In this document: positions 1 through 61,473 of the stretch, piece by piece
Layout of the letters: every line of letters begins with the position of its first letter
How positions within the stretch are numbered: the stretch's first letter is position 1
Assembly: GCA_015488335.1 (NCBI GenBank)
Contig: WFNZ01000070.1
Coordinates: 1-61,473, forward strand
Direction: 5' to 3'
Length of the DNA stretch: 61,473 bases
Origin: Thermovibrio sp.
GTDB lineage: Bacteria; Aquificota; Aquificia; Desulfurobacteriales; Desulfurobacteriaceae
Position numbers and translations under genes: made by a program
Notes under the pieces: model-generated
What the model was told of the DNA's origin: nothing
Databases searched by the model: none
The model's input: only the letters and a program-made list of their open reading frames with translations

Positions 1-336
1 AATGTGGACTGTATAAGAGAATTTATCAGACTTAACAATTAAGAAAAGGATTTCTATGTGAAATTTTCTTGAGATGAGATTAAATATCTCTTTAACAGGC
101 CCTTTCCAATCTTTCATTGCCTCTGATGAAGAGATGAGTTTTTCCATAAATTCAAGTTTTTTAAGTATTTCATTTTCTTTTTCTTCTACAAGATTCTGTA
201 GATCTGTTAGTGATGATTTCTCTATACGGTCCTCTAAAATTTTGATAATTAATTTCTTTAGTTTTTTCTCATTTCCACCTGATATGCCTAACAGTTTGTA
301 GTATAGAGCTTCAGGAAGTTTAAGGTTGAAGACCAT
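1..336 (-). CDS. Hypothetical protein, 3' part cut by the window edge
   Basis: Reading the minus strand from the ATG at 336 gives 112 codons without a stop down to base 1, so the C-terminus lies outside the window. A purine-rich Shine-Dalgarno (GAGGGAG) sits just upstream of the ATG. The translation starts MVFNLKLPEALYYKLLGISG and continues as a Lys/Glu-rich helical stretch ending in a more hydrophobic segment. I do not recognise the family. A sensory or regulatory protein is possible, but nothing visible proves it. The short ORF on the plus strand here is a shadow of this one. Confidence 0.6.
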   Translation of the reverse strand, partial: MVFNLKLPEALYYKLLGISGGNEKKLKKLIIKILEDRIEKSSLTDLQNLVEEKENEILKKLEFMEKLISSSEAMKDWKGPVKEIFNLISRKFHIEILFLIVKSDKFSYTVHI

Positions 337-540
337 TTCTCCCTCTTTATGAATAAGGAGTAAGGATTTCTACGAAATGAGGACATTATATCATAAAGGA
401 TATTTTATTAAGAATTCCTGAATAGGGAGTCCGGATATACTTGAGTTTGTTGGTAAAAATATTTAAACTAAAGCTATATTTTCAAATCGTTTTGTCTACT
501 TTCTCTGTTAATGTCCTTTCCTGATTTTGCTGTTAAATAC

Positions 541-569
541 TTGAATTTTGCAATAAAATAAGGTATTCT
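541..569 (+). promoter_or_regulatory. Putative sigma-70 promoter
   Basis: TTGAAT (541-546), a 17-base spacer and TATTCT (564-569) lie in AT-rich DNA about 36 bases before the small ORF at 605. The rest of 337-604 shows no gene or other structure that I can support. Confidence 0.45.
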
Positions 570-604
570 TTATATAAGAAAATAGCCAGAAGGCGAGGTA
601 AGGA

Positions 605-718
605 ATGAGCGTTCAAGAGCTCCTTTTAACCGGTGGAAGGGCCATTCTGGGATTGACAGTTTTACTGCTTGTTTTTGAACTTCTTTTGTTCTCCGTTATG
701 AACAACTCTGCAAAGTAG
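605..718 (+). CDS. 37-residue single-span membrane protein
   Basis: ATG at 605 follows a good Shine-Dalgarno (GAGGTAAGGA) and a plausible promoter at 541-569. The product has 37 residues: a short N-terminal segment, a hydrophobic helix (about residues 14-31, rich in Leu/Val/Phe) and a polar end NNSAK. Its composition fits a single-pass inner-membrane mini-protein. It lies about 58 bases before a chemoreceptor gene on the same strand and may share its transcript. No family was recognised. It could be a regulatory partner of a membrane complex, but that is only a guess from size and topology. Confidence 0.55.
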   Translation: MSVQELLLTGGRAILGLTVLLLVFELLLFSVMNNSAK

Positions 719-775
719 CTCTCCTGCTCTTTTCCTTTGAATCTTAAAGAAATCTTCTGTTGAAAGGAGGATAAG

Positions 776-2755
776 TTGACTATTCGGAAGAGGCTGTTTG
801 TGATAAATACTTTAATAGCTATTCTTTCATTGATTCTGATAGTATTTACGCTTAAATCATCGTATACTAATCTTAAGAATTTAAATAGGAATGAACTATT
901 AACCAGATTGTCTGTAAGAATTAGTAATTTAATCCATGAACTTCAGAAGGAAAGAGGGGCAAGTGCCGGTTATCTTGGAAGTAGAGGGACAAAGTTTGTG
1001 AATATTCTTTCAAATCAGAGGCAAAACACTGATATTAAATATCAAAATTTGCTAAAGTTTATGGAAGATAGAAATGTGCTTGAGAGATTACCTCTTCCAA
1101 TAAAACAAGAGTTAAGGCAGGCATTGGAAATGTTGAACGAATTAAGTAATAAGAGAAGACAGATTTCTTCTCTAAATATAACACCTGCAGAGGAGATAAG
1201 ATTTTACTCTGAACTTAATAAACATCTGCTTAATGCAATAGCTTTAACAGCTAAATATGCTAATAAAGCTCAACTGGTTAAGCATCTAAAGGCTTATTCC
1301 TGTTTTCTTAAGGCTAAAGAAAGGTTGGGAATTGAGAGAGCTGTCCTAAGTAATGTGTTTTCAAGCAACCAGTTTTCTCCTCTTATGTATAGGTTGTGGC
1401 TTAAACTGTTAGCAGAACAGAGAGCTTACTTGGATTCTTTTTATCACATAGCAGATAAAAGGACACTGGATCTTTATCAACAGGTTCTTTCCTCTGATAC
1501 TTACAGAGAAGTTGAAAGAATGAGAAAGATTGCCTTAGAAAAAGCAACTACCGGTGATTTTGGTGTGGATCCTGTTTTTTGGTTCAAGACAATGACAGAC
1601 TTTATAAATAAGATGAAAAATGTAGAGAACTTTATGAGTAATGATAATTTAGCTTTAATAAGAAAATATAAACGTGAAATTTTGGTGGGATCAACTGTAT
1701 CAATCGTATCACTTTTTGTTTTCTCAGTTGCAGTATTTGGAATACTTTACTCAATTAATAGATCTTTGGTAAGTAAGCTTGAGTTTTTTAAGGGAAGAAT
1801 ATCTCAACTGTCTTCTTTGAACTTTCATATAGATGTTAAACCTAAGGAAATTAAAGATGAAATTGATGAGATGCTTAATGATATCAGCTATTTTCTCTCT
1901 AATTTAAAAGATACTCTGATTACATCTAAGAATTTTTTAGAGTCAAATATTGAAAATAGTAAGAATTTAAAAGAATCTGTTGATGAGTTAAATAGTATTT
2001 CTTCTCAACTTTTGAATGTATATGAACGTGTAGAAAACCTTGCTACGGAGACAAAATTGGAAGCAGAAGATAATAAAGAAATATCTACTTCCATAAAGAA
2101 TACCCTTTCTACTGTTGCTTTACTAATGGAAGAGCTTATTAGACAGGCTGAAAGTTTTAAGAAATTGCTGATTAAGAGTTCTAAAAGACAGTCTGAACTT
2201 AAGGAAATTTCTGATTTGACTTCTGAGAGAGTGAAAGAAATCACAAAAATTGTTGATATTATATCTGAAATAGCTGAACAGACCAATCTTTTAGCTTTAA
2301 ATGCTGCTATAGAAGCTGCCAGAGCTGGTGAAGCTGGAAGGGGATTTGCTGTTGTTGCAGATGAAGTTAGAAAGCTTGCTGATAAGATACAAAAATCGTT
2401 GGAAGAAATACGATTGTCCGTTGAAAATATTTCTGAAGCTATGATGACCATATCTGAAAGTGCTGTTCAGTTTACAGGTGATCTTGAGAATATGAATGCT
2501 TCTTTTGAAGAGCTGGCTAAAAAGACACAAAATAGTAAACAAGACATTGATGATGCGTCTAAAAAAGCAGTTACTTTATACAGGAATCAGGAGGAGTTGG
2601 TTAATAGAATGGATGATTTAGAGAGAGAGGTATCACATCTCCACTCAAGCTTATCAGAACAGAGTAAAATTCTAAATTTACTTAACGGGATTGCTACAAA
2701 TCTTCAAAAAGAGGCATTTAATTTGAAGTCTATAATTGATAAATTCAAATTTTAA
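776..2755 (+). CDS. Methyl-accepting chemotaxis protein with NIT sensor domain
   Basis: Membrane chemoreceptor of 659 residues. TM1 is at about 9-26. A periplasmic domain follows with the helical NIT (nitrate/nitrite-sensing) signature [19 protein letters not shown] near residue 60. TM2 is at about 302-325, then a HAMP-like linker and a long cytoplasmic coiled coil whose hairpin tip ([20 protein letters not shown], about 500-520) is the CheA/CheW contact. The start is TTG at 776, chosen for the ideal AAAGGAGG Shine-Dalgarno. The gene is clearly more AT-rich than most of the window and holds no GGAGCTCC. Nitrate or nitrite as ligand is inferred from the domain family. Confidence 0.9.
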
Positions 2756-2768
2756 TGAAATAAAGCAG

Positions 2769-2791
2769 GAAGCCCCTACAGGGGCTTTCTT
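2769..2791 (+). terminator. Bidirectional terminator between convergent genes
   Basis: The hairpin AAGCCCC-TACA-GGGGCTT followed by TCTT lies between the stop of the chemoreceptor and the stop of the convergent DUF255 gene. It can serve both strands. Confidence 0.8.
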
Positions 2792-4709
2792 AATTTGCTC
2801 TATCGTTGTTGATTTCTTTACAGATTCCTCTGTAGCATATTTTTAATTTGTCCATGCTTTCGTTTGGTTTTGTTAATCTGTAGGGTCTAAATGGCAGACT
2901 TTTAAGTTTTTCTTCTTTCCCCTCTAATATCTGGAATTCCTGATAAATGATAAGACTTTCAAGACTTGAGGGAATGGCAGATGGGTGTTTTCTTAGAAGG
3001 TTTGATAGGCTCCTGAGGCTCTTTTCAAGGGTTTTCTTAAAACGAATTTCTCCTGTAAGGTGGTAGAGGAATGAGAGGTTCTGGAGCATAACGCTGTTTC
3101 CACAAGGGTAGGCGCCGTCTAAGAGTTCCTTCTGTTTTATGGGGAGCTCCCTTCCCGTAGAGATAAAAAAGTTTCCTGAAGTTTCGTCGTAGAAGAGCTT
3201 TACCGCCTTCTCGGTCAGCTCAACAGCTTTTTCAAGGAGCTCCCCTTCACCTGTTGCACAGTAGAGTTCCAAAATCCCCCTCACTGTAAAGGCGTAGTCG
3301 TCTAATATTCCCTTTTCTGTTGGTTGGCCGTTGTAAACTGTATGGTGGAGCTCCCCGTTTCTGTAGTGGTTTTTCAGAAGCTCAGAGTAAATTTTCACTC
3401 CAGATGCGAAGAATTCCCTGTTTCCAGTATTCCTGTATGCAGAAGTAAATCCCCATAGGAGATATCCGTTCCAGTCTGTCAAAATTTTCTCGTCCCTTGC
3501 CGGTTTAACCCGCTTTTCCCTTCTTAAAAGGAGTTTCCTGTCAACCTCTCTCTTCCTCTTGAGGAGCTCTTCAATTTCCATTCCAAGCTCATCTGCTACT
3601 CTTTCAAAATCCCTTCCGACAAATGGGAAGTTGTAGCCGTTCTCGTAGTTCCCTTCTGGCGAGAGGTTGTAGAGGTGCTTTGCAAATTCAAGCTCTTCTG
3701 GGCTTAGAACCTCTTTTAGCTCTTTCCATTTCCACAGGTAGTATTTCCCTTCTACTCCTTCAGAGTCTGCATCCTGTGCAGAGTAGAAAGTTCCGTAAGA
3801 GCTTTTCATCTCCCTTTTTAGATATTCAAATATCCCGTTTACAGTTTCCTCAAAGAGCCAATACTTACTGTAGCCAAAGGCTGTTGAGTAAGCTATGAGA
3901 AGCCCTGCCTGGTCGTATAACATCTTTTCAAAGTGGGGGACAAACCACATGCCGTCTACAGAGTACCTGTGGAAACCCCCACCAATCTGATCGTATATTC
4001 CGCCCAACCTCATTGCTTTCAGCGTGTATGCTGCCATTTCAAAGGCTTTTGTTTTGCCGTAGAGAGCTGAGATGTTTGTAAGGAGCCACAGGTTGTGGGG
4101 TTGGGGGAACTTTGGAGGAGGGGAGAAACCACCGTTGATTTCGTCAAAACGCCCTTCCATATCTGAAACGTAAAATTCTACTACCTCTTCAACCTCAGGA
4201 ATCTCCCCCTGAGACTCTAAAGAGAAGCTCTTTAAATGTTTGACAACCTCTTCTCCTGCAGAAAGGAGTTTATCTCTTTCTTCTCTCCACATTCTTGCTA
4301 TTTCGCTGAGAATTCTTAAAAGCCTACTTTTTGGAATGTAGGTTCCTGCAAAAAAGGGTTTTCCATCTGGAGTTGCAACAACGGTTAACGGCCAGCCTCC
4401 GCTACCTGTCATTGCCTGACAGGCTTCCATGTAGAACCTATCAACGTCTGGTTTCTCTTCCCTGTCAACCTTTACGGGAATAAAGCTTTCGTTTAGAACC
4501 CTTGCAACCTCTTCATCTTCAAAGCTTTCCTTTTCCATAACGTGGCACCAGTGACACGATGAGTAACCTATTGAGATAAAGAGAGGTTTGTTCTCTTTCT
4601 GTGCTTTTTTAAAGGCTTCCTCTCCCCACGGAAACCAGTCAACGGGGTTGTGGGCATGTTGCCTCAGGTATAAACTCTTCTCGTTTATCAGCCTGTTTGT
4701 TTTCTTCAT
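2790..4709 (-). CDS. DUF255 (YyaL/SPATA20-like) thioredoxin-domain protein
   Basis: A 639-residue protein of the YyaL family, usually 600-700 residues. The N-terminal thioredoxin-like domain carries [20 protein letters not shown] (about 47-66) with the family CHWCH motif. The rest is an alpha-barrel glycosidase-like domain with motifs such as [18 protein letters not shown] and DWNGYLLWG. The biochemical role is not established; it may be a redox or carbohydrate-related enzyme. ATG at 4709 has AAGGAG upstream. The promoter region contains a Fur/PerR-like sequence shared with the rubredoxin promoter, which hints at an oxidative or iron response. It is divergent from the rhodanese gene. Confidence 0.9.
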
Positions 4710-4728
4710 AGCTTAACTCCTTCTTATC

Positions 4729-4742
4729 AGGAATGATTATCA
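4729..4742 (-). promoter_or_regulatory. Putative Fur/PerR-family operator overlapping a promoter
   Basis: Minus strand TGATAATCATTCCT matches the first 11 bases of the Fur 7-1-7 consensus and is 13/14 identical to 45391-45404 before rubredoxin. It overlaps the -10 of a possible promoter: TTTCTG (4764-4759), 17 bases, GATAAT (4741-4736). A repressor there would block transcription of the DUF255 gene. Confidence 0.4.
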
Positions 4743-4805
4743 ATTTAGCATCATCTTTCAGAAATGTCTATAATCATTTCGTCAAATTTAGAAAAGGAGG
4801 TTGCT

Positions 4806-5189
4806 ATGACTTTTGATGAGTATCTGAGGAACTTTGACTACGAAGAGAGAAAGAGAATGAAGATTGGAACGGAGGAGCTCCTTGAGCTCTACGCCAGAGG
4901 TGAAGCGGAAATTGTTGATATCAGGTTTCCTGAAGAGTATGAGGCGTGGCATTTTGGATTTGGAAAGCACATACCATTAAACGAACTTCCTGACAGGCTC
5001 AATGAACTTGATAAGGACAAAGTAATAATTACCGTCTGCCCCCACAAGGACAGGGCTGAGATTGCAAGGCTCTACCTGACTTTTAAGGGCTTTAGGGCAA
5101 GGTACTACACAGAGGGACTTTTAAAGCTTGCAGACTACCTGAGAGGAGACAGAGCTAAGAAGTTTATAGAGAGGATAAAGAAGGGTTAA
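4806..5189 (+). CDS. Rhodanese-like sulfurtransferase
   Basis: A single rhodanese domain of 127 residues. I start it at ATG 4806, which has AAAGGAGG six bases upstream, rather than at an earlier in-frame ATG without a Shine-Dalgarno. The domain shows the CH2A-like VDIRFPEEYEAWHFGFGKHI segment and an active-site loop VCPHKDRAEIARLYL, where Cys (about residue 79) should carry the persulfide. It probably moves sulfur in the cytoplasm, which fits a sulfur-using anaerobe. It ends within the convergent KamA-family gene (4-base overlap). Confidence 0.85.
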   Translation: MTFDEYLRNFDYEERKRMKIGTEELLELYARGEAEIVDIRFPEEYEAWHFGFGKHIPLNELPDRLNELDKDKVIITVCPHKDRAEIARLYLTFKGFRARYYTEGLLKLADYLRGDRAKKFIERIKKG

Positions 5190-6211
5190 CGGTCTTCCAT
5201 CACAAACCACTTACCGTTGAAGCTTTCAAACAGGTATTTTCCGTTTTCCACTCTGAACCTGTGGGGGAGGAGGGGAACTTTCCCGTATCCCCCAGGGCCG
5301 TCTACCGCGTAGTAGGGGATTGCAAGGGGAGAGAGCCTTTTAAAGAGCTCTTTGAGAATCTCAAGCCCTCTTGTTATAGAGGTTGAGAAGTGGATCACTC
5401 CCTTAACGGGGTCACAGTGGAAGAGGTAGTAAGGCCGAACTTTTATTTTCTGGAGGTTTCTGAAAAGTTTTTCAAGGGTTTCAACAGAGTCGTTTATTCC
5501 TTTTAGAAGAACCGTCTGGTTGTTTACGGGAGCTCCACACTTTAAGAGTGCCCTAACAGCCTCTTTTGCCTCTGGTGTTATCTCATCTGGATGGTTGAAA
5601 TGGGTGTTTACCCATACCTTTTCTGACCTTTCAATGAGGAAAAGGAGATCTCTCCTTAGAACCCTCTCAGGGTCAACGACGGGAACCCTTGTTCCTATCC
5701 TTACAACCTCAACGTGGGGGAGCTTTTTTAGTTCTAAAAGGACTTTTTCAAGAAGATCTAAGGGTAGAGTTAACGGATCTCCCCCGGATATGAGAACGTC
5801 CCGAACCTGTGGATTTGACCTGATGTAGGAGAGAGCTCCCTCAACTTCATCTTCAGAGATCGTGAATGTAGGTCTTTTCCAGTTCCTCTTTCTCATACAG
5901 TATCGGCACAGAACGGGGCAGTAGTTTGTTGTTATTAGTAGAACTCTGTCGGGATACCTGTGGGTAAGATTGGGAACCTTTGAGTCCCTTTCCTCGTTTA
6001 AAGGGTCGTCCTCTCCGGCAGACTGAACATCCTCATCAATCTCTTCTAAAGAGGGTAAAACCATTTTCCTAACAGCTTCAGATTTTCTTGCCAGCCTTAT
6101 GTAGTATTCGCTTGATGAGAATGGATAGACGGAAGAAACGCGCTCAAAAGCCTCTTTCTCTTCAGGAGAAAGAGGGAGGAGCTCCTCAAGTTCTGAGAGG
6201 GTTTTTATCAC
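5186..6211 (-). CDS. Lysine 2,3-aminomutase family radical SAM protein (EpmB/KamA-like)
   Basis: A PLP- and SAM-dependent enzyme of the KamA family. It has the cluster motif CPVLCRYCMRKRNW (CxxxCxxC, about 100), a GGDPL segment in ISGGDPLTLPLD, and a C-terminal PLP-lysine motif DGPGGYGKVPLLP. I start at GTG 6211, one base after the stop of the upstream gene, giving 341 residues. This is close to EpmB (about 342), which isomerises lysine for EF-P modification, and shorter than free-lysine KamA (about 416). No epmA, efp or ablB is visible, so EF-P modification versus beta-lysine synthesis stays open. An earlier in-frame TTG at 6271 would force a 59-base overlap and seems less likely. Confidence 0.85.
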   Translation of the reverse strand: MIKTLSELEELLPLSPEEKEAFERVSSVYPFSSSEYYIRLARKSEAVRKMVLPSLEEIDEDVQSAGEDDPLNEERDSKVPNLTHRYPDRVLLITTNYCPVLCRYCMRKRNWKRPTFTISEDEVEGALSYIRSNPQVRDVLISGGDPLTLPLDLLEKVLLELKKLPHVEVVRIGTRVPVVDPERVLRRDLLFLIERSEKVWVNTHFNHPDEITPEAKEAVRALLKCGAPVNNQTVLLKGINDSVETLEKLFRNLQKIKVRPYYLFHCDPVKGVIHFSTSITRGLEILKELFKRLSPLAIPYYAVDGPGGYGKVPLLPHRFRVENGKYLFESFNGKWFVMEDR

Positions 6212-6212
6212 T

Positions 6213-6962
6213 CTACTCAAGCTTCCACCCGCAGGTCTCAAGCTCTCCGTATATGGAATCCCTCTGGCCAAACCTCACAAACTTAATCGTATCTCCCTCC
6301 ATCTTCAGGTAGATAGCCCTGTACTCCCCATAAGGAGAAGTAACCCTTATTCTGTAGATGTCGTGTTTTGAATCTCTCTTAATTAGTTTTGACGTTGTAT
6401 CTATTCGTGAGAGGGCAGAGATAAAGCTGTCAAATAGGAAAGGGCGGACGGATACCTCTTTAACCATATCTTTTCTAAATCTCTTTGAAAAGAGTACCTT
6501 TAACCTGTTTTTTCCTGCTGCAAGACCGGAAACGGAATTCAGAGCAACCTCTATGAAAAGTTCAACTTTTGGCTTTGGTACTTCCTGAGCTTTCAGGTTT
6601 TCTATCTGCCTTTCTTTTTCTGCAATTTCCCCTTTCAGTTTTGCTATTTCAGTTTGAAGGTTCTCAATCTTTTCCTTGTAGGTAGTTATCTGTTTAAATT
6701 CTTCTTCTTTTCTCTCAATCTCTTTCTGTCTCTTTCTGAAGCGGGAGAGTTCGCTTCGGAGCTCCCCTATTTCCCTGTAGAGCTCCTTAATCTTCCTATC
6801 CTTTCCCTTCAGCTTTTCATTCAGGTTTTTAATCTGGTTTATGAGGTTTTCTCTCCTTGGTAGCTGTTTCTGGTTCTTCTCCTTCTTTTCTCTTATCTCC
6901 TTTAGCCTCTTCTCCTCTGCCTCAAGGAAAAACTGTTCTATATCGCTAAAGCCCTTTTTCAT
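6213..6962 (-). CDS. Coiled-coil protein of unknown function
   Basis: A 249-residue protein. Residues about 5-130 form an almost continuous Lys/Glu-rich coiled coil with heptad-like Leu/Ile spacing. The C-terminal part (about 135-249) is a mixed alpha/beta domain ending ETCGWKLE. The start is ATG 6962 with AAAGGAG upstream; a longer reading to 6998 lacks a ribosome site and would cross the divergent gene's start. It is followed after one base by the KamA-family GTG, so the two are probably co-translated. No family recognised. Confidence 0.75.
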   Translation of the reverse strand: MKKGFSDIEQFFLEAEEKRLKEIREKKEKNQKQLPRRENLINQIKNLNEKLKGKDRKIKELYREIGELRSELSRFRKRQKEIERKEEEFKQITTYKEKIENLQTEIAKLKGEIAEKERQIENLKAQEVPKPKVELFIEVALNSVSGLAAGKNRLKVLFSKRFRKDMVKEVSVRPFLFDSFISALSRIDTTSKLIKRDSKHDIYRIRVTSPYGEYRAIYLKMEGDTIKFVRFGQRDSIYGELETCGWKLE

Positions 6963-6996
6963 TTCTCTTCTCCTTTGATGGGGTAAAATCAGAAAC

Positions 6997-7743
6997 ATGG
7001 CAGTACAGATAAAAAATTTAGGACACTCAACCTACCTGGTAAAGTTGGAGAGTTTGGAAATCCTAACAGATCCTTTTCTCACCACTTCTGCCGGCGGAAT
7101 TCCAAGGGTCGTTCCTCCGGCCTGCAGGCCAGAGGATGTCTCACCACAACTCGTTCTCATCTCCCATGCCCACTACGACCACCTGGATTTAAAAACCTTG
7201 AGGAGGATTCCCGCTGATTTCATAACGGTTACCCCGGAAAACTGTTCACAAATCCTTAGAGAATGGGAAGTTGTTGAACTTAAGACCTTTAGCTCTTTCA
7301 ACTACGGCGGCGTGAGAATAACCCTTGTTCCTGCAAGGCACAGCAGAGGAAGGAATCTTCTCTATCCCAGTACAGGGGTTGGAGGTTTCGTTATAGAATA
7401 TGGCGGGATAACTCTCTACTTTGCAGGGGATACAGCTTTTTCGGAACACCTCTACGTCTCTATTGCAGAGCGTTTTAACGTTGATGTTGCCCTTCTCCCT
7501 ATTGGCGGTTTTAAACCCTTCTTTCGGAAGTTTCACCAGACTCCAGAAGAGGCAGTTAAGGGGTTTAAGATACTGAAGGCTAAATGGCTAATTCCCATCC
7601 ACTACGGGAGCTGGCACGTTGTTCCCTTCCTTGTAAAGAGGGAGAAAGCACTTGAAAGACTCCTCTCCTACAGCTATATTTCAAACGTTAGCGATAAGGT
7701 TGTTCCACTTAAAATTGGAGACTCTGTAAGTTTAGAGGTTTGA
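6997..7743 (+). CDS. Metallo-beta-lactamase-fold hydrolase (UlaG/UPF0173-like)
   Basis: A 248-residue cytoplasmic MBL-fold protein. It has GHSTYLV near the N-terminus, the zinc motif SHAHYDHLD (about 52-60), ARHSRGRN, a metal Asp in YFAGDTAFSE and the late His in IPIHYGSWH. This set fits the UlaG/NAPE-PLD-like branch of lactonases and phosphodiesterases. The substrate is unknown. It is divergent from the coiled-coil gene and its stop overlaps the next ATG by one base, so the two form a small operon. The Shine-Dalgarno is weak. Confidence 0.85.
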   Translation: MAVQIKNLGHSTYLVKLESLEILTDPFLTTSAGGIPRVVPPACRPEDVSPQLVLISHAHYDHLDLKTLRRIPADFITVTPENCSQILREWEVVELKTFSSFNYGGVRITLVPARHSRGRNLLYPSTGVGGFVIEYGGITLYFAGDTAFSEHLYVSIAERFNVDVALLPIGGFKPFFRKFHQTPEEAVKGFKILKAKWLIPIHYGSWHVVPFLVKREKALERLLSYSYISNVSDKVVPLKIGDSVSLEV

Positions 7744-8006
7744 TGAAGCTTAAAAAGCTTTTCATAGGTGTTCTTCTCATAACAGCAGTTGTCTGCGGAG
7801 GAGTAGAGTTTTCTTCCTTTAGCCACGGTTTTACAAGCCCCGTTGCAGCCGTTTCCATTTCAGTTTCCCACCACAGAGAAGCTGTTTCCACTGAAACCTC
7901 AGATTCCCTTGATAGAGAAGTTGAGACGGAGCTCCACTACAGGTTCACAGAAAAAATCTCCCACCGATTCAACTCTTCACCACCAAGGGCTTCACCTTTA
8001 GCCTGA
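7743..8006 (+). CDS. Small exported hypothetical protein
   Basis: An 87-residue product from the ATG in TGATG that overlaps the hydrolase stop. The N-terminal MKLKKLFIGVLLITAVVC looks like a signal peptide or anchor. The remainder is Ser/Thr/His-rich with low complexity and shows no domain. It precedes secA by about 50 bases. Its coding status rests on the translational coupling and the signal-like start. Confidence is therefore moderate. Confidence 0.5.
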   Translation: MKLKKLFIGVLLITAVVCGGVEFSSFSHGFTSPVAAVSISVSHHREAVSTETSDSLDREVETELHYRFTEKISHRFNSSPPRASPLA

Positions 8007-8055
8007 CTCTAATTCATTTTCTCCTGCACTTTAAACCAAAACTGGAGGTGAAGCC

Positions 8056-10644
8056 GTGATTAACGCTATTCTCACCAAAATACTTGGAAGTAAGAACGAA
8101 AGGGAAATAAAGAAATTAAGACCCATTGTTGACAGAATTAACGCTTTAGAGAAAGAGTTTGAGAAGAAGAGCAAGGAGGAGCTCCAGTCTTTAACTGCAA
8201 AGTGGCGCTCTGAACTTGAGAAGATAGGAGAGGCTGAAGAGCAGTTCAGATACATGGACAGGATACTCCCTGAAGCCTTCGCGGCAGTTAGGGAGGCTGC
8301 AAAGAGAACCCTCGGAATGCGCCACTACGACGTCCAGCTCATTGGTGGAATCGTTCTCCATCAGGGGAAGATTGCAGAGATGAAGACAGGTGAAGGTAAA
8401 ACCCTTGTTGCCACGCTTCCCGTTTATCTTAACGCCCTTGCCGGTAGGGGTGTCCACGTTGTTACAGTAAACGACTACCTTGCAAAGCGTGACGCAGAGT
8501 GGATGAGTCCCGTTTACAACTACTTGGGGATAAGTGTTGGCTACCTCCAGAACCAGATGGAGAAAGATGAGCGAAAGGAGATGTACTCAAGGGACGTCAC
8601 CTACGGAACAAACTCAGAGTTTGGATTTGACTACCTGAGAGACAACATGGTCTTTTCAAAAGAGGATAAAGTTCAAAGGGAGCTCTTCTACGCAATCGTT
8701 GACGAGGCAGACTCTGTTCTCATTGATGAAGCCAGAACTCCGCTTATTATCTCAGGGCCATCTGAGGAGAGCGTTGACGTCTACTACATTGCCGATGGAA
8801 TAGTGAGACAGCTCCAGAAAGGGAAACACTTTAAGGTTGAAGAGAAGACAAAGACTGCAACCCTTACGGACGAGGGGATAAGAAAGGTTGAGGAGATAGT
8901 TAAGCAGATTACAGGAATGAAAGAGTTTAACCTTTACGACCCCAAGTTCTCAGACCTACTCCACGCAATAATCCAGTCCTTAAGGGCTCACCATCTCTTT
9001 CATAAAGATATTGACTACGTTGTGAAAGACGGCAAAGTGATAATCGTTGACGAGTTTACAGGCCGTATCATGCCGGGAAGGAGGTGGAGCGACGGCCTTC
9101 ACCAGGCAGTAGAGGCAAAAGAGGGAGTAAAGATAGAGGCTGAAAACCAGACCCTTGCAACGATAACGATTCAGAACTACTTCAGACTTTACAAAAAACT
9201 TGCGGGAATGACGGGAACTGCAGAGACCGAAGCTGCAGAACTCAAAGAAATTTACGGCCTTGACGTTGTTGTAATTCCAACAAACAAGCCCGTTATAAGA
9301 AAAGACCATCCGGACCTGATATACAAGACGAAAAAGGCCAAGTTCAACGCCGTTATAAAGGAGATTGAGAAGAACTACAGAATTGGAAGGCCTGTTCTTG
9401 TCGGAACCAACTCCATTGAGGACTCTGAATACCTGTCAAGGCTCCTTAAGAGAAAGGGCATTCCCCATCAGGTTCTAAATGCAAAGCACCACGAGAGGGA
9501 AGCTGAAATTGTTGCTCAGGCTGGAAGGCTTGGAGCTGTAACGATTGCTACCAACATGGCGGGTAGGGGAACCGATATTCTCCTTGGTGGAAATCCTGAA
9601 TTCCTTGCTAAGAGGGAACTTAAAGAGAAGGGAATAACCCCTGAAAAAGTTGGAGAGGAGAAGTATCAGGAGATTTACCAGGAAACCCTGAAAAAGTATA
9701 AAGAGATAACAGAGAAGGAGAAAGAGAAGGTTAAGGAGCTCGGCGGTCTCTACATCATTGGAACTGAGAGGAACGAGTCAAGGAGGGTTGACAATCAGCT
9801 GAGGGGAAGGGCCGGAAGACAGGGTGACCCTGGTGAGTCAAGGTTCTTCCTCTCTTTAGAGGACAACCTCTTGAGGCTTTTCGGTTCAGACAGAATTAAG
9901 AAGATGATGGAGATGATGAACGTTCCGGAAGACGAGCCCATAACCCACAAGATGGTAAGTAAAGCCCTTGAAAACGCCCAGAGGAGAGTTGAGGAGCAGA
10001 ACTTTCAGATAAGGAAGAGGCTCCTTGAATACGATGAGGTTTACAACGTTCAGAGGAAGGTTGTTTACGAGCAGAGGAACAGGATTTTAGAGGGTGAGAG
10101 TGTTAAGGATGAGATTTTAGGTTTCTTTGAGGACGTTGCCTGGGAGCTTGTTGACTCCTTTGCTCCTGAGACCGTTCTTCCCGACGAGTGGAACCTTGAG
10201 GAGCTCAAGAAAACCCTTGAAGCAAGGTTTGGTTTTGAGTTTCCCATACCTACAAGATATGAAGAGCTGATGAACCTGCAGGTTGAGGGAGCTCCCACCG
10301 ACCGGGAAAAACTGGCAAAACTCATCTACGACACCCTGGTAGAAAAGTACAAAGAGCTTGAAAAGTTGGTTGGAGAGGGTCAACTGAGAGAGATTGAGAG
10401 GATGATACTCCTTGACAGGCTTGATCACTATTGGAGAGAACACTTAAGAGCCCTTGACCACATAAAAGAGAGTATCGGCTGGAGAGGTTACGGCCAAAGG
10501 GATCCGGTAGTTGAGTTTAAAAAGGAAGCTTACCAACTCTTTGAGGAGCTCCTTTCAAACGTTGAAAACGGTGTTGTAGATTCCCTTATGAACTACTATA
10601 GGTACGTTAAGGAGCAGGTTGAAACAGAAGGAGCTTTGGCTTAA
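8056..10644 (+). CDS. secA: Preprotein translocase ATPase SecA
   Basis: ATP-driven motor of the Sec pathway, 862 residues, acting at the inner membrane with SecYEG. Visible motifs are Walker A MKTGEGKTLVA (about 108), the DEAD-like DEADSVLIDEARTPLI (about 216), TNMAGRGTDILLGG, and QLRGRAGRQGDPGES of the second helicase domain. GTG 8056 follows GGAGG. The protein ends after a polar tail and lacks the C-terminal Cys-rich zinc/SecB-binding tail found in many SecA proteins, as is seen in some thermophiles and in lineages without SecB. Confidence 0.98.
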   Translation: MINAILTKILGSKNEREIKKLRPIVDRINALEKEFEKKSKEELQSLTAKWRSELEKIGEAEEQFRYMDRILPEAFAAVREAAKRTLGMRHYDVQLIGGIVLHQGKIAEMKTGEGKTLVATLPVYLNALAGRGVHVVTVNDYLAKRDAEWMSPVYNYLGISVGYLQNQMEKDERKEMYSRDVTYGTNSEFGFDYLRDNMVFSKEDKVQRELFYAIVDEADSVLIDEARTPLIISGPSEESVDVYYIADGIVRQLQKGKHFKVEEKTKTATLTDEGIRKVEEIVKQITGMKEFNLYDPKFSDLLHAIIQSLRAHHLFHKDIDYVVKDGKVIIVDEFTGRIMPGRRWSDGLHQAVEAKEGVKIEAENQTLATITIQNYFRLYKKLAGMTGTAETEAAELKEIYGLDVVVIPTNKPVIRKDHPDLIYKTKKAKFNAVIKEIEKNYRIGRPVLVGTNSIEDSEYLSRLLKRKGIPHQVLNAKHHEREAEIVAQAGRLGAVTIATNMAGRGTDILLGGNPEFLAKRELKEKGITPEKVGEEKYQEIYQETLKKYKEITEKEKEKVKELGGLYIIGTERNESRRVDNQLRGRAGRQGDPGESRFFLSLEDNLLRLFGSDRIKKMMEMMNVPEDEPITHKMVSKALENAQRRVEEQNFQIRKRLLEYDEVYNVQRKVVYEQRNRILEGESVKDEILGFFEDVAWELVDSFAPETVLPDEWNLEELKKTLEARFGFEFPIPTRYEELMNLQVEGAPTDREKLAKLIYDTLVEKYKELEKLVGEGQLREIERMILLDRLDHYWREHLRALDHIKESIGWRGYGQRDPVVEFKKEAYQLFEELLSNVENGVVDSLMNYYRYVKEQVETEGALA

Positions 10645-10686
10645 GTGTGTTAAAATGGTAGTTCACCGTATAGGGGAGAGACTGGA

Positions 10687-11550
10687 GTGAGGAAGCTGAT
10701 TTTCGCCGTTGTTTTCTTCTTGGCCTTTTCTGTCCCCGCTTTTTCACAGATTTACATAGTCAAAAGGGGAGATTCTCTCTACAAAATAGCTAAGAGGTTC
10801 CACACAACTGTTTCAAAGATAAAGAGAGCTAACCATTTAAGGAGTTCCCGCATAAGAATAGGTCAGAGGCTCTACATTCCCCCTAAGTTTCACTCCGTTA
10901 GCTGGTACCGCCGGTTTAAACCAAAAAAGAGCCTTGAGACCATAGAGTTTTTAGAGGAGAAGTCGGAACAGGTAAAGTCAAAAGTAGTTTCTGAGGAGAT
11001 CTACCCCATAACAGACGTGGTTTACAGAGAATCTGAAGCCCTTTCAGACGTTCTTTCAACTCCTTTGAACGTTAAGTACGATAACTGGAGTCTCTCAATA
11101 CTTAATGATCCCCAATACAAGGGAACCTTTTTCCAGATACTGGCAGACATTTTTAAAACCTTGAAGAATACCCCTTACGTTTTTGGGGGGAGCTCCCCGA
11201 AGCTCGGCTTAGACTGTTCTTCCTTTACGATGTACGTTTATAGGAAGTTAGGGATAAACCTACCAAGAACTGCAAGAGCACAGTTTAACGTTGGGATGCC
11301 TGTAGATAGAAACCACCTAAAAGTAGGAGACCTTGTCTTCTTCAGAACTTACGCCAGCTACCCTTCCCACGTTGGGATTTACATTGGGAACGGTAAGTTT
11401 ATCCACTTCTCTTCAATGTACCACGGCCTTGCTATTTCCTCTCTTAGTGACCACTACTTCAGGCGCAGGTTTATTGGAGCAAAGAGAGTTTTGAGTGAGA
11501 AAAAGGTAAAAGAGCTTATAGAGAAACTCTATGCTGAGAAAGGCAACTAA
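10687..11550 (+). CDS. LysM-NlpC/P60 cell-wall hydrolase
   Basis: A secreted peptidoglycan endopeptidase of 287 residues. It has a signal peptide ending near AFSQ (residue 21), one LysM motif (IYIVKRGDSLYKIAKRFHTT), a spacer, and an NlpC/P60 domain with catalytic Cys in LGLDCSSFTMYVY (about 178) and His in PSHVGIYIGNGKFIHFSS (about 222). It should cut stem peptides during growth or division. GTG 10687 has a purine-rich region upstream. It precedes htrA by 25 bases, so a shared envelope-maintenance transcript is likely. Confidence 0.9.
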   Translation: MRKLIFAVVFFLAFSVPAFSQIYIVKRGDSLYKIAKRFHTTVSKIKRANHLRSSRIRIGQRLYIPPKFHSVSWYRRFKPKKSLETIEFLEEKSEQVKSKVVSEEIYPITDVVYRESEALSDVLSTPLNVKYDNWSLSILNDPQYKGTFFQILADIFKTLKNTPYVFGGSSPKLGLDCSSFTMYVYRKLGINLPRTARAQFNVGMPVDRNHLKVGDLVFFRTYASYPSHVGIYIGNGKFIHFSSMYHGLAISSLSDHYFRRRFIGAKRVLSEKKVKELIEKLYAEKGN

Positions 11551-11575
11551 AAATAACAGAAAAGGAGGTAGTGCG

Positions 11576-13015
11576 ATGAACACAAGACAGCTTCTAAAGT
11601 GTGCCCTAACAGTTGTTACAACGCTTTCACTTACCACCTCATCAGTTTTTGCCTCTGTTCAAGCTACTGAGAAGGATTACTCTGTAGCTGAGTCTCTCCA
11701 GCGGGTTTTTGAGACCGTTGCAGAGAAGGTAAAGCCTGCTGTTGTAAACATCAGTACAGTTTCTGAAGTAAAGATAAACCACCCACCTATTCCCCCTGAG
11801 TTTAGAGACTTCTTCCATCAGTTCGGTTTTCCGTTTCCTGAAATTCCCGACCATTTCCAGATGAGGGCCCTTGGTTCAGGTTTTATCGTTAAAGAGGAAA
11901 AGGGTTGGGCTTACATCCTTACAAATAATCACGTTGTTTCCCGGGCTAAGGTGATAAAGGTAAAGCTCAGCGACGGTTCAGTTTACAGGGCTAAAGTTGT
12001 TGGTAGAGATCCAAAAACAGACGTTGCCCTGATAAAGATCAAAGTTGGTAATAAGAAAGTTCCTACAGTTGAGTTGGGAGATTCTGACAAGATTAAAGTG
12101 GGAGAGTTCGTTATTGCTGTGGGCAACCCTTATGGTCTTAACTGGACAGTTACCCACGGGATAATTTCTGCTAAAGGAAGACACGGTTTAGGCCTTAACC
12201 CTATTGAAGACTTTATTCAAACAGACGCTGCCATTAACCCCGGAAACAGTGGTGGTCCTTTATGTGATATCCACGGCAGGGTAATAGGTATAAACACAGC
12301 GATAGTGAGAAACGCTCAAGGGTTAGGTTTTGCAGTTCCCATAAACATAGCAAAGAAGGTTATGAACGATCTTCTTAAGTATGGAAAGGTTATCAGGGGA
12401 TGGCTTGGTGTTTACATTGAGGACGTTTCCCCTGAACTTGCCCAGAAGTTTGGAGTGAAACACGGGGTTCTTATTACCAAAGTTATGCCCGGTTCTCCTG
12501 CAGAGAAGGGTGGTTTAAAGAGCGGAGACATTATTGTTGAGTTTAACGGTGAACCTGTTAAAAACGTTACGGATCTTCAGCTCAAAGTTATAAATACTCC
12601 ACCCGGAGAAAGGGTTAAAGTTACGGTTATCAGAGACGGTAAAAGGAAGGTTCTTACCGTTAAGATTGGACAGATGCCGGGAGGAACGAGCGTAGCTTCC
12701 GTAGATCTAATGGGCAAGTACGGTCTGTCTGTTCAGAAGCTTACACCAGAGCTCCGCAAGAAACTCGGCGTTCCGGACTGGATTAAACATGGCCTTCTGG
12801 TAACTTCCGTTAAGCCGGGATCTCCTGCAGATGATGCCGGTTTACGTGAGGGTGACATCATCGTTGAGGCCGGAATAACTCCGAGGACGATGAAACCTGT
12901 GAGGAGCATTGACGACCTTGTGAAAGCTCTCAGTCAGGCCGGTGATTCTGGAGTTCTCCTTAAGGTTATTAGAGGAGAAGGGGTTATCTATGTAGTTCTT
13001 AAGCCGGAGGAGTAG
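11576..13015 (+). CDS. Periplasmic serine protease, HtrA/DegP family
   Basis: Envelope quality-control protease of 479 residues. A signal peptide ends near VFAS. The trypsin-like domain shows His in TNNHVVS, Asp in DPKTDVALIKI and Ser in NPGNSGGPLCD. Two PDZ domains follow (about 270-360 and 375-470). ATG 11576 is chosen for its AAAGGAGG Shine-Dalgarno; an earlier in-frame start runs back into the previous gene. A sigma-70 gene begins one base after the stop, so protease and sigma factor are almost certainly co-transcribed. Confidence 0.95.
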   Translation: MNTRQLLKCALTVVTTLSLTTSSVFASVQATEKDYSVAESLQRVFETVAEKVKPAVVNISTVSEVKINHPPIPPEFRDFFHQFGFPFPEIPDHFQMRALGSGFIVKEEKGWAYILTNNHVVSRAKVIKVKLSDGSVYRAKVVGRDPKTDVALIKIKVGNKKVPTVELGDSDKIKVGEFVIAVGNPYGLNWTVTHGIISAKGRHGLGLNPIEDFIQTDAAINPGNSGGPLCDIHGRVIGINTAIVRNAQGLGFAVPINIAKKVMNDLLKYGKVIRGWLGVYIEDVSPELAQKFGVKHGVLITKVMPGSPAEKGGLKSGDIIVEFNGEPVKNVTDLQLKVINTPPGERVKVTVIRDGKRKVLTVKIGQMPGGTSVASVDLMGKYGLSVQKLTPELRKKLGVPDWIKHGLLVTSVKPGSPADDAGLREGDIIVEAGITPRTMKPVRSIDDLVKALSQAGDSGVLLKVIRGEGVIYVVLKPEE

Positions 13016-13016
13016 A

Positions 13017-13979
13017 ATGGAAGAGAAAGAGTTCTTCTTGGAAGATGAGGAAAATCAGCTTTTTGACGATAACGTGGGAGTTCCTTCTGAAGAGGGGGAG
13101 CTCCCCCTTTTTGATCAGGAGATAGACCCTTCACTTATTGAATCTTTCGTTCCCGATAAAGACTCCTTAGACGCCTTTTTAAAGGCCATATCAAAAATTC
13201 CTCTCCTCTCACGGGAAGAGGAGATTGAGCTTGCAAAGAGGGCGAAAGCCGGAGATAAAGAGGCACTGAAAAAGTTAGTTGAATCTAACCTCAGGTTTGT
13301 TGTAAGCGTTGCAAAGAAGTATTTGGGATGTGGTCTTCCACTCCACGACCTTATAGCAGAAGGGATTTTAGGGCTTATAGAGGCTGCAAGGCGTTTTGAC
13401 CCGGATAAGGGAGTAAAGTTTATCTCCTACGCCGTCTGGTGGATAAGACAGTCTATCATGCAGGCTTTAGCCCAGCAGACGGGAGCTGTGAAAATACCTG
13501 TAAAGCAGGCTGTTCTGGTTAATAAGATTACCCGATCTTACGGGGAGCTCCTCAAGAAACTGGGCCGTGAACCCACAACCGAAGAGCTTGCCGAGTACGT
13601 GGGTATGGATCCAAAAGAGATTGAGAGACTTCTTTCAATCTGTCAGGTTCCCCTATCCTTAGATACCCCGATTGGAGACGAAGAAGACACGACCTTTAAG
13701 GATTTCCTCAAAGGAGAGGGGACTGCAGAAGTTGAAGAAAAGGTTGTTCAGGAAGAATTGAAACAGAGCATTCAAGAGATGTTAGAGCAGTTAACTCCTC
13801 AGGAGAAGAAGATAATAATTATGCGGTTCGGTTTAGACGGGAATGAACCGAAAACGTTAAGGGAAATCGGCGAGAAGCTGGGTATCAGCCGCGAAAGGGT
13901 GCGCCAGCTTGAGACCAGGGCAAAGAAAAAGATGAAGGAGTATGCTTTAAGAAAAAAACTCAACGTTTTTTTGAATTAG
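13017..13979 (+). CDS. Sigma-70 family RNA polymerase sigma factor (group 1/2-like)
   Basis: A 320-residue sigma factor. After an acidic N-terminus it has region 1.2 (DAFLKAISKIPLLSREEE), region 2 (NLRFVVSVAKKY, FISYAVWWIRQSIMQAL), region 3 and a region 4 helix-turn-helix (LREIGEKLGISRERVRQLE). It lacks the long insert of typical RpoD (often over 500 residues) and so resembles an RpoS/SigA-like group 2 factor, although it could serve as the primary factor. ATG 13017 is one base after htrA. Its last 20 bases overlap the convergent second motB gene. Confidence 0.92.
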   Translation: MEEKEFFLEDEENQLFDDNVGVPSEEGELPLFDQEIDPSLIESFVPDKDSLDAFLKAISKIPLLSREEEIELAKRAKAGDKEALKKLVESNLRFVVSVAKKYLGCGLPLHDLIAEGILGLIEAARRFDPDKGVKFISYAVWWIRQSIMQALAQQTGAVKIPVKQAVLVNKITRSYGELLKKLGREPTTEELAEYVGMDPKEIERLLSICQVPLSLDTPIGDEEDTTFKDFLKGEGTAEVEEKVVQEELKQSIQEMLEQLTPQEKKIIIMRFGLDGNEPKTLREIGEKLGISRERVRQLETRAKKKMKEYALRKKLNVFLN

Positions 13980-14718
13980 TTCTTTCCTGCCCTTTTCCGG
14001 GCAGTTTCTCCTCTCTTTTCATCTCTATCTTGTTTTCCCTTTCCTCCTTTGGAACGGCGACCTTTATGTATATCTCAACTCTCCTGTTCCTCGCCTGAAG
14101 TATCGGATTATTCCAGGTATAAAGTGGACGTGTTGTGTCATATCCAACGGCTTCCAATTTTGACGGGTCAACACCTCTTGATACTAAGTACCTTACAACT
14201 GCAGTTGCTCTCCTTATTGATAGATCCCAGCTATCTTGAATATTTGGCATTGGAACGGAAGGTTCCCCTTTACTTGTATGGCCTTCAACAACAACCTGAT
14301 AGTTTCCTTTCAACCCTTTTATCACTTCAGCTATTTTATTTAGAGCTTTTTTTGCCTGGGGTGTTAGTTCAAGGGAGTTTTCTTTGAATAAAATTCTGTT
14401 GAAAAGCCTCACCATTACGTAGTTCTTCGTTACAACTATCTGGTATCCCGAAATGGGTAATATCCTTTTAAGTATCTTTTTTATCTTCTTCGCAAGGTCT
14501 GTTGTGTATATCTGAATTGGTTTAACAACTGAAACCTGTTTAAACGCTTTTGCCTTTTCCCCCTGAAAGTACGACAAGAACTTCATGGCTTTTGTTATGT
14601 CTAAAGTAGACATAGAATAGAGGAGAATAAAGAAAGTGAGTAAAAGTGACATCAGGTCGCTGAAGCTTGTAAGCCACGCTGGAACCGACTTACACTCTTC
14701 CTGCTTCTTCCTTGCCAT
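13960..14718 (-). CDS. Second MotB-like flagellar stator protein
   Basis: A 252-residue MotB homologue. The N-terminus is nearly identical to the adjacent MotB (SFSDLMSLLLTFFILLYSMS, one membrane helix with the ion-channel Asp), followed by an OmpA-like peptidoglycan domain. Here the usual GHTD motif reads GHTSKGEP, while the later Arg (SIRRATAV) and NRRVEIYI are kept. It ends in a charged tail. It follows motB after 7 bases. A duplicated stator subunit may form mixed stators or have altered wall anchoring. Its 3' end overlaps the convergent sigma-factor gene by 20 bases. Confidence 0.88.
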   Translation of the reverse strand: MARKKQEECKSVPAWLTSFSDLMSLLLTFFILLYSMSTLDITKAMKFLSYFQGEKAKAFKQVSVVKPIQIYTTDLAKKIKKILKRILPISGYQIVVTKNYVMVRLFNRILFKENSLELTPQAKKALNKIAEVIKGLKGNYQVVVEGHTSKGEPSVPMPNIQDSWDLSIRRATAVVRYLVSRGVDPSKLEAVGYDTTRPLYTWNNPILQARNRRVEIYIKVAVPKEERENKIEMKREEKLPGKGQERTNSKKR

Positions 14719-14725
14719 GGTTTTC

Positions 14726-15427
14726 TCACATCGGTAAGTGGATTACGATTTCTATTCTCCTGTTCTTAGCCCTACCTTCAGGAGTTGTATTTGGAGCTAT
14801 TGGCCTGTAAGGACCACAACCTGCTGCCGAGAGTTTTTTTGGGTCGTATCCACACTGAATAAAAAGCCTCAAAATACTCGTTGCCCGTGCTGCAGAGAGC
14901 TCCCAGTTTGAAGGGAACCTCTTGCTCTTTATAGGTGTGTTATCTGTATGGCCTTCTATGGTTATTGGTAAGTCAAGTTCCTTTAGTTTTCGGCATATCT
15001 CCATAATTATCGGTATCGCCTGAGGATAGGGTTTATCGCTTCCCGGTGGAAAGAGCTTGTCTGTGTTAATCCTCAGCCTTATGCATGTTCCAAATTTTGC
15101 AACGTCCGACTTAATCCCCAGCTGCTTAAGTGTTTCTCTTATTTCGTGGAGTTTCTCTTCTATCTTCTTCCTGCTCCTCATTTTGGGGTACATATTTGGC
15201 ATTTGAACAGGAACGTTCTTTCCCTGAATTACCTTCTCCTCGTAGATTACGTAGTGGCCTCCAAAAGCCTCAATAATTCCCTTTATAGCCTGCTGGAACT
15301 TTTCAAGGGAGATTGTTGACATTGAGTAGAGGAGAATAAAAAAAGTAAGGAGGAGGGACATCAGATCACCAAAACTTGTAAGCCAGGCTGGAGGAGCTTT
15401 GCACTCCTCCTTTTTTTTCCTTGCCAT
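14726..15427 (-). CDS. motB: Flagellar motor stator protein MotB
   Basis: A 233-residue stator B subunit. A single helix carries the channel Asp (TSFGDLMSLLLTFFILLYSM) and a C-terminal OmpA-like domain has canonical GHTDNTPIKSKRFPSNWELSA and KNRRIEIVIHL. It anchors the stator to peptidoglycan and forms the ion path with MotA. ATG 15427 overlaps the motA stop in TAATG. The sequence alone does not decide between H+ and Na+ use, although the MotA/PomA type of the partner allows Na+. Confidence 0.95.
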   Translation of the reverse strand: MARKKKEECKAPPAWLTSFGDLMSLLLTFFILLYSMSTISLEKFQQAIKGIIEAFGGHYVIYEEKVIQGKNVPVQMPNMYPKMRSRKKIEEKLHEIRETLKQLGIKSDVAKFGTCIRLRINTDKLFPPGSDKPYPQAIPIIMEICRKLKELDLPITIEGHTDNTPIKSKRFPSNWELSAARATSILRLFIQCGYDPKKLSAAGCGPYRPIAPNTTPEGRAKNRRIEIVIHLPM

Positions 15428-16191
15428 TACTGACCCTCTTTCAGTTCAACTCCAAAAAGACCGGCAAGTTTCTGACGGAGTATGTTGGGGTTTATTCCCT
15501 TCTCTATTGCCTCTGCGGTGAGTATGTATGCTTCAAGGAAGAGCATTTTGAGGTCTTTGTAGTATTTGAGTTTCTTTGCTACAGGAATGCAGAGGGTGTT
15601 TGCAAGTATTGCACCGTAGAGTGTTGTAATCATGGCAACGGCCATCCCGGGACCTAACGCTGAGGGGTCTGACAGGTTCTGGAGCATCTGGATGAGACCT
15701 ATAAGCGTTCCTATCATACCGAAGGCCGGGAATAGATCTCCTAGGGATTCCCAGACCGATGCCTCTGTTGAGAGTTTTTGGTCTATCTGTGCCATGGAGC
15801 TCTCTGCGGTGCTCTTTATCTCTTCAACTTCAAGGCCGTCTATCAACATCCTCATAATGTTTCCCAAAAATGGATCTTTTGCGTAGAACTGATCTATGTC
15901 TGATTCAAGTGCCAGTATCCCTTCCTTTCTTGCCTTTTTGGCTATTTCTGTTAAGAACTCAACGGTCTCTATTGGATCTCCTACTTCGGGTTTTATGGCT
16001 TTTAGAATCGCTTTAAGGGCTCCTATGAATTCTCCCAATGGATAGCCCGCCATTCCTGCAGCAAGGCCACCACCAACAGTGATTAGGAGAGAGGGAACGT
16101 TTATGAAGGCTCCAGGGCTTCCACCAATGATTATTGAACCGATAATCAGTAGGTATGCTGCAGCAATACCGATTATCGTTGCTATGTCCAT
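15427..16191 (-). CDS. motA: Flagellar motor stator protein MotA
   Basis: A 254-residue, four-helix inner-membrane protein of the MotA/PomA family. Helices lie at about 5-22 and 30-48 and at two C-terminal sites in the ESLGDLFPAFGMIGTLIGLI and MAVAMITTLYGAILANTL region. The long cytoplasmic loop (about 60-150) contacts the rotor. It heads the operon motA-motB-motB2 and lies downstream of a sigma-28-like promoter at 16239-16265, as expected for late flagellar genes. Confidence 0.95.
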   Translation of the reverse strand: MDIATIIGIAAAYLLIIGSIIIGGSPGAFINVPSLLITVGGGLAAGMAGYPLGEFIGALKAILKAIKPEVGDPIETVEFLTEIAKKARKEGILALESDIDQFYAKDPFLGNIMRMLIDGLEVEEIKSTAESSMAQIDQKLSTEASVWESLGDLFPAFGMIGTLIGLIQMLQNLSDPSALGPGMAVAMITTLYGAILANTLCIPVAKKLKYYKDLKMLFLEAYILTAEAIEKGINPNILRQKLAGLFGVELKEGQ

Positions 16192-16238
16192 GTTTCACCG
16201 CCGTGTTTTTGGTTTTGGCCTTTAAGTGTCTCTATCCA

Positions 16239-16265
16239 TTTTCGGCTTTATTTTAACGGTTTTTA
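16239..16265 (-). promoter_or_regulatory. Sigma-28 (FliA)-type promoter for motA-motB-motB2
   Basis: On the minus strand, TAAAAACC (16265-16258), an 11-base spacer and GCCGAAAA (16246-16239). The FliA consensus is TAAAGTTT-N11-GCCGATAA, so the -35 TAAA is intact and the -10 matches 7/8. It lies about 48 bases before motA. Confidence 0.65.
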
Positions 16266-16277
16266 GCCCCATTTGTG

Positions 16278-16304
16278 TCAAATTGTGTCTTAAAAGGGCG
16301 ATAA
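16278..16304 (+). promoter_or_regulatory. Divergent sigma-28-type promoter
   Basis: TCAAATTG (16278-16285), an 11-base spacer and GGCGATAA (16297-16304). The -10 matches the FliA consensus 7/8 and the -35 5/8, with exact spacing. It would transcribe the hairpin region and the lytic transglycosylase gene. Confidence 0.5.
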
Positions 16305-16310
16305 TATTTT

Positions 16311-16410
16311 TTAAAGCAGGGACTCTTTCCCTGATGCCCCACAAATAGCCGTCCCCTCGGCTGCGGAGCAGCCTGAAAGCCCCTCCTTCCGGAGGGGTTC
16401 CTTTAAGCTG
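16311..16410 (+). ncRNA. Hairpin-rich leader or possible small RNA
   Basis: Three GC-rich hairpins follow the putative sigma-28 promoter: CAGGGA-CTCTT-TCCCTG (about 16317-16333), GGCTGC-GGA-GCAGCC (about 16358-16373) and CCCCTCC-TTCC-GGAGGGG (about 16380-16397), the last followed by a T-rich stretch as in a terminator. This would give a transcript of about 90-100 nt, or an attenuated leader of the next gene. No known RNA family was recognised. Confidence 0.35.
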
Positions 16411-16416
16411 TATAAT
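16411..16416 (+). promoter_or_regulatory. Candidate -10 box for a leaderless transcript
   Basis: A perfect TATAAT lies 7 bases before ATG 16423, which itself has no Shine-Dalgarno. A start site at the A of ATG would produce a leaderless mRNA. The -35 is poor (TTCCGG, spacing 18). Confidence 0.4.
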
Positions 16417-16422
16417 TTCCCT

Positions 16423-18036
16423 ATGGTTTTCTTAGTTATTTTCCTCCTTTTGATACCTTCCCTTTCTTGGGCTCTGACTTTAAAGAACGCTGAGCTTTTT
16501 GTCCATTCGGTTAAAAGGGGTAGTTTCTGTTCTGAGAGCTTTAAAGAACTTTTCAAAACGGATCTTAAAGAACCTGCCATCCTCCTTTATCTTGACAACT
16601 GTTCTATTTCTGAGCGTGTTCCTGAGCCTAAAAGCCTTTATGGAAAGCTCAAGTTGGCTTCTATTTTGAGAGAAAGGGGAAAAGAGAAGGAAGCGAGGGA
16701 GCTCTACCTGAAGGTTTTTTCACTTACCAACGACCTTGACGAGGACATTCTTACAGCCAACAGGAGAAATGTTTCTTTTCTGCTTAGACCTGAAGTTTTG
16801 AGGCAAAAGGTCTGGCTTGCTGCAAAAAATGGAAATACAGATACAGCCCTTTTTTACCTCTCTTTCTTAAGGGAGGACCCTCACTACACGTACCTCCTTG
16901 CCTATATTTTTTTGAAAGAAAAAAAAAGAGCTATTGCCAGAGAGCTCTTTTCTGCCTCTCTCCCCAATGAGCGTTACTTCTTCCTTATGTTTCTTTCCTC
17001 CGACCCAGTAGAGAAGTTTGACTTTTATACTAAGCTTATGAGAAGTTCTGATAGGGTTTCCTTTAAGAAAACGGCAACTATCTATATACTGGATAGGTTT
17101 TTCAGCAGAGATCTGGGCCTTTTCAGGAGAGCTCTCCCGTACGCCAAAGTTTTCCCGGAAATTTATAACTATTACCTTGCCCGCTACTATGCTTTAACTG
17201 GAAACTGTAGAGGTTTGAAATCTCTATCCAGCAGAAGCGAAACGGCAAGAGCTCTTTACTCTACTTGCTCTGGAAAGAGGTGGCGAGGTTCATCTATTGA
17301 TTTCTACACTCTTCTCCTATCCCCTCTCCGGAAGTTTCCTTACAGTAAAAAGAGAGCTTTCTCAGGACTTAGGCTGAAAAATAAGGGATTGGAATTCCTA
17401 TACAAGCAGGGTTTTTGTAGTGCAATTTCCTTTATAGACGAACCTTCTCCTCAAAACGCCCTTGCTCAGTATTTGTGTGGTAATTACACTGAAGGGATAA
17501 AGTTGGCAGCACCTTTTAAGAAAGAACTTAAGAAATATCCCTATCTCCTTCCCGTTCTCTATCCAAAACCTGCTGTTTTTGGAAACGATATCTTTTCTCT
17601 GGCCATAGCCCGTCAGGAGAGCCTCTTTGACGGGAGGGCCCTCTCAAGGAGCGGCGCCATTGGCCTTATGCAGATAATGCCATTTACGGGAAAGTACATA
17701 GCTAAAAAACTCAGAGTGAAAAATTTTAAAATTCATCACCTCTACAGGCCGGAAGTTAACTACAAGTTTGGTTCATTCTACATCCATTCTTTGATAAAGC
17801 AGTTCCGACTCTTTCCTCTGGCAGCTGCTGCTTACAACTGTGGCCCTACAAGGGTTAAAAAGTCTTTGGAAAGGTTCGGAAAAGTAAAAACCCCTGAAGA
17901 CCTCATCATCTTTACAGACATTTACCTTCCCTTTCAGGAGACAAGGGATTACGTTAAAAGAACGTATGTTAACCTATATTACTACTCAAACCTGTATGGA
18001 AAAGGGACGGAGTGGAAGATTTTCTCTCATCGCTGA
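16423..18036 (+). CDS. Soluble lytic murein transglycosylase (Slt-like)
   Basis: A periplasmic enzyme of 537 residues. The signal peptide is MVFLVIFLLLIPSLSWA. A long helical, TPR-like superhelix follows (about 20-380), then a C-terminal SLT domain with catalytic Glu in SIARQESLFDGRALS (about 394), SGAIGLMQIMP and AAYNCGPTRVKK. It cleaves the MurNAc-GlcNAc bond. ATG 16423 has no ribosome site; a leaderless start is possible. Its position behind a sigma-28-like promoter, divergent from the stator genes, suggests a role in flagellar passage through the wall. The 3' end overlaps the next gene by 25 bases. Confidence 0.88.
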   Translation: MVFLVIFLLLIPSLSWALTLKNAELFVHSVKRGSFCSESFKELFKTDLKEPAILLYLDNCSISERVPEPKSLYGKLKLASILRERGKEKEARELYLKVFSLTNDLDEDILTANRRNVSFLLRPEVLRQKVWLAAKNGNTDTALFYLSFLREDPHYTYLLAYIFLKEKKRAIARELFSASLPNERYFFLMFLSSDPVEKFDFYTKLMRSSDRVSFKKTATIYILDRFFSRDLGLFRRALPYAKVFPEIYNYYLARYYALTGNCRGLKSLSSRSETARALYSTCSGKRWRGSSIDFYTLLLSPLRKFPYSKKRAFSGLRLKNKGLEFLYKQGFCSAISFIDEPSPQNALAQYLCGNYTEGIKLAAPFKKELKKYPYLLPVLYPKPAVFGNDIFSLAIARQESLFDGRALSRSGAIGLMQIMPFTGKYIAKKLRVKNFKIHHLYRPEVNYKFGSFYIHSLIKQFRLFPLAAAAYNCGPTRVKKSLERFGKVKTPEDLIIFTDIYLPFQETRDYVKRTYVNLYYYSNLYGKGTEWKIFSHR

Positions 18037-18803
18037 TAGAGGATGGGTATAAAAAGAACACTATAGACACCTACAGGCGGGTTCTCAGGTATTTCAGGAC
18101 GTTTTTAGACCTCTACGGCTACGACCTTACAGACTTTGACGAAGACAAACTCTACGGCTACTTCTCTTCCCGCTACAGGACTGAAAAGAGCTTCAGGACT
18201 GCAATGTCTGCAATTCAGCACTACCTGAAATTTAAAGGGATAAAGAGAAGGCTGAAGTTCGTTCCGCCGGAATCGGGGGAGTTTCAGGAGTTCAGACCTG
18301 TTAAAAAGGAAGAGTTTGACGCCCTTTACAGCCAGCTCTCAAGGTTAAAGTCTGAAGACCTCCAGACCGCACTACTTATGATTTTCAGGCTTGGCCTTTC
18401 TCCTGCAGAAATAGGGAAGCTGAAGGTAAGTTCTTACGGCTACTTTATGGGAATTCCTGTCCTTACTGAAAAAAAGATAAAAAGGTTTATTATTGATAAT
18501 GAGTTAAAGGAAAGGCTTGAGTCAATAAGGCAGGAGAAGTTGCCTATAGCTCCGCTTTTAAACGTTAGGCCTGCCACTGTTAAGGTTACGTTTCACAGAA
18601 TAATGAAACAGTTAGGCTTCAACCTTACGGTTGCCGACTTTAAGGATAACTACGTGGCGGAGCTCCTCAAAATCGGCCTTCCCATAGACATTGTTGTTGA
18701 ATACTCAGGGAGGAGTTTAGAACGGGTTTCGTACATAAACAGGGTTTTAAACCTTCGGAGTAAGGCCGAAGTAATTGAGAAGAAACTTAAAAAGAGAGAT
18801 TAA
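18012..18803 (+). CDS. Degenerate XerC/D-like tyrosine recombinase homologue
   Basis: A 263-residue protein with an N-terminal SAM-like core-binding domain (about 1-75, TIDTYRRVLRYFRTFLDLYG) and a C-terminal recombinase fold. The expected first catalytic Arg (GLRxxE) reads GLSPAEI (about 128). The HxLRH box reads as DFKDN with no His or Arg (about 208-213), and the LGH box reads SGRS (about 233). A Tyr remains in SYINRV (about 241). It is therefore probably inactive as a recombinase. GTG 18012 lies inside the slt gene. Neighbouring scpA matches the xerD-scpA order known in other bacteria. Confidence 0.7.
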   Translation: MEDFLSSLIEDGYKKNTIDTYRRVLRYFRTFLDLYGYDLTDFDEDKLYGYFSSRYRTEKSFRTAMSAIQHYLKFKGIKRRLKFVPPESGEFQEFRPVKKEEFDALYSQLSRLKSEDLQTALLMIFRLGLSPAEIGKLKVSSYGYFMGIPVLTEKKIKRFIIDNELKERLESIRQEKLPIAPLLNVRPATVKVTFHRIMKQLGFNLTVADFKDNYVAELLKIGLPIDIVVEYSGRSLERVSYINRVLNLRSKAEVIEKKLKKRD

Positions 18804-19531
18804 GCAGAAGCTACTGTGAGTTTGACGCTTCTGTTAAGTGGGAAGACCCTTGAGATGAAAATTTCCTCTCCGTCTGTAAAGGTCGCTATTTCTCCCTGTT
18901 TTGTGAGCTCTAAAATGGCCAGGAAATAGGTTATTGCCTCAAGTTTACAGGAGCTCTTTTTCAAAAGCTCAGAAAAGGGAACGAGGTAATTTTCCCTCAT
19001 AAGGTTCTTTATCTCTTCCACTTTATCCGAGACTTTAAAGCTTTCTGAGGATAGAGTAAGGCCAATTTTCAGCTTTTTGGGCTTTTTCCTTTCAAAAATT
19101 CCAATAAGTGCTTCCTTTAAATCTTCTACCGTGTTTGCTATTTTGATCTTGTCCTGAAACTGGAAGATCAGATCTGAAGGGTCGTGCTTTAAGTATTTCG
19201 CCGCCTCTTCCTCTAACTTCTCAAGCTCCTGGGCGGCTTTCTTTGACTTTAGATACTCCTCAATAATCTGAACCAGATCTTTCCGTGGGTCTTCCTCTTC
19301 TTCCCTTGGAATCAGGTATTCAGACTTTATCCTTGCAAGGGTCGCCGCCATAAGGAGGAACTCTGAGGCCAAGGGGATGTTTAGCTCCTGCATTCTGTAG
19401 ATGTAGTTGAGGAACTCCTCTGTAATTTCGGCTATGGGGATGTCGTATATGCTGACTTCCCTTTTCTTTATCAGGTATATCAGCAGGTCTAAAGGCCCTT
19501 CAAAGACCGGCGTTTCAACCTTTATAGCCAA
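18800..19531 (-). CDS. scpA: Segregation and condensation protein A (ScpA)
   Basis: Kleisin subunit of the bacterial SMC condensin, 243 residues. The N-terminal signature FEGPLDLLIYLIKKREVSIYDI (described here only by its first residues FEGPLDLLIYLIKK) and IPLASEFLLMAATLARIKSE bind the SMC neck, and a C-terminal winged-helix region ends the protein. It acts with SMC and ScpB in chromosome segregation; scpB is not in the window. It follows the CBS-domain gene after 2 bases and ends in a 4-base convergent overlap with the Xer-like gene. Confidence 0.93.
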   Translation of the reverse strand: MAIKVETPVFEGPLDLLIYLIKKREVSIYDIPIAEITEEFLNYIYRMQELNIPLASEFLLMAATLARIKSEYLIPREEEEDPRKDLVQIIEEYLKSKKAAQELEKLEEEAAKYLKHDPSDLIFQFQDKIKIANTVEDLKEALIGIFERKKPKKLKIGLTLSSESFKVSDKVEEIKNLMRENYLVPFSELLKKSSCKLEAITYFLAILELTKQGEIATFTDGEEIFISRVFPLNRSVKLTVASA

Positions 19532-19533
19532 AC

Positions 19534-19938
19534 CTATCCCCTTATGGCAGCTATCAGGTTTGCAAATTCGGTTGTGAGGAGCTCCATCACGTCGTCTATT
19601 GAGATAAGCCCTACCAGTTTTCCGTCTTTATCAACAACTATTAACCGCCTTACTGCTGCGTCCCTGAAAGTTTTTGTAAGCTCAAAGAATGTGGCATCTT
19701 CGTTAATAGTTATCGGATCCTTTGTCATCACTTCCCTTACGGGAGTATCCGGGGATTTCTCGTTTCCAACAACCCTGAGGGCTATGTCCCTGTCAGTTAT
19801 TATCCCAACAGGCCTGTCTCCCTCAATTACAACCAGGCTCCCCACCATCTTGTCTTCCATTCTCTTTGCCGCCAGCTTAACAGGGTCATCTGGTTCAATA
19901 ACAACAACTTTCCTCTTTATCAGGTCTTTAACAGGCAT
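19534..19938 (-). CDS. Tandem CBS-domain protein
   Basis: A 134-residue cytoplasmic protein made of two CBS domains (about 5-60 and 70-128). Typical turns are GSLVVIEGDRPVGIITDRDI and RRLIVVDKDGKLVGLISIDD. Such pairs bind adenine nucleotides and act as sensors, but there is no attached effector domain. It is 2 bases upstream of scpA and probably co-transcribed with it; a functional link is unknown. Confidence 0.9.
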   Translation of the reverse strand: MPVKDLIKRKVVVIEPDDPVKLAAKRMEDKMVGSLVVIEGDRPVGIITDRDIALRVVGNEKSPDTPVREVMTKDPITINEDATFFELTKTFRDAAVRRLIVVDKDGKLVGLISIDDVMELLTTEFANLIAAIRG

Positions 19939-19999
19939 CTCTCCCTCCTAAAGCCGTTCTACTCTTAATATTAAATCAGAGGGAGAGATGGTGTAAAGG

Positions 20000-20021
20000 A
20001 GGGCAGGGAAACCCTACCCTT
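20000..20021 (-). terminator. Terminator for the DUF2155 lipoprotein gene
   Basis: Minus strand AGGGTAGGG-TTT-CCCTGCCCT, one mismatch in the stem, then TCCTTT. It overlaps the stop codon. Confidence 0.45.
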
Positions 20022-20655
20022 TGGAAATTCCCTTCAGGATGAGAACGTAGCGTGGATGGTTGATGTTGTACATTGCAGGGAACTTCTGGTAGATGGGACC
20101 TGCGTAGATTGTTTTCCCGTTCTCCTTAACCTCAACTAAGATTGCAGGGTTCTGGGGCTCGTTTGAGCCGGAAGTGTACCCGTTGTCAAGAACTAAGTGG
20201 GGAACGATGTAGAGAACCTTAATCTCAAGGCCGCCATACTTAACGGTCTCTCCGTTGTGAACTTTAAACTCTTTAACAACCTTCCCTGAGGCCTTGTCTA
20301 CAACGTCAACAGTTGCAGTCTTCCACGTTTTTGTAACCTCTTCAGGAATCCTTATAGGCCTGTCAAACTTTGTCATGTTCTTGCTTGAGTGCATTGACAT
20401 CAGGTCTTTGTTGACCGGCGGGTGACCTGGAGGCATTTTTCCGTTGAGTGGTGGGTGGCCTGGAGGGAGTTTAGGGTGCCCCGGAGGAAGATTTGAGTTC
20501 TGGCTCTCAAGTGATGTTAGGGGTTTTGGCATGGGAGCTCCCTTTTCAGCCTTTGGAGCTTCACCCTTCTTAACCTCTTCCTTCTTCCCGCATGAAGAGA
20601 CGGCGGCGGTTGACAGCCCGACTAAAAGGGCAAGAACTGCTGCTCTCAGTTTCAT
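20014..20655 (-). CDS. DUF2155 lipoprotein with PPGHP repeats
   Basis: A 213-residue exported lipoprotein. The signal peptide ends in a lipobox-like VSSC with Cys at about 21. A Lys/Glu/Pro linker carries three LPPGHP/MPPGHP repeats (about 56-80). The C-terminal domain (about 105-213) matches DUF2155, with WKTATVDVVDKASGK, SNEPQNPAILVEVKENGK and FPAMYNINHPRYVLIL. DUF2155 proteins are periplasmic and of unknown function; the His-Pro repeats could bind metal or heme, which is speculation. It is divergent from the large molybdoenzyme gene and may be co-regulated with it. Confidence 0.8.
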   Translation of the reverse strand: MKLRAAVLALLVGLSTAAVSSCGKKEEVKKGEAPKAEKGAPMPKPLTSLESQNSNLPPGHPKLPPGHPPLNGKMPPGHPPVNKDLMSMHSSKNMTKFDRPIRIPEEVTKTWKTATVDVVDKASGKVVKEFKVHNGETVKYGGLEIKVLYIVPHLVLDNGYTSGSNEPQNPAILVEVKENGKTIYAGPIYQKFPAMYNINHPRYVLILKGISKG

Positions 20656-20780
20656 CGCACTCTCCTTTGAGCTTTGATTTAGGAAACAATTCTATCAAAC
20701 GCGGAATCTAAACTTATAGTTATTTTCTATTCCAGCTATTGATTAGTAAAATTCGCTAATAAAGTGTTTCTGGAGGAGGT

Positions 20781-23700
20781 ATGGAGAGGAGAGAGTTCTT
20801 AAAGATTGCCGGATTGACCGTTCTGATTGGTGCCGGCCTGAAAGTTAAAGACTCTTCCGGCAGAGAGGAGGTATTCAAGCCCGTTCTCATATTTGACCAG
20901 GGAAAGTGTATGAGCTGTAAGGCCTGCATGGCCGCCTGCCAGCTTGAGCACGGCCTCAACGAAACACCAGAGATTAACCTCTTCTGGATAAAAGAGAAGG
21001 AGATTGGGGAGTATCCGAAGGCAAAGCTGGTCTTCAGTCAAGAGAAGATCTGCGTTCAGTGTTTTGACCACCCCTGTGTCTCTGCCTGCCCCTTTGGAGC
21101 CATTTCCGTTAAAGACGGCGGAGTTGTCGTTATAGATGAGAAAAAGTGCACGGGTTGTGAGAAGTGCGTTCCTGCCTGCCCCTTTGACGGCATAGTTATG
21201 GATAAGGGGAATAAGGCAAGGAAATGCGACCTCTGTTTTGAGAGGGCTGTTAAGGGAGGAGACATCCCAAGGTGCGTCTCTGTGTGCCCCAGCGGAGCTC
21301 TCGTCTTCGGAAACCTCTACAGACCTACAGGGCCTCTGGCACAGCTCCTTAAAGCAAGGCCGGAGGTGAAGAGAGTTCTCCTTAAAAGCCACCACGCAGA
21401 GATAGTTCCAGAAGTTGAGAAGGTTGACCCCTACGCCTACCCTGAAACTAAGAAACCGAAAGGAGACAGGATTGTTAATACCGTTTGCCTTGCCTGCAAC
21501 GCCCGCTGCGGATTAAGGGTAACCGTTAAAGACGGAAAGCTCGTTCAGGTTGACGGAAACCCCTACCACCCCTACAACCGCTCAGGAAAGGAGATTCCGT
21601 ACAACACCCCTGTAGAGAAAAGCTTTAAAGCCGTTGCAACAACCTGCGCAAAACCACAGATGGACAACGACTACCTCTACAACCCTTACAGGATTACACA
21701 GCCTCTTAAAAGGGTTGGAAAGAGGGGAGAGGGCAGGTTCAAGCCCATAAGCTGGGAGCAGCTCATAAGGGAGGTTTCTGAAGGAGGATACCTCTTTAAA
21801 GAGATTGGAGACAACCGTTACTACCCGGGAATAAAGGACGTCCTCTCAGACGAACTTGTTGATCCGGGAGCTCCAGAGCTCGGCCCAAAGAGGAACCAGC
21901 TTGTCTGGTTTACAGGCCGCTCTCAGGGTGGAAGGAGCCACTTCATAAAGAGGTGGGTTTTCAACGCCATAGGCTCAAAGAACTACATGGCCCATACAGA
22001 CATCTGTGGAATCGGATTCAGGATGGGTAACTACGCCCTATCAGATGGAAAGCAGGTTGAGTTCAAGGCAGACTACTGGAACAGCAAGTATATGCTGGTC
22101 TTTGGTTCAAACATCTACTCTGCACAGCAGCCGGGAGTTAACACCTCTGGAGCAGTAATTGCAAGGAGGATTGCGGCAGGAGAGCTGAAACTTGTTCTCA
22201 TAGACCCGAGAGCTCCAAAGGCCGTTGCCCACGCCCACAGGTGGCTCCCCGTCAAGCCCACAAAAGACGGAGCCCTCGCAATGGGCTTCATAAGGGTGAT
22301 GCTTGAAAACGGCTGGTACGATAAAGACTTCCTCTCTATTCCATCTATGAAAGCTGCCAGAAAGGCCGGGAGGAACGTCTACACAAACGCCACCCACCTT
22401 GTAATCGTTGATGAAAACCACCCTGAAGCCGGAAGGGTTTTGAGGGTTAAAGACGTTAAGGGACTTAAAGGAAAGCCGGGCGAAGAGGTTGTTATAGACC
22501 CTGAAACGAAGAAGCCTGTTTCGGCGGGGAGTGTTGAGAGAGCTCTCCTTGAGTGGGAGGGAGAGGTAAACGGCATTAAGGTGAAAACCGCTTTTTCTCT
22601 TATGAAAGAGAGCGTAATGAAACACCCCCTCTCTTTCTACGCTGAAGAGTCTGGAATTGATGAGAAAACAATTAAGGAGGTTGCAAAGGAGTTCTGGGAG
22701 CACTCCCCTTATGCTGTTGCCTTTGCATACCACGGAGGTGGGAACTACGTTGGGGGAACCTACGCAAGCTACGCCCTTGCGATGATGAACGCCCTTGTTG
22801 GAAATATAAACAGGAAGGGAGGATACCTGTGCAGGGGTAAAGGAGCGGCCAGCTGGCAGAATGGCCTCTATGACCTCAAACACTTTCCCGGAATGAAAAA
22901 GCCGAAAGGAGTGAAAATTTCAAGGGAGAAAGCCCGCTACGAGGACTCAACGGAGTTCAAGAAGAAGGGATACCCCTCAAAACTTCCCTGGTTCCCGTTT
23001 ACTAAAGGCGGCCTTTCTGTCTCCGCAATCTCCGGAATTGACCAGAAATACCCCTACCCTGTTAAGGTTGTTATCACCTACTTCTCAGACCTCATCTACA
23101 GTATGCCCGGTGGAAGGCGATTCATTGAAACCTTAAGCAACCACGATAAAGTTCCCCTCTACATCTCAATAGACACAACCATAAACGAGACCAACATCTA
23201 CGCCGACTACATAGTCCCAGACGTTACCTACTTAGAAGGGCACTACGGTTTCCTGACTCCACATGCGCCCGGCTGCTGGTTTACTGCAGTTAGAACCCCT
23301 GTTGTTGAGCCTTTAACAGGAAGAACCAGAGACGGAAGGTCATTCTGTATGGAGACTTTCCTTATAGACGTTGCCCGCTACCTGAAACTTCCCGGATACG
23401 GAGAAAGAGCAATTCCCGGAAAAGACGGAAAACTCTACCCCCTCATTACTCCTGAAGACTACTACCTGAGGGGAATTGCAAACCTTGCCGAGAACGCGAA
23501 AGTGAGGAGAGCTCCCAAAAGCGAAATCAGATACGTTGAGGAGAACTACTACGTTGCAAAGTTCAAGGGAATCCTTCCAAAGGAGCAGTGGGAGAAAGTC
23601 TGCACAGTTCTTTCAAGGGGCGGAGTCTTCAGGCCTTACGAGGAGACCTTTGATAGGAACGGAAACTTCAGGTTTGGCATTCCAAAGGTCTGCATCTGGA

Positions 23701-24311
23701 ACGAGAAGTTAGGAACTACCAGGAACTCTCTAACCGGAGAGAAACTTTGGGGAACGCTCCGCTACTACCCATCAACCACATACTTTGGAAAGCCCGTTGA
23801 GGAGGTTGATAGAGACTATCCGTTCAACATCATTACCTACAAGTCTGCACTCCATACCCAGTCAAGGACTATTGTTTACAACCAGGCCCTCGTTTACGAC
23901 CCCGACTTTGAGCTGAAGATAAACCCGAAAGACGCTGAGGAGTTGGGCCTTAAGGAAGGTGATAAAGTTAGACTCTACTCAAGGAGCAACCCGAAAGGGG
24001 TTATCACGAAGGTTAAGATTACAAACCTTGTCCGCCCCGGGACTGTTGCCTACTCCCATCACTTCGGCCACTGGCAGCACGGGGCTTCTCCCGTCTATAT
24101 AGAAAATGCTGAAAAGGTTCTTGTTGGCGGCAAAAAGGTTGCGAACGGCAACTGGACAAAGGTTGACCCAAGGCGCGGCGTCGGCGTTACGATGAACAGG
24201 CTCACAAGGAGGGACGAGGAGCTCTTCAACCTTCCATTGGTTGAACCTATCGGCGGAATTCCAGACTTCAGCAGCACGAGGGTTAGGATTGAGAAGATTG
24301 AGGAGGGTTAG
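20781..24311 (+). CDS. Fused Fe-S/molybdopterin oxidoreductase (DMSO-reductase family)
   Basis: A 1176-residue enzyme joining a PsrB/DmsB-type electron-transfer subunit to a catalytic subunit. An RREFLK Tat-like start is followed by four cluster motifs: CMSCKACMAAC, CVQCFDHPCVSACP, CTGCEKCVPACP and CDLCF with CVSVCP (about 43-180). From about 230 a molybdopterin chain begins with its own cluster (CLACNARCG) and a likely Mo-ligand Cys in HTDICGIGF (about 409). Domains through to the C-terminal MopB barrel are present. The family reduces tetrathionate, thiosulfate, polysulfide or similar; the substrate is not evident. No NrfD/PsrC membrane anchor is adjacent, so the electron donor is unclear. 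GGAGGAGG precedes ATG 20781. Confidence 0.88.
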   Translation: MERREFLKIAGLTVLIGAGLKVKDSSGREEVFKPVLIFDQGKCMSCKACMAACQLEHGLNETPEINLFWIKEKEIGEYPKAKLVFSQEKICVQCFDHPCVSACPFGAISVKDGGVVVIDEKKCTGCEKCVPACPFDGIVMDKGNKARKCDLCFERAVKGGDIPRCVSVCPSGALVFGNLYRPTGPLAQLLKARPEVKRVLLKSHHAEIVPEVEKVDPYAYPETKKPKGDRIVNTVCLACNARCGLRVTVKDGKLVQVDGNPYHPYNRSGKEIPYNTPVEKSFKAVATTCAKPQMDNDYLYNPYRITQPLKRVGKRGEGRFKPISWEQLIREVSEGGYLFKEIGDNRYYPGIKDVLSDELVDPGAPELGPKRNQLVWFTGRSQGGRSHFIKRWVFNAIGSKNYMAHTDICGIGFRMGNYALSDGKQVEFKADYWNSKYMLVFGSNIYSAQQPGVNTSGAVIARRIAAGELKLVLIDPRAPKAVAHAHRWLPVKPTKDGALAMGFIRVMLENGWYDKDFLSIPSMKAARKAGRNVYTNATHLVIVDENHPEAGRVLRVKDVKGLKGKPGEEVVIDPETKKPVSAGSVERALLEWEGEVNGIKVKTAFSLMKESVMKHPLSFYAEESGIDEKTIKEVAKEFWEHSPYAVAFAYHGGGNYVGGTYASYALAMMNALVGNINRKGGYLCRGKGAASWQNGLYDLKHFPGMKKPKGVKISREKARYEDSTEFKKKGYPSKLPWFPFTKGGLSVSAISGIDQKYPYPVKVVITYFSDLIYSMPGGRRFIETLSNHDKVPLYISIDTTINETNIYADYIVPDVTYLEGHYGFLTPHAPGCWFTAVRTPVVEPLTGRTRDGRSFCMETFLIDVARYLKLPGYGERAIPGKDGKLYPLITPEDYYLRGIANLAENAKVRRAPKSEIRYVEENYYVAKFKGILPKEQWEKVCTVLSRGGVFRPYEETFDRNGNFRFGIPKVCIWNEKLGTTRNSLTGEKLWGTLRYYPSTTYFGKPVEEVDRDYPFNIITYKSALHTQSRTIVYNQALVYDPDFELKINPKDAEELGLKEGDKVRLYSRSNPKGVITKVKITNLVRPGTVAYSHHFGHWQHGASPVYIENAEKVLVGGKKVANGNWTKVDPRRGVGVTMNRLTRRDEELFNLPLVEPIGGIPDFSSTRVRIEKIEEG

Positions 24312-24312
24312 T

Positions 24313-25224
24313 ATGAAGAAACTCTTGACTGTAGTTGCCACTGTTCTGATTTCAAACTCAGCTTTTGGAGCAACCTACCAGCTTATAGAAACCGTTGACG
24401 TTAAGCCCCAGCCCAATGCAAAACTCGTTGAGATATGGATACCCGTTCCTTACGAAAACAGGTGGCAGAAAATAGAGAAGATAGAGGTTGACTCTCCTTA
24501 CTCATTTACTCTTCAGAAAGAGGGCGAGTATGGTAACCGATTTATCTACATAAGGAAGGAGGGGGGAGTAAAGGAGCCCTTTAGAGTAAAAGTGAAAGTG
24601 GTTGTTGACAGAAAAGAGGTTTCACCCACTAAGAGAAACTGTCCCGTTCCACTTCGCTACTACCTTTCAGACAGGTTGGTTCCCGTAGAGAAGTTCAAAA
24701 AGCTTGCTGAAACGATAACCGCAGGGAAGAAGACAGACCTTGAGAAGATGAGGGCGATTTACGATTACGTTGTCTCCCACATGAAGTATTTAAAGGTTGG
24801 AAAAGGCTGGGGAAGGGGAGACGCCATCTGGGCCTGCTCTGCAAAGCACGGAAACTGCACAGACTTCCACTCCCTCTTCATAGCCCTCTGCAGGGCTGCC
24901 GGCATTCCTGCCCTCTTTGAAATAGGAATTCCCGTTAACGGAGATGGAACTGTTAAGGGATACCACTGCTGGGTTCTTGCATTCCCTAAAGGCTACACCT
25001 ACGGTATAGACGCCTCTGAAGCTGCCAAGCACCCTGAAAAGAGAGAATACTACTTCGGACACCTCTGCGACCACAGGATCGGTATAACCAGAGGTAGAGA
25101 CCTTCTACTCTCACCGGCCCAGCACGGAGACAGAATAAACTTCCTCTACAAGGCCTACGAAGAGGTTGACCTTCAGCCCGTAAACGGCGTTTCAACCACC
25201 TATACAGTTAAGAGGCTTAAGTAG
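24313..25224 (+). CDS. Exported transglutaminase-like protein
   Basis: A 303-residue protein starting at ATG 24313, one base after the molybdoenzyme stop; the longer in-frame reading would overlap that gene by 71 bases. The signal peptide ends near SAFG. A beta-rich N-terminal domain precedes a transglutaminase/protease-like domain with Cys in AKHGNCTDFHSLFIALCRA (about 178), His in GYHCWVLAF and Asp in GIDASEA. Tight coupling to the reductase suggests maturation or handling of a periplasmic partner. This is inference only. Confidence 0.85.
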   Translation: MKKLLTVVATVLISNSAFGATYQLIETVDVKPQPNAKLVEIWIPVPYENRWQKIEKIEVDSPYSFTLQKEGEYGNRFIYIRKEGGVKEPFRVKVKVVVDRKEVSPTKRNCPVPLRYYLSDRLVPVEKFKKLAETITAGKKTDLEKMRAIYDYVVSHMKYLKVGKGWGRGDAIWACSAKHGNCTDFHSLFIALCRAAGIPALFEIGIPVNGDGTVKGYHCWVLAFPKGYTYGIDASEAAKHPEKREYYFGHLCDHRIGITRGRDLLLSPAQHGDRINFLYKAYEEVDLQPVNGVSTTYTVKRLK

Positions 25225-25229
25225 TTTTC

Positions 25230-25252
25230 GGGGGAGCTCCATCTCCCCCTTC
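25230..25252 (+). terminator. Terminator after the reductase operon
   Basis: The stem GGGGGAG (25230-25236) / CTCCCCC (25243-25249) has loop CTCCAT and is followed by TTC. The stem and loop contain a GGAGCTCC palindrome. Confidence 0.6.
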
Positions 25253-25333
25253 AACTTTCATCTTCCTTTTTAAGAATTTCAGGAACCGGCGGCAAAATGC
25301 CATTTCTTTTCCACAAATTCCCTCTCTAACCCC

Positions 25334-25361
25334 TTGACAACACTCTGCCTTTCCATATCTT
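25334..25361 (+). promoter_or_regulatory. groESL promoter
   Basis: TTGACA (25334-25339), a 16-base spacer and TATCTT (25356-25361) lie just before the CIRCE operator. Confidence 0.6.
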
Positions 25362-25373
25362 TATTACCAGCAA

Positions 25374-25400
25374 TTAGCACTCTCTTTAGGTGAGTGCTAA
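25374..25400 (+). promoter_or_regulatory. CIRCE operator (HrcA site)
   Basis: TTAGCACTC, a 9-base spacer and GAGTGCTAA form a perfect copy of the CIRCE inverted repeat. HrcA is expected to bind here and repress groESL until heat stress. Confidence 0.97.
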
Positions 25401-25426
25401 CAAAACTAAGGGAAGAGGAGGGCGAG

Positions 25427-25717
25427 ATGAAGCTGAAGCCGCTCTACGACAGGGTTGTTGTTAAGAAGATAGAGATGGAGCAAAAAACTGCCGGTGGAAT
25501 CATTCTTCCAGACACAGCAAAGGAAGAGTCTCAGATTGGAGAGGTTATCGCCGTAGGAGAGGGAAGGCTCCTTGAGAACGGTGAAATCAGGCCCCTCAAG
25601 GTAAAAGAGGGAGACAAAGTTCTCTTCAGCAAGTATGCAGGAAACGAAGTGAAGATTGACGGCGAGGAGCTCCTTGTAATCAGAGAAGAGGACATCCTCG
25701 CAATTGTTGAGGAGTAA
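25427..25717 (+). CDS. groES: Co-chaperonin GroES
   Basis: A 96-residue Hsp10, usual length. It shows [14 protein letters not shown], the mobile loop around [14 protein letters not shown] and a C-terminal [16 protein letters not shown] 25427 is chosen because it follows GAGGAGGG; the longer frame starts inside the CIRCE element. It caps GroEL and heads the HrcA-controlled operon. Confidence 0.98.
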
Positions 25718-25743
25718 TCAAAACTAAGAGAGGGAGGTGAGAG

Positions 25744-27390
25744 ATGGCTGGAAAGGAAATAATCTTCAGCAACGAGGCAAGGCAGAAGATAAAGGCAGGT
25801 GTAGATAAACTTGCAAACGCCGTTAAGGCTACAATGGGTCCTGGCGGTAGGAACGTTGTTCTTGAGAGGAAGTTTGGCTCTCCACTCGTTACAAAAGACG
25901 GTGTTACCGTTGCCAAGGAAATTGAACTTCCAGATCCTGTTGAGAACATCGGTGCTCAGCTTGTTAAAGAGGTAGCTCAGAAAACTGCTGACAAGGCAGG
26001 CGACGGAACAACAACTGCTACAGTTCTCGCTCAGGCTATCTACAGCGACGGCCTCAAGTTCGTAACGGCAGGCGAGAACGCAATTGAGATTAAGAGGGGA
26101 ATTGACGAGGCCGTTAAGGTTATCGTTGACGAGCTCAAGAAGATTGCGAAGCCTGTTGAGACCAAAGAGCAGATTGCTCAGGTAGCCACAATTTCTGCGA
26201 ACTACGACCGTGAAATCGGTGAGCTCATCGCCGAGGCTATGGACAAAGTAGGTAAGGAAGGCGTTATCACCGTTGAAGAGGCTAAGGGTCTTGAGACAAC
26301 CCTTGAAGTTGTTGAGGGTATGCAGTTTGACAGGGGTTACCTCTCTCCATACTTCGTAACAGACCCTGAGAAGATGGAGTGTGTTCTTGAGAATCCATAC
26401 ATCCTCATCTACGGTAAGAAGATCAGCAACATCAGGGAGCTCCTTCCAGTCCTTGAGCAGGTAGCAAGGGAAGGAAGACCGCTCCTCATCATTGCTGAGG
26501 ATGTAGAGGGTGAAGCTCTTGCAACACTCGTAGTCAACAAGCTTCGTGGAACACTTCAAGTATGTGCAGTTAAGGCTCCTGGATTTGGCGAGAGAAGAAA
26601 GGCTATGCTCCAGGACATTGCAGTTCTCACAGGCGGAACTGCAATCCTTGAAGACCTTGGAATCAAGCTTGAAAACGTTACTCTTGACATGCTTGGTCAG
26701 GCCGACAAGGTTGTTGTTGACAAAGAGCACACAACAATCATCGGCGGTAAGGGTAAGCCAGAAGACATTGAGGCAAGGATCAAGCAGATTAAGGCTGAGC
26801 TTGAGAAAGCAACATCTGAGTACGATAAGGAGAAACTCCAGGAAAGGCTTGCCAAGCTTGCAGGCGGCGTAGCAATCATCAAAGTTGGTGCCGCAACAGA
26901 GGCTGAGCTCAAGGAGAAGAAGGCAAGGGTTGAAGACGCTCTCCACGCTACAAGGGCTGCAGTTGAGGAAGGTATCGTTCCCGGTGGTGGAACAGCACTC
27001 CTTGCAGCATCCCAGAAGCTTGACGACCTTGCAAAAGAGCTTGACGAGAAAGGTGAGATTGACAAGAAGCACGGCGTTGAAATAGTTAAGAAGGCTGTTG
27101 AGGCTCCACTGAGGCAGATTGCCGACAACGCAGGATATGCCGGACAGGTAATTGTTGAGAAGGTTAAGGAGCTCATCAAGGAGAAAGGCGTAGAGTGGGG
27201 CTTCAACGCAAGGAAGGGTGAGTTTGAGAACCTCGTTGAAGCCGGAGTAATTGACCCTGCTAAGGTTGAGAGGGTTGCTATCCAGAACGCTGCATCTGCA
27301 GCAGGTCTTCTCCTCACAACAGAGGCTACTGTAACTGAGATACCTGAGAAAGAGGAGAAGGCACCAGGGGCTGGAATGCCTGAGTTCTAA
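25744..27390 (+). CDS. groEL: Chaperonin GroEL
   Basis: A 548-residue Hsp60 with canonical motifs: [28 protein letters not shown], the intermediate and apical segments, and VPGGGTALL. The tail ends [10 protein letters not shown] instead of a long GGM repeat. It starts 26 bases after groES, after GGGAGGTGAG. Its GC-rich codons create a long antisense open frame, which is not a gene. Confidence 0.99.
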
Positions 27391-27413
27391 GCCTGACTGC
27401 TACAAAAACTTTG

Positions 27414-27437
27414 GGGCGCCTTCGGGCGCCCTTTTGT
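27414..27437 (+). terminator. groESL terminator
   Basis: GGGCGCC-TTCG-GGCGCCC followed by TTTTGTTTTT, a strong intrinsic terminator with a UUCG loop. Confidence 0.92.
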
Positions 27438-27439
27438 TT

Positions 27440-28483
27440 TTAATCTGAAACTACTCTGTTCTTGCCTGCCCTTTTGGCTTTATACAGCCTTTCATCTGCA
27501 AGTTCAATTACTTCTTTAGGACACTTAGAACACTTTGCTTCTCTACATTCAGCAACTCCAAAACTTACCGTTATCCTTTTCCCCGGATAGTTAAAAACGC
27601 TGTTTTCAATTATTTTTCTCAGTTTTTCAGCTACGAACTTTGCGTTTTCTTTTTCAGTTTCCGGAAGGACTATGAGGAACTCTTCACCGCCATATCTTCC
27701 GACAAAGTCTTTTCTTCTGAGGTTTTCTTTAAAGATTTTTCCTAATTCTTTTAGAACCCTATCTCCTGCCTGATGGCCGAAGGTGTCGTTAATCTGTTTG
27801 AAATTGTCTATGTCTGCCATTATTACGGAGTAGGGAGAACTTTCACAGTTTACAGCTTTAAGGCGAGAGAAGAGAGCTCTCCTTGTTAAAACTCCTGTTA
27901 AGTAGTCTTTGTCTAAGAGGAGGCGGAGCTCCTCTCTGAATCTGTCTAAAATAAACCTGTAAACGGCAGCTACCGTTGAGAAAACTAAATATGCTGTAAA
28001 AGCACTGAGTCCTAATTTGTATGTTTCTTTAGTAAAAAGAACGTAGCTACTATCAAAGAGCTGAAATGAAAAAATTAACGAAACTAAAAAAATTGGGGAG
28101 TAAGTAAAAAAGAGAAAAAGTTTAAAATCAAACAACATACTGGAAAGAAGAGGAATGAGAGGGAACCAGTAGAGGCTGTAAATTTCTCCTTTTATTAAGT
28201 GAAAACATAAAGCTAATGTGAGGGCAACTATAGAAGTTAAAGAGGATAAAAATGGTTTTCGGAAGAATTTAAGGAGGATAAGCGCAATAAAGTAAGCAGA
28301 AATAGTTAAGATATTTCCCCAGAAGAAGAGTTTGTTCCCAATGAAGTATTCTAAACTGATGAAAACAGATTCAACTATCAGCCCTGTTATTAAGGTAAGG
28401 AAACTTAAGAAAATTTGGCAGCCTTCTGAAAGCTCTGTGGAGGTGACAGTTCTTGAAAAACAGTCAGATGTAGCCCTGAGCAT
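27440..28483 (-). CDS. Membrane diguanylate cyclase (GGDEF)
   Basis: A 347-residue protein with about six hydrophobic helices in the first 175 residues, then a GGDEF domain. The active-site loop is GRYGGEEFLIVLP (about 264) and an RxxD inhibitory site (RRKD) stands five residues before it. It should make c-di-GMP with product inhibition, and the membrane part may sense a signal. c-di-GMP would connect to the flagellar genes at 14-16 kb. The ATG at 28483 has only a weak CGGAG upstream. Confidence 0.9.
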   Translation of the reverse strand: MLRATSDCFSRTVTSTELSEGCQIFLSFLTLITGLIVESVFISLEYFIGNKLFFWGNILTISAYFIALILLKFFRKPFLSSLTSIVALTLALCFHLIKGEIYSLYWFPLIPLLSSMLFDFKLFLFFTYSPIFLVSLIFSFQLFDSSYVLFTKETYKLGLSAFTAYLVFSTVAAVYRFILDRFREELRLLLDKDYLTGVLTRRALFSRLKAVNCESSPYSVIMADIDNFKQINDTFGHQAGDRVLKELGKIFKENLRRKDFVGRYGGEEFLIVLPETEKENAKFVAEKLRKIIENSVFNYPGKRITVSFGVAECREAKCSKCPKEVIELADERLYKAKRAGKNRVVSD

Positions 28484-28496
28484 GTAGAACTCCGGT

Positions 28497-28518
28497 TAAA
28501 AGGGGGAAAACTCCCCCG
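28497..28518 (-). terminator. Terminator after rpiB-glyA
   Basis: Minus strand GGGGG-AGTTTT-CCCCC followed by TTTTAA. Confidence 0.75.
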
Positions 28519-28529
28519 GAAAATTTAAC

Positions 28530-29786
28530 TTAGGAGTAGAGCTCGGAGAGCTCCGGGTAGAGCGGATGCTTTCCGCATATCTCTATGACTTCTGATTTTA
28601 CCCTTTCAATGACTTTCTCGTCGTTGATATTCTTCAAAACTTCAGCTATCAGCTGGGCAATTTTCCTGGCCTCGTCTTCTTTAATTCCCCTTGTTGTTAC
28701 TGCAGGAGTTCCAATTCTGATTCCGCTCGTTACAAAGGGGCTTCTTGTGTCAAAGGGTATTGTGTTCTTGTTTACAGTGATGTTCGCCCTTCCAAGGGCA
28801 GCTTCGGCCTCTTTTCCTGTGATTCCCTTGTCTGTCAGGTCAACCAACATCAGGTGGTTGTCCGTTCCTCCAGAAACGAGTCTGAAGCCCTGGCGCTGGA
28901 GCTCCTCAGCCATCGCTTTTGCGTTCTTAACAACCTGCTCCTGGTATTTCCTGAACTCATCAGTTTGAGCTTCTTTAAACGCAACAGCTTTGGCTGCAAT
29001 TACGTGCATCAGAGGGCCACCCTGAAGTCCCGGGAATACGGCTTTATCAATATCCTTTGCAAACTCCTCTTTGCACATTACAACGCCGCCCCTTGGACCC
29101 CTGAGGGTTTTGTGGGTTGTTGTTGTGACGAAGTGGCATGCCTCAATAGGTGATGGGTGCAGTCCTGCAACGACCAGCCCTGCAATGTGGGCGATGTCTG
29201 CAAGGAGGAGAGCTCCCACCTCATCTGCAATTTCCCTGAACTTATCAAAGTCAATAACCCTCGGGTAGGCGGAGGCTCCGCAGATTATAAGTTTAGGCTT
29301 GTGTTCCTTTGCCAGCTTGTAAACCTGATCAAAGTCAATCGTTTCTGTATCTTTCCTTACTCCGTACTGAACAACGTTGAAATACTTTCCGGTCATGTTT
29401 ACAGGTGAGCCGTGGGAGAGGTGGCCGCCGTGTGAGAGGTTCATTGAGAGGATTGTGTCTCCCGGCTTTAGAACTGCTAGATAAACGGCCTGGTTTGCCT
29501 GTGAGCCTGAGTGGGGTTGAACGTTAACGTGGTCTGCCCCAAAGAGCTCCTTACACCTCTTTATTGCAAGCTCCTCTGCAATATCAACACACTCACAGCC
29601 CCCGTAATAGCGCTTACCCGGGTAACCCTCTGCGTACTTGTTTGTAAGAACAGACCCTTGAGCTTCCATAACAGCAGGAGAGGTAAAGTTCTCAGAGGCT
29701 ATGAGCTCAAGGTGCTCGTTCTGCCTCTTGTACTCGCATTTGAGCGCTTCAAAGATTTCAGGATCAACTGTTTTAAGGTGCTTCAT
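28530..29786 (-). CDS. glyA: Serine hydroxymethyltransferase
   Basis: A PLP enzyme of 418 residues that interconverts serine and glycine while charging tetrahydrofolate. Clear motifs are [17 protein letters not shown], the PLP-lysine segment [15 protein letters not shown], and [13 protein letters not shown] 29786 lies within the last 14 bases of rpiB, so translation is probably coupled. Confidence 0.98.
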
Positions 29787-30243
29787 CGTCTATTCCTCCA
29801 CATTCGTTTTCTTCAATCTTGTGAATCTTGTTGATTCTCCTCTCGTGCCTTCCTCCATCAAAAGGAGTTTCAAGCCACGCCTTAACTATCCTCTTTGCAA
29901 GTTCCTCTCCCAAAACCCTTCCACCTAAACAGAGGACGTTTGCGTTGTTGTGTCTCCTGCTCATCTCTGCTGCGTAAACGTTGTAGCACAGTGCTGCCCT
30001 TATTCCCTTTACCTTGTTGGCAGCGATGGAGATGCCTATTCCCGTTCCGCAGATGAAGATTCCCCTGTCTGCTTCTCCGTTTACAATTCCTTTAGCGGCC
30101 TTGTAGGCAAAGTCCGGGTAGTCAACAGAGTCTTCTGAGTAGGTTCCGTAGTCAACGTATTCAATTCCAAGCTCCTCAAGGTAAGATTTGATAACCTCTT
30201 TCAGTCTGAATCCTCCGTGGTCACAGGCAAGGGCTATCTTCAT
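29773..30243 (-). CDS. rpiB: Ribose-5-phosphate isomerase B
   Basis: A 156-residue RpiB. It has the N-terminal [14 protein letters not shown], the catalytic Cys region [20 protein letters not shown] and the conserved [14 protein letters not shown]. It interconverts ribose-5-P and ribulose-5-P in the cytoplasm. The rpiB-glyA order occurs in several bacteria. It is slightly longer than the usual 145-150 residues because of a polar tail that overlaps glyA. Confidence 0.96.
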
Positions 30244-30293
30244 AACTTTCCTCCTTGAGAGTTGACCGAATTATATTACTTCAGGGAGAGCGA

Positions 30294-32537
30294 ATGAGAC
30301 TGAAACTTTACGTAACCGGCCTTGTTCAGGGTGTTGGCTTCAGGCCTTTCGTCTACCGGCTTGCAACAGAGCTTGGTCTTAAAGGCTACGTTTTAAACAG
30401 TGAAACGGGAGTTGTAATAGAGGTTGAGGGGGAGAAAGAACGTTTAGAGGAGTTTCTAAAGAGGCTCCAGAGTGAGAAACCTCCCGCTTCTCAAATTTTC
30501 AGCATAGACAAGAAATTTTTAGATGAAGTTGGCTACACCAATTTTGAGATAAGGAAGAGCGAGAAAAGAGGAGAGGTTAAGGTTGCTGTCCTTCCAGACC
30601 TATCAACCTGCAAGGAGTGTCTCTCTGAGCTCTTTGACCCTGAAAACCGGCGATACAGGTATCCCTTTATAAACTGCACAAACTGTGGCCCAAGGTTCAC
30701 AATCATTCTCTCACTCCCCTACGACCGCCCCAACACAACTATGAAAGACTTTAAAATGTGTGAAAAGTGCAGGGAAGAGTATGAGAACCCTTTAGACAGG
30801 AGGTTCCACGCCCAGCCCAACGCCTGCCCTGTGTGTGGTCCCCACGTCTGGCTTGTAAACGGGGGAGGAGAAACTGTTGCAGAGAGGGATGAGGCACTGA
30901 AGCTTCTCGTTGAGTGGCTGAAAGAGGGGAAGATTCTGGCTGTTAAGGGGCTCGGCGGGTTTCACCTTATCTGCGATGCAACGAACGAGGAGGCGGTGGC
31001 GGAGCTCCGCCGGCGAAAAAGACGCCAGGAGAAGCCCTTTGCCGTTATGTTTAAAGACCTTGAGCAGATTAGGGAGTTTGCAGAAGTTTCCCCTTTAGAG
31101 GAGATAGCCTTGACCTCTGTTGAGTCTCCCATCGTTATCCTGAAACAGAGAGAGGAAAACGACCTTGCTCCGTCCGTCTCCCCAGATACAAAAACAGTAG
31201 GGGCTTTTCTTCCCTATACTCCACTCCATCACATAATCCTCAAGGATTTTGGAAAGCCCATAGTTGCAACGAGCTGTAACGTTACAGATGAACCGATAAT
31301 GTTTAAGAACTCTGAAGTTGAGAATGTTCTGGGAAATTTGGTTGACGGAGCTCTCCTCCACAACCGTGAAATTGCAAGGCGGTGCGACGACTCAGTTGTA
31401 AAGGTTATGGGAGGGAGAGTCGTTCCTTTCCGCCGCTCCCGTGGTTACGCTCCACTTCCCGTTCTCCTTCCGTTTGAACTGAAACGCCCCGTTCTGGCCT
31501 TAGGCCCCCACATGAAAGTTACTGTAGCCCTTGGTAAGGGAAACAGAGTTTACATCTCCCAGCACATTGGGGACATAGACAATCTTAAGGCTGAGGAATT
31601 TTTCAGAGAAACAGTTAAAGACCTTCTGAACCTGTTTGAAATTGAGCCTGAAGTTGTCGTTTCAGACTACCATCCCGGCTACTTCACAACGAAGTTCGGC
31701 AGAGAGGTTTTCAGAGAGAAGCTGGTTCAAGTTTACCACCACCACGCCCACGCAATTTCCGTAATGGCAGAGAACGAGGTTCCCCTTTCAGAAAAGGTTA
31801 TAGCCTTTTCCTTTGACGGAACAGGCTACGGAACAGACGGTAAAATCTGGGGAAGTGAGGTTCTCATTGCCGGATATACAGAGTTTGAGAGAGCTCTCCA
31901 CCTCAGGTATTTTCCCCTTCCCGGTGGAGACAAGGCGGTTAAAGAACCCTACAGAGTTGCAGTTTCACTTCTAAAGGCTGTTGGGGAAAATCCTGAAGAC
32001 TACTTAAGGATTGAACCTAAAAAACTCTACTTCATTTCTCAGATGGTAGATAAGGGAATAAACTCCCCCTTGACTTCAAGTATGGGGAGACTATTTGACG
32101 GAATCTCTGCACTACTTGGAATCCGTTACACCGTTAACTACCACGCTCAGGGGGCAATTCTCCTTGAGGAAATCTCCTCAACTTCTAATGAGAGCGGAAG
32201 CTATCCTATTAAAATAGAAGACGGTGAAATTGACTGGAGAGAGACTCTCCTTGCTGTTCTCTCTGACATTAAGAAAGGGATTTCCCCTTCAGATGTTGGA
32301 ATGAAGTTCCACAACACAGTGGTAAAAATGGTTCTGGAGTCTGCCCGAATTCTTAGAGAGAAAACGGAAATTGATACGGTAGCCCTTTCGGGAGGGGTTT
32401 TCCAGAATAAAATTCTTACTGAGAAGTGTTTGAGGGAGCTCCCTTCAAAAGGCTTTAAAGTTCTGGTTCACCAGGTTGTTCCACCTAACGACGGCGGCCT
32501 CTCTTTAGGGCAGGCTGTTTACGGAGGTCTAATTTGA
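30294..32537 (+). CDS. hypF: Hydrogenase maturation carbamoyltransferase HypF
   Basis: A 747-residue HypF. The order is an acylphosphatase domain (GLVQGVGFRPFVYRLA, about 8-22), zinc fingers with CTNCGPRFT and CEKCREEYENP, a YrdC-like domain (KGLGGFHLICDATNEEAV) and a Kae1-like domain with the HHHAHAISV metal site and ALSGGVFQNKIL. It makes the carbamoyl group that HypE turns into the cyanide ligand of [NiFe] hydrogenases. ATG 30294 is chosen for GGGAGAGCGA upstream. Its stop overlaps the next gene's TTG start. Confidence 0.96.
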   Translation: MRLKLYVTGLVQGVGFRPFVYRLATELGLKGYVLNSETGVVIEVEGEKERLEEFLKRLQSEKPPASQIFSIDKKFLDEVGYTNFEIRKSEKRGEVKVAVLPDLSTCKECLSELFDPENRRYRYPFINCTNCGPRFTIILSLPYDRPNTTMKDFKMCEKCREEYENPLDRRFHAQPNACPVCGPHVWLVNGGGETVAERDEALKLLVEWLKEGKILAVKGLGGFHLICDATNEEAVAELRRRKRRQEKPFAVMFKDLEQIREFAEVSPLEEIALTSVESPIVILKQREENDLAPSVSPDTKTVGAFLPYTPLHHIILKDFGKPIVATSCNVTDEPIMFKNSEVENVLGNLVDGALLHNREIARRCDDSVVKVMGGRVVPFRRSRGYAPLPVLLPFELKRPVLALGPHMKVTVALGKGNRVYISQHIGDIDNLKAEEFFRETVKDLLNLFEIEPEVVVSDYHPGYFTTKFGREVFREKLVQVYHHHAHAISVMAENEVPLSEKVIAFSFDGTGYGTDGKIWGSEVLIAGYTEFERALHLRYFPLPGGDKAVKEPYRVAVSLLKAVGENPEDYLRIEPKKLYFISQMVDKGINSPLTSSMGRLFDGISALLGIRYTVNYHAQGAILLEEISSTSNESGSYPIKIEDGEIDWRETLLAVLSDIKKGISPSDVGMKFHNTVVKMVLESARILREKTEIDTVALSGGVFQNKILTEKCLRELPSKGFKVLVHQVVPPNDGGLSLGQAVYGGLI

Positions 32538-33706
32538 GGAAAGTTGTGAAATTGGAGGGTATTCCCCTTACAGAAGGTCATTCCGGCCTTTACCTTGAAG
32601 TTGAAGATGGTATCGTAGAGAGAGGAATCTACTACGCTCTCGTTCCTGTAAGGGGATTTGAGACTCTCCTTCTTGGTAAGGACTCAAGGGTTGCTCCTAC
32701 CATAACTACAAGGATTTGCGGTCTCTGTCAGGTTACCCACGCCATAGCCTCTGTAAGGGCAATAGAAGACGCTGCCGGTATTGAAGTTCCCCCAGAGGCT
32801 GAAAAGTTGAGAGAAGTTTTAGGTCTTGCTGTTCGAGTCTATAACAATCTTCTCCACCAGATAATTATTTCTGAGGATCTGTTCCCGGAGAAAAAGGAGC
32901 AGCTTGGTTTTATCAGAGAAGTTCAAGAAGTTAGAAAATTTGCCGGAATGGTTCTTGAAACGATAGGGGGAGAGATTATTCACTCTCCAAATGTGAAAGT
33001 AGGGGGAATCTCTGAACCTCTGGAAGAGTTTGTTAAAGACAAAATACTCTGTAGACTTTCGGATATTCTGCTTAAACTTCAGGCAAGTTTTTCACTTTTC
33101 AGAGAAAAACTTGATGACCTCTGGAAAAGGGAAGGTCTTGACGAGGAGTTTGGGAAGCACAATCTAAGCTTTTTTGCTACGGATCCTTACTACGGGAAGA
33201 AAATTGATTTTGAGAGGTTCTCTTTTGTCCTTCCTCAGGAAATACTTGAAGCCGGTCTTAAACGTAGAGCTTCTAATCTTTTCCCTGTAATTGACGGAAA
33301 GCCTTTTGAAACTGGACCAAGGGCGAGAGCTGTTCTCTTTCGCGGTTATAAACCTAAAGGTGGAGTTAAGGAGCTCCACCTGTTAAGAGCTCAGGAAAAT
33401 TTAGACGCTCTAAAGAGAATTGGAGAGATACTGGAAAGTGGGAGGTTTGACGGGGAACTCTGGAACAGGAAAACCCCTTCTTCAGATGGAGAGACGCTTG
33501 GTATAGGGGTTCATGAAGCCCCCAGGGGAACCAACGTTCATGCTGTAAAAATTGATAAATCAGGAAAAATTATATATTATAAAATCGTAGTACCGACAGA
33601 GATAAACTTCTTTGCCGTTAGTGAGGCTTTAAGGGGAGTTCCCGCAACGAAAGTGGAGTTTATAGTTCGGGCTTACGACCCGTGTATTGTTTGTGCTGCT
33701 CATTGA
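32534..33706 (+). CDS. [NiFe] hydrogenase large subunit, FrhA/MvhA-like (group 3)
   Basis: A 390-residue catalytic subunit. Ni-Fe ligands are visible in RICGLCQVTHAIAS (about 60) and the C-terminal DPCIVCAAH. The protein stops right after the final His, so there is no cleavable tail and no maturation protease is needed, unlike the uptake enzyme nearby. GHSGLYLEVEDG and the short length fit the cytoplasmic group 3 (F420/ferredoxin-linked) type. The TTG start overlaps the hypF stop and has GGAGG upstream. Partners are the next two genes. Confidence 0.88.
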   Translation: MRKVVKLEGIPLTEGHSGLYLEVEDGIVERGIYYALVPVRGFETLLLGKDSRVAPTITTRICGLCQVTHAIASVRAIEDAAGIEVPPEAEKLREVLGLAVRVYNNLLHQIIISEDLFPEKKEQLGFIREVQEVRKFAGMVLETIGGEIIHSPNVKVGGISEPLEEFVKDKILCRLSDILLKLQASFSLFREKLDDLWKREGLDEEFGKHNLSFFATDPYYGKKIDFERFSFVLPQEILEAGLKRRASNLFPVIDGKPFETGPRARAVLFRGYKPKGGVKELHLLRAQENLDALKRIGEILESGRFDGELWNRKTPSSDGETLGIGVHEAPRGTNVHAVKIDKSGKIIYYKIVVPTEINFFAVSEALRGVPATKVEFIVRAYDPCIVCAAH

Positions 33707-33716
33707 AGAGGTTGGG

Positions 33717-34457
33717 ATGTTTTACAGAGATAGACTCTCCTTTGAAGAGGAAGACTTCAAGCTAAAGGTGGGGTTTCTCCACTTCTCCAGCTGTTCGGGA
33801 TGTCAGGTAGCCTTCCTGGACATGTTTGAGGAAGCTGTTGAAATCCTTGATACCGTTGAGCTTGTCTACTCAAACATGCTTACCAAAAGGCGGGATATCC
33901 CCCGCATGGATGTGGCTTTCGTTGAGGGAGCTCTCTGTGTTGAAGACCCCCACCACATAAATCTGTTAAGGGAAGTTGGAAAAAAGGCTAAGGTTATAGT
34001 AGCAATTGGTGGCTGTGCAGCTTTCGGTGGAGTCAGGAGACTTTCCTGTGGAAACCAGCTTCCTCAGCCCCAAAGCCAGACCTTTGTTCCCGTTACAGAA
34101 GTTGAGTTCTTGAGGACAAAGGTTAAGTATGCAATTCCTGGATGTCCACCCAACCCTTCTCTACTTTACAGCTTCCTGTTAGCCCTTTTAGAAGTTAATG
34201 AAGATTTCCTCCTTCCCTTTGAGCTTATGACCTCATCAACCAAAGCTTCCGGTTTTGACATAATTTCTGAAGTGGTTAACAAAGGTTTCTGCGTGGGTTG
34301 TGGTACCTGCTCTACGGCCTGTCCTACCCGTGCCATATCCTTTAACAGAGAGTGCGGTAAACCGTCCTTTAACTCAAACTTGTGTGTTCACTGCGGTTCC
34401 TGTTTGGCTGCCTGTCCGCAGAGCTTTAAGCCTTATCCTCAACCAGTTTACGTGTAG
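33717..34457 (+). CDS. [NiFe] hydrogenase small subunit with ferredoxin domain, FrhG/MvhG-like
   Basis: A 246-residue protein. The N-terminal domain has the proximal-cluster Cys pattern SSCSGCQVAFLD, CVEDP, GGCAAFGG and IPGCPPNP. The C-terminal domain (about 195-240) adds two 4Fe-4S motifs, CVGCGTCSTACP and CVHCGSCLAACP. It relays electrons from the Ni-Fe site to the FrhB-like subunit. No Tat or Sec signal is present, so it is cytoplasmic. I use ATG 33717 with GAGGTTGGG upstream. Confidence 0.88.
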   Translation: MFYRDRLSFEEEDFKLKVGFLHFSSCSGCQVAFLDMFEEAVEILDTVELVYSNMLTKRRDIPRMDVAFVEGALCVEDPHHINLLREVGKKAKVIVAIGGCAAFGGVRRLSCGNQLPQPQSQTFVPVTEVEFLRTKVKYAIPGCPPNPSLLYSFLLALLEVNEDFLLPFELMTSSTKASGFDIISEVVNKGFCVGCGTCSTACPTRAISFNRECGKPSFNSNLCVHCGSCLAACPQSFKPYPQPVYV

Positions 34458-34466
34458 GAGCGGAAG

Positions 34467-35360
34467 ATGGTTGGTTTGAACCGCCGTTTTCTGATAGGAG
34501 ATTTTCGTGGGGCTTTTGTCGTTGAAGGGAAGGGCAAGAACCCTATTGAATCCATTTTCAGGTTAATGATTAAGCACAAGTTTATAGATGGTCTTCTGAC
34601 CTGCAGTAAAACAGGAGACAGTCCAAAACTGATTCTGAAGAGTGATGAGGTGGAGCTTCCTTCCAGAAACACCTGTTTCGGTGTTAACTCTCTTCTTAAA
34701 AGAGCCATCCAGAAGTATAGATTTTCAAGGCTTGCTGTTTATGCTCCTGCCTGTACCTTTGACGGCCTCAACAAAACCCAGTACTTCGGTATAGGGTGCA
34801 ACTGGACAAAAACTGCTATTTCTTTAAAAGTGGGTTTCCTCTGTCCCGGACTTTTAACAGAGAACGGTTTTACTGCAGAAGTTTCAGACATAACTGGGAA
34901 ACCCGGCAAAGTGGAAAGGTTTTACTTTGATCGTGGAGAACTCTTTTACCTCCTTGAAGATGGGAGTAGTGTGAAAGTTTCTCCATCTATTCATCACCAC
35001 TACATTAATAGCGCCTGCCGATACTGTTTGAACATGGCTGCAAAGGGGACAGACATTACCTGTGTAAGCCTTAAAGAAGAAGACAAAGTTCTTTTTATCG
35101 TTAGAAGTGAAAGAGGCTGGAGTACGCTTGCTCATCTTCAAAAGGTGTCTCCTGGAGAGGTTCTCTTCCGTAAGGCTGATGGGGAGCTCCTCACATCTGT
35201 TGAAAATTTCCTCAGAGAGAAAATTCTTCTCAATATAGCCGATATTGTTGAGAGAGTTGAGCTTGGGCTTCCTGTTCCTAAGTGGAACGACAACAAACTC
35301 AGGAAGTTTTATCGTATTTGGAACTCAGTTGATGTAAACTTTGAAGAGGAGGTGTTCTGA
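34467..35360 (+). CDS. FrhB/FdhB-like flavin subunit of the cytoplasmic hydrogenase
   Basis: A 297-residue protein weakly resembling the coenzyme F420 hydrogenase/dehydrogenase beta family. Conserved-looking points are the N-terminal GDFRGAFVVEG, APACTFDGLNKTQ and a Cys-pair region NSACRYCLNMAAKGTDITCVS (quoted here as ACRYCLNMAAKGTD). FrhB-type subunits bind FAD and an Fe-S cluster and reduce F420, ferredoxin or another acceptor. The true acceptor here is unknown; F420 is not generally expected in this lineage. It starts 9 bases after the FrhG-like gene. Confidence 0.7.
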   Translation: MVGLNRRFLIGDFRGAFVVEGKGKNPIESIFRLMIKHKFIDGLLTCSKTGDSPKLILKSDEVELPSRNTCFGVNSLLKRAIQKYRFSRLAVYAPACTFDGLNKTQYFGIGCNWTKTAISLKVGFLCPGLLTENGFTAEVSDITGKPGKVERFYFDRGELFYLLEDGSSVKVSPSIHHHYINSACRYCLNMAAKGTDITCVSLKEEDKVLFIVRSERGWSTLAHLQKVSPGEVLFRKADGELLTSVENFLREKILLNIADIVERVELGLPVPKWNDNKLRKFYRIWNSVDVNFEEEVF

Positions 35361-35644
35361 TGACTACTTTAGCAGAAGTAGAGGAGAGAGAGCTACTTGA
35401 AAAAGCGGAGCTCCTTAAAGTTTTAGGTCATCCCGAAAGACTTGCAATCATACTTTTGACCCTTGATAGGGAGCTCTGCGTGAAAGAGCTGGTAGAGATT
35501 TTAGGTATATCTCAGCCAAAAGTTTCTCAACACGTTGGTCTTATGAAAGAGCTCGGTATCCTCTCTTACAGAAAAAAAGGAACTAAAGTTTTATATAGAA
35601 CCACCAATGAAGCTGTTAAAGAGTTAATAGAAATACTTTTTTAA
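35360..35644 (+). CDS. ArsR-family transcriptional regulator
   Basis: A 94-residue winged-helix protein. LLKVLGHPERLAIILLTL and the recognition helix LGISQPKVSQHVGLMKELGI are typical. There is no Cys pair of the metal-binding alpha3 type, so it may sense something other than arsenite or heavy metals. Its ATG overlaps the FrhB-like stop (TGATG). It lies between the two hydrogenase operons and is a good candidate to control one or both. Confidence 0.88.
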   Translation: MTTLAEVEERELLEKAELLKVLGHPERLAIILLTLDRELCVKELVEILGISQPKVSQHVGLMKELGILSYRKKGTKVLYRTTNEAVKELIEILF

Positions 35645-35789
35645 ATTTTAATAGAATTAAGCTTAAATCTGTTTAAGGAGGGTTCTATTAGGGGGGATAT
35701 GTTTCCTTTTCTTTTTCTGGTTTCTCTTGTTTTTAAATAGACTTTAGATAAAGAATTCTTTATATTATCATCTATGTTAAGCACTAAAT

Positions 35790-35812
35790 TAATTTCTAAA
35801 AATAGAAAATTA
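35790..35812. promoter_or_regulatory. AT-rich inverted repeat, candidate ArsR-type operator
   Basis: TAATTTCTA-AAAA-TAGAAAATTA is an inverted repeat with one bulged base. It ends 8 bases before the -35 of the uptake-hydrogenase promoter. The rest of 35645-35790 is AT-rich with no gene seen. Confidence 0.4.
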
Positions 35813-35820
35813 GCATACCG

Positions 35821-35849
35821 TTGACATCTTAATAAGCTTATTCTAAAAT
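35821..35849 (+). promoter_or_regulatory. Strong promoter of the uptake hydrogenase operon
   Basis: TTGACA (35821-35826), a 17-base spacer and TAAAAT (35844-35849). Transcription would begin near 35856, leaving a leader of about 35 bases with GGAGG before ATG 35891. Confidence 0.75.
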
Positions 35850-35890
35850 GAAAAACAGACAGCAAATAAACTTATCTTTAGGAGGGCACC

Positions 35891-36973
35891 ATGAACAGAA
35901 GCCTCTTTATGGGGGGAATACCGGGGACGATGTCCCGTAGGGGTTTCCTCAGGGCCTGTGCCATAGCTACAGCTGCAATGGGACTTCCCATGGAGATGGT
36001 TCCAAAGGTTGCCGAAGCGGCCTCAGACCCCAAAAGACCAAGTGTTGTATGGCTCCAGTTTCAGGAATGTACTGGTTGTTCCGAGAGCTTACTTAGAGCT
36101 TCACATCCTGATGTAGCAACTTTAATACTTGACCTTATCTCCTTGGACTACCACGAAACACTTTCTGCAGCAGCAGGAAAACAGGCAGAGGAAAACCTTG
36201 AGAAGGCCATTGAGAGAGGCAACTACGTTTTAGTGGTAGAAGGTGGAATACCTCTCAAAGACGGTGGAGTTTACTGTAAGATTGCAGGAAAAACAGCTGT
36301 TGAAATCCTTAAGCGTGCAGCTGAAAAAGCCCTTGCCATCATCTCTATTGGAACGTGTGCTTCCTTTGGAGGTATTCAGGCTGCAAAACCAAACCCAACC
36401 GGTGCTGTTGGCGTTTCAGATATCATTAAAGACAAGCCCATAATCAACGTTCCAGGATGTCCTCCAAACCCTGAAAACTTCCTATCAACAGTTCTCTACT
36501 TCTTAACATTTAAGAAACTTCCACCTACAGATAAGTTTGGAAGGCCACTATTTGCCTACGGAAGGAAGATTCACGACCACTGTGAAAGAAGACCCCACTT
36601 TGATGAAGGCCGCTATGCAGAGCAGTTTGGAGATGTTGGTCACAGGTTAGGATTCTGCCTCTACAAGGTTGGATGTAAAGGACCTGAGACCTACTCCAAC
36701 TGTCCTGTTATCAGGTTTAACGACGTAGAGGTGTGGCCTGTTTCTGTAGGTAACGGATGTTACGGTTGTACAGAGCCCAACTTCTGGGATACTATGACTC
36801 CATTCCACAAGAGACTGCCTAATGTTAAGATACCTGGAGCCGGTGAAGGTATCCAGGCAAGTGCCGGTAAGATTGGAAAGGCTGCACTTGGCGTTACGGC
36901 AGCAGCAGTTGCAATCCACGCCGGTGTTGGTATAGCTAAAAGACTTGCAACAGGTTCAAAATCTGAGGAATAA
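35891..36973 (+). CDS. Uptake [NiFe] hydrogenase small subunit (group 1)
   Basis: A 360-residue subunit. A Tat signal (MSRRGFLRACAIATAAMG, about 14-31) exports it together with the large subunit. Cluster ligands are seen in QECTGCSESLLR, GTCASFGGI, VPGCPPNP, the His/Cys medial and distal region (HDHCERR, CLYKVGCKGP, NGCYGCTEP). A C-terminal helix (about 325-350) anchors it to the membrane next to cytochrome b. It carries electrons from H2 oxidation in the periplasm to the quinone pool. Confidence 0.96.
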   Translation: MNRSLFMGGIPGTMSRRGFLRACAIATAAMGLPMEMVPKVAEAASDPKRPSVVWLQFQECTGCSESLLRASHPDVATLILDLISLDYHETLSAAAGKQAEENLEKAIERGNYVLVVEGGIPLKDGGVYCKIAGKTAVEILKRAAEKALAIISIGTCASFGGIQAAKPNPTGAVGVSDIIKDKPIINVPGCPPNPENFLSTVLYFLTFKKLPPTDKFGRPLFAYGRKIHDHCERRPHFDEGRYAEQFGDVGHRLGFCLYKVGCKGPETYSNCPVIRFNDVEVWPVSVGNGCYGCTEPNFWDTMTPFHKRLPNVKIPGAGEGIQASAGKIGKAALGVTAAAVAIHAGVGIAKRLATGSKSEE

Positions 36974-37000
36974 ATAAAAACCCGGATGGGGAGGTAAGAA

Positions 37001-38746
37001 ATGGCTAACAGAGTGGTAGTTGACCCGATTACCAGGATAGAGGGTCACCTTAGGATAGAGGTTGTTCCTGAAAACGGATACATAAAAGACGCTTACTCCT
37101 CTTCTCAGATGTGGAGGGGAATTGAGGTTATCCTTCAAGGTAGAGACCCAGATGATGCATGGATGTTTGCCCAGAGAATCTGTGGTGTGTGTACAACGGT
37201 TCACGCAATAGCTTCAGTAAGGTCTGTTGAAAACGCTCTTCAATTAGAAGTTCCTTATAATGCTCAAATGGTAAGGAACCTTATAATTGCTGGACACTTG
37301 CTTCACGACCACATCGTCCACTTCTACCACCTTTCTGCTTTAGACTGGGTAGACGTTGTCTCTGCCCTTAAGGCAGATCCACACAAAGCTGCAAAGATCG
37401 CTGAGAGCTATCAGAACTGGAAACTGAACGGAGTTCCTATCTTTAAGGCAGTTCAGGATAAGCTTAAGAAGTTTGTTGAGAGCGGACAATTAGGTCCGTT
37501 TGCCAACGGTTACTGGGGCCACCCTGCAATGAAACTTCCACCTGAAGTAAACCTGATAGCAGTAACCCACTACCTCCAGGCCTTAGACTTCCAGAGGAAG
37601 GCCGACCAGGCAATTGCAATCCTTGGCGGAAAGAACCCGCACATCCAGAACCTTGCAGTAGGTGGCGTTTCAACTGCCATCAACCCAGACAACGAAGCAA
37701 CCCTCAACATGGAGCGTCTCTACTACATTAAACAGCTCCTTGAAGAGGTCAGAGACTTTGTCCACAACTGCTACGTTCCAGACGTTATCGCAATTGCTGC
37801 TTTCTACAAAGACTGGCTCCAGTACGGTAGGGGAGTTGATAACTACCTCGCAGTTCCAGATCTTCCTCAGGATACAAAAGGTGAAGTCTTTGACCTTCCT
37901 GGGGGAACTATCTTCGGTGGAGACCTTTCAACAGTTAGGCCTATTAAGAGCTTCAACGATGAGTACTTCATTAGGAACGTAAGGGAGAACATTACCCACG
38001 CCTGGTATAAGGGAGACTGGACAAGGCATCCCTGGGATGAGGATACAGTTCCAGACTACACTGGAATGCCGGGCGGCTACGTTGATCCCAACGGTAAGTA
38101 CTCCTGGACGAAAGCTCCAAGGTTTATGAAGGGGAACGACTACGTCCCAATGCAGGTTGGGCCTCTTGCTCAGATTCTTGTCGGATACGCTCAGGGCCAT
38201 AAGCTCATTAAGAAGTACGTTGACCAGGCACTCTCTGACCTTAAGAGCGTTCTTTCCCTTCTTGGAGAAAGCTCTGACGGTATTGACATTAATGTTCTCC
38301 AGTCCACTCCAGGAAGGCACCTTGCAAGGGCCCTCAGGGCTAAGGTTGCTTCTGATCTTGCACTGAAACAGTGGGAGCAACTTGTTGACAACATTGGCCG
38401 TGGCGACCTTGAGATCTACAATCCGCCAAGCTACCCTGCCGGTGAGATTAAGGGCTGTGGTTTCCACGAAGCTCCGAGGGGAACCCTCTCCCACTGGTGT
38501 GTAATTGAAAACGGTAAGATTAAGAACTACCAGGCAGTTGTTCCTTCAACCTGGAACTCCTCTCCGATGGACGATAAGGGACAGCACGGTCCATACGAGG
38601 CATCCCTCATCGGTAACCCACTCGCAGATCCTGAGAAGCCCCTTGAAGTCCTCAGAACTGTCCACTCCTTTGACCCCTGTATCGCCTGTGCCGTCCACCT
38701 TGTTGATCCGGAAGGAAATGAGATTACGAAGGTTAAAGTCCTTTAA
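37001..38746 (+). CDS. Uptake [NiFe] hydrogenase large subunit (group 1)
   Basis: A 581-residue catalytic subunit. N-terminal RIEGHLRIEV, Ni-Fe ligands in RICGVCTTVHAIAS (about 59) and in DPCIACAVH near the C-terminus, followed by a tail of about 15 residues (starting LVDPEGNEI) that a maturation protease must remove. The protease gene at 39508 lies in the same cluster. It has no signal of its own and is co-exported by the small subunit's Tat signal. Confidence 0.97.
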   Translation: MANRVVVDPITRIEGHLRIEVVPENGYIKDAYSSSQMWRGIEVILQGRDPDDAWMFAQRICGVCTTVHAIASVRSVENALQLEVPYNAQMVRNLIIAGHLLHDHIVHFYHLSALDWVDVVSALKADPHKAAKIAESYQNWKLNGVPIFKAVQDKLKKFVESGQLGPFANGYWGHPAMKLPPEVNLIAVTHYLQALDFQRKADQAIAILGGKNPHIQNLAVGGVSTAINPDNEATLNMERLYYIKQLLEEVRDFVHNCYVPDVIAIAAFYKDWLQYGRGVDNYLAVPDLPQDTKGEVFDLPGGTIFGGDLSTVRPIKSFNDEYFIRNVRENITHAWYKGDWTRHPWDEDTVPDYTGMPGGYVDPNGKYSWTKAPRFMKGNDYVPMQVGPLAQILVGYAQGHKLIKKYVDQALSDLKSVLSLLGESSDGIDINVLQSTPGRHLARALRAKVASDLALKQWEQLVDNIGRGDLEIYNPPSYPAGEIKGCGFHEAPRGTLSHWCVIENGKIKNYQAVVPSTWNSSPMDDKGQHGPYEASLIGNPLADPEKPLEVLRTVHSFDPCIACAVHLVDPEGNEITKVKVL

Positions 38747-38751
38747 TTTCA

Positions 38752-38774
38752 GGGAGGGAGCTCCCCTCCCTCCT
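38752..38774 (+). terminator. Hairpin between large subunit and cytochrome b genes
   Basis: GGGAGGGAG/CTCCCCTCCC, built around a GGAGCTCC core, then a TCCT stretch with few Ts. It is probably a partial attenuator or mRNA-stabilising hairpin within the operon rather than a full terminator. Confidence 0.5.
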
Positions 38775-38796
38775 AAAGCTAATGAGGAGGGAAAAA

Positions 38797-39444
38797 ATGG
38801 CTGTTTACGAGAAGAAATACGTCTGGAGCATACTCCTGAGGCTCTTTCACTGGACGTTTGCTCCTTCAATATTCACCCTCATAGTTACAGGTCTTTACAT
38901 CCACTGGCCCTGGACAAACACCTGGCTTGAAGGAAGCCACCAGTTCACGATGGCCACAATGCGCTGGATCCACTTCATAGCTGGAATGCTCTTTACCTGC
39001 GCAGTCCTTGCAAGGCTCTACCTGTGGTTCTTCGGCAACAAATACGAAAGGGTCTGGGACTTCCTCCCAATAACCGGCAGGAACATTAAGAACCTCTTTT
39101 CAACTCTCCTTTACTACGCATACCTTACAGACCACCACGAGGAGAGGCTTGGCCACAACGCCCTTGCCGGAACGGCCTACTTCTTCACAATTCTCCTTGC
39201 CATCGTTCAGTTTTTAACAGGCCTCTATCTCCTTTACCCTGAGGGAAGCATCTTCACATCAATTGGTGCTTCACTCTTTGGAACACAGCAGGAAGCAAGG
39301 TTTATCCACTACATCCTTAACTGGTACTTCGCATGGTTTGCAATGGTTCATATCTACATAGTTGTCTGGAACGATATTAAACATCCAGAAGGTCTTATTT
39401 CCTCTATCTTTGACGGATTCAAGTTTGCAAAGAAAGAGCAGTAA
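38797..39444 (+). CDS. Cytochrome b subunit of the uptake hydrogenase
   Basis: A 215-residue, four-helix membrane protein of the HyaC/HupC family. His residues in LLRLFHWTFAPS, MRWIHFIAGMLF, and HYILNWYFAWFAMVHIYIVV are the likely heme-b ligands. It passes electrons from the small subunit to menaquinone. ATG 38797 follows GAGGAGGG and is preferred to an ATG five codons earlier. Confidence 0.93.
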   Translation: MAVYEKKYVWSILLRLFHWTFAPSIFTLIVTGLYIHWPWTNTWLEGSHQFTMATMRWIHFIAGMLFTCAVLARLYLWFFGNKYERVWDFLPITGRNIKNLFSTLLYYAYLTDHHEERLGHNALAGTAYFFTILLAIVQFLTGLYLLYPEGSIFTSIGASLFGTQQEARFIHYILNWYFAWFAMVHIYIVVWNDIKHPEGLISSIFDGFKFAKKEQ

Positions 39445-39468
39445 ATCCGGTTGTTCTACAAAAGGGAA

Positions 39469-39493
39469 GGGGGAGTTTTGCTCCCCCATTTTT
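39469..39493 (+). terminator. Terminator after the hydrogenase structural genes
   Basis: GGGGGAG-TTTTG-CTCCCCC followed by ATTTTTAATTT. Confidence 0.85.
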
Positions 39494-39507
39494 AATTTGG
39501 AGGAAGA

Positions 39508-40038
39508 ATGAAAATCGGTGTTATGGGAGTTGGAAATGTTCTTCTGAGAGATGAGGGCTTTGGAGTAAAGCTTCTCTATCTGTTAAAGGCAAAGTACGAT
39601 TTTCCCGAAAATGTTGTTCTGATAGATGGTGGAACTGCAGGAATTTTCCTCTCTCCTGAAATAGACTACCTTGACAAACTCTTAATCATTGACGTTGTAA
39701 AAGCTAAAGGAGAGCCCGGGGAAATAAAAATATACGAAAAAGAGGATTTCTTCATAGATAAACTTCCCTTAAAGCTCTCTCCCCACCAGTTGGGACTTCA
39801 GGAAGTTCTCCTTCTTAATGAAATTAAGGGAACCTGTCCGGAAGATGTAAAACTGATAGGGATTATTCCAAAATCTATAGAGACTGGAACAGGATTGACA
39901 CCTGAACTTGAGGCAAAACTTCCAGAAGTTGAAGGAAGAGTTTTAGAAATTCTTAAAGAGTGGGGAGTAGAGCCAAAGTTAAAGGAAAAGCCGGAAGACC
40001 CAAACATCTGGTGGGAAGAAAAGGTAAAGGAGGCTTAA
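39508..40038 (+). CDS. Hydrogenase maturation endopeptidase (HyaD/HynD family)
   Basis: A 176-residue protease that removes the large-subunit tail after nickel insertion. It has MGVGNVLLRDEGFGVKLL with the Ni-probing acidic residue, LIDGGTAGIFL, LLIIDVVKA and the conserved His in LSPHQLGLQEVL. It is longer than usual by a Pro/Glu-rich end. It is the first gene of an accessory operon directly abutting hypC. Confidence 0.93.
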   Translation: MKIGVMGVGNVLLRDEGFGVKLLYLLKAKYDFPENVVLIDGGTAGIFLSPEIDYLDKLLIIDVVKAKGEPGEIKIYEKEDFFIDKLPLKLSPHQLGLQEVLLLNEIKGTCPEDVKLIGIIPKSIETGTGLTPELEAKLPEVEGRVLEILKEWGVEPKLKEKPEDPNIWWEEKVKEA

Positions 40039-40275
40039 ATGTGCGTGGGAGTTCCCATGAAGGTTGTTGAGATTAACTACCCTATGGCCGTTGCAGAGGC
40101 TAAGGGAGTTAGGAGAACCATAAGCCTTATGCTCCTTCCTGAGGATGAGGTGAAGGAGGGAGACTACGTGATGGTTCACGTTGGAAACGCCATAGAGAAG
40201 ATAGACGAGAAGGCGGCAGAGGAGATATGGCAGGCCTTGGATGAAGTTCTTGAAGCCCTTGAAGGGGAAGGGTGA
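40039..40275 (+). CDS. hypC: Hydrogenase assembly chaperone HypC
   Basis: A 78-residue HypC/HupF protein. The essential N-terminal Cys is in MCVGVPMKVVEI, and YVMVHVGNAIEKIDEKAA is typical. It carries the Fe(CN)2CO unit with HypD to the large subunit. ATG 40039 comes directly after the protease stop; its stop overlaps hypA in TGATG. Confidence 0.96.
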   Translation: MCVGVPMKVVEINYPMAVAEAKGVRRTISLMLLPEDEVKEGDYVMVHVGNAIEKIDEKAAEEIWQALDEVLEALEGEG

Positions 40276-40625
40276 TGCATGAAACTTCTATAGCCATGGG
40301 TCTTCTTGACTCACTGAACCAGATGGCAGAGAGGGAAAAGGCTAAAAAGGTTCTAAAAGTTCGTGTAAAGATAGGAAAACTCTCAGGGATTGTTGTTGAT
40401 TCCTTCGTTTTTGCCTTTAATGCACTAAAAGAACAGTTCCCGAAACTATCTAAAACTGAGCTGATAGTTGAGGAGACGCCGATTCTCTACAGGTGTAACG
40501 AGTGTGGTAAGGAGTTTGAAGTTGAGACGGTTTTCTTTCCTGAGTGCCCCCAGTGTGGTTCTATAAATTTAAAACTCCTCTCAGGTGAAGAGCTTGAAGT
40601 TGTAGATGCTGAAATAGAGGTGTAG
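40275..40625 (+). CDS. hypA: Hydrogenase nickel chaperone HypA
   Basis: A 116-residue HypA. ATG 40275 gives MHETSIAMGLLDSL, placing the Ni-binding His at position 2, so the GTG one codon earlier is rejected. A zinc site is formed by CNECG and CPQCG (about 73-98). It works with HypB in nickel insertion. Confidence 0.96.
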   Translation: MHETSIAMGLLDSLNQMAEREKAKKVLKVRVKIGKLSGIVVDSFVFAFNALKEQFPKLSKTELIVEETPILYRCNECGKEFEVETVFFPECPQCGSINLKLLSGEELEVVDAEIEV

Positions 40626-41321
40626 ATGAGGGTTAAGGAGATATTCAACAGCGATTTTGCCGTTTACTATGAAAAGTTTATAAACAGGCTTTCAAGCCCT
40701 GTTCAGGTCAACAGATGGAGGAGAGCTCTAATAAGGGGAGCTCTCTCTGTAGTTCCAGAGCCTGAGGTTATAGTTGACTTCTGCTCCGGTGCCGGGAATA
40801 TGGGGGAGCTCCTCCTTGAAGAAAAACCGGGAGTGAAAATTCTGAACTGTGATATAAGCAAACCGCTTCTTCATCTTGCCAGAGAGAGACTGGAAAATAG
40901 CGGCTATTATATATGTTCTGATAACAGATTTTTCCCTTTAAGAAATTCTGTAGTTGACGTTCTCTTTTCCTCTTTTTGCGTCAGGAATTCACCAGAACCG
41001 CCCCTTACAGTTTCAGAGTCTTTGAGAGTTTTGAGAAAAGGTGGTGTTTGGGCTGTTCTTGATTTCTTCAAGCCCAATAAAGGAGACATGTTGTTTAAGT
41101 TGAACAACTACCTGTTTAAAAGCTTTATGAATTTGAGCCGCCTTATAACAAAGAGCAAAGAGGCCATTGATTACCTGTTTGAGTCTATAGAGAACTTCTT
41201 TACAATGTCTGAATTTGTTGCTCTCCTCAATAAAAGCGGCTTCAGGGTTCTGGCAGCTCAGGAATTCATGGGAGGGGTTGCAGGGGGAGTAATAGCGATA
41301 AAGGAGGTAGAAAATGTGTGA
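40626..41321 (+). CDS. SAM-dependent methyltransferase (UbiE/COQ5-like)
   Basis: A 231-residue class I methyltransferase with the SAM loop VIVDFCSGAGNMGELLLE (about 48-65), the acidic end of beta2 in NCDISKP, and VLRKGGVWAVLDFFKP. It resembles the UbiE/MenG family, which methylates demethylmenaquinone. It begins immediately after the hypA stop and overlaps hypB by 8 bases, an unusual place. It may be a menaquinone enzyme in the operon or a hydrogenase-linked methyltransferase. The context cannot decide. Confidence 0.8.
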   Translation: MRVKEIFNSDFAVYYEKFINRLSSPVQVNRWRRALIRGALSVVPEPEVIVDFCSGAGNMGELLLEEKPGVKILNCDISKPLLHLARERLENSGYYICSDNRFFPLRNSVVDVLFSSFCVRNSPEPPLTVSESLRVLRKGGVWAVLDFFKPNKGDMLFKLNNYLFKSFMNLSRLITKSKEAIDYLFESIENFFTMSEFVALLNKSGFRVLAAQEFMGGVAGGVIAIKEVENV

Positions 41322-42075
41322 TGTATGCGGGTGCGGACAGCACGACCACAGCCACGAACACGACCACTTTGTAGTTTCAGACGACACAACTAAGAGGAAC
41401 GTTGAGATTAAGAAGAGTCTTTTGAGTGAGAACGAAAGGGTTGCACAGTCAAACAGGGAACACTTTGACCGCCACGGGATTCTTGCCATAAACCTTATAA
41501 GCTCTCCCGGTTCTGGAAAGACGACTCTCCTTGAGAAGACCGTTGAAGCTCTAAAGGACGAGCTGAAGATAGGAGTCCTTGAGGGAGATATTGAAACAGA
41601 GAGGGATGCTGAAAGGGTAAGAGCAAAAGGGGCTGCTGCTGTTCAGCTAACAACTGGAGGCGCCTGCCATTTAGAAGCTCCTTTAGTCCATAAAGGTTTC
41701 CACGCTTTAGAAAAGCAGATGGAAGGCTACCCGGACATTCTCTTCATAGAAAACGTTGGAAACCTCGTCTGCCCATCATCTTTCTACTTAGGAGAGCACA
41801 TAAGGGTTGTTCTCATCTCCGTTCCTGAAGGAGAGGACAAGCCGGCTAAATACCCGAAGGCTTTTAAAACGTCTGATGTTTTCATCATCACAAAGTCAGA
41901 CCTTCTTCCCTACTTTGACTTTGACGTTGAGAAAGTAAAAAAAGAAGCCCTTTCACTTAATCCCAACCTGAAGATCTTTGTTCTTTCGGCAAAAACCGGT
42001 GAGGGTCTTGAAGATTGGTTCAACTTCCTGAGGGAGAAGGTTCAGGAGAAGAAAGCTGCGAAGGTTGAGGGGTAG
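41314..42075 (+). CDS. hypB: Hydrogenase nickel-insertion GTPase HypB
   Basis: A 253-residue SIMIBI GTPase. The N-terminal metal site MCDVCGCG is followed by a short His-rich stretch (DHSHEHDH), then P-loop SSPGSGKTTLLEK, ENVGNLVCPS and NKxD-like TKSDLLPY. It uses GTP to load nickel with HypA. It closes the accessory operon; hypD and hypE are not in this window. Confidence 0.97.
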   Translation: MCDVCGCGQHDHSHEHDHFVVSDDTTKRNVEIKKSLLSENERVAQSNREHFDRHGILAINLISSPGSGKTTLLEKTVEALKDELKIGVLEGDIETERDAERVRAKGAAAVQLTTGGACHLEAPLVHKGFHALEKQMEGYPDILFIENVGNLVCPSSFYLGEHIRVVLISVPEGEDKPAKYPKAFKTSDVFIITKSDLLPYFDFDVEKVKKEALSLNPNLKIFVLSAKTGEGLEDWFNFLREKVQEKKAAKVEG

Positions 42076-42096
42076 GAGCTCCCTCCCCTCTTTTGT
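42067..42096 (+). terminator. Terminator after hypB
   Basis: GAGGGG (42067-42072) pairs with CCCCTC (42085-42090), with GGAGCTCC inside, followed by TTTTGT. Confidence 0.75.
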
Positions 42097-42132
42097 ATCA
42101 TTACCTCTACAAATAGAGAAAAGAGGTAGAGG

Positions 42133-43374
42133 TTGAAGCTTCTAACCGCCGCACTTACCCTTCTTATTCCCGTTAACGCTTTTGCTTTAACACCTTCTCA
42201 GTTGAAAGTTCTAATACTGAAACGCTCTTTAAAGCTAAAAGTTAAGGAAGAGCAGGTTAAATCTCAGAAATTCAGAGAAAAGGCTACCTTCAGGTCTTAC
42301 TTCCCGAAAGTTAACCTTACCGCCTCTTTTAACGAGTTCTATCCTGATATTTTCCAGAACTGGAACCAGAACTACTCCTATGGCGTTTCAATCACGGCAG
42401 AGCCTTTAAACCTTCAGAGGAACATAGAGCTCTCTATAGATAAGGAGAAAGTAAGGGAGCTCCGCTACGCCGTCAGCTCAACACTTCTTGACGTCTACTC
42501 TCAAGCTCTCTCTTACCTGTATAAACTGAAAGCCCTTGAGAGGGAGATTGACCTCAGGAAGAAGCAGGTTGAGAGCTCCGAGAAAATCCTCTCAGTTGCT
42601 AAAGAGAAGTTCAAAAAAGGCCTTGTGATGATTACAGACGTTCTGAAGGCGAAATCTGAGGTTGAGAAGAGGAGAGCTCTCCTCTCTCGGGCCGAGAACG
42701 AATACAGGAAAACTTTTAACTCCCTCAACGCCCTTCTTGACTTTTCACTGAAAGAGAGAGAGAAGCCAGAGGTAAACTTGATAGAGAAGAGATTGCCTCT
42801 ATACTCCGGCGAGCTGGTTAAGAGAGCTCTTCTCCTGAGGCCAGAGGTAAAAGAAGCGAAACAGCAGGTTGAGATAGCAGAAAAGAACGTTCAGCTTGCA
42901 AAGAGAAATCTCTCTCCAAAGCTCTCTTTGAACTTTTCAGCCCAGAGAACAGGAACAGAGTTTCCCGGAGATAAGAACTACTCAGCCGGCTTTACCTTCA
43001 GCTTTCCGGTTTTTGACAGCGGTTTAACCAAATTTCAGACTTTGGAGCAGGTTTCACAGCTTAAAAAGGCGCAGCTAAACCTGAAAGAGACAGAGAACAG
43101 CGTTAAGCTTGAGGTTCTAAATGCCCTGAGCGATGTTAATTACTCCTACTCTCAGCTGAAATCTTCAGAGAGCTCCCTCAAATACGCTAAAAAAGCCTAC
43201 GAGAGGGCTCTGAATGAGTATAAATTGGGCGTTTCAGACATTGTGGCTCTCCTTCAGGCCTTTGACTTCTACTGCCAGTCTCAGGAAGATTACGTCCAAT
43301 CTCTCTTAAACTACAACCTCTCAATTGTTTCCCTTAGAAAGGCCACAGGGGAGCTCCTTGGAGGTGAGAATTGA
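42133..43374 (+). CDS. TolC-like outer-membrane efflux protein
   Basis: A 413-residue outer-membrane factor. A signal peptide ends near AFAL. Two similar halves alternate long coiled coils and beta strands (FKKGLVMITDVLKAKSEVEK in the first, YKLGVSDIVALLQAFDFY in the second). It forms the exit duct of an efflux or type I secretion system. TTG 42133 has AGAGGTAGAGG upstream. The next gene, overlapping by 4 bases, encodes the periplasmic adaptor. Confidence 0.9.
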   Translation: MKLLTAALTLLIPVNAFALTPSQLKVLILKRSLKLKVKEEQVKSQKFREKATFRSYFPKVNLTASFNEFYPDIFQNWNQNYSYGVSITAEPLNLQRNIELSIDKEKVRELRYAVSSTLLDVYSQALSYLYKLKALEREIDLRKKQVESSEKILSVAKEKFKKGLVMITDVLKAKSEVEKRRALLSRAENEYRKTFNSLNALLDFSLKEREKPEVNLIEKRLPLYSGELVKRALLLRPEVKEAKQQVEIAEKNVQLAKRNLSPKLSLNFSAQRTGTEFPGDKNYSAGFTFSFPVFDSGLTKFQTLEQVSQLKKAQLNLKETENSVKLEVLNALSDVNYSYSQLKSSESSLKYAKKAYERALNEYKLGVSDIVALLQAFDFYCQSQEDYVQSLLNYNLSIVSLRKATGELLGGEN

Positions 43375-44609
43375 AAAAGTGGATAGCCCTTCTCCTGATT
43401 CTCATAGCTGGAATTGGAATTTTCCTGAAGTTCGGAAGGAAAAAAGAGGTTCTCTTTCCCGGGAAAGTTGTTGAGGTTAAAAAAGGAACGGTTAAGAAGG
43501 TAATAAACGCAACGGGAATCATAAAGCCTCAGGTAGGGGCTGAGATAAAAGTTGGGGCAAGGATTTCCGGAACCGTTGTTAAGGAGAACGTTAAAGTTGG
43601 AGATCGGGTTAAGAAAGGAGACCTGATTGCCGTGATTGACAACAGGGAGCTCCGCGCATCCCTTAAAAGGGCTGAGGCCAACCTGAAAGAGATTGAGGAA
43701 ACTTACCCGAAAAGGATAAGAGAGCAGGAGCTAAAGGTTAAGTCTGCACAGGCAGAGCTCTCCTCAGCCCTTTCAAAGCTCAAGGCGGCACGGGAGGATT
43801 ACAGGGTAAAGAAGTGGGAGTTTGAGAGACAGAGGGAGCTCCTCTCAATCGGCTACACAACAGAGGAGAAGTTCAAAAACGCAAAGGCACGGCTTTTTGC
43901 CTCAGAGAGCTCTTTAAAGGCCGCAGAGGAAGAGGTTAAAAGGGCAAAGTTTAACCTGAAAGCCCAAAAGGCAGAGCTTGAGAGGTTAAAGGCCGAGTTC
44001 AGAGAGAACCTGAAAAAGGCAGAGGCAGACCTGAAACAGGCAAAGGTGCGCTACTCCTACTCCTACATCTACGCTCCCATGAGCGGAGTAATTTCCTTCG
44101 TCTCAACCCAGGAAGGAGAAACTGTAGTTGCAGGCCTCAACGCTCCACAGTTTGTAACCATCTTAGACCCCAAAAGGCTTGAAAACTGGATATATGTTGA
44201 CGAGACAGAGATAGGAAAGGTTAAGAAAGGGATGCCCGTTGAGTTTACAGTTGACGCTTACAGAGATAAAGTCTTCAGGGCAAAGGTTGTTGAGATATAC
44301 CCAAAGCCCAAAATCCTCAACAACGTTGTTTACTACATAGTTGTGGCAAGGGGCTTTAACGGAGAGAACTACTTAAGGCCTGAGATGACAACCCACAACA
44401 GAATAATTGCAGGGATTAAGAAAAACGTATTGGTCGTTCCAAACGGAGCCGTTAAGTGGAAGAATGGCCACTACATTGTCTATAAAGTTGTTGGGAAAAA
44501 AGTTGTTGAAGTTCCCGTTGAGGTCGGCTGGAGCGACGACACCTATACAGAGATAGTAAAAGGGCTGAAAGAGGGAGATAGAGTAGCTCTGACACTTGTT
44601 AAAAGGTAG
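43371..44609 (+). CDS. HlyD/MacA-like periplasmic adaptor protein
   Basis: A 412-residue membrane-fusion protein. It has one N-terminal anchor helix (about 3-18), a barrel-sandwich half-motif (VKVGDRVKKGDLIAVIDNRE), a long alpha hairpin rich in Lys/Glu/Ala (about 90-215), the second lipoyl half (YAPMSGVISFVSTQEGETV) and beta-barrel domains. The TTG start lies in the tolC-like stop. A MacB-type permease gene would be expected next but the strand changes to a toxin-antitoxin pair instead. Confidence 0.9.
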   Translation: MKKWIALLLILIAGIGIFLKFGRKKEVLFPGKVVEVKKGTVKKVINATGIIKPQVGAEIKVGARISGTVVKENVKVGDRVKKGDLIAVIDNRELRASLKRAEANLKEIEETYPKRIREQELKVKSAQAELSSALSKLKAAREDYRVKKWEFERQRELLSIGYTTEEKFKNAKARLFASESSLKAAEEEVKRAKFNLKAQKAELERLKAEFRENLKKAEADLKQAKVRYSYSYIYAPMSGVISFVSTQEGETVVAGLNAPQFVTILDPKRLENWIYVDETEIGKVKKGMPVEFTVDAYRDKVFRAKVVEIYPKPKILNNVVYYIVVARGFNGENYLRPEMTTHNRIIAGIKKNVLVVPNGAVKWKNGHYIVYKVVGKKVVEVPVEVGWSDDTYTEIVKGLKEGDRVALTLVKR

Positions 44610-44680
44610 AATTTCCTTTCTAAAACACATTCAGAACTGCTGAACTTCTGGAACGTTTTTTGCAGAAAGCGTTTAAGCGG

Positions 44681-45136
44681 TCAGCTTATAGCTTCCTTTA
44701 ACTTTCCTGACGAGCTGATAAGCTCTATTCCTTCTTCCTTACACGGTTTCTCAAAGTCAGAGTCAAGGGATATCAAATAGGGAACGCCGTAGTATTTACA
44801 GGTTGAGAGAATAATGGCGTCGTTCGGTTTAAGTTTGTATTTTTCTACGAAATCTTTGAATAGAGATTGTATGTTTTTGTTAGCAGATAAAAATTCAAAG
44901 AAGTCAAGAAATTCCTCAAGTTCACGCAAATTTAGTTTTCCTTTGCCTTTTGTTATCAGGTAAAAGACTACTTCACTTTCAACAATAATGTTAATAAAGC
45001 AGATAACATTTTCCTGCAGTATGAGGTTTAAAATTTCAGAAGCCTCCTCAGACCCTCTCTTTTTAAAGGCCTCAATAATTATGTTGCTGTCAATAAGGTT
45101 TCCATATTTTCTCCTATGAGTAGAGTTCCTCTTCAT
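44681..45136 (-). CDS. PIN-domain toxin (VapC-like)
   Basis: A 151-residue PIN RNase. Acidic residues lie in NLIDSNIIIEAF, VESEVVFYL, PNDAIILSTCKYYG and LISLDSDFE, the quartet of VapC enzymes. The start is ATG 45136 (GAAGAG upstream), overlapping the antitoxin gene by 23 bases; a closer ATG is out of frame. It is presumably an RNA-cleaving toxin held inactive by the upstream gene's product. Confidence 0.85.
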   Translation of the reverse strand: MKRNSTHRRKYGNLIDSNIIIEAFKKRGSEEASEILNLILQENVICFINIIVESEVVFYLITKGKGKLNLRELEEFLDFFEFLSANKNIQSLFKDFVEKYKLKPNDAIILSTCKYYGVPYLISLDSDFEKPCKEEGIELISSSGKLKEAIS

Positions 45137-45308
45137 TAATCTCTTCAATTTCAATGCTATGTTTATATTTTTCCAGAATTTTCAAAGCATTTTCTCTTTT
45201 TTTTTCTTTCTCAAGCTCTTCAAGTTTCTTCTTGATTTCCCGGTAGGGGAGCTCCGTCTCAATAACCTCCCTTACGTCTTCTGGAACTTTAATGATTATC
45301 TCTCCCAT
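45114..45308 (-). CDS. VapB-like antitoxin
   Basis: A 64-residue charged protein with an N-terminal beta-strand start (GEIIIKVPEDVREVIETE) and a helical Lys/Glu-rich C-terminus. ATG 45308 has AGGAGG upstream. Size, overlap with a PIN toxin and gene order (antitoxin first) support the assignment. No strict DNA-binding motif is obvious. Confidence 0.75.
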   Translation of the reverse strand: MGEIIIKVPEDVREVIETELPYREIKKKLEELEKEKKRENALKILEKYKHSIEIEEINEEELYS

Positions 45309-45355
45309 CGCCAACCTCCTTTTGAAGATTCTATCAATCTCTAATCTATATCGGG

Positions 45356-45404
45356 TTGACTTTAGTTGCCCATATCTATAACTTGATTACTGAGAATCAT
45401 TCCT
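45356..45404 (+). promoter_or_regulatory. Promoter with Fur/PerR-like operator before rubredoxin
   Basis: TTGACT (45356-45361) and TATAAC (45377-45382) with a 15-base spacer. The sequence TGAGAATCATTCCT (45391-45404) lies over the predicted start site and is 13/14 identical to the element upstream of the DUF255 gene. Confidence 0.45.
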
Positions 45405-45421
45405 ACTAAGAGGAGGGTATA

Positions 45422-45586
45422 ATGAAAAAATACGTATGTGTTCCCTGCGGATACATTTACGACCCGGAGATTGGAGATCCTGAGAACGGAATTCCTCCGG
45501 GAACGCCTTTTGAGGAGCTCCCCGACGACTGGACCTGCCCCTGGTGTGGAGCAGGGAAAGAGGACTTTGAACCACTGGAGGAGTGA
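45422..45586 (+). CDS. Rubredoxin
   Basis: A 54-residue electron carrier with one Fe bound by four Cys in [16 protein letters not shown] and [17 protein letters not shown] 45422 follows AGAGGAGGG. Its stop overlaps the flavodiiron protein start in TGATG, so rubredoxin is the likely direct electron donor of that enzyme for O2 or NO reduction. Confidence 0.97.
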
Positions 45587-46782
45587 TGGCGGCAAAGAAG
45601 ATAAAAGAGGGCGTCTACTGGGTTGGAGCCGTTGACTGGGACAGAGTTCTCTTTGACGAGCTTGTAAGCCTGCCTGAGGGAACGAGCTACAACGCCTACC
45701 TTATAAAGGGAAGCGAAAAGACAGCCCTCATAGACACGGTTGAGCCTCATAAGAGAGAGGAGTTCTTCAGAAATCTTGAGGAGCTTGGGGTTGAAAGGAT
45801 TGACTACGTAGTCTCAAACCACGCAGAGCAGGACCATTCCGGAACGATTCCAGACGTTCTTGAGAGGTTTCCCGATGCAAAGGTCGTTACAAACAAAAAG
45901 TGTAAAACCATGCTCATAGACCTTCTCCACCTGCCGGAAGAGGTTTTTCAGGTTATTGATGAGGGAGAGGAGCTCCCCTTAGGAGACAAAACCCTTCAGT
46001 TCTTCATGGCTCCTTGGGTTCACTGGCCGGAAACCATGTTTACATGGCTTAAAGAAGACAGAATCCTCTTTACCTGCGACTTCTTAGGCTCCCACATAGC
46101 CACCTCTGAGCTCTTTGACACGACAGACGAGAACAGGGCAAAGGTTTACCTTGAAACAAAGCGCTACTACGCAGAAATCATGATGCCCTTCAGGAACTTC
46201 ATAAAGAAACACTTAGCCCTTATAGACAGACTCCAGCCTGAGATAATCGCCCCAAGCCACGGAGTTGTTATAAAGGACGTTGAGTTTATGACGGGAGCCT
46301 ATAAGAGGTGGGTTTCAGACGAAGTGAAGCCCATGGTTATTATTCCCTTTGTCTCAATGCACGAGAGCACCCGCCACATGGTTGATTACTTAACGTCGGA
46401 GCTCTCCAAAGAGGGTGTAATCGTCAGGCCTTACAATTTGATAACTGCAGACATCGGAAACGTTGCGATGGACCTGGTTGACGCTGCTGCCGTCGTTATC
46501 GCCTCTCCAACAGTCCTTGCAGGTGCCCACCCGTCGGTTATCTCCTTTGCCTACCTGATGAACGGCCTGAGGCCGAAAACGAAGTTCCTCTCTGTAATTG
46601 GTTCCTACGGATGGAACGGTAAAGTTATGGTTAAGCACGTTCAGGATACGCTGAAAAACGTTAAGGCCGAGTGGTTAGAGCCAGTTCTTGTTAAAGGCCT
46701 TCCAAAAGAGGAAGACTATGAAAAACTCTCTCAGTTTGCTAAAGAACTTGCCGCTAAAGTTAAGGAAGTAAGCACCCTTTAA
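45586..46782 (+). CDS. Flavodiiron protein (FprA-type O2/NO reductase)
   Basis: A 398-residue enzyme. The MBL-like diiron domain has NHAEQDHSGTIPD, PWVHWPETM, TCDFLGSH and PSHGVV as metal ligands. The flavodoxin domain (about 255-398) starts with FVSMHESTRHMVDYL for FMN binding. It reduces O2 to water or NO to N2O in the cytoplasm, using rubredoxin. It protects an anaerobe's hydrogenases and Fe-S enzymes. Confidence 0.95.
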   Translation: MAAKKIKEGVYWVGAVDWDRVLFDELVSLPEGTSYNAYLIKGSEKTALIDTVEPHKREEFFRNLEELGVERIDYVVSNHAEQDHSGTIPDVLERFPDAKVVTNKKCKTMLIDLLHLPEEVFQVIDEGEELPLGDKTLQFFMAPWVHWPETMFTWLKEDRILFTCDFLGSHIATSELFDTTDENRAKVYLETKRYYAEIMMPFRNFIKKHLALIDRLQPEIIAPSHGVVIKDVEFMTGAYKRWVSDEVKPMVIIPFVSMHESTRHMVDYLTSELSKEGVIVRPYNLITADIGNVAMDLVDAAAVVIASPTVLAGAHPSVISFAYLMNGLRPKTKFLSVIGSYGWNGKVMVKHVQDTLKNVKAEWLEPVLVKGLPKEEDYEKLSQFAKELAAKVKEVSTL

Positions 46783-46789
46783 ACTTTCT

Positions 46790-46809
46790 GCCCCTTCGGG
46801 GGCTTATTT
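46790..46809 (+). terminator. Terminator with UUCG loop
   Basis: GCCCC-TTCG-GGGGC then TTATTTCC, between convergent gene ends. Confidence 0.8.
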
Positions 46810-46810
46810 C

Positions 46811-47650
46811 CTACCTGTTTAAACCTTCTACAGTCTCCTTTGCCCTTAAAACAGGGGAGTCAATCTTTACAACGGGGCAGACCCTTACGCAGTTTAAACA
46901 CCTTAAACAGGCTGGGGAGTTGGGATCTTCGTATATCGGGTAGTTAACAGGGCAGGATTTCTTACACAGGTTGCACTCTATACAGTTCTCCTTTTCAACC
47001 TTAAAGTCAACGATGCTGAGCTTGTTGAAGAGAGAGAAGAGAGCTCCCAGCGGACACACATACCTGCAAAATGGCCTCTTTATGAAGATTGATCCGTAGA
47101 GGAACATACTTCCAAAGGCCAGCTTGAAGAGGAAAAAGGCTCCCGCCATGTTAGCAATCATTGAACTTACGGCAACCCAGTAGATTCCCGCCTCTATCGT
47201 TCCCGTGGGGCAGACCATACAGAAGTAGTGCTCTTTAAAGAAGTAGGGAAGAAGAATCACTCCAAATATGAGCATCAGGTATTTCAGGTAGACAAAAGGC
47301 TTTGGCAAGTCAAACTTGAAAGAGGGGATTTTGTTGAGGAGATCCTGAATCAGTCCGAATGGGCAGACCCATCCGCATATCCACCTGCCGAAAGAGGCTG
47401 AGACTGCAGAGATAATTCCCAGAGTTAGAAGCGGGATTTTGCTGATTACGAAGAAGTGGGAGATCGTTCCAATGGGGCAGGAGTAGAGGGAGGCAGGGCA
47501 GGCGTAACAGTTCATTATGGGAAAAGGAATGGCCTTGAGCTTTCCCGTGTAGAGCCTTGCAGTTATGAAGTTCCACATGGGCAGGTTCGCCGTTATTCCT
47601 GTTAAAAACTGATAAACCCGCCTGTTCTTCAGAAAGGGAACTTTTAGCAT
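46811..47650 (-). CDS. NapH/CcoG-like membrane polyferredoxin
   Basis: A 279-residue membrane protein with about four to five helices. It has cytoplasmic-type CxxxCP motifs (WICGWVCPFG, FCRYVCPLG) plus NCYACPASLYSCPIG and FCMVCPTG. Two 4Fe-4S clusters follow at the C-terminus (CIECNLCKKSCP, CLRCLNCVRVCP). Such proteins move electrons from quinol or ferredoxin to periplasmic reductases. It follows a CD1871A-type mini-protein by 8 bases, a pairing seen with this family. Confidence 0.88.
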   Translation of the reverse strand: MLKVPFLKNRRVYQFLTGITANLPMWNFITARLYTGKLKAIPFPIMNCYACPASLYSCPIGTISHFFVISKIPLLTLGIISAVSASFGRWICGWVCPFGLIQDLLNKIPSFKFDLPKPFVYLKYLMLIFGVILLPYFFKEHYFCMVCPTGTIEAGIYWVAVSSMIANMAGAFFLFKLAFGSMFLYGSIFIKRPFCRYVCPLGALFSLFNKLSIVDFKVEKENCIECNLCKKSCPVNYPIYEDPNSPACLRCLNCVRVCPVVKIDSPVLRAKETVEGLNR

Positions 47651-47658
47651 AGCCTCTC

Positions 47659-47805
47659 CTACTTGATGCCTATACAGGTGAGGCAGAGGATTTTCCCGTT
47701 GCTCCAGATGATTCTGGGCTCGCCCAAAAGGATTCCGATGATTATAAGAAGGAGGGAGAGGAGGAGAGCTCCCCCCGCCAGAACTTTCTTAATTGGCAGC
47801 TTCAA
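47659..47805 (-). CDS. CD1871A-family CXXC mini-protein
   Basis: I read a 48-residue product from TTG 47805: one membrane helix ([20 protein letters not shown]) and a terminal CLTCIGIK. The last residues fit the family of tiny CXXC proteins ending in C-x-x-C-I-G-I. The start overlaps the mrp stop by 17 bases; the longer frame inside mrp is rejected. Placed between mrp (Fe-S carrier) and an NapH-like polyferredoxin, it may help membrane electron transfer or cluster handling. Function unknown. Confidence 0.7.
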
Positions 47806-48679
47806 CCTTCTCTCCCACTTCTTTAAGGAGCTTGTCTGTAATCTCTTCAAGCGCCTTTGCAGAGTGGCTTTCAGGGTGGGAGACAACTATCGGAACGCCC
47901 TTGTCTCCGGCCTCAACAACTGCAGGCTCAATGGGAACCCTTCCAAGAAACGGAACACCAAGCTCCTCGGCGGCCTTCTCTCCTCCACCTTTCTTAAAGA
48001 GGTCAATCTCCTTTCCGCAGTGGGGACAGATAAGGCCGCTCATGTTCTCAATAATTCCAAGGACCGGAACGTTCATCATTTTGGCAAAGCTGATGGATTT
48101 CCTGGTGTCAAGGAGTGAAACTTCCTGTGGAGTTGTAACGATTACAAATCCGTCCATAGGCTTAATGAGCTGGGCAACGCTCAGTGCCTCGTCTCCCGTT
48201 CCAGGCGGCAGGTCAACGATGAGGAAGTCAAGGTCTCCCCAGTCTATATCTGCAAGGAACTGCTTTATAACCTGGTGCTTTAAGGGGCCTCTCCAGACAA
48301 CCGGCTGGTCGGCGTTTTCAAGGAGAAAGGCCATGGAGACGATTTTCAGGTTTGGAATCCCAAGGGGAATAAAGGGCTTAATCGTTTGAGTGTTCGGATC
48401 TGCAAAGAGCCTCTGTCCTTCAGCTCCAAGCATCTTGGCAACGTTAGGCCCGTGTATATCTGCGTCTAAAAGGCCAACTTTGTAGCCTCTCTTTGCAAGT
48501 TCAGCTGCAAGGTTCGTTGCAACCGTTGTCTTTCCAACACCTCCCTTACCGCTCAAAATCCCGATTCTGTGTTTTATCTTAGAGAGGTTGCAGGTGAGCT
48601 TTACGTCCATAGGGTCTTGAGCTGTCTGGCACTTATCCTTATGTGCACAGCCTTCACACTTCTTCTCGTCAAAGGCCAT
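47789..48679 (-). CDS. Mrp/NBP35-family ATP-binding Fe-S carrier
   Basis: A 296-residue P-loop protein with [18 protein letters not shown] (about 40-57), Walker [13 protein letters not shown] and the scaffold pair [10 protein letters not shown] near the C-terminus. The N-terminus adds Cys residues in [10 protein letters not shown]. It assembles or transfers 4Fe-4S clusters in the cytoplasm, fitting the many Fe-S enzymes here. Confidence 0.95.
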
Positions 48680-48689
48680 TCTCTACCTC

Positions 48690-49469
48690 CTAAGTTAGAT
48701 GTCTCTGAACTATCTCAAGGAGCCCTCTGTAGGTGTTTGGTGAGGCTCCTACGATGTTTCCGCTTCTTAGATACCCGTCTTTGCCCTCAAAGTCTGAAAC
48801 CTTACCGCCGGCCTCTTCAATCAGAAGAACTCCTGCGGCTATATCCCACGGGTGGAGGGACATCTCCCAGAAGCCGTCAAAAACCCCCTTTGCTGTGTAG
48901 GCAAGGTCTAAGGCGGCAGAGCCGCACCTCCTTATTCCTGAAACTTTGAGGAATACCTCTTTAAAGCACTTCAGGTAGCTGTCTAAGAGCTCCTTTCCTC
49001 TGAAAGGAAACCCTGTTGCAACAAGTGCCATCTCAAAAGGCCTTGAACTGACTCTCATCCTCTCTCCGTTGCAGTAGGCACCGCTTCCCTTCTCGGCGAT
49101 AAAGTTTTCGTCCAGAACAGGAGCCTTTACAACAGCTGCTACCAGCTCTCCCTTAAACTCAACTCCTATAGAGATGCAGAAGACCGGTAGGCCGTGGATA
49201 AAGTTCTTCGTCCCGTCCAACGGGTCTATATACCACTTCCAGTCGTTTCCCGAGTGGAGGCCGCTTTCCTCTGCAACTATAGTGTGTTGTGGGAAAACTT
49301 CCTGTATAGTCTTAATAATAATCATTTCTGATTTTTTGTCAGCCTCGGTTACAAAGTCGTTCTTTGCCTTCTCCTCAACGTCTGAGGCTTTAATCCTTCC
49401 AAAGTAGTCTAAGAGGACTTCTGAAGCCCTATCTGCCGCTTTTACTGCCGTATCAATAACCTTTTCCAT
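48690..49469 (-). CDS. Inositol monophosphatase family protein (SuhB-like)
   Basis: A 259-residue Mg-dependent sugar phosphatase. The metal-binding motifs are VAEESG, WYIDPLDGTKNFIHG and HPWDIAAGVLLIEEAGG. It could act on inositol-1-P or fructose-1,6-bisP; thermophile members often do both. ATG 49469 overlaps the preceding small gene by 17 bases and is preceded by GGGAG. Confidence 0.93.
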   Translation of the reverse strand: MEKVIDTAVKAADRASEVLLDYFGRIKASDVEEKAKNDFVTEADKKSEMIIIKTIQEVFPQHTIVAEESGLHSGNDWKWYIDPLDGTKNFIHGLPVFCISIGVEFKGELVAAVVKAPVLDENFIAEKGSGAYCNGERMRVSSRPFEMALVATGFPFRGKELLDSYLKCFKEVFLKVSGIRRCGSAALDLAYTAKGVFDGFWEMSLHPWDIAAGVLLIEEAGGKVSDFEGKDGYLRSGNIVGASPNTYRGLLEIVQRHLT

Positions 49470-49707
49470 ACATATCTCCCGGAACCGGTCTATAGGATAG
49501 GGAAATGAGGTTCCCGTTCTCTAATAGGAATTCCACCTTAAATGTGTGGTGGAAAGAGACGTAGCCAATACCGTGTTCTGAGATGAGGCTCTTTGTGTGG
49601 AATATGGCCTCGTCCCAGGTTTCAAGGTCTTGAAACTCTACGTTCAGATCAAAGCCTTTAACGGTAAACGTTTTCTCAACTGCTGCTATGAACTCGTCTG
49701 ATAACAT
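49453..49707 (-). CDS. Conserved-looking hypothetical protein
   Basis: An 84-residue protein with a predicted alpha-beta pattern. Aromatic residues are frequent (VSFHHTFKVEFLLENGN). It overlaps suhB by 17 bases, which supports real translation. I do not recognise it and see no signal peptide or metal motif. Confidence 0.65.
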   Translation of the reverse strand: MLSDEFIAAVEKTFTVKGFDLNVEFQDLETWDEAIFHTKSLISEHGIGYVSFHHTFKVEFLLENGNLISLSYRPVPGDMYGKGY

Positions 49708-49767
49708 CTTAACAGTTCCTTAAGGTTTTTGTCCTATTTTAAACCTTAATGTAGTTCCGGAGGAGCT

Positions 49768-50427
49768 TTGAGAGTAGCAGTTGTTGAGGATGACCTCTCT
49801 ATTGTAAACCTTTTAAAGCGGGTTCTGATTAAAGAGGGGTTTTCTGTCAGGGAGTTCTCAACGGCCGAGAAGTTCCTCAGTGCCGTTTTTGACTACGGCG
49901 AGGAGTTTGACGTTGTTATCTTAGACGTAATGCTTCCCGGATTGAACGGCGTTGATGCGTGCAAATTTTTAAGAAATAGGGGAAGCGATGTTCCGGTTCT
50001 GATGCTTACAGCCCTTTCTGAAGAAGACGATAAGGTGAAAGGGCTTGACAGCGGGGCAGACGACTACCTGACAAAGCCCTTCAGTATAAGGGAGCTCCTT
50101 GCCCGTTTAAGGGCACTTTTAAGGCGGAGAGGTAAAGTGGCACTTAATCTTGAGACCTCTGGAATAGTGATAACAGACGTTGGAGTTCTCGTTGACGGAA
50201 AGGAGGTTAAACTGACGGGCAGGGAGAGGGAGCTCCTCAGAGTTCTTTTGGAAAACAGGGGAAAGGTTGTTTCAAAGGAGGAGCTCCTTCAGAAAGTGTG
50301 GAAAGGGGAGGCCGTTTCAAAGAGGGTTGTTGACGTTCACGTAAAACACCTGAGGGATAAGATAGGAGACAGGATTGAGACGGTTTGGGGAGTTGGATAC
50401 AGGCTGGTTGAGGGAGCTCCAGAGTAA
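49768..50427 (+). CDS. OmpR/PhoB-family response regulator
   Basis: A 219-residue two-component regulator. The receiver has EDDLS, the phospho-Asp in [10 protein letters not shown] (about 54) and the conserved Lys in DYLTKPFS. The winged-helix effector ends [18 protein letters not shown] 49768 has GGAGGAGC upstream. It is followed by its kinase with a 53-base overlap. The target genes are unknown. Confidence 0.95.
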
Positions 50428-51295
50428 GTTCCCCGAGATAAAGGTTGTTGACGAAAAAGGGTTTGTTCTGGGCGAGGACTTTAAAAAGCTGTGGGACGTT
50501 TACCCGTTTCAGGAGGTTGTTAAAGCCTTTGAGGAGGCAGTAAAGGAGGGGGAGAGCTCTGCAACCTTTACAGAGGGAGATAGGACTTACCTTCTAAAGC
50601 TCTCTAAAGTTGGCAGTTTAATAGTTGCCCTGAAGAAAGACATTACGCTTGAGGTTGAGATAGAGGAGCTGAAAAAGAACGTTGTTTCAACCCTCTCCCA
50701 CGAGATAAAGACTCCTCTAACGGCCATAAAAGGGAACGCAGAGTTCCTCCTGCTCTACGGTGAGTGCTCAGATCCCGATGCTGTAAAGGAGATTTACGAA
50801 AAGGCCGAAAAGGTGGAGTCCATCCTGTCTGGCATCGGGAAGCTCTTTTCCTCTAAAGTTTCTAACTTTGAGTGGGTGAACCTGAGGCCTTTAACGGAGG
50901 AGGTTGTTGCCTCTTTTAAGAAGAGGGCAGGTAAAAAGGGAGTGGAGCTCCGCTATTTCCTTGAAGACGTGAGTCTTCCAGCCGACAAAGTCCTGTTTCA
51001 GCAGCTTTTGAGGAACTTAATTGACAACGCACTGAACTTTACAGACAGGGGAAGAGTGGAAGTTGAGCTCACTTCCGACTACCTGAGGGTTTCAGATACC
51101 GGAAAGGGAATACCGGAGGAGCTCCTTCCGAAAATTTTTGAGAGGTTTGTTAAGGGTGAGGGGAGCTCCGGTTCAGGCATAGGCCTCTCTGTAGTTAAAG
51201 AGATTGCCCGTTTCCACGGCTGGAAGGTTCAGGTTGAGTCTGAGGAGGGGAAAGGAACCGTTTTCACCGTTTACTTTCAAGGAGATACCCGATAA
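50375..51295 (+). CDS. Cytoplasmic histidine kinase without membrane helices
   Basis: A sensor kinase of up to 306 residues. No transmembrane helix is present. A short N-terminal PAS-like segment (about 10-85) precedes the H-box [17 protein letters not shown] (about 106), N-box [13 protein letters not shown]1 [11 protein letters not shown] and G2 [12 protein letters not shown]. It therefore senses an internal signal. Starts at TTG 50375, or at later TTG codons within the regulator gene, are all possible. The 3' end overlaps the convergent gene by 32 bases. Confidence 0.9.
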
Positions 51296-52241
51296 TTTCG
51301 GCCAGAAAGTCAACGAAGTAGAAGAGCTTTAGAAAGTTCTCTTTAGTCCCAAACTCAACGGCAACTCCGTGCTGGATGGCGTGGCGGTTTAAGAGTCCCT
51401 CTCTGTAGTCAACAAAGGGGTGCCAGTCTAAAAAGGGGGGAATCTCCTCTTCCGAGAAGACCCTTTCAACAATCAGTTTTACTGCATACTGAATTGTTAC
51501 AAACTTCCTGTTCCTCTTCCTAATAAGGGCTTCAATGTCTGCCTCTAACGTGTTTTCTCTTACAAAAGCATCCCACACAACGCCTTCAGAGAGGGGAAAG
51601 AGGCCGTAGATTCCAAGTTCTAAACAGTTGAGCCGGTAGGCCTTCAGAATGTCTTTAACTATCTTTTCCCGCCTTTTGAAAGGCGGGAGCTCCATCCACT
51701 TCTCAACCCTTTTTCTTAGGAACTCCTCTGTTGAGATTTTTGCTATCCAGTCTTCAAATTCCTCAGTTTTTCCCTTAAATCTGTTGAGAACATCCGACGG
51801 CAGTAGCCACTCCTTCCTGTAGAGCTCCCTCATCAGCTCCCAGTTTTCAACCTTCAGCAGATACCTGCTTGCAGCCCTGTGGAGTTTTTCCTCAAACTCC
51901 TCTCGCCAGTTCTTAATCTTCCTGTTCCATTCCCTTTCAACTTCACTCCTTAACTTCTGCCTGAACGCTTTTCTGAGGGCGCTGTAGATGTTCTTGTTCT
52001 TTGAGGGGAAGAAGACCTCCTCTAAACGGTTGGCCTTAACTATCTCCTTTATGAGCCTTTCGTGGTTAAGCTCCTTTACCTCGCTCCGGTTTAAACCTGT
52101 AAGGAGCTCCACCAGTTTAAAGAAGAACTCGCGGGAGCTCCCTTCCTTTTCCGCCTCTTCCAGAACTTCCTTTCTAACGGTCAAGGACGTGTTTTGACGG
52201 AACGAAGCAGGTAAACCGTCCTTTGAAAACTTCCTCTCCAT
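51264..52241 (-). CDS. Helical protein of unknown function with an HEPN-like RxxxxH motif
   Basis: Up to 325 residues, almost all predicted helix and rich in Arg/Glu/Lys/Trp. Near the C-terminus it has GLLNRHAIQHGVAVEFG followed by a Leu/Phe-rich helix. The RHAIQH spacing matches the Rx4-6H catalytic motif of HEPN ribonucleases, though a single motif is weak evidence. Either ATG 52241 (68-base overlap with the thioesterase gene) or TTG 52184 (11-base overlap) could start it; neither has a clear Shine-Dalgarno. Role unknown. Confidence 0.6.
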   Translation of the reverse strand: MERKFSKDGLPASFRQNTSLTVRKEVLEEAEKEGSSREFFFKLVELLTGLNRSEVKELNHERLIKEIVKANRLEEVFFPSKNKNIYSALRKAFRQKLRSEVEREWNRKIKNWREEFEEKLHRAASRYLLKVENWELMRELYRKEWLLPSDVLNRFKGKTEEFEDWIAKISTEEFLRKRVEKWMELPPFKRREKIVKDILKAYRLNCLELGIYGLFPLSEGVVWDAFVRENTLEADIEALIRKRNRKFVTIQYAVKLIVERVFSEEEIPPFLDWHPFVDYREGLLNRHAIQHGVAVEFGTKENFLKLFYFVDFLAEIIGYLLESKR

Positions 52242-52557
52242 CTCTGTAGCCTACAACGTCAACAACCCTTTTCTTGTTTCCCGTTTCACCTTCTGCAACG
52301 AACTCAACAGTATCTCCTACCTTTACAGGTTTTAAGAACGAAACCTCTGCGAAGCCAAGAACTACGTTGGGGTGGTTTACAGAGAGCATTGCTGCGTAGT
52401 CTGCCGCAGAGAAGAGGAAGCCGCCGTGAACCAGCCCTTTCTCATCTGCGGCCATAAAGGGCTTTGTTTTCAGAACAACTCTGGCGTAGCCCTCTTTAAC
52501 CTCCACAGGCTCTCCGGAAATCTCCCTGTCAATCTTTTGGTGCGTCTTAATCTCCAT
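52174..52557 (-). CDS. Hotdog-fold thioesterase (PaaI-like)
   Basis: A 127-residue acyl-CoA thioesterase-type protein. GLVHGGFLFSAADYAAMLSV holds the family HGG motif on the central helix, and later strands read FAEVSFLKPVKVGDTVEF. Substrate is unknown. It lies between a Cys-rich lipoprotein gene (8 bases before) and the unknown HEPN-like gene. Confidence 0.88.
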   Translation of the reverse strand: MEIKTHQKIDREISGEPVEVKEGYARVVLKTKPFMAADEKGLVHGGFLFSAADYAAMLSVNHPNVVLGFAEVSFLKPVKVGDTVEFVAEGETGNKKRVVDVVGYRDGEEVFKGRFTCFVPSKHVLDR

Positions 52558-52565
52558 CTCAACCT

Positions 52566-53165
52566 CTACTTACAGTTTTTAACGCAGAACTTGTATGGAA
52601 TTATCTTTCCACCGCAGGAGGTAAAACAAGCGTTGTAAGTCTCTTTACAGCCGCAGTCTGCGTTACAGGAGGCGGAGAGCTCCGAGATTATCTCTGAAAG
52701 CTCCGGCTTTTTCGGAGGAACTGGCGCTGTAGGCTTTGTGTTGTTGAGAGTGTCTAAAGCCTCTTCAAGCTGGTCTCTCCTGTCGCAGGCGTAGTAGTCC
52801 TTTGTCTTCTTGCAGGCCTTCTTAAAGTAGAGGTAGTCCCTGTAGAGTTTCCTGTAGTTGTTGTTCCAGTCAAGGAGATTCCTCTGGTAGTTCTCATAGG
52901 CCCTGTTGTAGGCAGAGAGCTCCTTTTGGTAAACGTCAAGCTCCTTCTGATAGATAGCCTCTGCCCTTACTCTGACATCCTTCAGGCACTTTTCTCTCTT
53001 CTCCATGCACCTCCTTTTGCACTCTACAAACCGTGAGTCGCAGCTCTTCAAACAGGTTTTGTTGTTCTCAGGGGGAACATACCTGTAGCCTACACTGAAC
53101 TCTGGGCCTCCGCAGGAGAGAAGAAGGGGAACTACTGAGATAGCGGTTAGGAGCAGTTTTTTCAT
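52566..53165 (-). CDS. Cys-rich exported lipoprotein
   Basis: A 199-residue protein. The signal MKKLLLTAISVVPLLLSCGG has a lipobox with Cys about 18. It contains Cys clusters CLKSCDSRFVECKRRCMEKR and a C-terminal group (CNADCGC, CFTSCGG, CVKNC) flanking a Tyr/Lys-rich coiled coil. Many Cys in an exported protein suggests disulfides or metal binding. No family was recognised. Confidence 0.75.
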   Translation of the reverse strand: MKKLLLTAISVVPLLLSCGGPEFSVGYRYVPPENNKTCLKSCDSRFVECKRRCMEKREKCLKDVRVRAEAIYQKELDVYQKELSAYNRAYENYQRNLLDWNNNYRKLYRDYLYFKKACKKTKDYYACDRRDQLEEALDTLNNTKPTAPVPPKKPELSEIISELSASCNADCGCKETYNACFTSCGGKIIPYKFCVKNCK

Positions 53166-53245
53166 CTCTTCCTCCTTTTCCTGTCCTTGAAAAACTATTT
53201 TATAGGTTAATCTTTTTAAGGCGAAAACGGAATTGAGGGGTTGTT

Positions 53246-54334
53246 ATGGAGAAGGCTATTGAGACGAGGCTTGAGAATATCGCTAAGAAGTTTAAAGAGA
53301 TAGAGGAGAGCCTGGGGAAACCTGAAGTAATTTCTGACCAGAAGAAGTTTCAGGCACTTGCAAAGGAGCACAAGGAGCTCCAGCCCATCTACGACACCTA
53401 CATGGAGTATAAGAAAGCCAAAGAGGGGATAGCTGAAGCCATTGAGATGATAGAGGCCGGAGAGGATGAGGAGCTTGTGGAACTTGCAAAGGAGGAGAAG
53501 AAGGAGCTTGAGAAGAAGGTTGAAAGGTTAGAGGAAGAGCTTAAGAAACTCCTAATTCCTAAAGACCCCAACGACGAGAAGAACGTTATTTTAGAAATAA
53601 GGGCAGGAGCAGGCGGAGAGGAGGCTGCCCTATTTGCTCAAGACCTCTTCCGCATGTATTCCCGCTACGCAGAGAGGAAAGGCTGGAAGGTTGAAATCCT
53701 CTCACTTAACGAAACGGGGCTCGGCGGTTTTAAAGAAGTAATTGCAATGATTTCCGGTAAGGGAGCCTACTCAAGACTTAAATACGAGTCCGGCGTCCAC
53801 AGGGTTCAGAGGATTCCTGTTACAGAATCCGGCGGAAGGATTCACACTTCAACCGCTACCGTTGCAATCCTTCCAGAGGCTGAAGAGGTTGATATTGAGA
53901 TAAACGAGAAAGACCTGAAGATTGACACCTACCGTTCTTCCGGTGCCGGCGGACAGCACGTCAACACAACTGACTCTGCCGTCCGCATCACCCACATTCC
54001 AACGGGAATTGTGGTTACCTGCTCAAACGAGCGCTCACAGATTCAGAATAGGATTAAGGCAATGAAGATTTTGAGAGCAAGGCTAAAAGAACTCTACGAG
54101 AGGGAACAGAAAGAGAAACTTGACTCTGCCCGCCGCTCTCAGGTTGGAAGCGGAGACAGAAGCGAGAAGATAAGGACTTATAACTTCCCCGAGGGGAGGG
54201 TGACAGACCACAGAATTAAGCTCACCCTCTACAACCTGCAGGAGTTCTTAGACGGTGATCTGGACGAGATGATAGACGCCCTTGCAGCGGCCGAACAGGC
54301 TCAGAAAATAGAGGAGCTTGCAAAGGCTGAATAG
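53246..54334 (+). CDS. prfA: Peptide chain release factor 1
   Basis: A 362-residue class I release factor for UAA/UAG. The codon-reading PxT-type loop [14 protein letters not shown] and the peptidyl-release GGQ loop [16 protein letters not shown] are both intact. N-terminal coiled coil as usual. UGA is read by RF2, which matters for the UGA noted near 61 kb. Confidence 0.97.
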
Positions 54335-54384
54335 TTATTTGAATTTATAATTTACAAAACATAAAAAATCAATAATTTGAGAAA

Positions 54385-54398
54385 GTGACATAAATCAA
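54385..54398 (+). promoter_or_regulatory. FNR/CRP-family box before the octaheme cytochrome
   Basis: GTGAC-ATAA-ATCAA matches the TTGAY-N4-RTCAA consensus at 9 of 10 positions. A weak -10 (GATAGA, 54424-54429) puts its centre near -42 to -45, a usual activator position. Confidence 0.45.
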
Positions 54399-54457
54399 TT
54401 ACTCCCCCTCCAGAAACTGGAAAGATAGAAAAGAACCATATCTAAGGAGGGGGAGCT

Positions 54458-55789
54458 ATGATAAGAAAGCTCCTGCTTTTCTCTGCTGTAGCATCTGCCT
54501 TCATACTACCCCAGGCCTCTCTGGCCAAGAGCCGGTGTATTGAATGTCACGAGAAGGTGACACCCGGCATCGTCAAGCAGTTTCTCTCCGGGAAGATGGG
54601 GAAGGCCGGAGTTGACTGCTCTGCCTGTCACGGCAGTGAGCACATGACGTCAACCGACTACAAAAAGGCCAAGTTCCCAACGCCGGACACCTGTAAGAAG
54701 TGCCACCCTGTTCAGGTTCAGCAGTTCAGGGCTGGAAAGCACGACCTTGGCTGGATAGCCTTCAACGCAATGCCTATGGTTACCCACCAGCCAAGGGCAA
54801 TTGTTGGGCCCGGCTACAAGGGATGTTCAGGGTGCCACAAGATTGGGAGGAAGCCCCCAGAGGTCATGGCACACTACAGGTATGGAAACGCACAGTGCGA
54901 TGCCTGCCACACCCGCCACAAGTTTAGTGTTGAAGAGGCCAGGTCTCCAAGGGCCTGTTCAAACTGCCACATGGGATTTGACCACCCTCAGTGGGAGATG
55001 TACGAGTCCTCTAAACACGGGATAATCTGGGACATAGACGGGAGGAAGCCCAACGGGAGAGCTCCCACCTGCCAGTTCTGCCACATGCCGGAGGGAACGC
55101 ACAACGTTGTTACTCCGTGGGGCTTCTTAGCTCTAAGGATTCCGACGAAAGAGAACGTTCTTGCCTTGATTAAAGTTGCTCCTCAGCTTGAGAAACAGCT
55201 CAGGTCTCTGGCCGCTAAACTCCCCTCTGGCCACTACATTGACCTTGACGACGACCCACAGTGGACGTTTGACAGGGCTGTAATCCTTCAGGGAATCGGA
55301 GTCCTTGACGAGAACCTACAGCCGACAGAGAGGCTGGCAGTTGTTTTGAAGGCGAGGGTTGTTAGAGGGCCTGAAGAGTTTAACAAGCTCAGGATGGCAA
55401 TGAAGAAGCGCTGTTACACGTGCCACTCAAAACCTTACATAGACAGCCAGTTCAGGGCAGCAGACGAAGTTGTTAAGGCTGCAGACCACGAGTTTGCAAA
55501 GGCAATACTCACCGTTAAGAAGCTCTACGACGACGGAATACTTAAAAAACCCAAGGGCTGGAAATATGCCCCAGACATACTCCACTTCTACGACTCACCT
55601 TCAGAGCTTGACCAAAAACTCTACCTCATCTTCCTTGAGTACAGACAGAGGGCATTCCAGGGTGCTTTCCACATAAGCAACGACTACATGCACTGGTACG
55701 GCTGGGCTCCGTTAAAAGAGACCGTTGTTGAGATCCAGCAGAAGGCTAAAGAGCTGAGGGAGCTCCACCAGCTTGAGGAAAAAGAGTAG
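54458..55789 (+). CDS. Octaheme c-type cytochrome, HAO-like family
   Basis: A 443-residue periplasmic protein. The signal peptide ends near ASLAK. There are eight CxxCH motifs (CIECH, CSACH, CKKCH, CSGCH, CDACH, CSNCH, CQFCH, CYTCH), the last after a long gap. The C-terminal part FQGAFHISNDYMHWYGWAPL matches the hydroxylamine-oxidoreductase family. In anaerobic ammonifiers such enzymes are proposed to reduce nitrite or hydroxylamine. It is shorter than classical HAO, and no NapC-type donor gene is adjacent. GGAGGGGG precedes the ATG. An FNR-like box lies upstream and a strong palindromic terminator after it. Confidence 0.88.
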   Translation: MIRKLLLFSAVASAFILPQASLAKSRCIECHEKVTPGIVKQFLSGKMGKAGVDCSACHGSEHMTSTDYKKAKFPTPDTCKKCHPVQVQQFRAGKHDLGWIAFNAMPMVTHQPRAIVGPGYKGCSGCHKIGRKPPEVMAHYRYGNAQCDACHTRHKFSVEEARSPRACSNCHMGFDHPQWEMYESSKHGIIWDIDGRKPNGRAPTCQFCHMPEGTHNVVTPWGFLALRIPTKENVLALIKVAPQLEKQLRSLAAKLPSGHYIDLDDDPQWTFDRAVILQGIGVLDENLQPTERLAVVLKARVVRGPEEFNKLRMAMKKRCYTCHSKPYIDSQFRAADEVVKAADHEFAKAILTVKKLYDDGILKKPKGWKYAPDILHFYDSPSELDQKLYLIFLEYRQRAFQGAFHISNDYMHWYGWAPLKETVVEIQQKAKELRELHQLEEKE

Positions 55790-55802
55790 TTTTTCAGTTC
55801 TG

Positions 55803-55822
55803 GGGAGGGGAGCTCCCCTCCC
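55803..55822 (+). terminator. Perfect 20-base palindrome, likely terminator
   Basis: GGGAGGGGAG/CTCCCCTCCC with no spacer, centred on GGAGCTCC. There is no T-run, so it may mainly stabilise the cytochrome mRNA or block read-through. Confidence 0.55.
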
Positions 55823-55897
55823 TCCATTCCTTGATGAATATTCCCTTCCTCTATAATTTCAATTAAACCAATCCATTAAACTATCAGGAGAGAGAGA

Positions 55898-57007
55898 ATG
55901 GCCGTAAAAGAGGAGTTTCTGCCAAAGTGGATAGCTTGGGAGATTACAAGACGCTGCAACTTGGAGTGTATCCACTGCCGTTCCGCTTCAACTATAGAGT
56001 CTGAGCAGGGAGATTTCTCAACCGAAGACGGGAAAAAACTCCTTGACGATATAGCAAAACTCTCAAAGCCTACCGTCGTTCTTACAGGAGGTGAACCGCT
56101 ACTGAGGGAGGACATCTGGGAGCTTGCAGAGTACGGAACAAAACTTGGATTCAGGATGTGTATAGCCACAAACGGAACGCTGGTTGACGACGAAGTGTGC
56201 CGTAAGATGAAAGAGGTTGGAATAAAGATGGTCTCCCTCTCTTTAGACGGTTCAACCCCAGAAATCCACGACGACTTCAGGAAGCAGCCGGGAGCCTACG
56301 AGGGGGTTATAAAGGCGGCAGAGCTTTTCAACAAGCACGGAATCCCTTTCCTCATTAACTCCTCTTTTACTAAAAGAAACGCTTTTGACATCCCAAACGT
56401 TTACAAAAAGGCGAGGGAGCTTGGGGCAAAGGCCTGGTATATGTTTATTGTTCTTCCAGTTGGAAGGGGAGAGGAGGCAAACGCGGAGCTCCTCAACGCT
56501 GAAGAGGCCGAATACTGGCTCAACTGGCACTACGAACTTGAGAAGGAGCTGATTTTAAAGGGGGACAACACGATATTAGTTCGCCCGACCTGTGCTCCCC
56601 ACTACTACAGGATTTTCTACCAGAACGCCAAGAGAGACGGCTTAGACCTTAAGAGGAGAAACCTGGTCTTTGGAACAGGCGGTGGAAAGGGCTGCGTTGC
56701 AGGTCAGTCTATTGCCTACATAGACTGCCACGGCTGGTTAAGGCCCTGCAGCTACTTCCCGATTTCCGACGCCAACGTCTTTGACATTCCATTCCACAGA
56801 GCCTGGTTTGAGTCAAAGATAATGCAGGACATGAGGAAAATTGAAGAGTATAAGGGCAGGTGCGGAAGCTGTGAGTACGTGAAGATCTGCAACGGCTGTA
56901 GAGTCCGCGCCTACTGGGAGCACGGCGACTACATGCACGAGGACCCCATCTGCACCTACATTCCTGTAAAGATGAGAATCGGGATTAATACAAAGAACGG
57001 ACTGTAG
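55898..57007 (+). CDS. Radical SAM/SPASM protein, AhbD/NirJ-like heme biosynthesis
   Basis: A 369-residue radical SAM enzyme. The N-terminal cluster motif is [14 protein letters not shown] (CxxxCxxC), with [14 protein letters not shown]-terminal auxiliary-cluster Cys are in [22 protein letters not shown] and [15 protein letters not shown], and a late CTY. The pattern resembles AhbD (Fe-coproporphyrin decarboxylase to heme) and NirJ. Placement between an octaheme cytochrome and hemE supports a heme role. Exact reaction not provable here. Confidence 0.8.
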
Positions 57008-57009
57008 GC

Positions 57010-58263
57010 ATGCAGAACCGGGCAAGAATCATAATAGGCGACAGCCGTAAAATGGTTGAGCTTGAGGATAGTTCTGTTCAGCTGATAGTAACCTCTCCAC
57101 CCTACTGGCACATAAAAGACTACGGAACAGAGAATCAGATAGGCTACGGCCAGACTCTACACGAGTACCTGAAGGACCTCTACAGGGTCTGGAAGGAGTG
57201 TTACAGAGTTCTGGAGCCCGGGCGAAGACTTGTAATAAATATTGGCGATCAGTTTGCAAGATCTGTAATTTACGGTAGGTATAAAATAATTCCCCTCCAC
57301 GCCGAAGTAATTGCCCAGTGTGAGGAAATAGGCTTTGACTACATGGGTTCCATCATCTGGCAGAAGAAAACGACGATGAACACTACAGGGGGAGCCACCG
57401 TCATGGGCTCCTATCCCTATCCTCCAAACGGAATGGTTGAGATAGATTACGAGCACATTCTTATTTTTAAAAAGCCTGGAAAGAGTAAAAAGGTTCCAAA
57501 AGAGATAAAAGAGAAGTCAAAACTCACTAAAGAGGAGTGGAAAACCTACTTTAGTGGCCACTGGAATTTTGGAGGTGCTCGACAGGTAGGCCACGAGGCG
57601 ATGTTCCCTGAAGAGTTGCCGAGAAGAATAATAAAAATGTTTTCTTTTGTTGGAGAAACGGTTTTAGATCCTTTTTTAGGAAGTGGAACAACTGTAAAAG
57701 TAGCCCTTGAGCTTAATAGAAATGCCGTTGGCTATGAGATAAATGAGAGCTTTGCGGATGTTATTAAAGAAAAAGTAGGAATTAATACATTAATTAACTT
57801 TAATAAAATTGAAATTGTTAGAAGGAAAGAAAACTCACTTAGTTTAGAAGATGTTAACTACTCTTCAAGGATTAAAGATGCAAAGCCTGTTATAGAACCC
57901 AATAAGCTGAAATTTGGCAGGGAGAAGCTTTATAAAGTGAGAAAGGTTCTTGAAGATGGAAGTTTACTTCTTGATACTGGTTTAACTGTGAGTTTTCGTG
58001 GAGTGAAGTTAACTGACCTGAAAAAAGTGAGAGATTACTTGGGTAAATATGTTCTCGGTAAAGAGGTTTATCTTAAGTTTGATAAAGGTTATGTTGCTGA
58101 AAATGAGAATGTAGAGGCTTACGTTTACCTTAAAAACAGGATTTTTATTAATGCTTACCTTATAAAAAATGGTTTAGCTGTTGCTGATAGGGAAAAAGAC
58201 TACGACTTAAAGAGAAGGTTCTTGAATATCAAGTCAACATCTGAGGCGTTGGGATGGAAATAA
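57010..58263 (+). CDS. N4-cytosine DNA methyltransferase with SNase-like C-terminal domain
   Basis: A 417-residue beta-class methyltransferase. The catalytic motif IV VTSPPYWHIKDYG (about 28-40) is of the m4C type (SPPY) and precedes the SAM motif VLDPFLGSGTTVKVA (about 220). Paired with a MjaI-type endonuclease, the target is probably CTAG. Residues about 310-417 align with staphylococcal nuclease (LKFDKG, VEAYVYLKNRIFINAYLIKNG, EALGW). The R35 position seems kept, while the E43 and R87 positions do not, so nuclease activity is unlikely. The AT content rises sharply after about 57620. It begins 2 bases after the preceding gene. Confidence 0.88.
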   Translation: MQNRARIIIGDSRKMVELEDSSVQLIVTSPPYWHIKDYGTENQIGYGQTLHEYLKDLYRVWKECYRVLEPGRRLVINIGDQFARSVIYGRYKIIPLHAEVIAQCEEIGFDYMGSIIWQKKTTMNTTGGATVMGSYPYPPNGMVEIDYEHILIFKKPGKSKKVPKEIKEKSKLTKEEWKTYFSGHWNFGGARQVGHEAMFPEELPRRIIKMFSFVGETVLDPFLGSGTTVKVALELNRNAVGYEINESFADVIKEKVGINTLINFNKIEIVRRKENSLSLEDVNYSSRIKDAKPVIEPNKLKFGREKLYKVRKVLEDGSLLLDTGLTVSFRGVKLTDLKKVRDYLGKYVLGKEVYLKFDKGYVAENENVEAYVYLKNRIFINAYLIKNGLAVADREKDYDLKRRFLNIKSTSEALGWK

Positions 58264-58874
58264 AAACAAAGAATGAAGAAATAAGAGCTCTTCTGGGAAT
58301 AGGAAGTCCTGAATTCCCAAAGTATGTAACCCAGATACTGAATTTGGCCAATCAGAATGCTCAGGCAACCCGTCCAAAAGTTGTGGGGCAGATGAGTGAG
58401 TTAATAAAGGGGTTCAATGGGAAAACTTTAGCGGAATGGGAAAATTGGTACTTAGAGAGATATCCTGAGGCAATAGATAGGGCAACTGAAAAGATTCTCA
58501 ATATGATTGAAAACTTTAAAGAAGCTATTGGGAAGATAGATGAGGATATGGTTAGACGGTGGGTTTGGGATTTAGTAATAGTAAAAACTTTCTTAGGTCT
58601 TAGATTTCAAGAGGCTGTTTTGAGAAAGCTATCAGAGGAGTTTGGTCTGGACTACAGGCTGGCCAGCCCTGAAGAGGAGAAGAAGGGAATAGACGGCTAT
58701 ATAGGGGGTGTGCCGGTTAGTTTAAAGCCAAGATCTTATGACTCTAGGAAACTACTTCCTGAGAAGATAGAAGATTATGTTATTTACTATGAAAAAAAGA
58801 AGGATGGACCCAGGATTTTTATTCCTGAAGATTTAGAGAGCTTGCTAAAAAGAGGCAAAGATAATAAGGAGTAA
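58254..58874 (+). CDS. MjaI-family type II restriction endonuclease
   Basis: A 206-residue protein with the family segments PEFPKYVTQILNLANQNAQ and ATRPKVVGQMSELI. A likely PD-(D/E)xK-type core is GIDGYIGGVPVSLKP (about 143-157). The family cuts CTAG; that specificity is inferred. It overlaps the methyltransferase gene by 10 bases. The gene is AT-rich and has no GGAGCTCC, suggesting later acquisition. Confidence 0.85.
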   Translation: MEIKTKNEEIRALLGIGSPEFPKYVTQILNLANQNAQATRPKVVGQMSELIKGFNGKTLAEWENWYLERYPEAIDRATEKILNMIENFKEAIGKIDEDMVRRWVWDLVIVKTFLGLRFQEAVLRKLSEEFGLDYRLASPEEEKKGIDGYIGGVPVSLKPRSYDSRKLLPEKIEDYVIYYEKKKDGPRIFIPEDLESLLKRGKDNKE

Positions 58875-58896
58875 AATTATACCTCTGGAGGATGTA

Positions 58897-59943
58897 ATGT
58901 CCCTTAAAGACCATCCCATTCTGAAAGCTGCAAGGGGAGAGGAGACCGAATATACACCCATCTGGATAATGAGGCAGGCGGGGAGATATTCTGCCAGATA
59001 CAGGGAGATAAGAGCAAAAGCGGGCTCTTTTATGGATCTGTGCAAAAACCCTCAACTTGCGGCAGAGGTTACACTTATTCCCATTGAGGAGATTGGAGTT
59101 GACGCTGCGATTCTCTTCTCAGATATCCTTGTTCCCGTTGAGAAGATGGGGATAAACGTCTCCTTTGTTGAGGGGAAAGGGCCCGTTCTTGAGCCAAAGG
59201 TTGAGAGTTTAGAAGACGTTGAAAGGTTGAAAGTTCCAGAACCTGAAGAGGATTTGCCCTACGTCCTTGAGACGATTCAGATAATTAAGAAGAGACTTAC
59301 CGATAGACCTTTAATTGGTTTTTCGGGAGCTCCCTTTACACTTGCAAGCTACATGTTAGAAGGGGGGAGCTCCAAAAACTACATAGCTGCCAAGTCAACG
59401 ATGTGGAATAGGCCGCAGCTCTGGGACGCCCTCATGTTAAAGCTTACAGATACGGTTATAGAGTATCTCTCTGCTCAGATAGAAGCAGGAGTTGACCTTG
59501 TTCAGATATTTGACTCCTGGATGGGAGTTCTTTCAAGGGAAGACTACGAGAAATTTGTTTTCCCCTACACTGAGAAAATTGTAAATGAGTTAAAGAAACG
59601 GCATCCTGAAACGCCTATAATCCACTTCGGCGTAAACGCCGGCCACCTTTTAGAGGTGAACAACCGGCTTAACGTAGATGTTTTGGGGCTTGACTGGAAA
59701 ACGGAAATTCCCTTTGCCCTTGAGAGAGTTGACAAGTCTATACAGGGGAACCTTGACCCTGTGGCTCTCTTTGCAGATGAGAAGACCATTGAAGCGAAAG
59801 TGAGAAAGATATTGGAAGAGGGAATGAGAGCGAGAGGACACATCTTTAACTTGGGGCACGGCATCCTTCCACAAACAGACCCGAAGAAAGCCAAATTCTT
59901 AGTTGATACAGTTCACAGGATAAGCAGGGAGCTCCGCAGATGA
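58897..59943 (+). CDS. hemE: Uroporphyrinogen decarboxylase
   Basis: A 348-residue cytoplasmic enzyme making coproporphyrinogen III. It has PIWIMRQAGRYSARYREIR, the catalytic Asp region ILFSDILVP, GFSGAPFTLASYMLEGG and INLGHGILP-like FNLGHGILPQTDP. ATG 58897 follows GGAGGATGTA. It serves heme synthesis for the cytochromes in this region and is separated from the AhbD-like gene by the RM pair. Confidence 0.97.
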   Translation: MSLKDHPILKAARGEETEYTPIWIMRQAGRYSARYREIRAKAGSFMDLCKNPQLAAEVTLIPIEEIGVDAAILFSDILVPVEKMGINVSFVEGKGPVLEPKVESLEDVERLKVPEPEEDLPYVLETIQIIKKRLTDRPLIGFSGAPFTLASYMLEGGSSKNYIAAKSTMWNRPQLWDALMLKLTDTVIEYLSAQIEAGVDLVQIFDSWMGVLSREDYEKFVFPYTEKIVNELKKRHPETPIIHFGVNAGHLLEVNNRLNVDVLGLDWKTEIPFALERVDKSIQGNLDPVALFADEKTIEAKVRKILEEGMRARGHIFNLGHGILPQTDPKKAKFLVDTVHRISRELRR

Positions 59944-60809
59944 AAAAGAGAGTTGCTCTGGCCGTGGTTCTTTTCACTGCGGCCCTCATTTCTGCCTACT
60001 TTGCCCTTGAGTCCTTCGCCAACGTTAAACTGAAGGAGAAGTTTGATAGGCGTCTCTCAAAGCTTCCCTACGCTACCTCTTACTCCCGCTTTCACTACAG
60101 CCTCGGACCAAACGACGTTGAGATAGACGGTTTGAGTATGAAAGGGAATCTATTTTCCCTTCAAGCCCAAAAGCTCCTGATAGATTTACCCTACAACTTC
60201 AGAGAGAAACGTTTTCCGCCCTTTCTGAAGGTTGTTGTAAGAAACGGATACTTCCGGCTGGAGCTCCCTCTCCTTGACGAACTCTTAGGCAGGTCAAGTT
60301 TTGGCTTTGACCTTGCCGGCTGGTATGACTTTGAGGGAAATAGACTTGACGCGTTTTTCTTCTTAAACCTGAAAAGTCTGGGAAGCCTTTCCTTTAAGGC
60401 CGATATAGATAACCTTGATTACCCAACCGTAGAAAGGTTCTTTGAGGGAAGAACCACCGTCAATCCGATTTTGAGGAAGGGAGAGCTCTCCCACCTTGAA
60501 ATGGTTTTCAAGAACGACGGCTTTTACGATACTTTTCTCAGATATGCCGCAAAACAGGAGGGAACCACGCCTGAGAATATCAGAAAAGAACTCCTTTCAA
60601 TGATAAAACAGAGTTTTCAGGATGAAACTCTCTACACCAGAATAGGGAAACCTTTAGAGGAGTTTATAAACAATCCTACGTGCTTAAAATTTGAGTTTAA
60701 CCCACCTCACCCTGTAAGCCTTCGGGAGTTGGAAAAGCTGGTTTCTTCCAAGCCGAACGTTAAAAGAGTTGTTGAAGAGCTTGGATTAAAACTTTCCCTT
60801 TGTGGTTAA
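59940..60809 (+). CDS. Membrane-anchored hypothetical protein
   Basis: A 289-residue protein with an N-terminal helix (VALAVVLFTAALISAYFAL) as signal or anchor. A beta-rich periplasmic part follows. The style (long beta strands, amphipathic segments such as DVEIDGLSMKGNLFSLQAQK) recalls AsmA-like or DUF945-like proteins, but I cannot assign it. Its ATG overlaps the hemE stop by 4 bases. Confidence 0.65.
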   Translation: MKKRVALAVVLFTAALISAYFALESFANVKLKEKFDRRLSKLPYATSYSRFHYSLGPNDVEIDGLSMKGNLFSLQAQKLLIDLPYNFREKRFPPFLKVVVRNGYFRLELPLLDELLGRSSFGFDLAGWYDFEGNRLDAFFFLNLKSLGSLSFKADIDNLDYPTVERFFEGRTTVNPILRKGELSHLEMVFKNDGFYDTFLRYAAKQEGTTPENIRKELLSMIKQSFQDETLYTRIGKPLEEFINNPTCLKFEFNPPHPVSLRELEKLVSSKPNVKRVVEELGLKLSLCG

Positions 60810-61402
60810 CGGGAGTTCTTCCTTGCTTTGACCCTTTTCTTCATTTCTTCTAAAGGAATCGGCTTTGCCTCTATACTCTTTGCCGGGCAGATGTTTCCAC
60901 AGTGCCCACAGCCGGAACAAATTTCAGGGAACTCCGGAATAACGTTTCCGTTTTCGTCCAATCCTCTGGTTTCACACAGTTCTAAGCATTTTTCACAGTT
61001 CTGGCATTTACTGTGGTCAATCTCCTGTAAGTAGGTGGGAGTATAGAGTATTCCTCCCAGTGTTAGGTAGGCATAGTTTCCGTTTTCATCGGAGAGGAGT
61101 TCCTCTTCGTTTACCTCCATTTCCTCCGAACCGGAGGAGCAGTTTATGCCTCAGAGGAAAGCATCTTCGGGGCAGACAATCTTACAGAAGCCATCTCCTA
61201 TACAGAGTTCGGGTTTGGTTATTATTGCAACTGTTTTTCCGTTTATCCCTTTAAGTTCAATACAGTTCTGTGGGCATATTTCAACACACTCACCGCAGCC
61301 TGTACACTTCAGGACGTTTATTCCACCGGGGTACTGGGGAATGAACGGTGAACCGTCTTGAGTTAAAATCACTTGGGTTTTGACTTCAACAGGTGCTTTC
61401 AT
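60806..61402 (-). CDS. Four-cluster ferredoxin with in-frame UGA, candidate selenoprotein
   Basis: Read as one gene with UGA (61153-61151) as a sense codon, the product has 198 residues. The first part (83 residues, ATG 61402, AAAGGTG upstream) has CTGCGECVEICP and CIGDGFCKIVCP, the latter with Asp where Cys is usual. The second part has CQNCEKCLELC and CSGCGHCGNICP. The frame is unbroken from the UGA to the next ATG at 61120, whose GGAGG is only 2 bases away, a poor spacing for independent starts. A SECIS-like hairpin follows the UGA. Alternatives are two separate ferredoxin genes, or a nonsense mutation. Confidence 0.6.
61122..61138 (-). promoter_or_regulatory. SECIS-like hairpin
   Basis: Minus strand TCCTCCG-GTT-CGGAGGA: a 7-bp stem with a 3-base loop beginning with G. 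The loop lies 19 bases after the UGA. This agrees with the published bacterial SECIS pattern (loop 16-37 bases after UGA, G among the first two loop bases). Confidence 0.5.
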
Positions 61403-61439
61403 GATTTCACCTTTCGCATTATCTGAAAGATCTCAGCTT

Positions 61440-61468
61440 ATTTTATATCTATAATCAATTTATTCCAA
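61440..61468 (-). promoter_or_regulatory. Promoter of the UGA-containing ferredoxin gene
   Basis: Minus strand TTGGAA (61468-61463), a 17-base spacer and TAAAAT (61445-61440), about 38 bases upstream of ATG 61402. Confidence 0.6.
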
Positions 61469-61473
61469 GATGC

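Follow-up and report, generated by a model that had tools for sequence, protein, structure and literature searches.

A probable ferredoxin-type selenoprotein family with two FdxB-like halves in the Desulfurobacteriaceae

Results

The locus and its predicted product

The DNA analysed here (the window, a stretch of 61,473 nucleotides from a Thermovibrio sp. contig) carries near its end, on the minus strand, an 83-codon open reading frame (61402..61154) which runs into a UGA codon (61153..61151) and is followed by ten sense codons and then by an ATG at position 61120, from which a second reading frame of 104 codons extends to a TAA (60808..60806). Both reading frames, the UGA and the ten-codon gap share a single frame. 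The layout recorded in the preliminary description of this DNA, namely two ferredoxin-like reading frames in the same frame with one UGA and ten sense codons between them, holds base for base, as do the Shine-Dalgarno sequence that it placed 2 bases from the downstream ATG (GGAGG, 2 nt 5' of the ATG in the window's own copy) and the AFL-Sec-GINC context that it gave for the UGA (CIGDGFCKIVCPEDAFL-U-GINC). If the UGA at codon 84 is read as selenocysteine (Sec84), the interval 60806..61402 becomes a single gene of 198 codons plus TAA, with a read-through product of 198 amino acids and 21.6 kDa.

This product would be a ferredoxin composed of two FdxB-like dicluster halves. The first (residues 1-83, 61154..61402), which is also what would be made if the UGA terminated translation, matches TIGR02936 over residues 12-82 and gives fdxB hits; the second, which starts at about residue 109 (NYAYLT...) and makes up the remainder of the protein (60806..61078), is identified by profile comparison with the first (probability 96%, E 3e-9, 33% identity), the lead-in before the first Cys included. 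The first half contains Cys motif 1 (C33-x2-C36-x2-C39-x3-C43-P-x2-C47, 61262..61306), which is invariant in the alignment of homologues described below except that C47 is a UGA in one copy (L042), and Cys motif 2 (C67-IG-D70-G-x-C73-x3-C77, 61172..61204), in which Asp70 replaces the second Cys and which is invariant in 19/19 copies. Motif 3 (C133-x2-C136-x2-C139-x3-C143, 60974..61006) and motif 4 (C162-x2-C165-x2-C168-x3-C172, 60887..60919) lie in the second half. At the junction of the first half and the linker stands Sec84-x3-Cys88 (UxxxC; Cys88, four residues past Sec84, at 61139..61141), and across the 19 copies both of these residues are invariant and the first residues of the linker are conserved.

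An Asp at the place of the second Cys occurs in ferredoxins whose cluster is labile, is of the [3Fe-4S] type or is an Asp-ligated [4Fe-4S] cluster. The earlier label of a four-cluster ferredoxin is thus borne out as regards the number of cluster motifs, which is four, and needs qualification in that motif 2 has an invariant Asp where its second Cys would be; we infer from the motifs that the protein likely holds four clusters, one of which may be unusual. The AlphaFold2 model (mean pLDDT 68) is good for the first half only, and linker residues 89-93 fall below 50; use of the model to measure distances from Sec84 to the clusters was rejected, the linker being weakly predicted. The solved folds nearest to the model are the ferredoxin parts of HdrA and FwdF and 7Fe ferredoxins.

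Conservation of the UGA codon among homologues

A search of 136 Aquificota genomes yielded 19 copies of the gene; the 18 genomes that carry them belong to six genera, all within the Desulfurobacteriaceae, and the copies match the query over its full length at 62-92% identity. When one genome per species was scanned, nine loci came up, every one in the same family; five weak Enterococcus matches in that scan are generic ferredoxins. A profile search added no member to the 19 copies, the viral contigs searched contained no relative, and the plasmids searched gave only FdxB matches of about 30% identity, to ferredoxins annotated fdxB in Rhizobium/Sinorhizobium. Four genomes of one Desulfurobacteriaceae genus (designated g3) lack the gene, as do all other searched Aquificota. 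The g3 genomes retain the gene order hisH - rlmB - unknown - kinase - regulator, with a leuC-like gene directly after the regulator (the names being readings of the translations), and since this order is intact around the missing site, the absence in g3 is real rather than an assembly gap.

The UGA occupies the identical codon in 19/19 copies, within AFL-U-G in most of them and within AFT-U-G, AFI-U-G and AFL-U-KSG in single copies; Cys, TAA or TAG was found at this codon in 0/19. The codon recurs in 18 separately assembled genomes, which removes the concern that resequencing might erase it. The Cys that an alignment of relatives had been expected to reveal at this position did not appear: no Cys homologue was found in the 136 Aquificota genomes, in the one-genome-per-species contig scan or in distant phyla, the last of which were covered by single-sequence patterns only. 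In pairwise comparisons of the 19 copies, synonymous sites are near saturation on both sides of the UGA (mean pS about 0.77) and mean pN is 0.15 before it and 0.19 after it, values which indicate that the protein on both sides of the UGA is under strong purifying selection.

These data bear directly on the simplest alternative, that the locus holds two neighbouring genes of the usual kind, the first for a short ferredoxin terminated by the UGA, the second translationally coupled to it and begun at the downstream ATG. The GGAGG 2 nt before that ATG in the window's genome is what such an arrangement would call for, and either half by itself gives matches to ferredoxin families. The downstream ATG, however, is not conserved, and in 7/19 copies no ATG, GTG or TTG occurs in the 39 codons that follow the UGA, which in those genomes bars the second half from being made as a separate, normally started protein; homologues are therefore not always two separate proteins, the outcome that the preliminary description had named as counting against Sec, and the copies without a start codon largely refute the two-gene arrangement. 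The fixation of UGA in all 19 copies argues in the same direction: neighbouring genes end in TGA in 68/170 cases (40%), and such uniformity is unexpected for a plain stop even when shared ancestry is allowed for. The conservation of Cys88 and of the first residues of the linker likewise speaks against a terminus at this point, and we regard the two-gene explanation as very improbable.

One genome (G121) contains a second copy of the gene (L042, G121:C129:3579-4151) with an extra in-frame UGA at its codon 49, which falls exactly on an otherwise invariant cluster Cys (CPQRUIEL). No SECIS-like hairpin was seen after this second UGA, which may reflect a sequencing error, a duplicate in the first stages of decay, or a second Sec.

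The hairpin downstream of the UGA

The 7-bp hairpin with a GTT loop that had been noted 12 bases after the UGA, with its loop at 19 bases, is present in the window copy (TCCTCCG-GTT-CGGAGGA, 61122..61138, minus strand): it starts 12 nt past the UGA and 19 nt precede the GTT loop, or, if the last pair is open, it forms a 6-bp stem with the loop GGTTC. It resembles a bacterial SECIS element in lying immediately downstream, in having a G within the first two loop bases and in its distance from the UGA. An RG loop ([A/G]G[U/G]..) begins 18 nt after the UGA in 16/19 copies and 15 nt after it in the three copies which carry a codon deletion, so that the hairpin has been kept though the spacing has changed.

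The 39 nt after the UGA are more stable than 95% of synonymous recodings (P<0.05) in 14/19 copies, and the folding energy of this segment falls below the shuffle mean in 19/19. Taken with the UGA found in 19/19 copies, these stabilities put the arrangement well outside what chance would produce. Synonymous change also drops over the 12 codons after the UGA, to a pS of 0.51. In the alignment of the stem, both partners of two pairs differ between copies (C-G/U-A and A-U/G-C) while the four inner pairs never vary, and paired cells amount to 88% for the hairpin vs at most 66% for slid structures; the covariation support is thin, resting on two pairs. When folded as isolated RNA, some copies, that of the window included, prefer another lowest-energy structure.

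The SECIS elements of other selenoprotein genes in these bacteria provide a natural comparison. In the selD genes of the carrier genomes, and in the fdhA gene of one genome (G122), the distance from the UGA to a GGUC loop is 17-18 nt, and the hairpin studied here is like the SelD element of the same genomes in both spacing and loop type. A covariance model built from the hairpin found only its own gene in the genome (other matches had E ~0.9 or worse) and does not recognise the SelD SECIS, and for that reason it cannot be used to list further selenoproteins. An Rfam scan of the window and of the selA locus gave no match.

Selenocysteine machinery and the decoding of codon 84

The genome carries all four genes that the preliminary description proposed to search for, selA, selB, selC (tRNA-Sec, with a UCA anticodon) and selD, so a lack of Sec genes, which would have spoken against Sec decoding, does not apply. 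The selD gene has its own in-frame UGA in 11/11 genomes tested. An in-frame UGA in FdhA was found in only 2/11 Desulfurobacteriaceae genomes tested; judged from these sequences, FdhA-like proteins of the family differ in whether they use Sec. One of the FdhA genes concerned is in G122 (L083, G122:C1:1333532-1335229) and a UGA-containing match is also present in G119, and the best FdhA matches of the window's own genome have no internal stop.

The constancy of the UGA in all 19 copies, the constraint on both sides of it, the SelD-like hairpin, the Sec machinery and the copies without a second start together argue that the UGA at codon 84 is very probably read as selenocysteine and that the locus is one gene for one selenoprotein. 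SelB and Sec-tRNA-Sec would read the codon, and the hairpin just downstream would direct this decoding as a bacterial SECIS element; we infer that the full-length selenoferredoxin is made in cells. That readthrough of the UGA instead inserts Trp or some other near-cognate amino acid, or that the gene is a decaying pseudogene, is highly unlikely: UGA readthrough does exist in bacteria and the second UGA of L042 lacks a SECIS-like hairpin, but the Sec machinery is complete, the hairpin is positioned as in SelD, an invariant Cys follows four residues on and purifying selection is strong on both sides of the codon.

Genomic neighbourhood and regulation

An NtrB-like kinase and an NtrC-like regulator lie upstream of the gene in every genome with readable upstream DNA, the regulator alone being visible where the contig ends. 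In the window's own genome this pair is on contig C35, the last 70 bp of which (G000:C35) overlap the end of the window (61404-61473), and the two contigs probably join at this 70-bp overlap. A candidate promoter (61440..61468, minus strand), composed of TTGGAA (61468-61463) and TATAAAAT (61447-61440) with 15-nt spacing, is separate and lies between the regulator and the selenoferredoxin gene; no convincing sigma-54 -24/-12 promoter was found upstream of the gene. Upstream of the candidate promoter, outside the window on contig C35, is the palindrome TTGACAGAAATCAA. Its pattern, TTGAY-N4-RTCAA, which we take to be a form of the FNR/CRP-family site, is exact in 10/18 copies with upstream sequence from their own locus (11/19 when the window's genome is added through C35), lies 79-100 nt before the start codon and is lost or degenerate in the remaining copies. 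This putative FNR/CRP-type site suggests redox or nitrogen-oxide control of the gene.

Downstream are a hemE-like gene and others. A convergent 289-aa protein on the plus strand (59940-60809), with no Pfam or NCBIfam match, overlaps the ferredoxin stop by 4 bp; in most genomes it is the neighbour of the selenoferredoxin. A conserved protein of ~133 aa (L053:4227-4628 and orthologues), also without a Pfam or NCBIfam match and present in g3 too, is encoded between rlmB and the kinase. The same neighbourhood of the window includes a multihaem cytochrome c (54458-55789) that matches the seven-haem Pfam model Multi-haem_cyto, and a putative DNA methyltransferase with a TSPPYW motif, after which comes a small reading frame that overlaps it. 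These two (57010-58874), perhaps a restriction-modification pair, separate genes which in L053 are direct neighbours.

Discussion

Comparison with known families

The best curated match of the query, and a match of 19/19 copies, is FdxB, the nif-specific ferredoxin III (TIGR02936), the two having in common the dicluster core and the stretch that leads up to the first Cys; the score of 68.6 bits is under the cut-off of 80.55, and the query is unlike FdxB in having two halves rather than one, a Sec-bearing linker and an Asp in motif 2. A link to nitrogenase through FdxB was considered and rejected, since none of the carrier genomes tested has a nifH above cut-off, the only genome with one being G123, which does not have the selenoferredoxin gene.

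Two ferredoxin-type selenoproteins on record are distant matches. The selenoprotein form of HgcB (NF040864; PMC13188914) is matched at 40.4 bits, far under its cut-off of 99; it carries Sec in a GVGU motif, whereas the query has it in AFL-U-GINC between two ferredoxin halves, and hgcA was not found next to the selenoferredoxin gene, where the neighbours are the NtrB/NtrC-like pair, the hemE-like gene and others. NF005503, the Fe-S cluster domain-containing selenoprotein, is like the query a ferredoxin-domain selenoprotein predicted from sequence (PMC13188914), but the match scores 26.6 bits where the cut-off is 252, and its Sec lies in UxxC rather than UxxxC. The polyferredoxin domains of HdrA (heterodisulfide reductase) and FwdF (formylmethanofuran dehydrogenase) are among the closest PDB folds and sequences; they share only the generic ferredoxin part with the query, and the position of Sec differs (HdrA can be a selenoprotein, with CxxU; PMC13188914). 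The selenoprotein ferredoxin-thioredoxin reductase, in which a Sec redox centre (CxU) is fed by an Fe-S cluster (PMC2398784, PMC13188914), offers a mechanistic analogy only, as it was not a homologue in any search here.

The 2026 inventory comprises 119 prokaryotic selenoprotein families, its ferredoxin-type entries being HgcB, NF005503 and, more loosely, HdrA (PMC13188914). The selenoferredoxin fits no entry of that inventory (PMC13188914) and no curated family above cut-off. Early surveys list only two Aquificae selenoproteins (PMC1794560), and FdhA and SelD are the selenoproteins of Aquifex (PMC1242214). The main texts of deep-Sep and of the 2016 survey make no mention of ferredoxin or of this lineage, and a text search of the literature for selenoprotein or selenocysteine together with the lineage found no description, supplements being outside its scope and a prior mention possible. 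On the evidence of sequence comparison, the selenoferredoxin would be a new family within a known kind, the bacterial selenoproteins, and not a new kind of system.

Possible function

The leading guess at function, which we hold only tentatively, is an anaerobically regulated electron carrier with a Sec/Cys redox centre. The clusters, whose content is predicted from the Cys motifs, would pass electrons singly to a Sec84-Cys88 selenenylsulfide centre, and this centre would carry out two-electron thiol/disulfide or (poly)sulfide chemistry or hand the electrons to a partner. The redox role of Sec84 is proposed from just the UxxxC arrangement and its position.

A somewhat unlikely but serious alternative is that Sec binds a metal or ligates an Fe-S cluster, for example that of the Asp70 motif, with no selenenylsulfide being formed. 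In its favour, the Asp that stands for a cluster Cys is invariant, and ferredoxin-domain selenoproteins with proposed metal roles, such as HgcB, are on record (PMC13188914); the distance of seven residues between Cys77 and Sec84 is, however, not a standard one for ligands, the invariance of Cys88 points to its pairing with Sec84, and the structure model gives no reliable geometry from which such ligation could be argued. There is a slim chance that the UGA acts as a selenium switch, whereby low selenium would give the 83-residue dicluster ferredoxin and selenium the four-cluster form. The first half does end exactly where the UGA falls, and by itself it fits two-cluster models, but the stability and use of the short form are purely hypothetical and the invariance of Sec84 and Cys88 suggests a chemical role.

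The most far-reaching reading, which we consider distinctly improbable, is a new redox architecture in which two fused ferredoxin domains are joined through Sec-x3-Cys beside an Asp-for-Cys cluster, one-electron transfer would be converted to two-electron selenol chemistry, and selenium supply would decide between a two-cluster and a four-cluster protein.

Significance

The selenoferredoxin adds to a deep-branching lineage a probable selenoprotein family that is in neither the curated libraries nor the 2026 inventory, and its gene is one that gene finders will split or truncate. It raises the biochemical question of what role selenium plays between two ferredoxin domains. The hosts are deep-sea-vent bacteria of the family Desulfurobacteriaceae, and because FdhA has the in-frame UGA in so few of the genomes tested while the selenoferredoxin has it everywhere the gene occurs, this gene may help to explain the persistence of the Sec trait among them.
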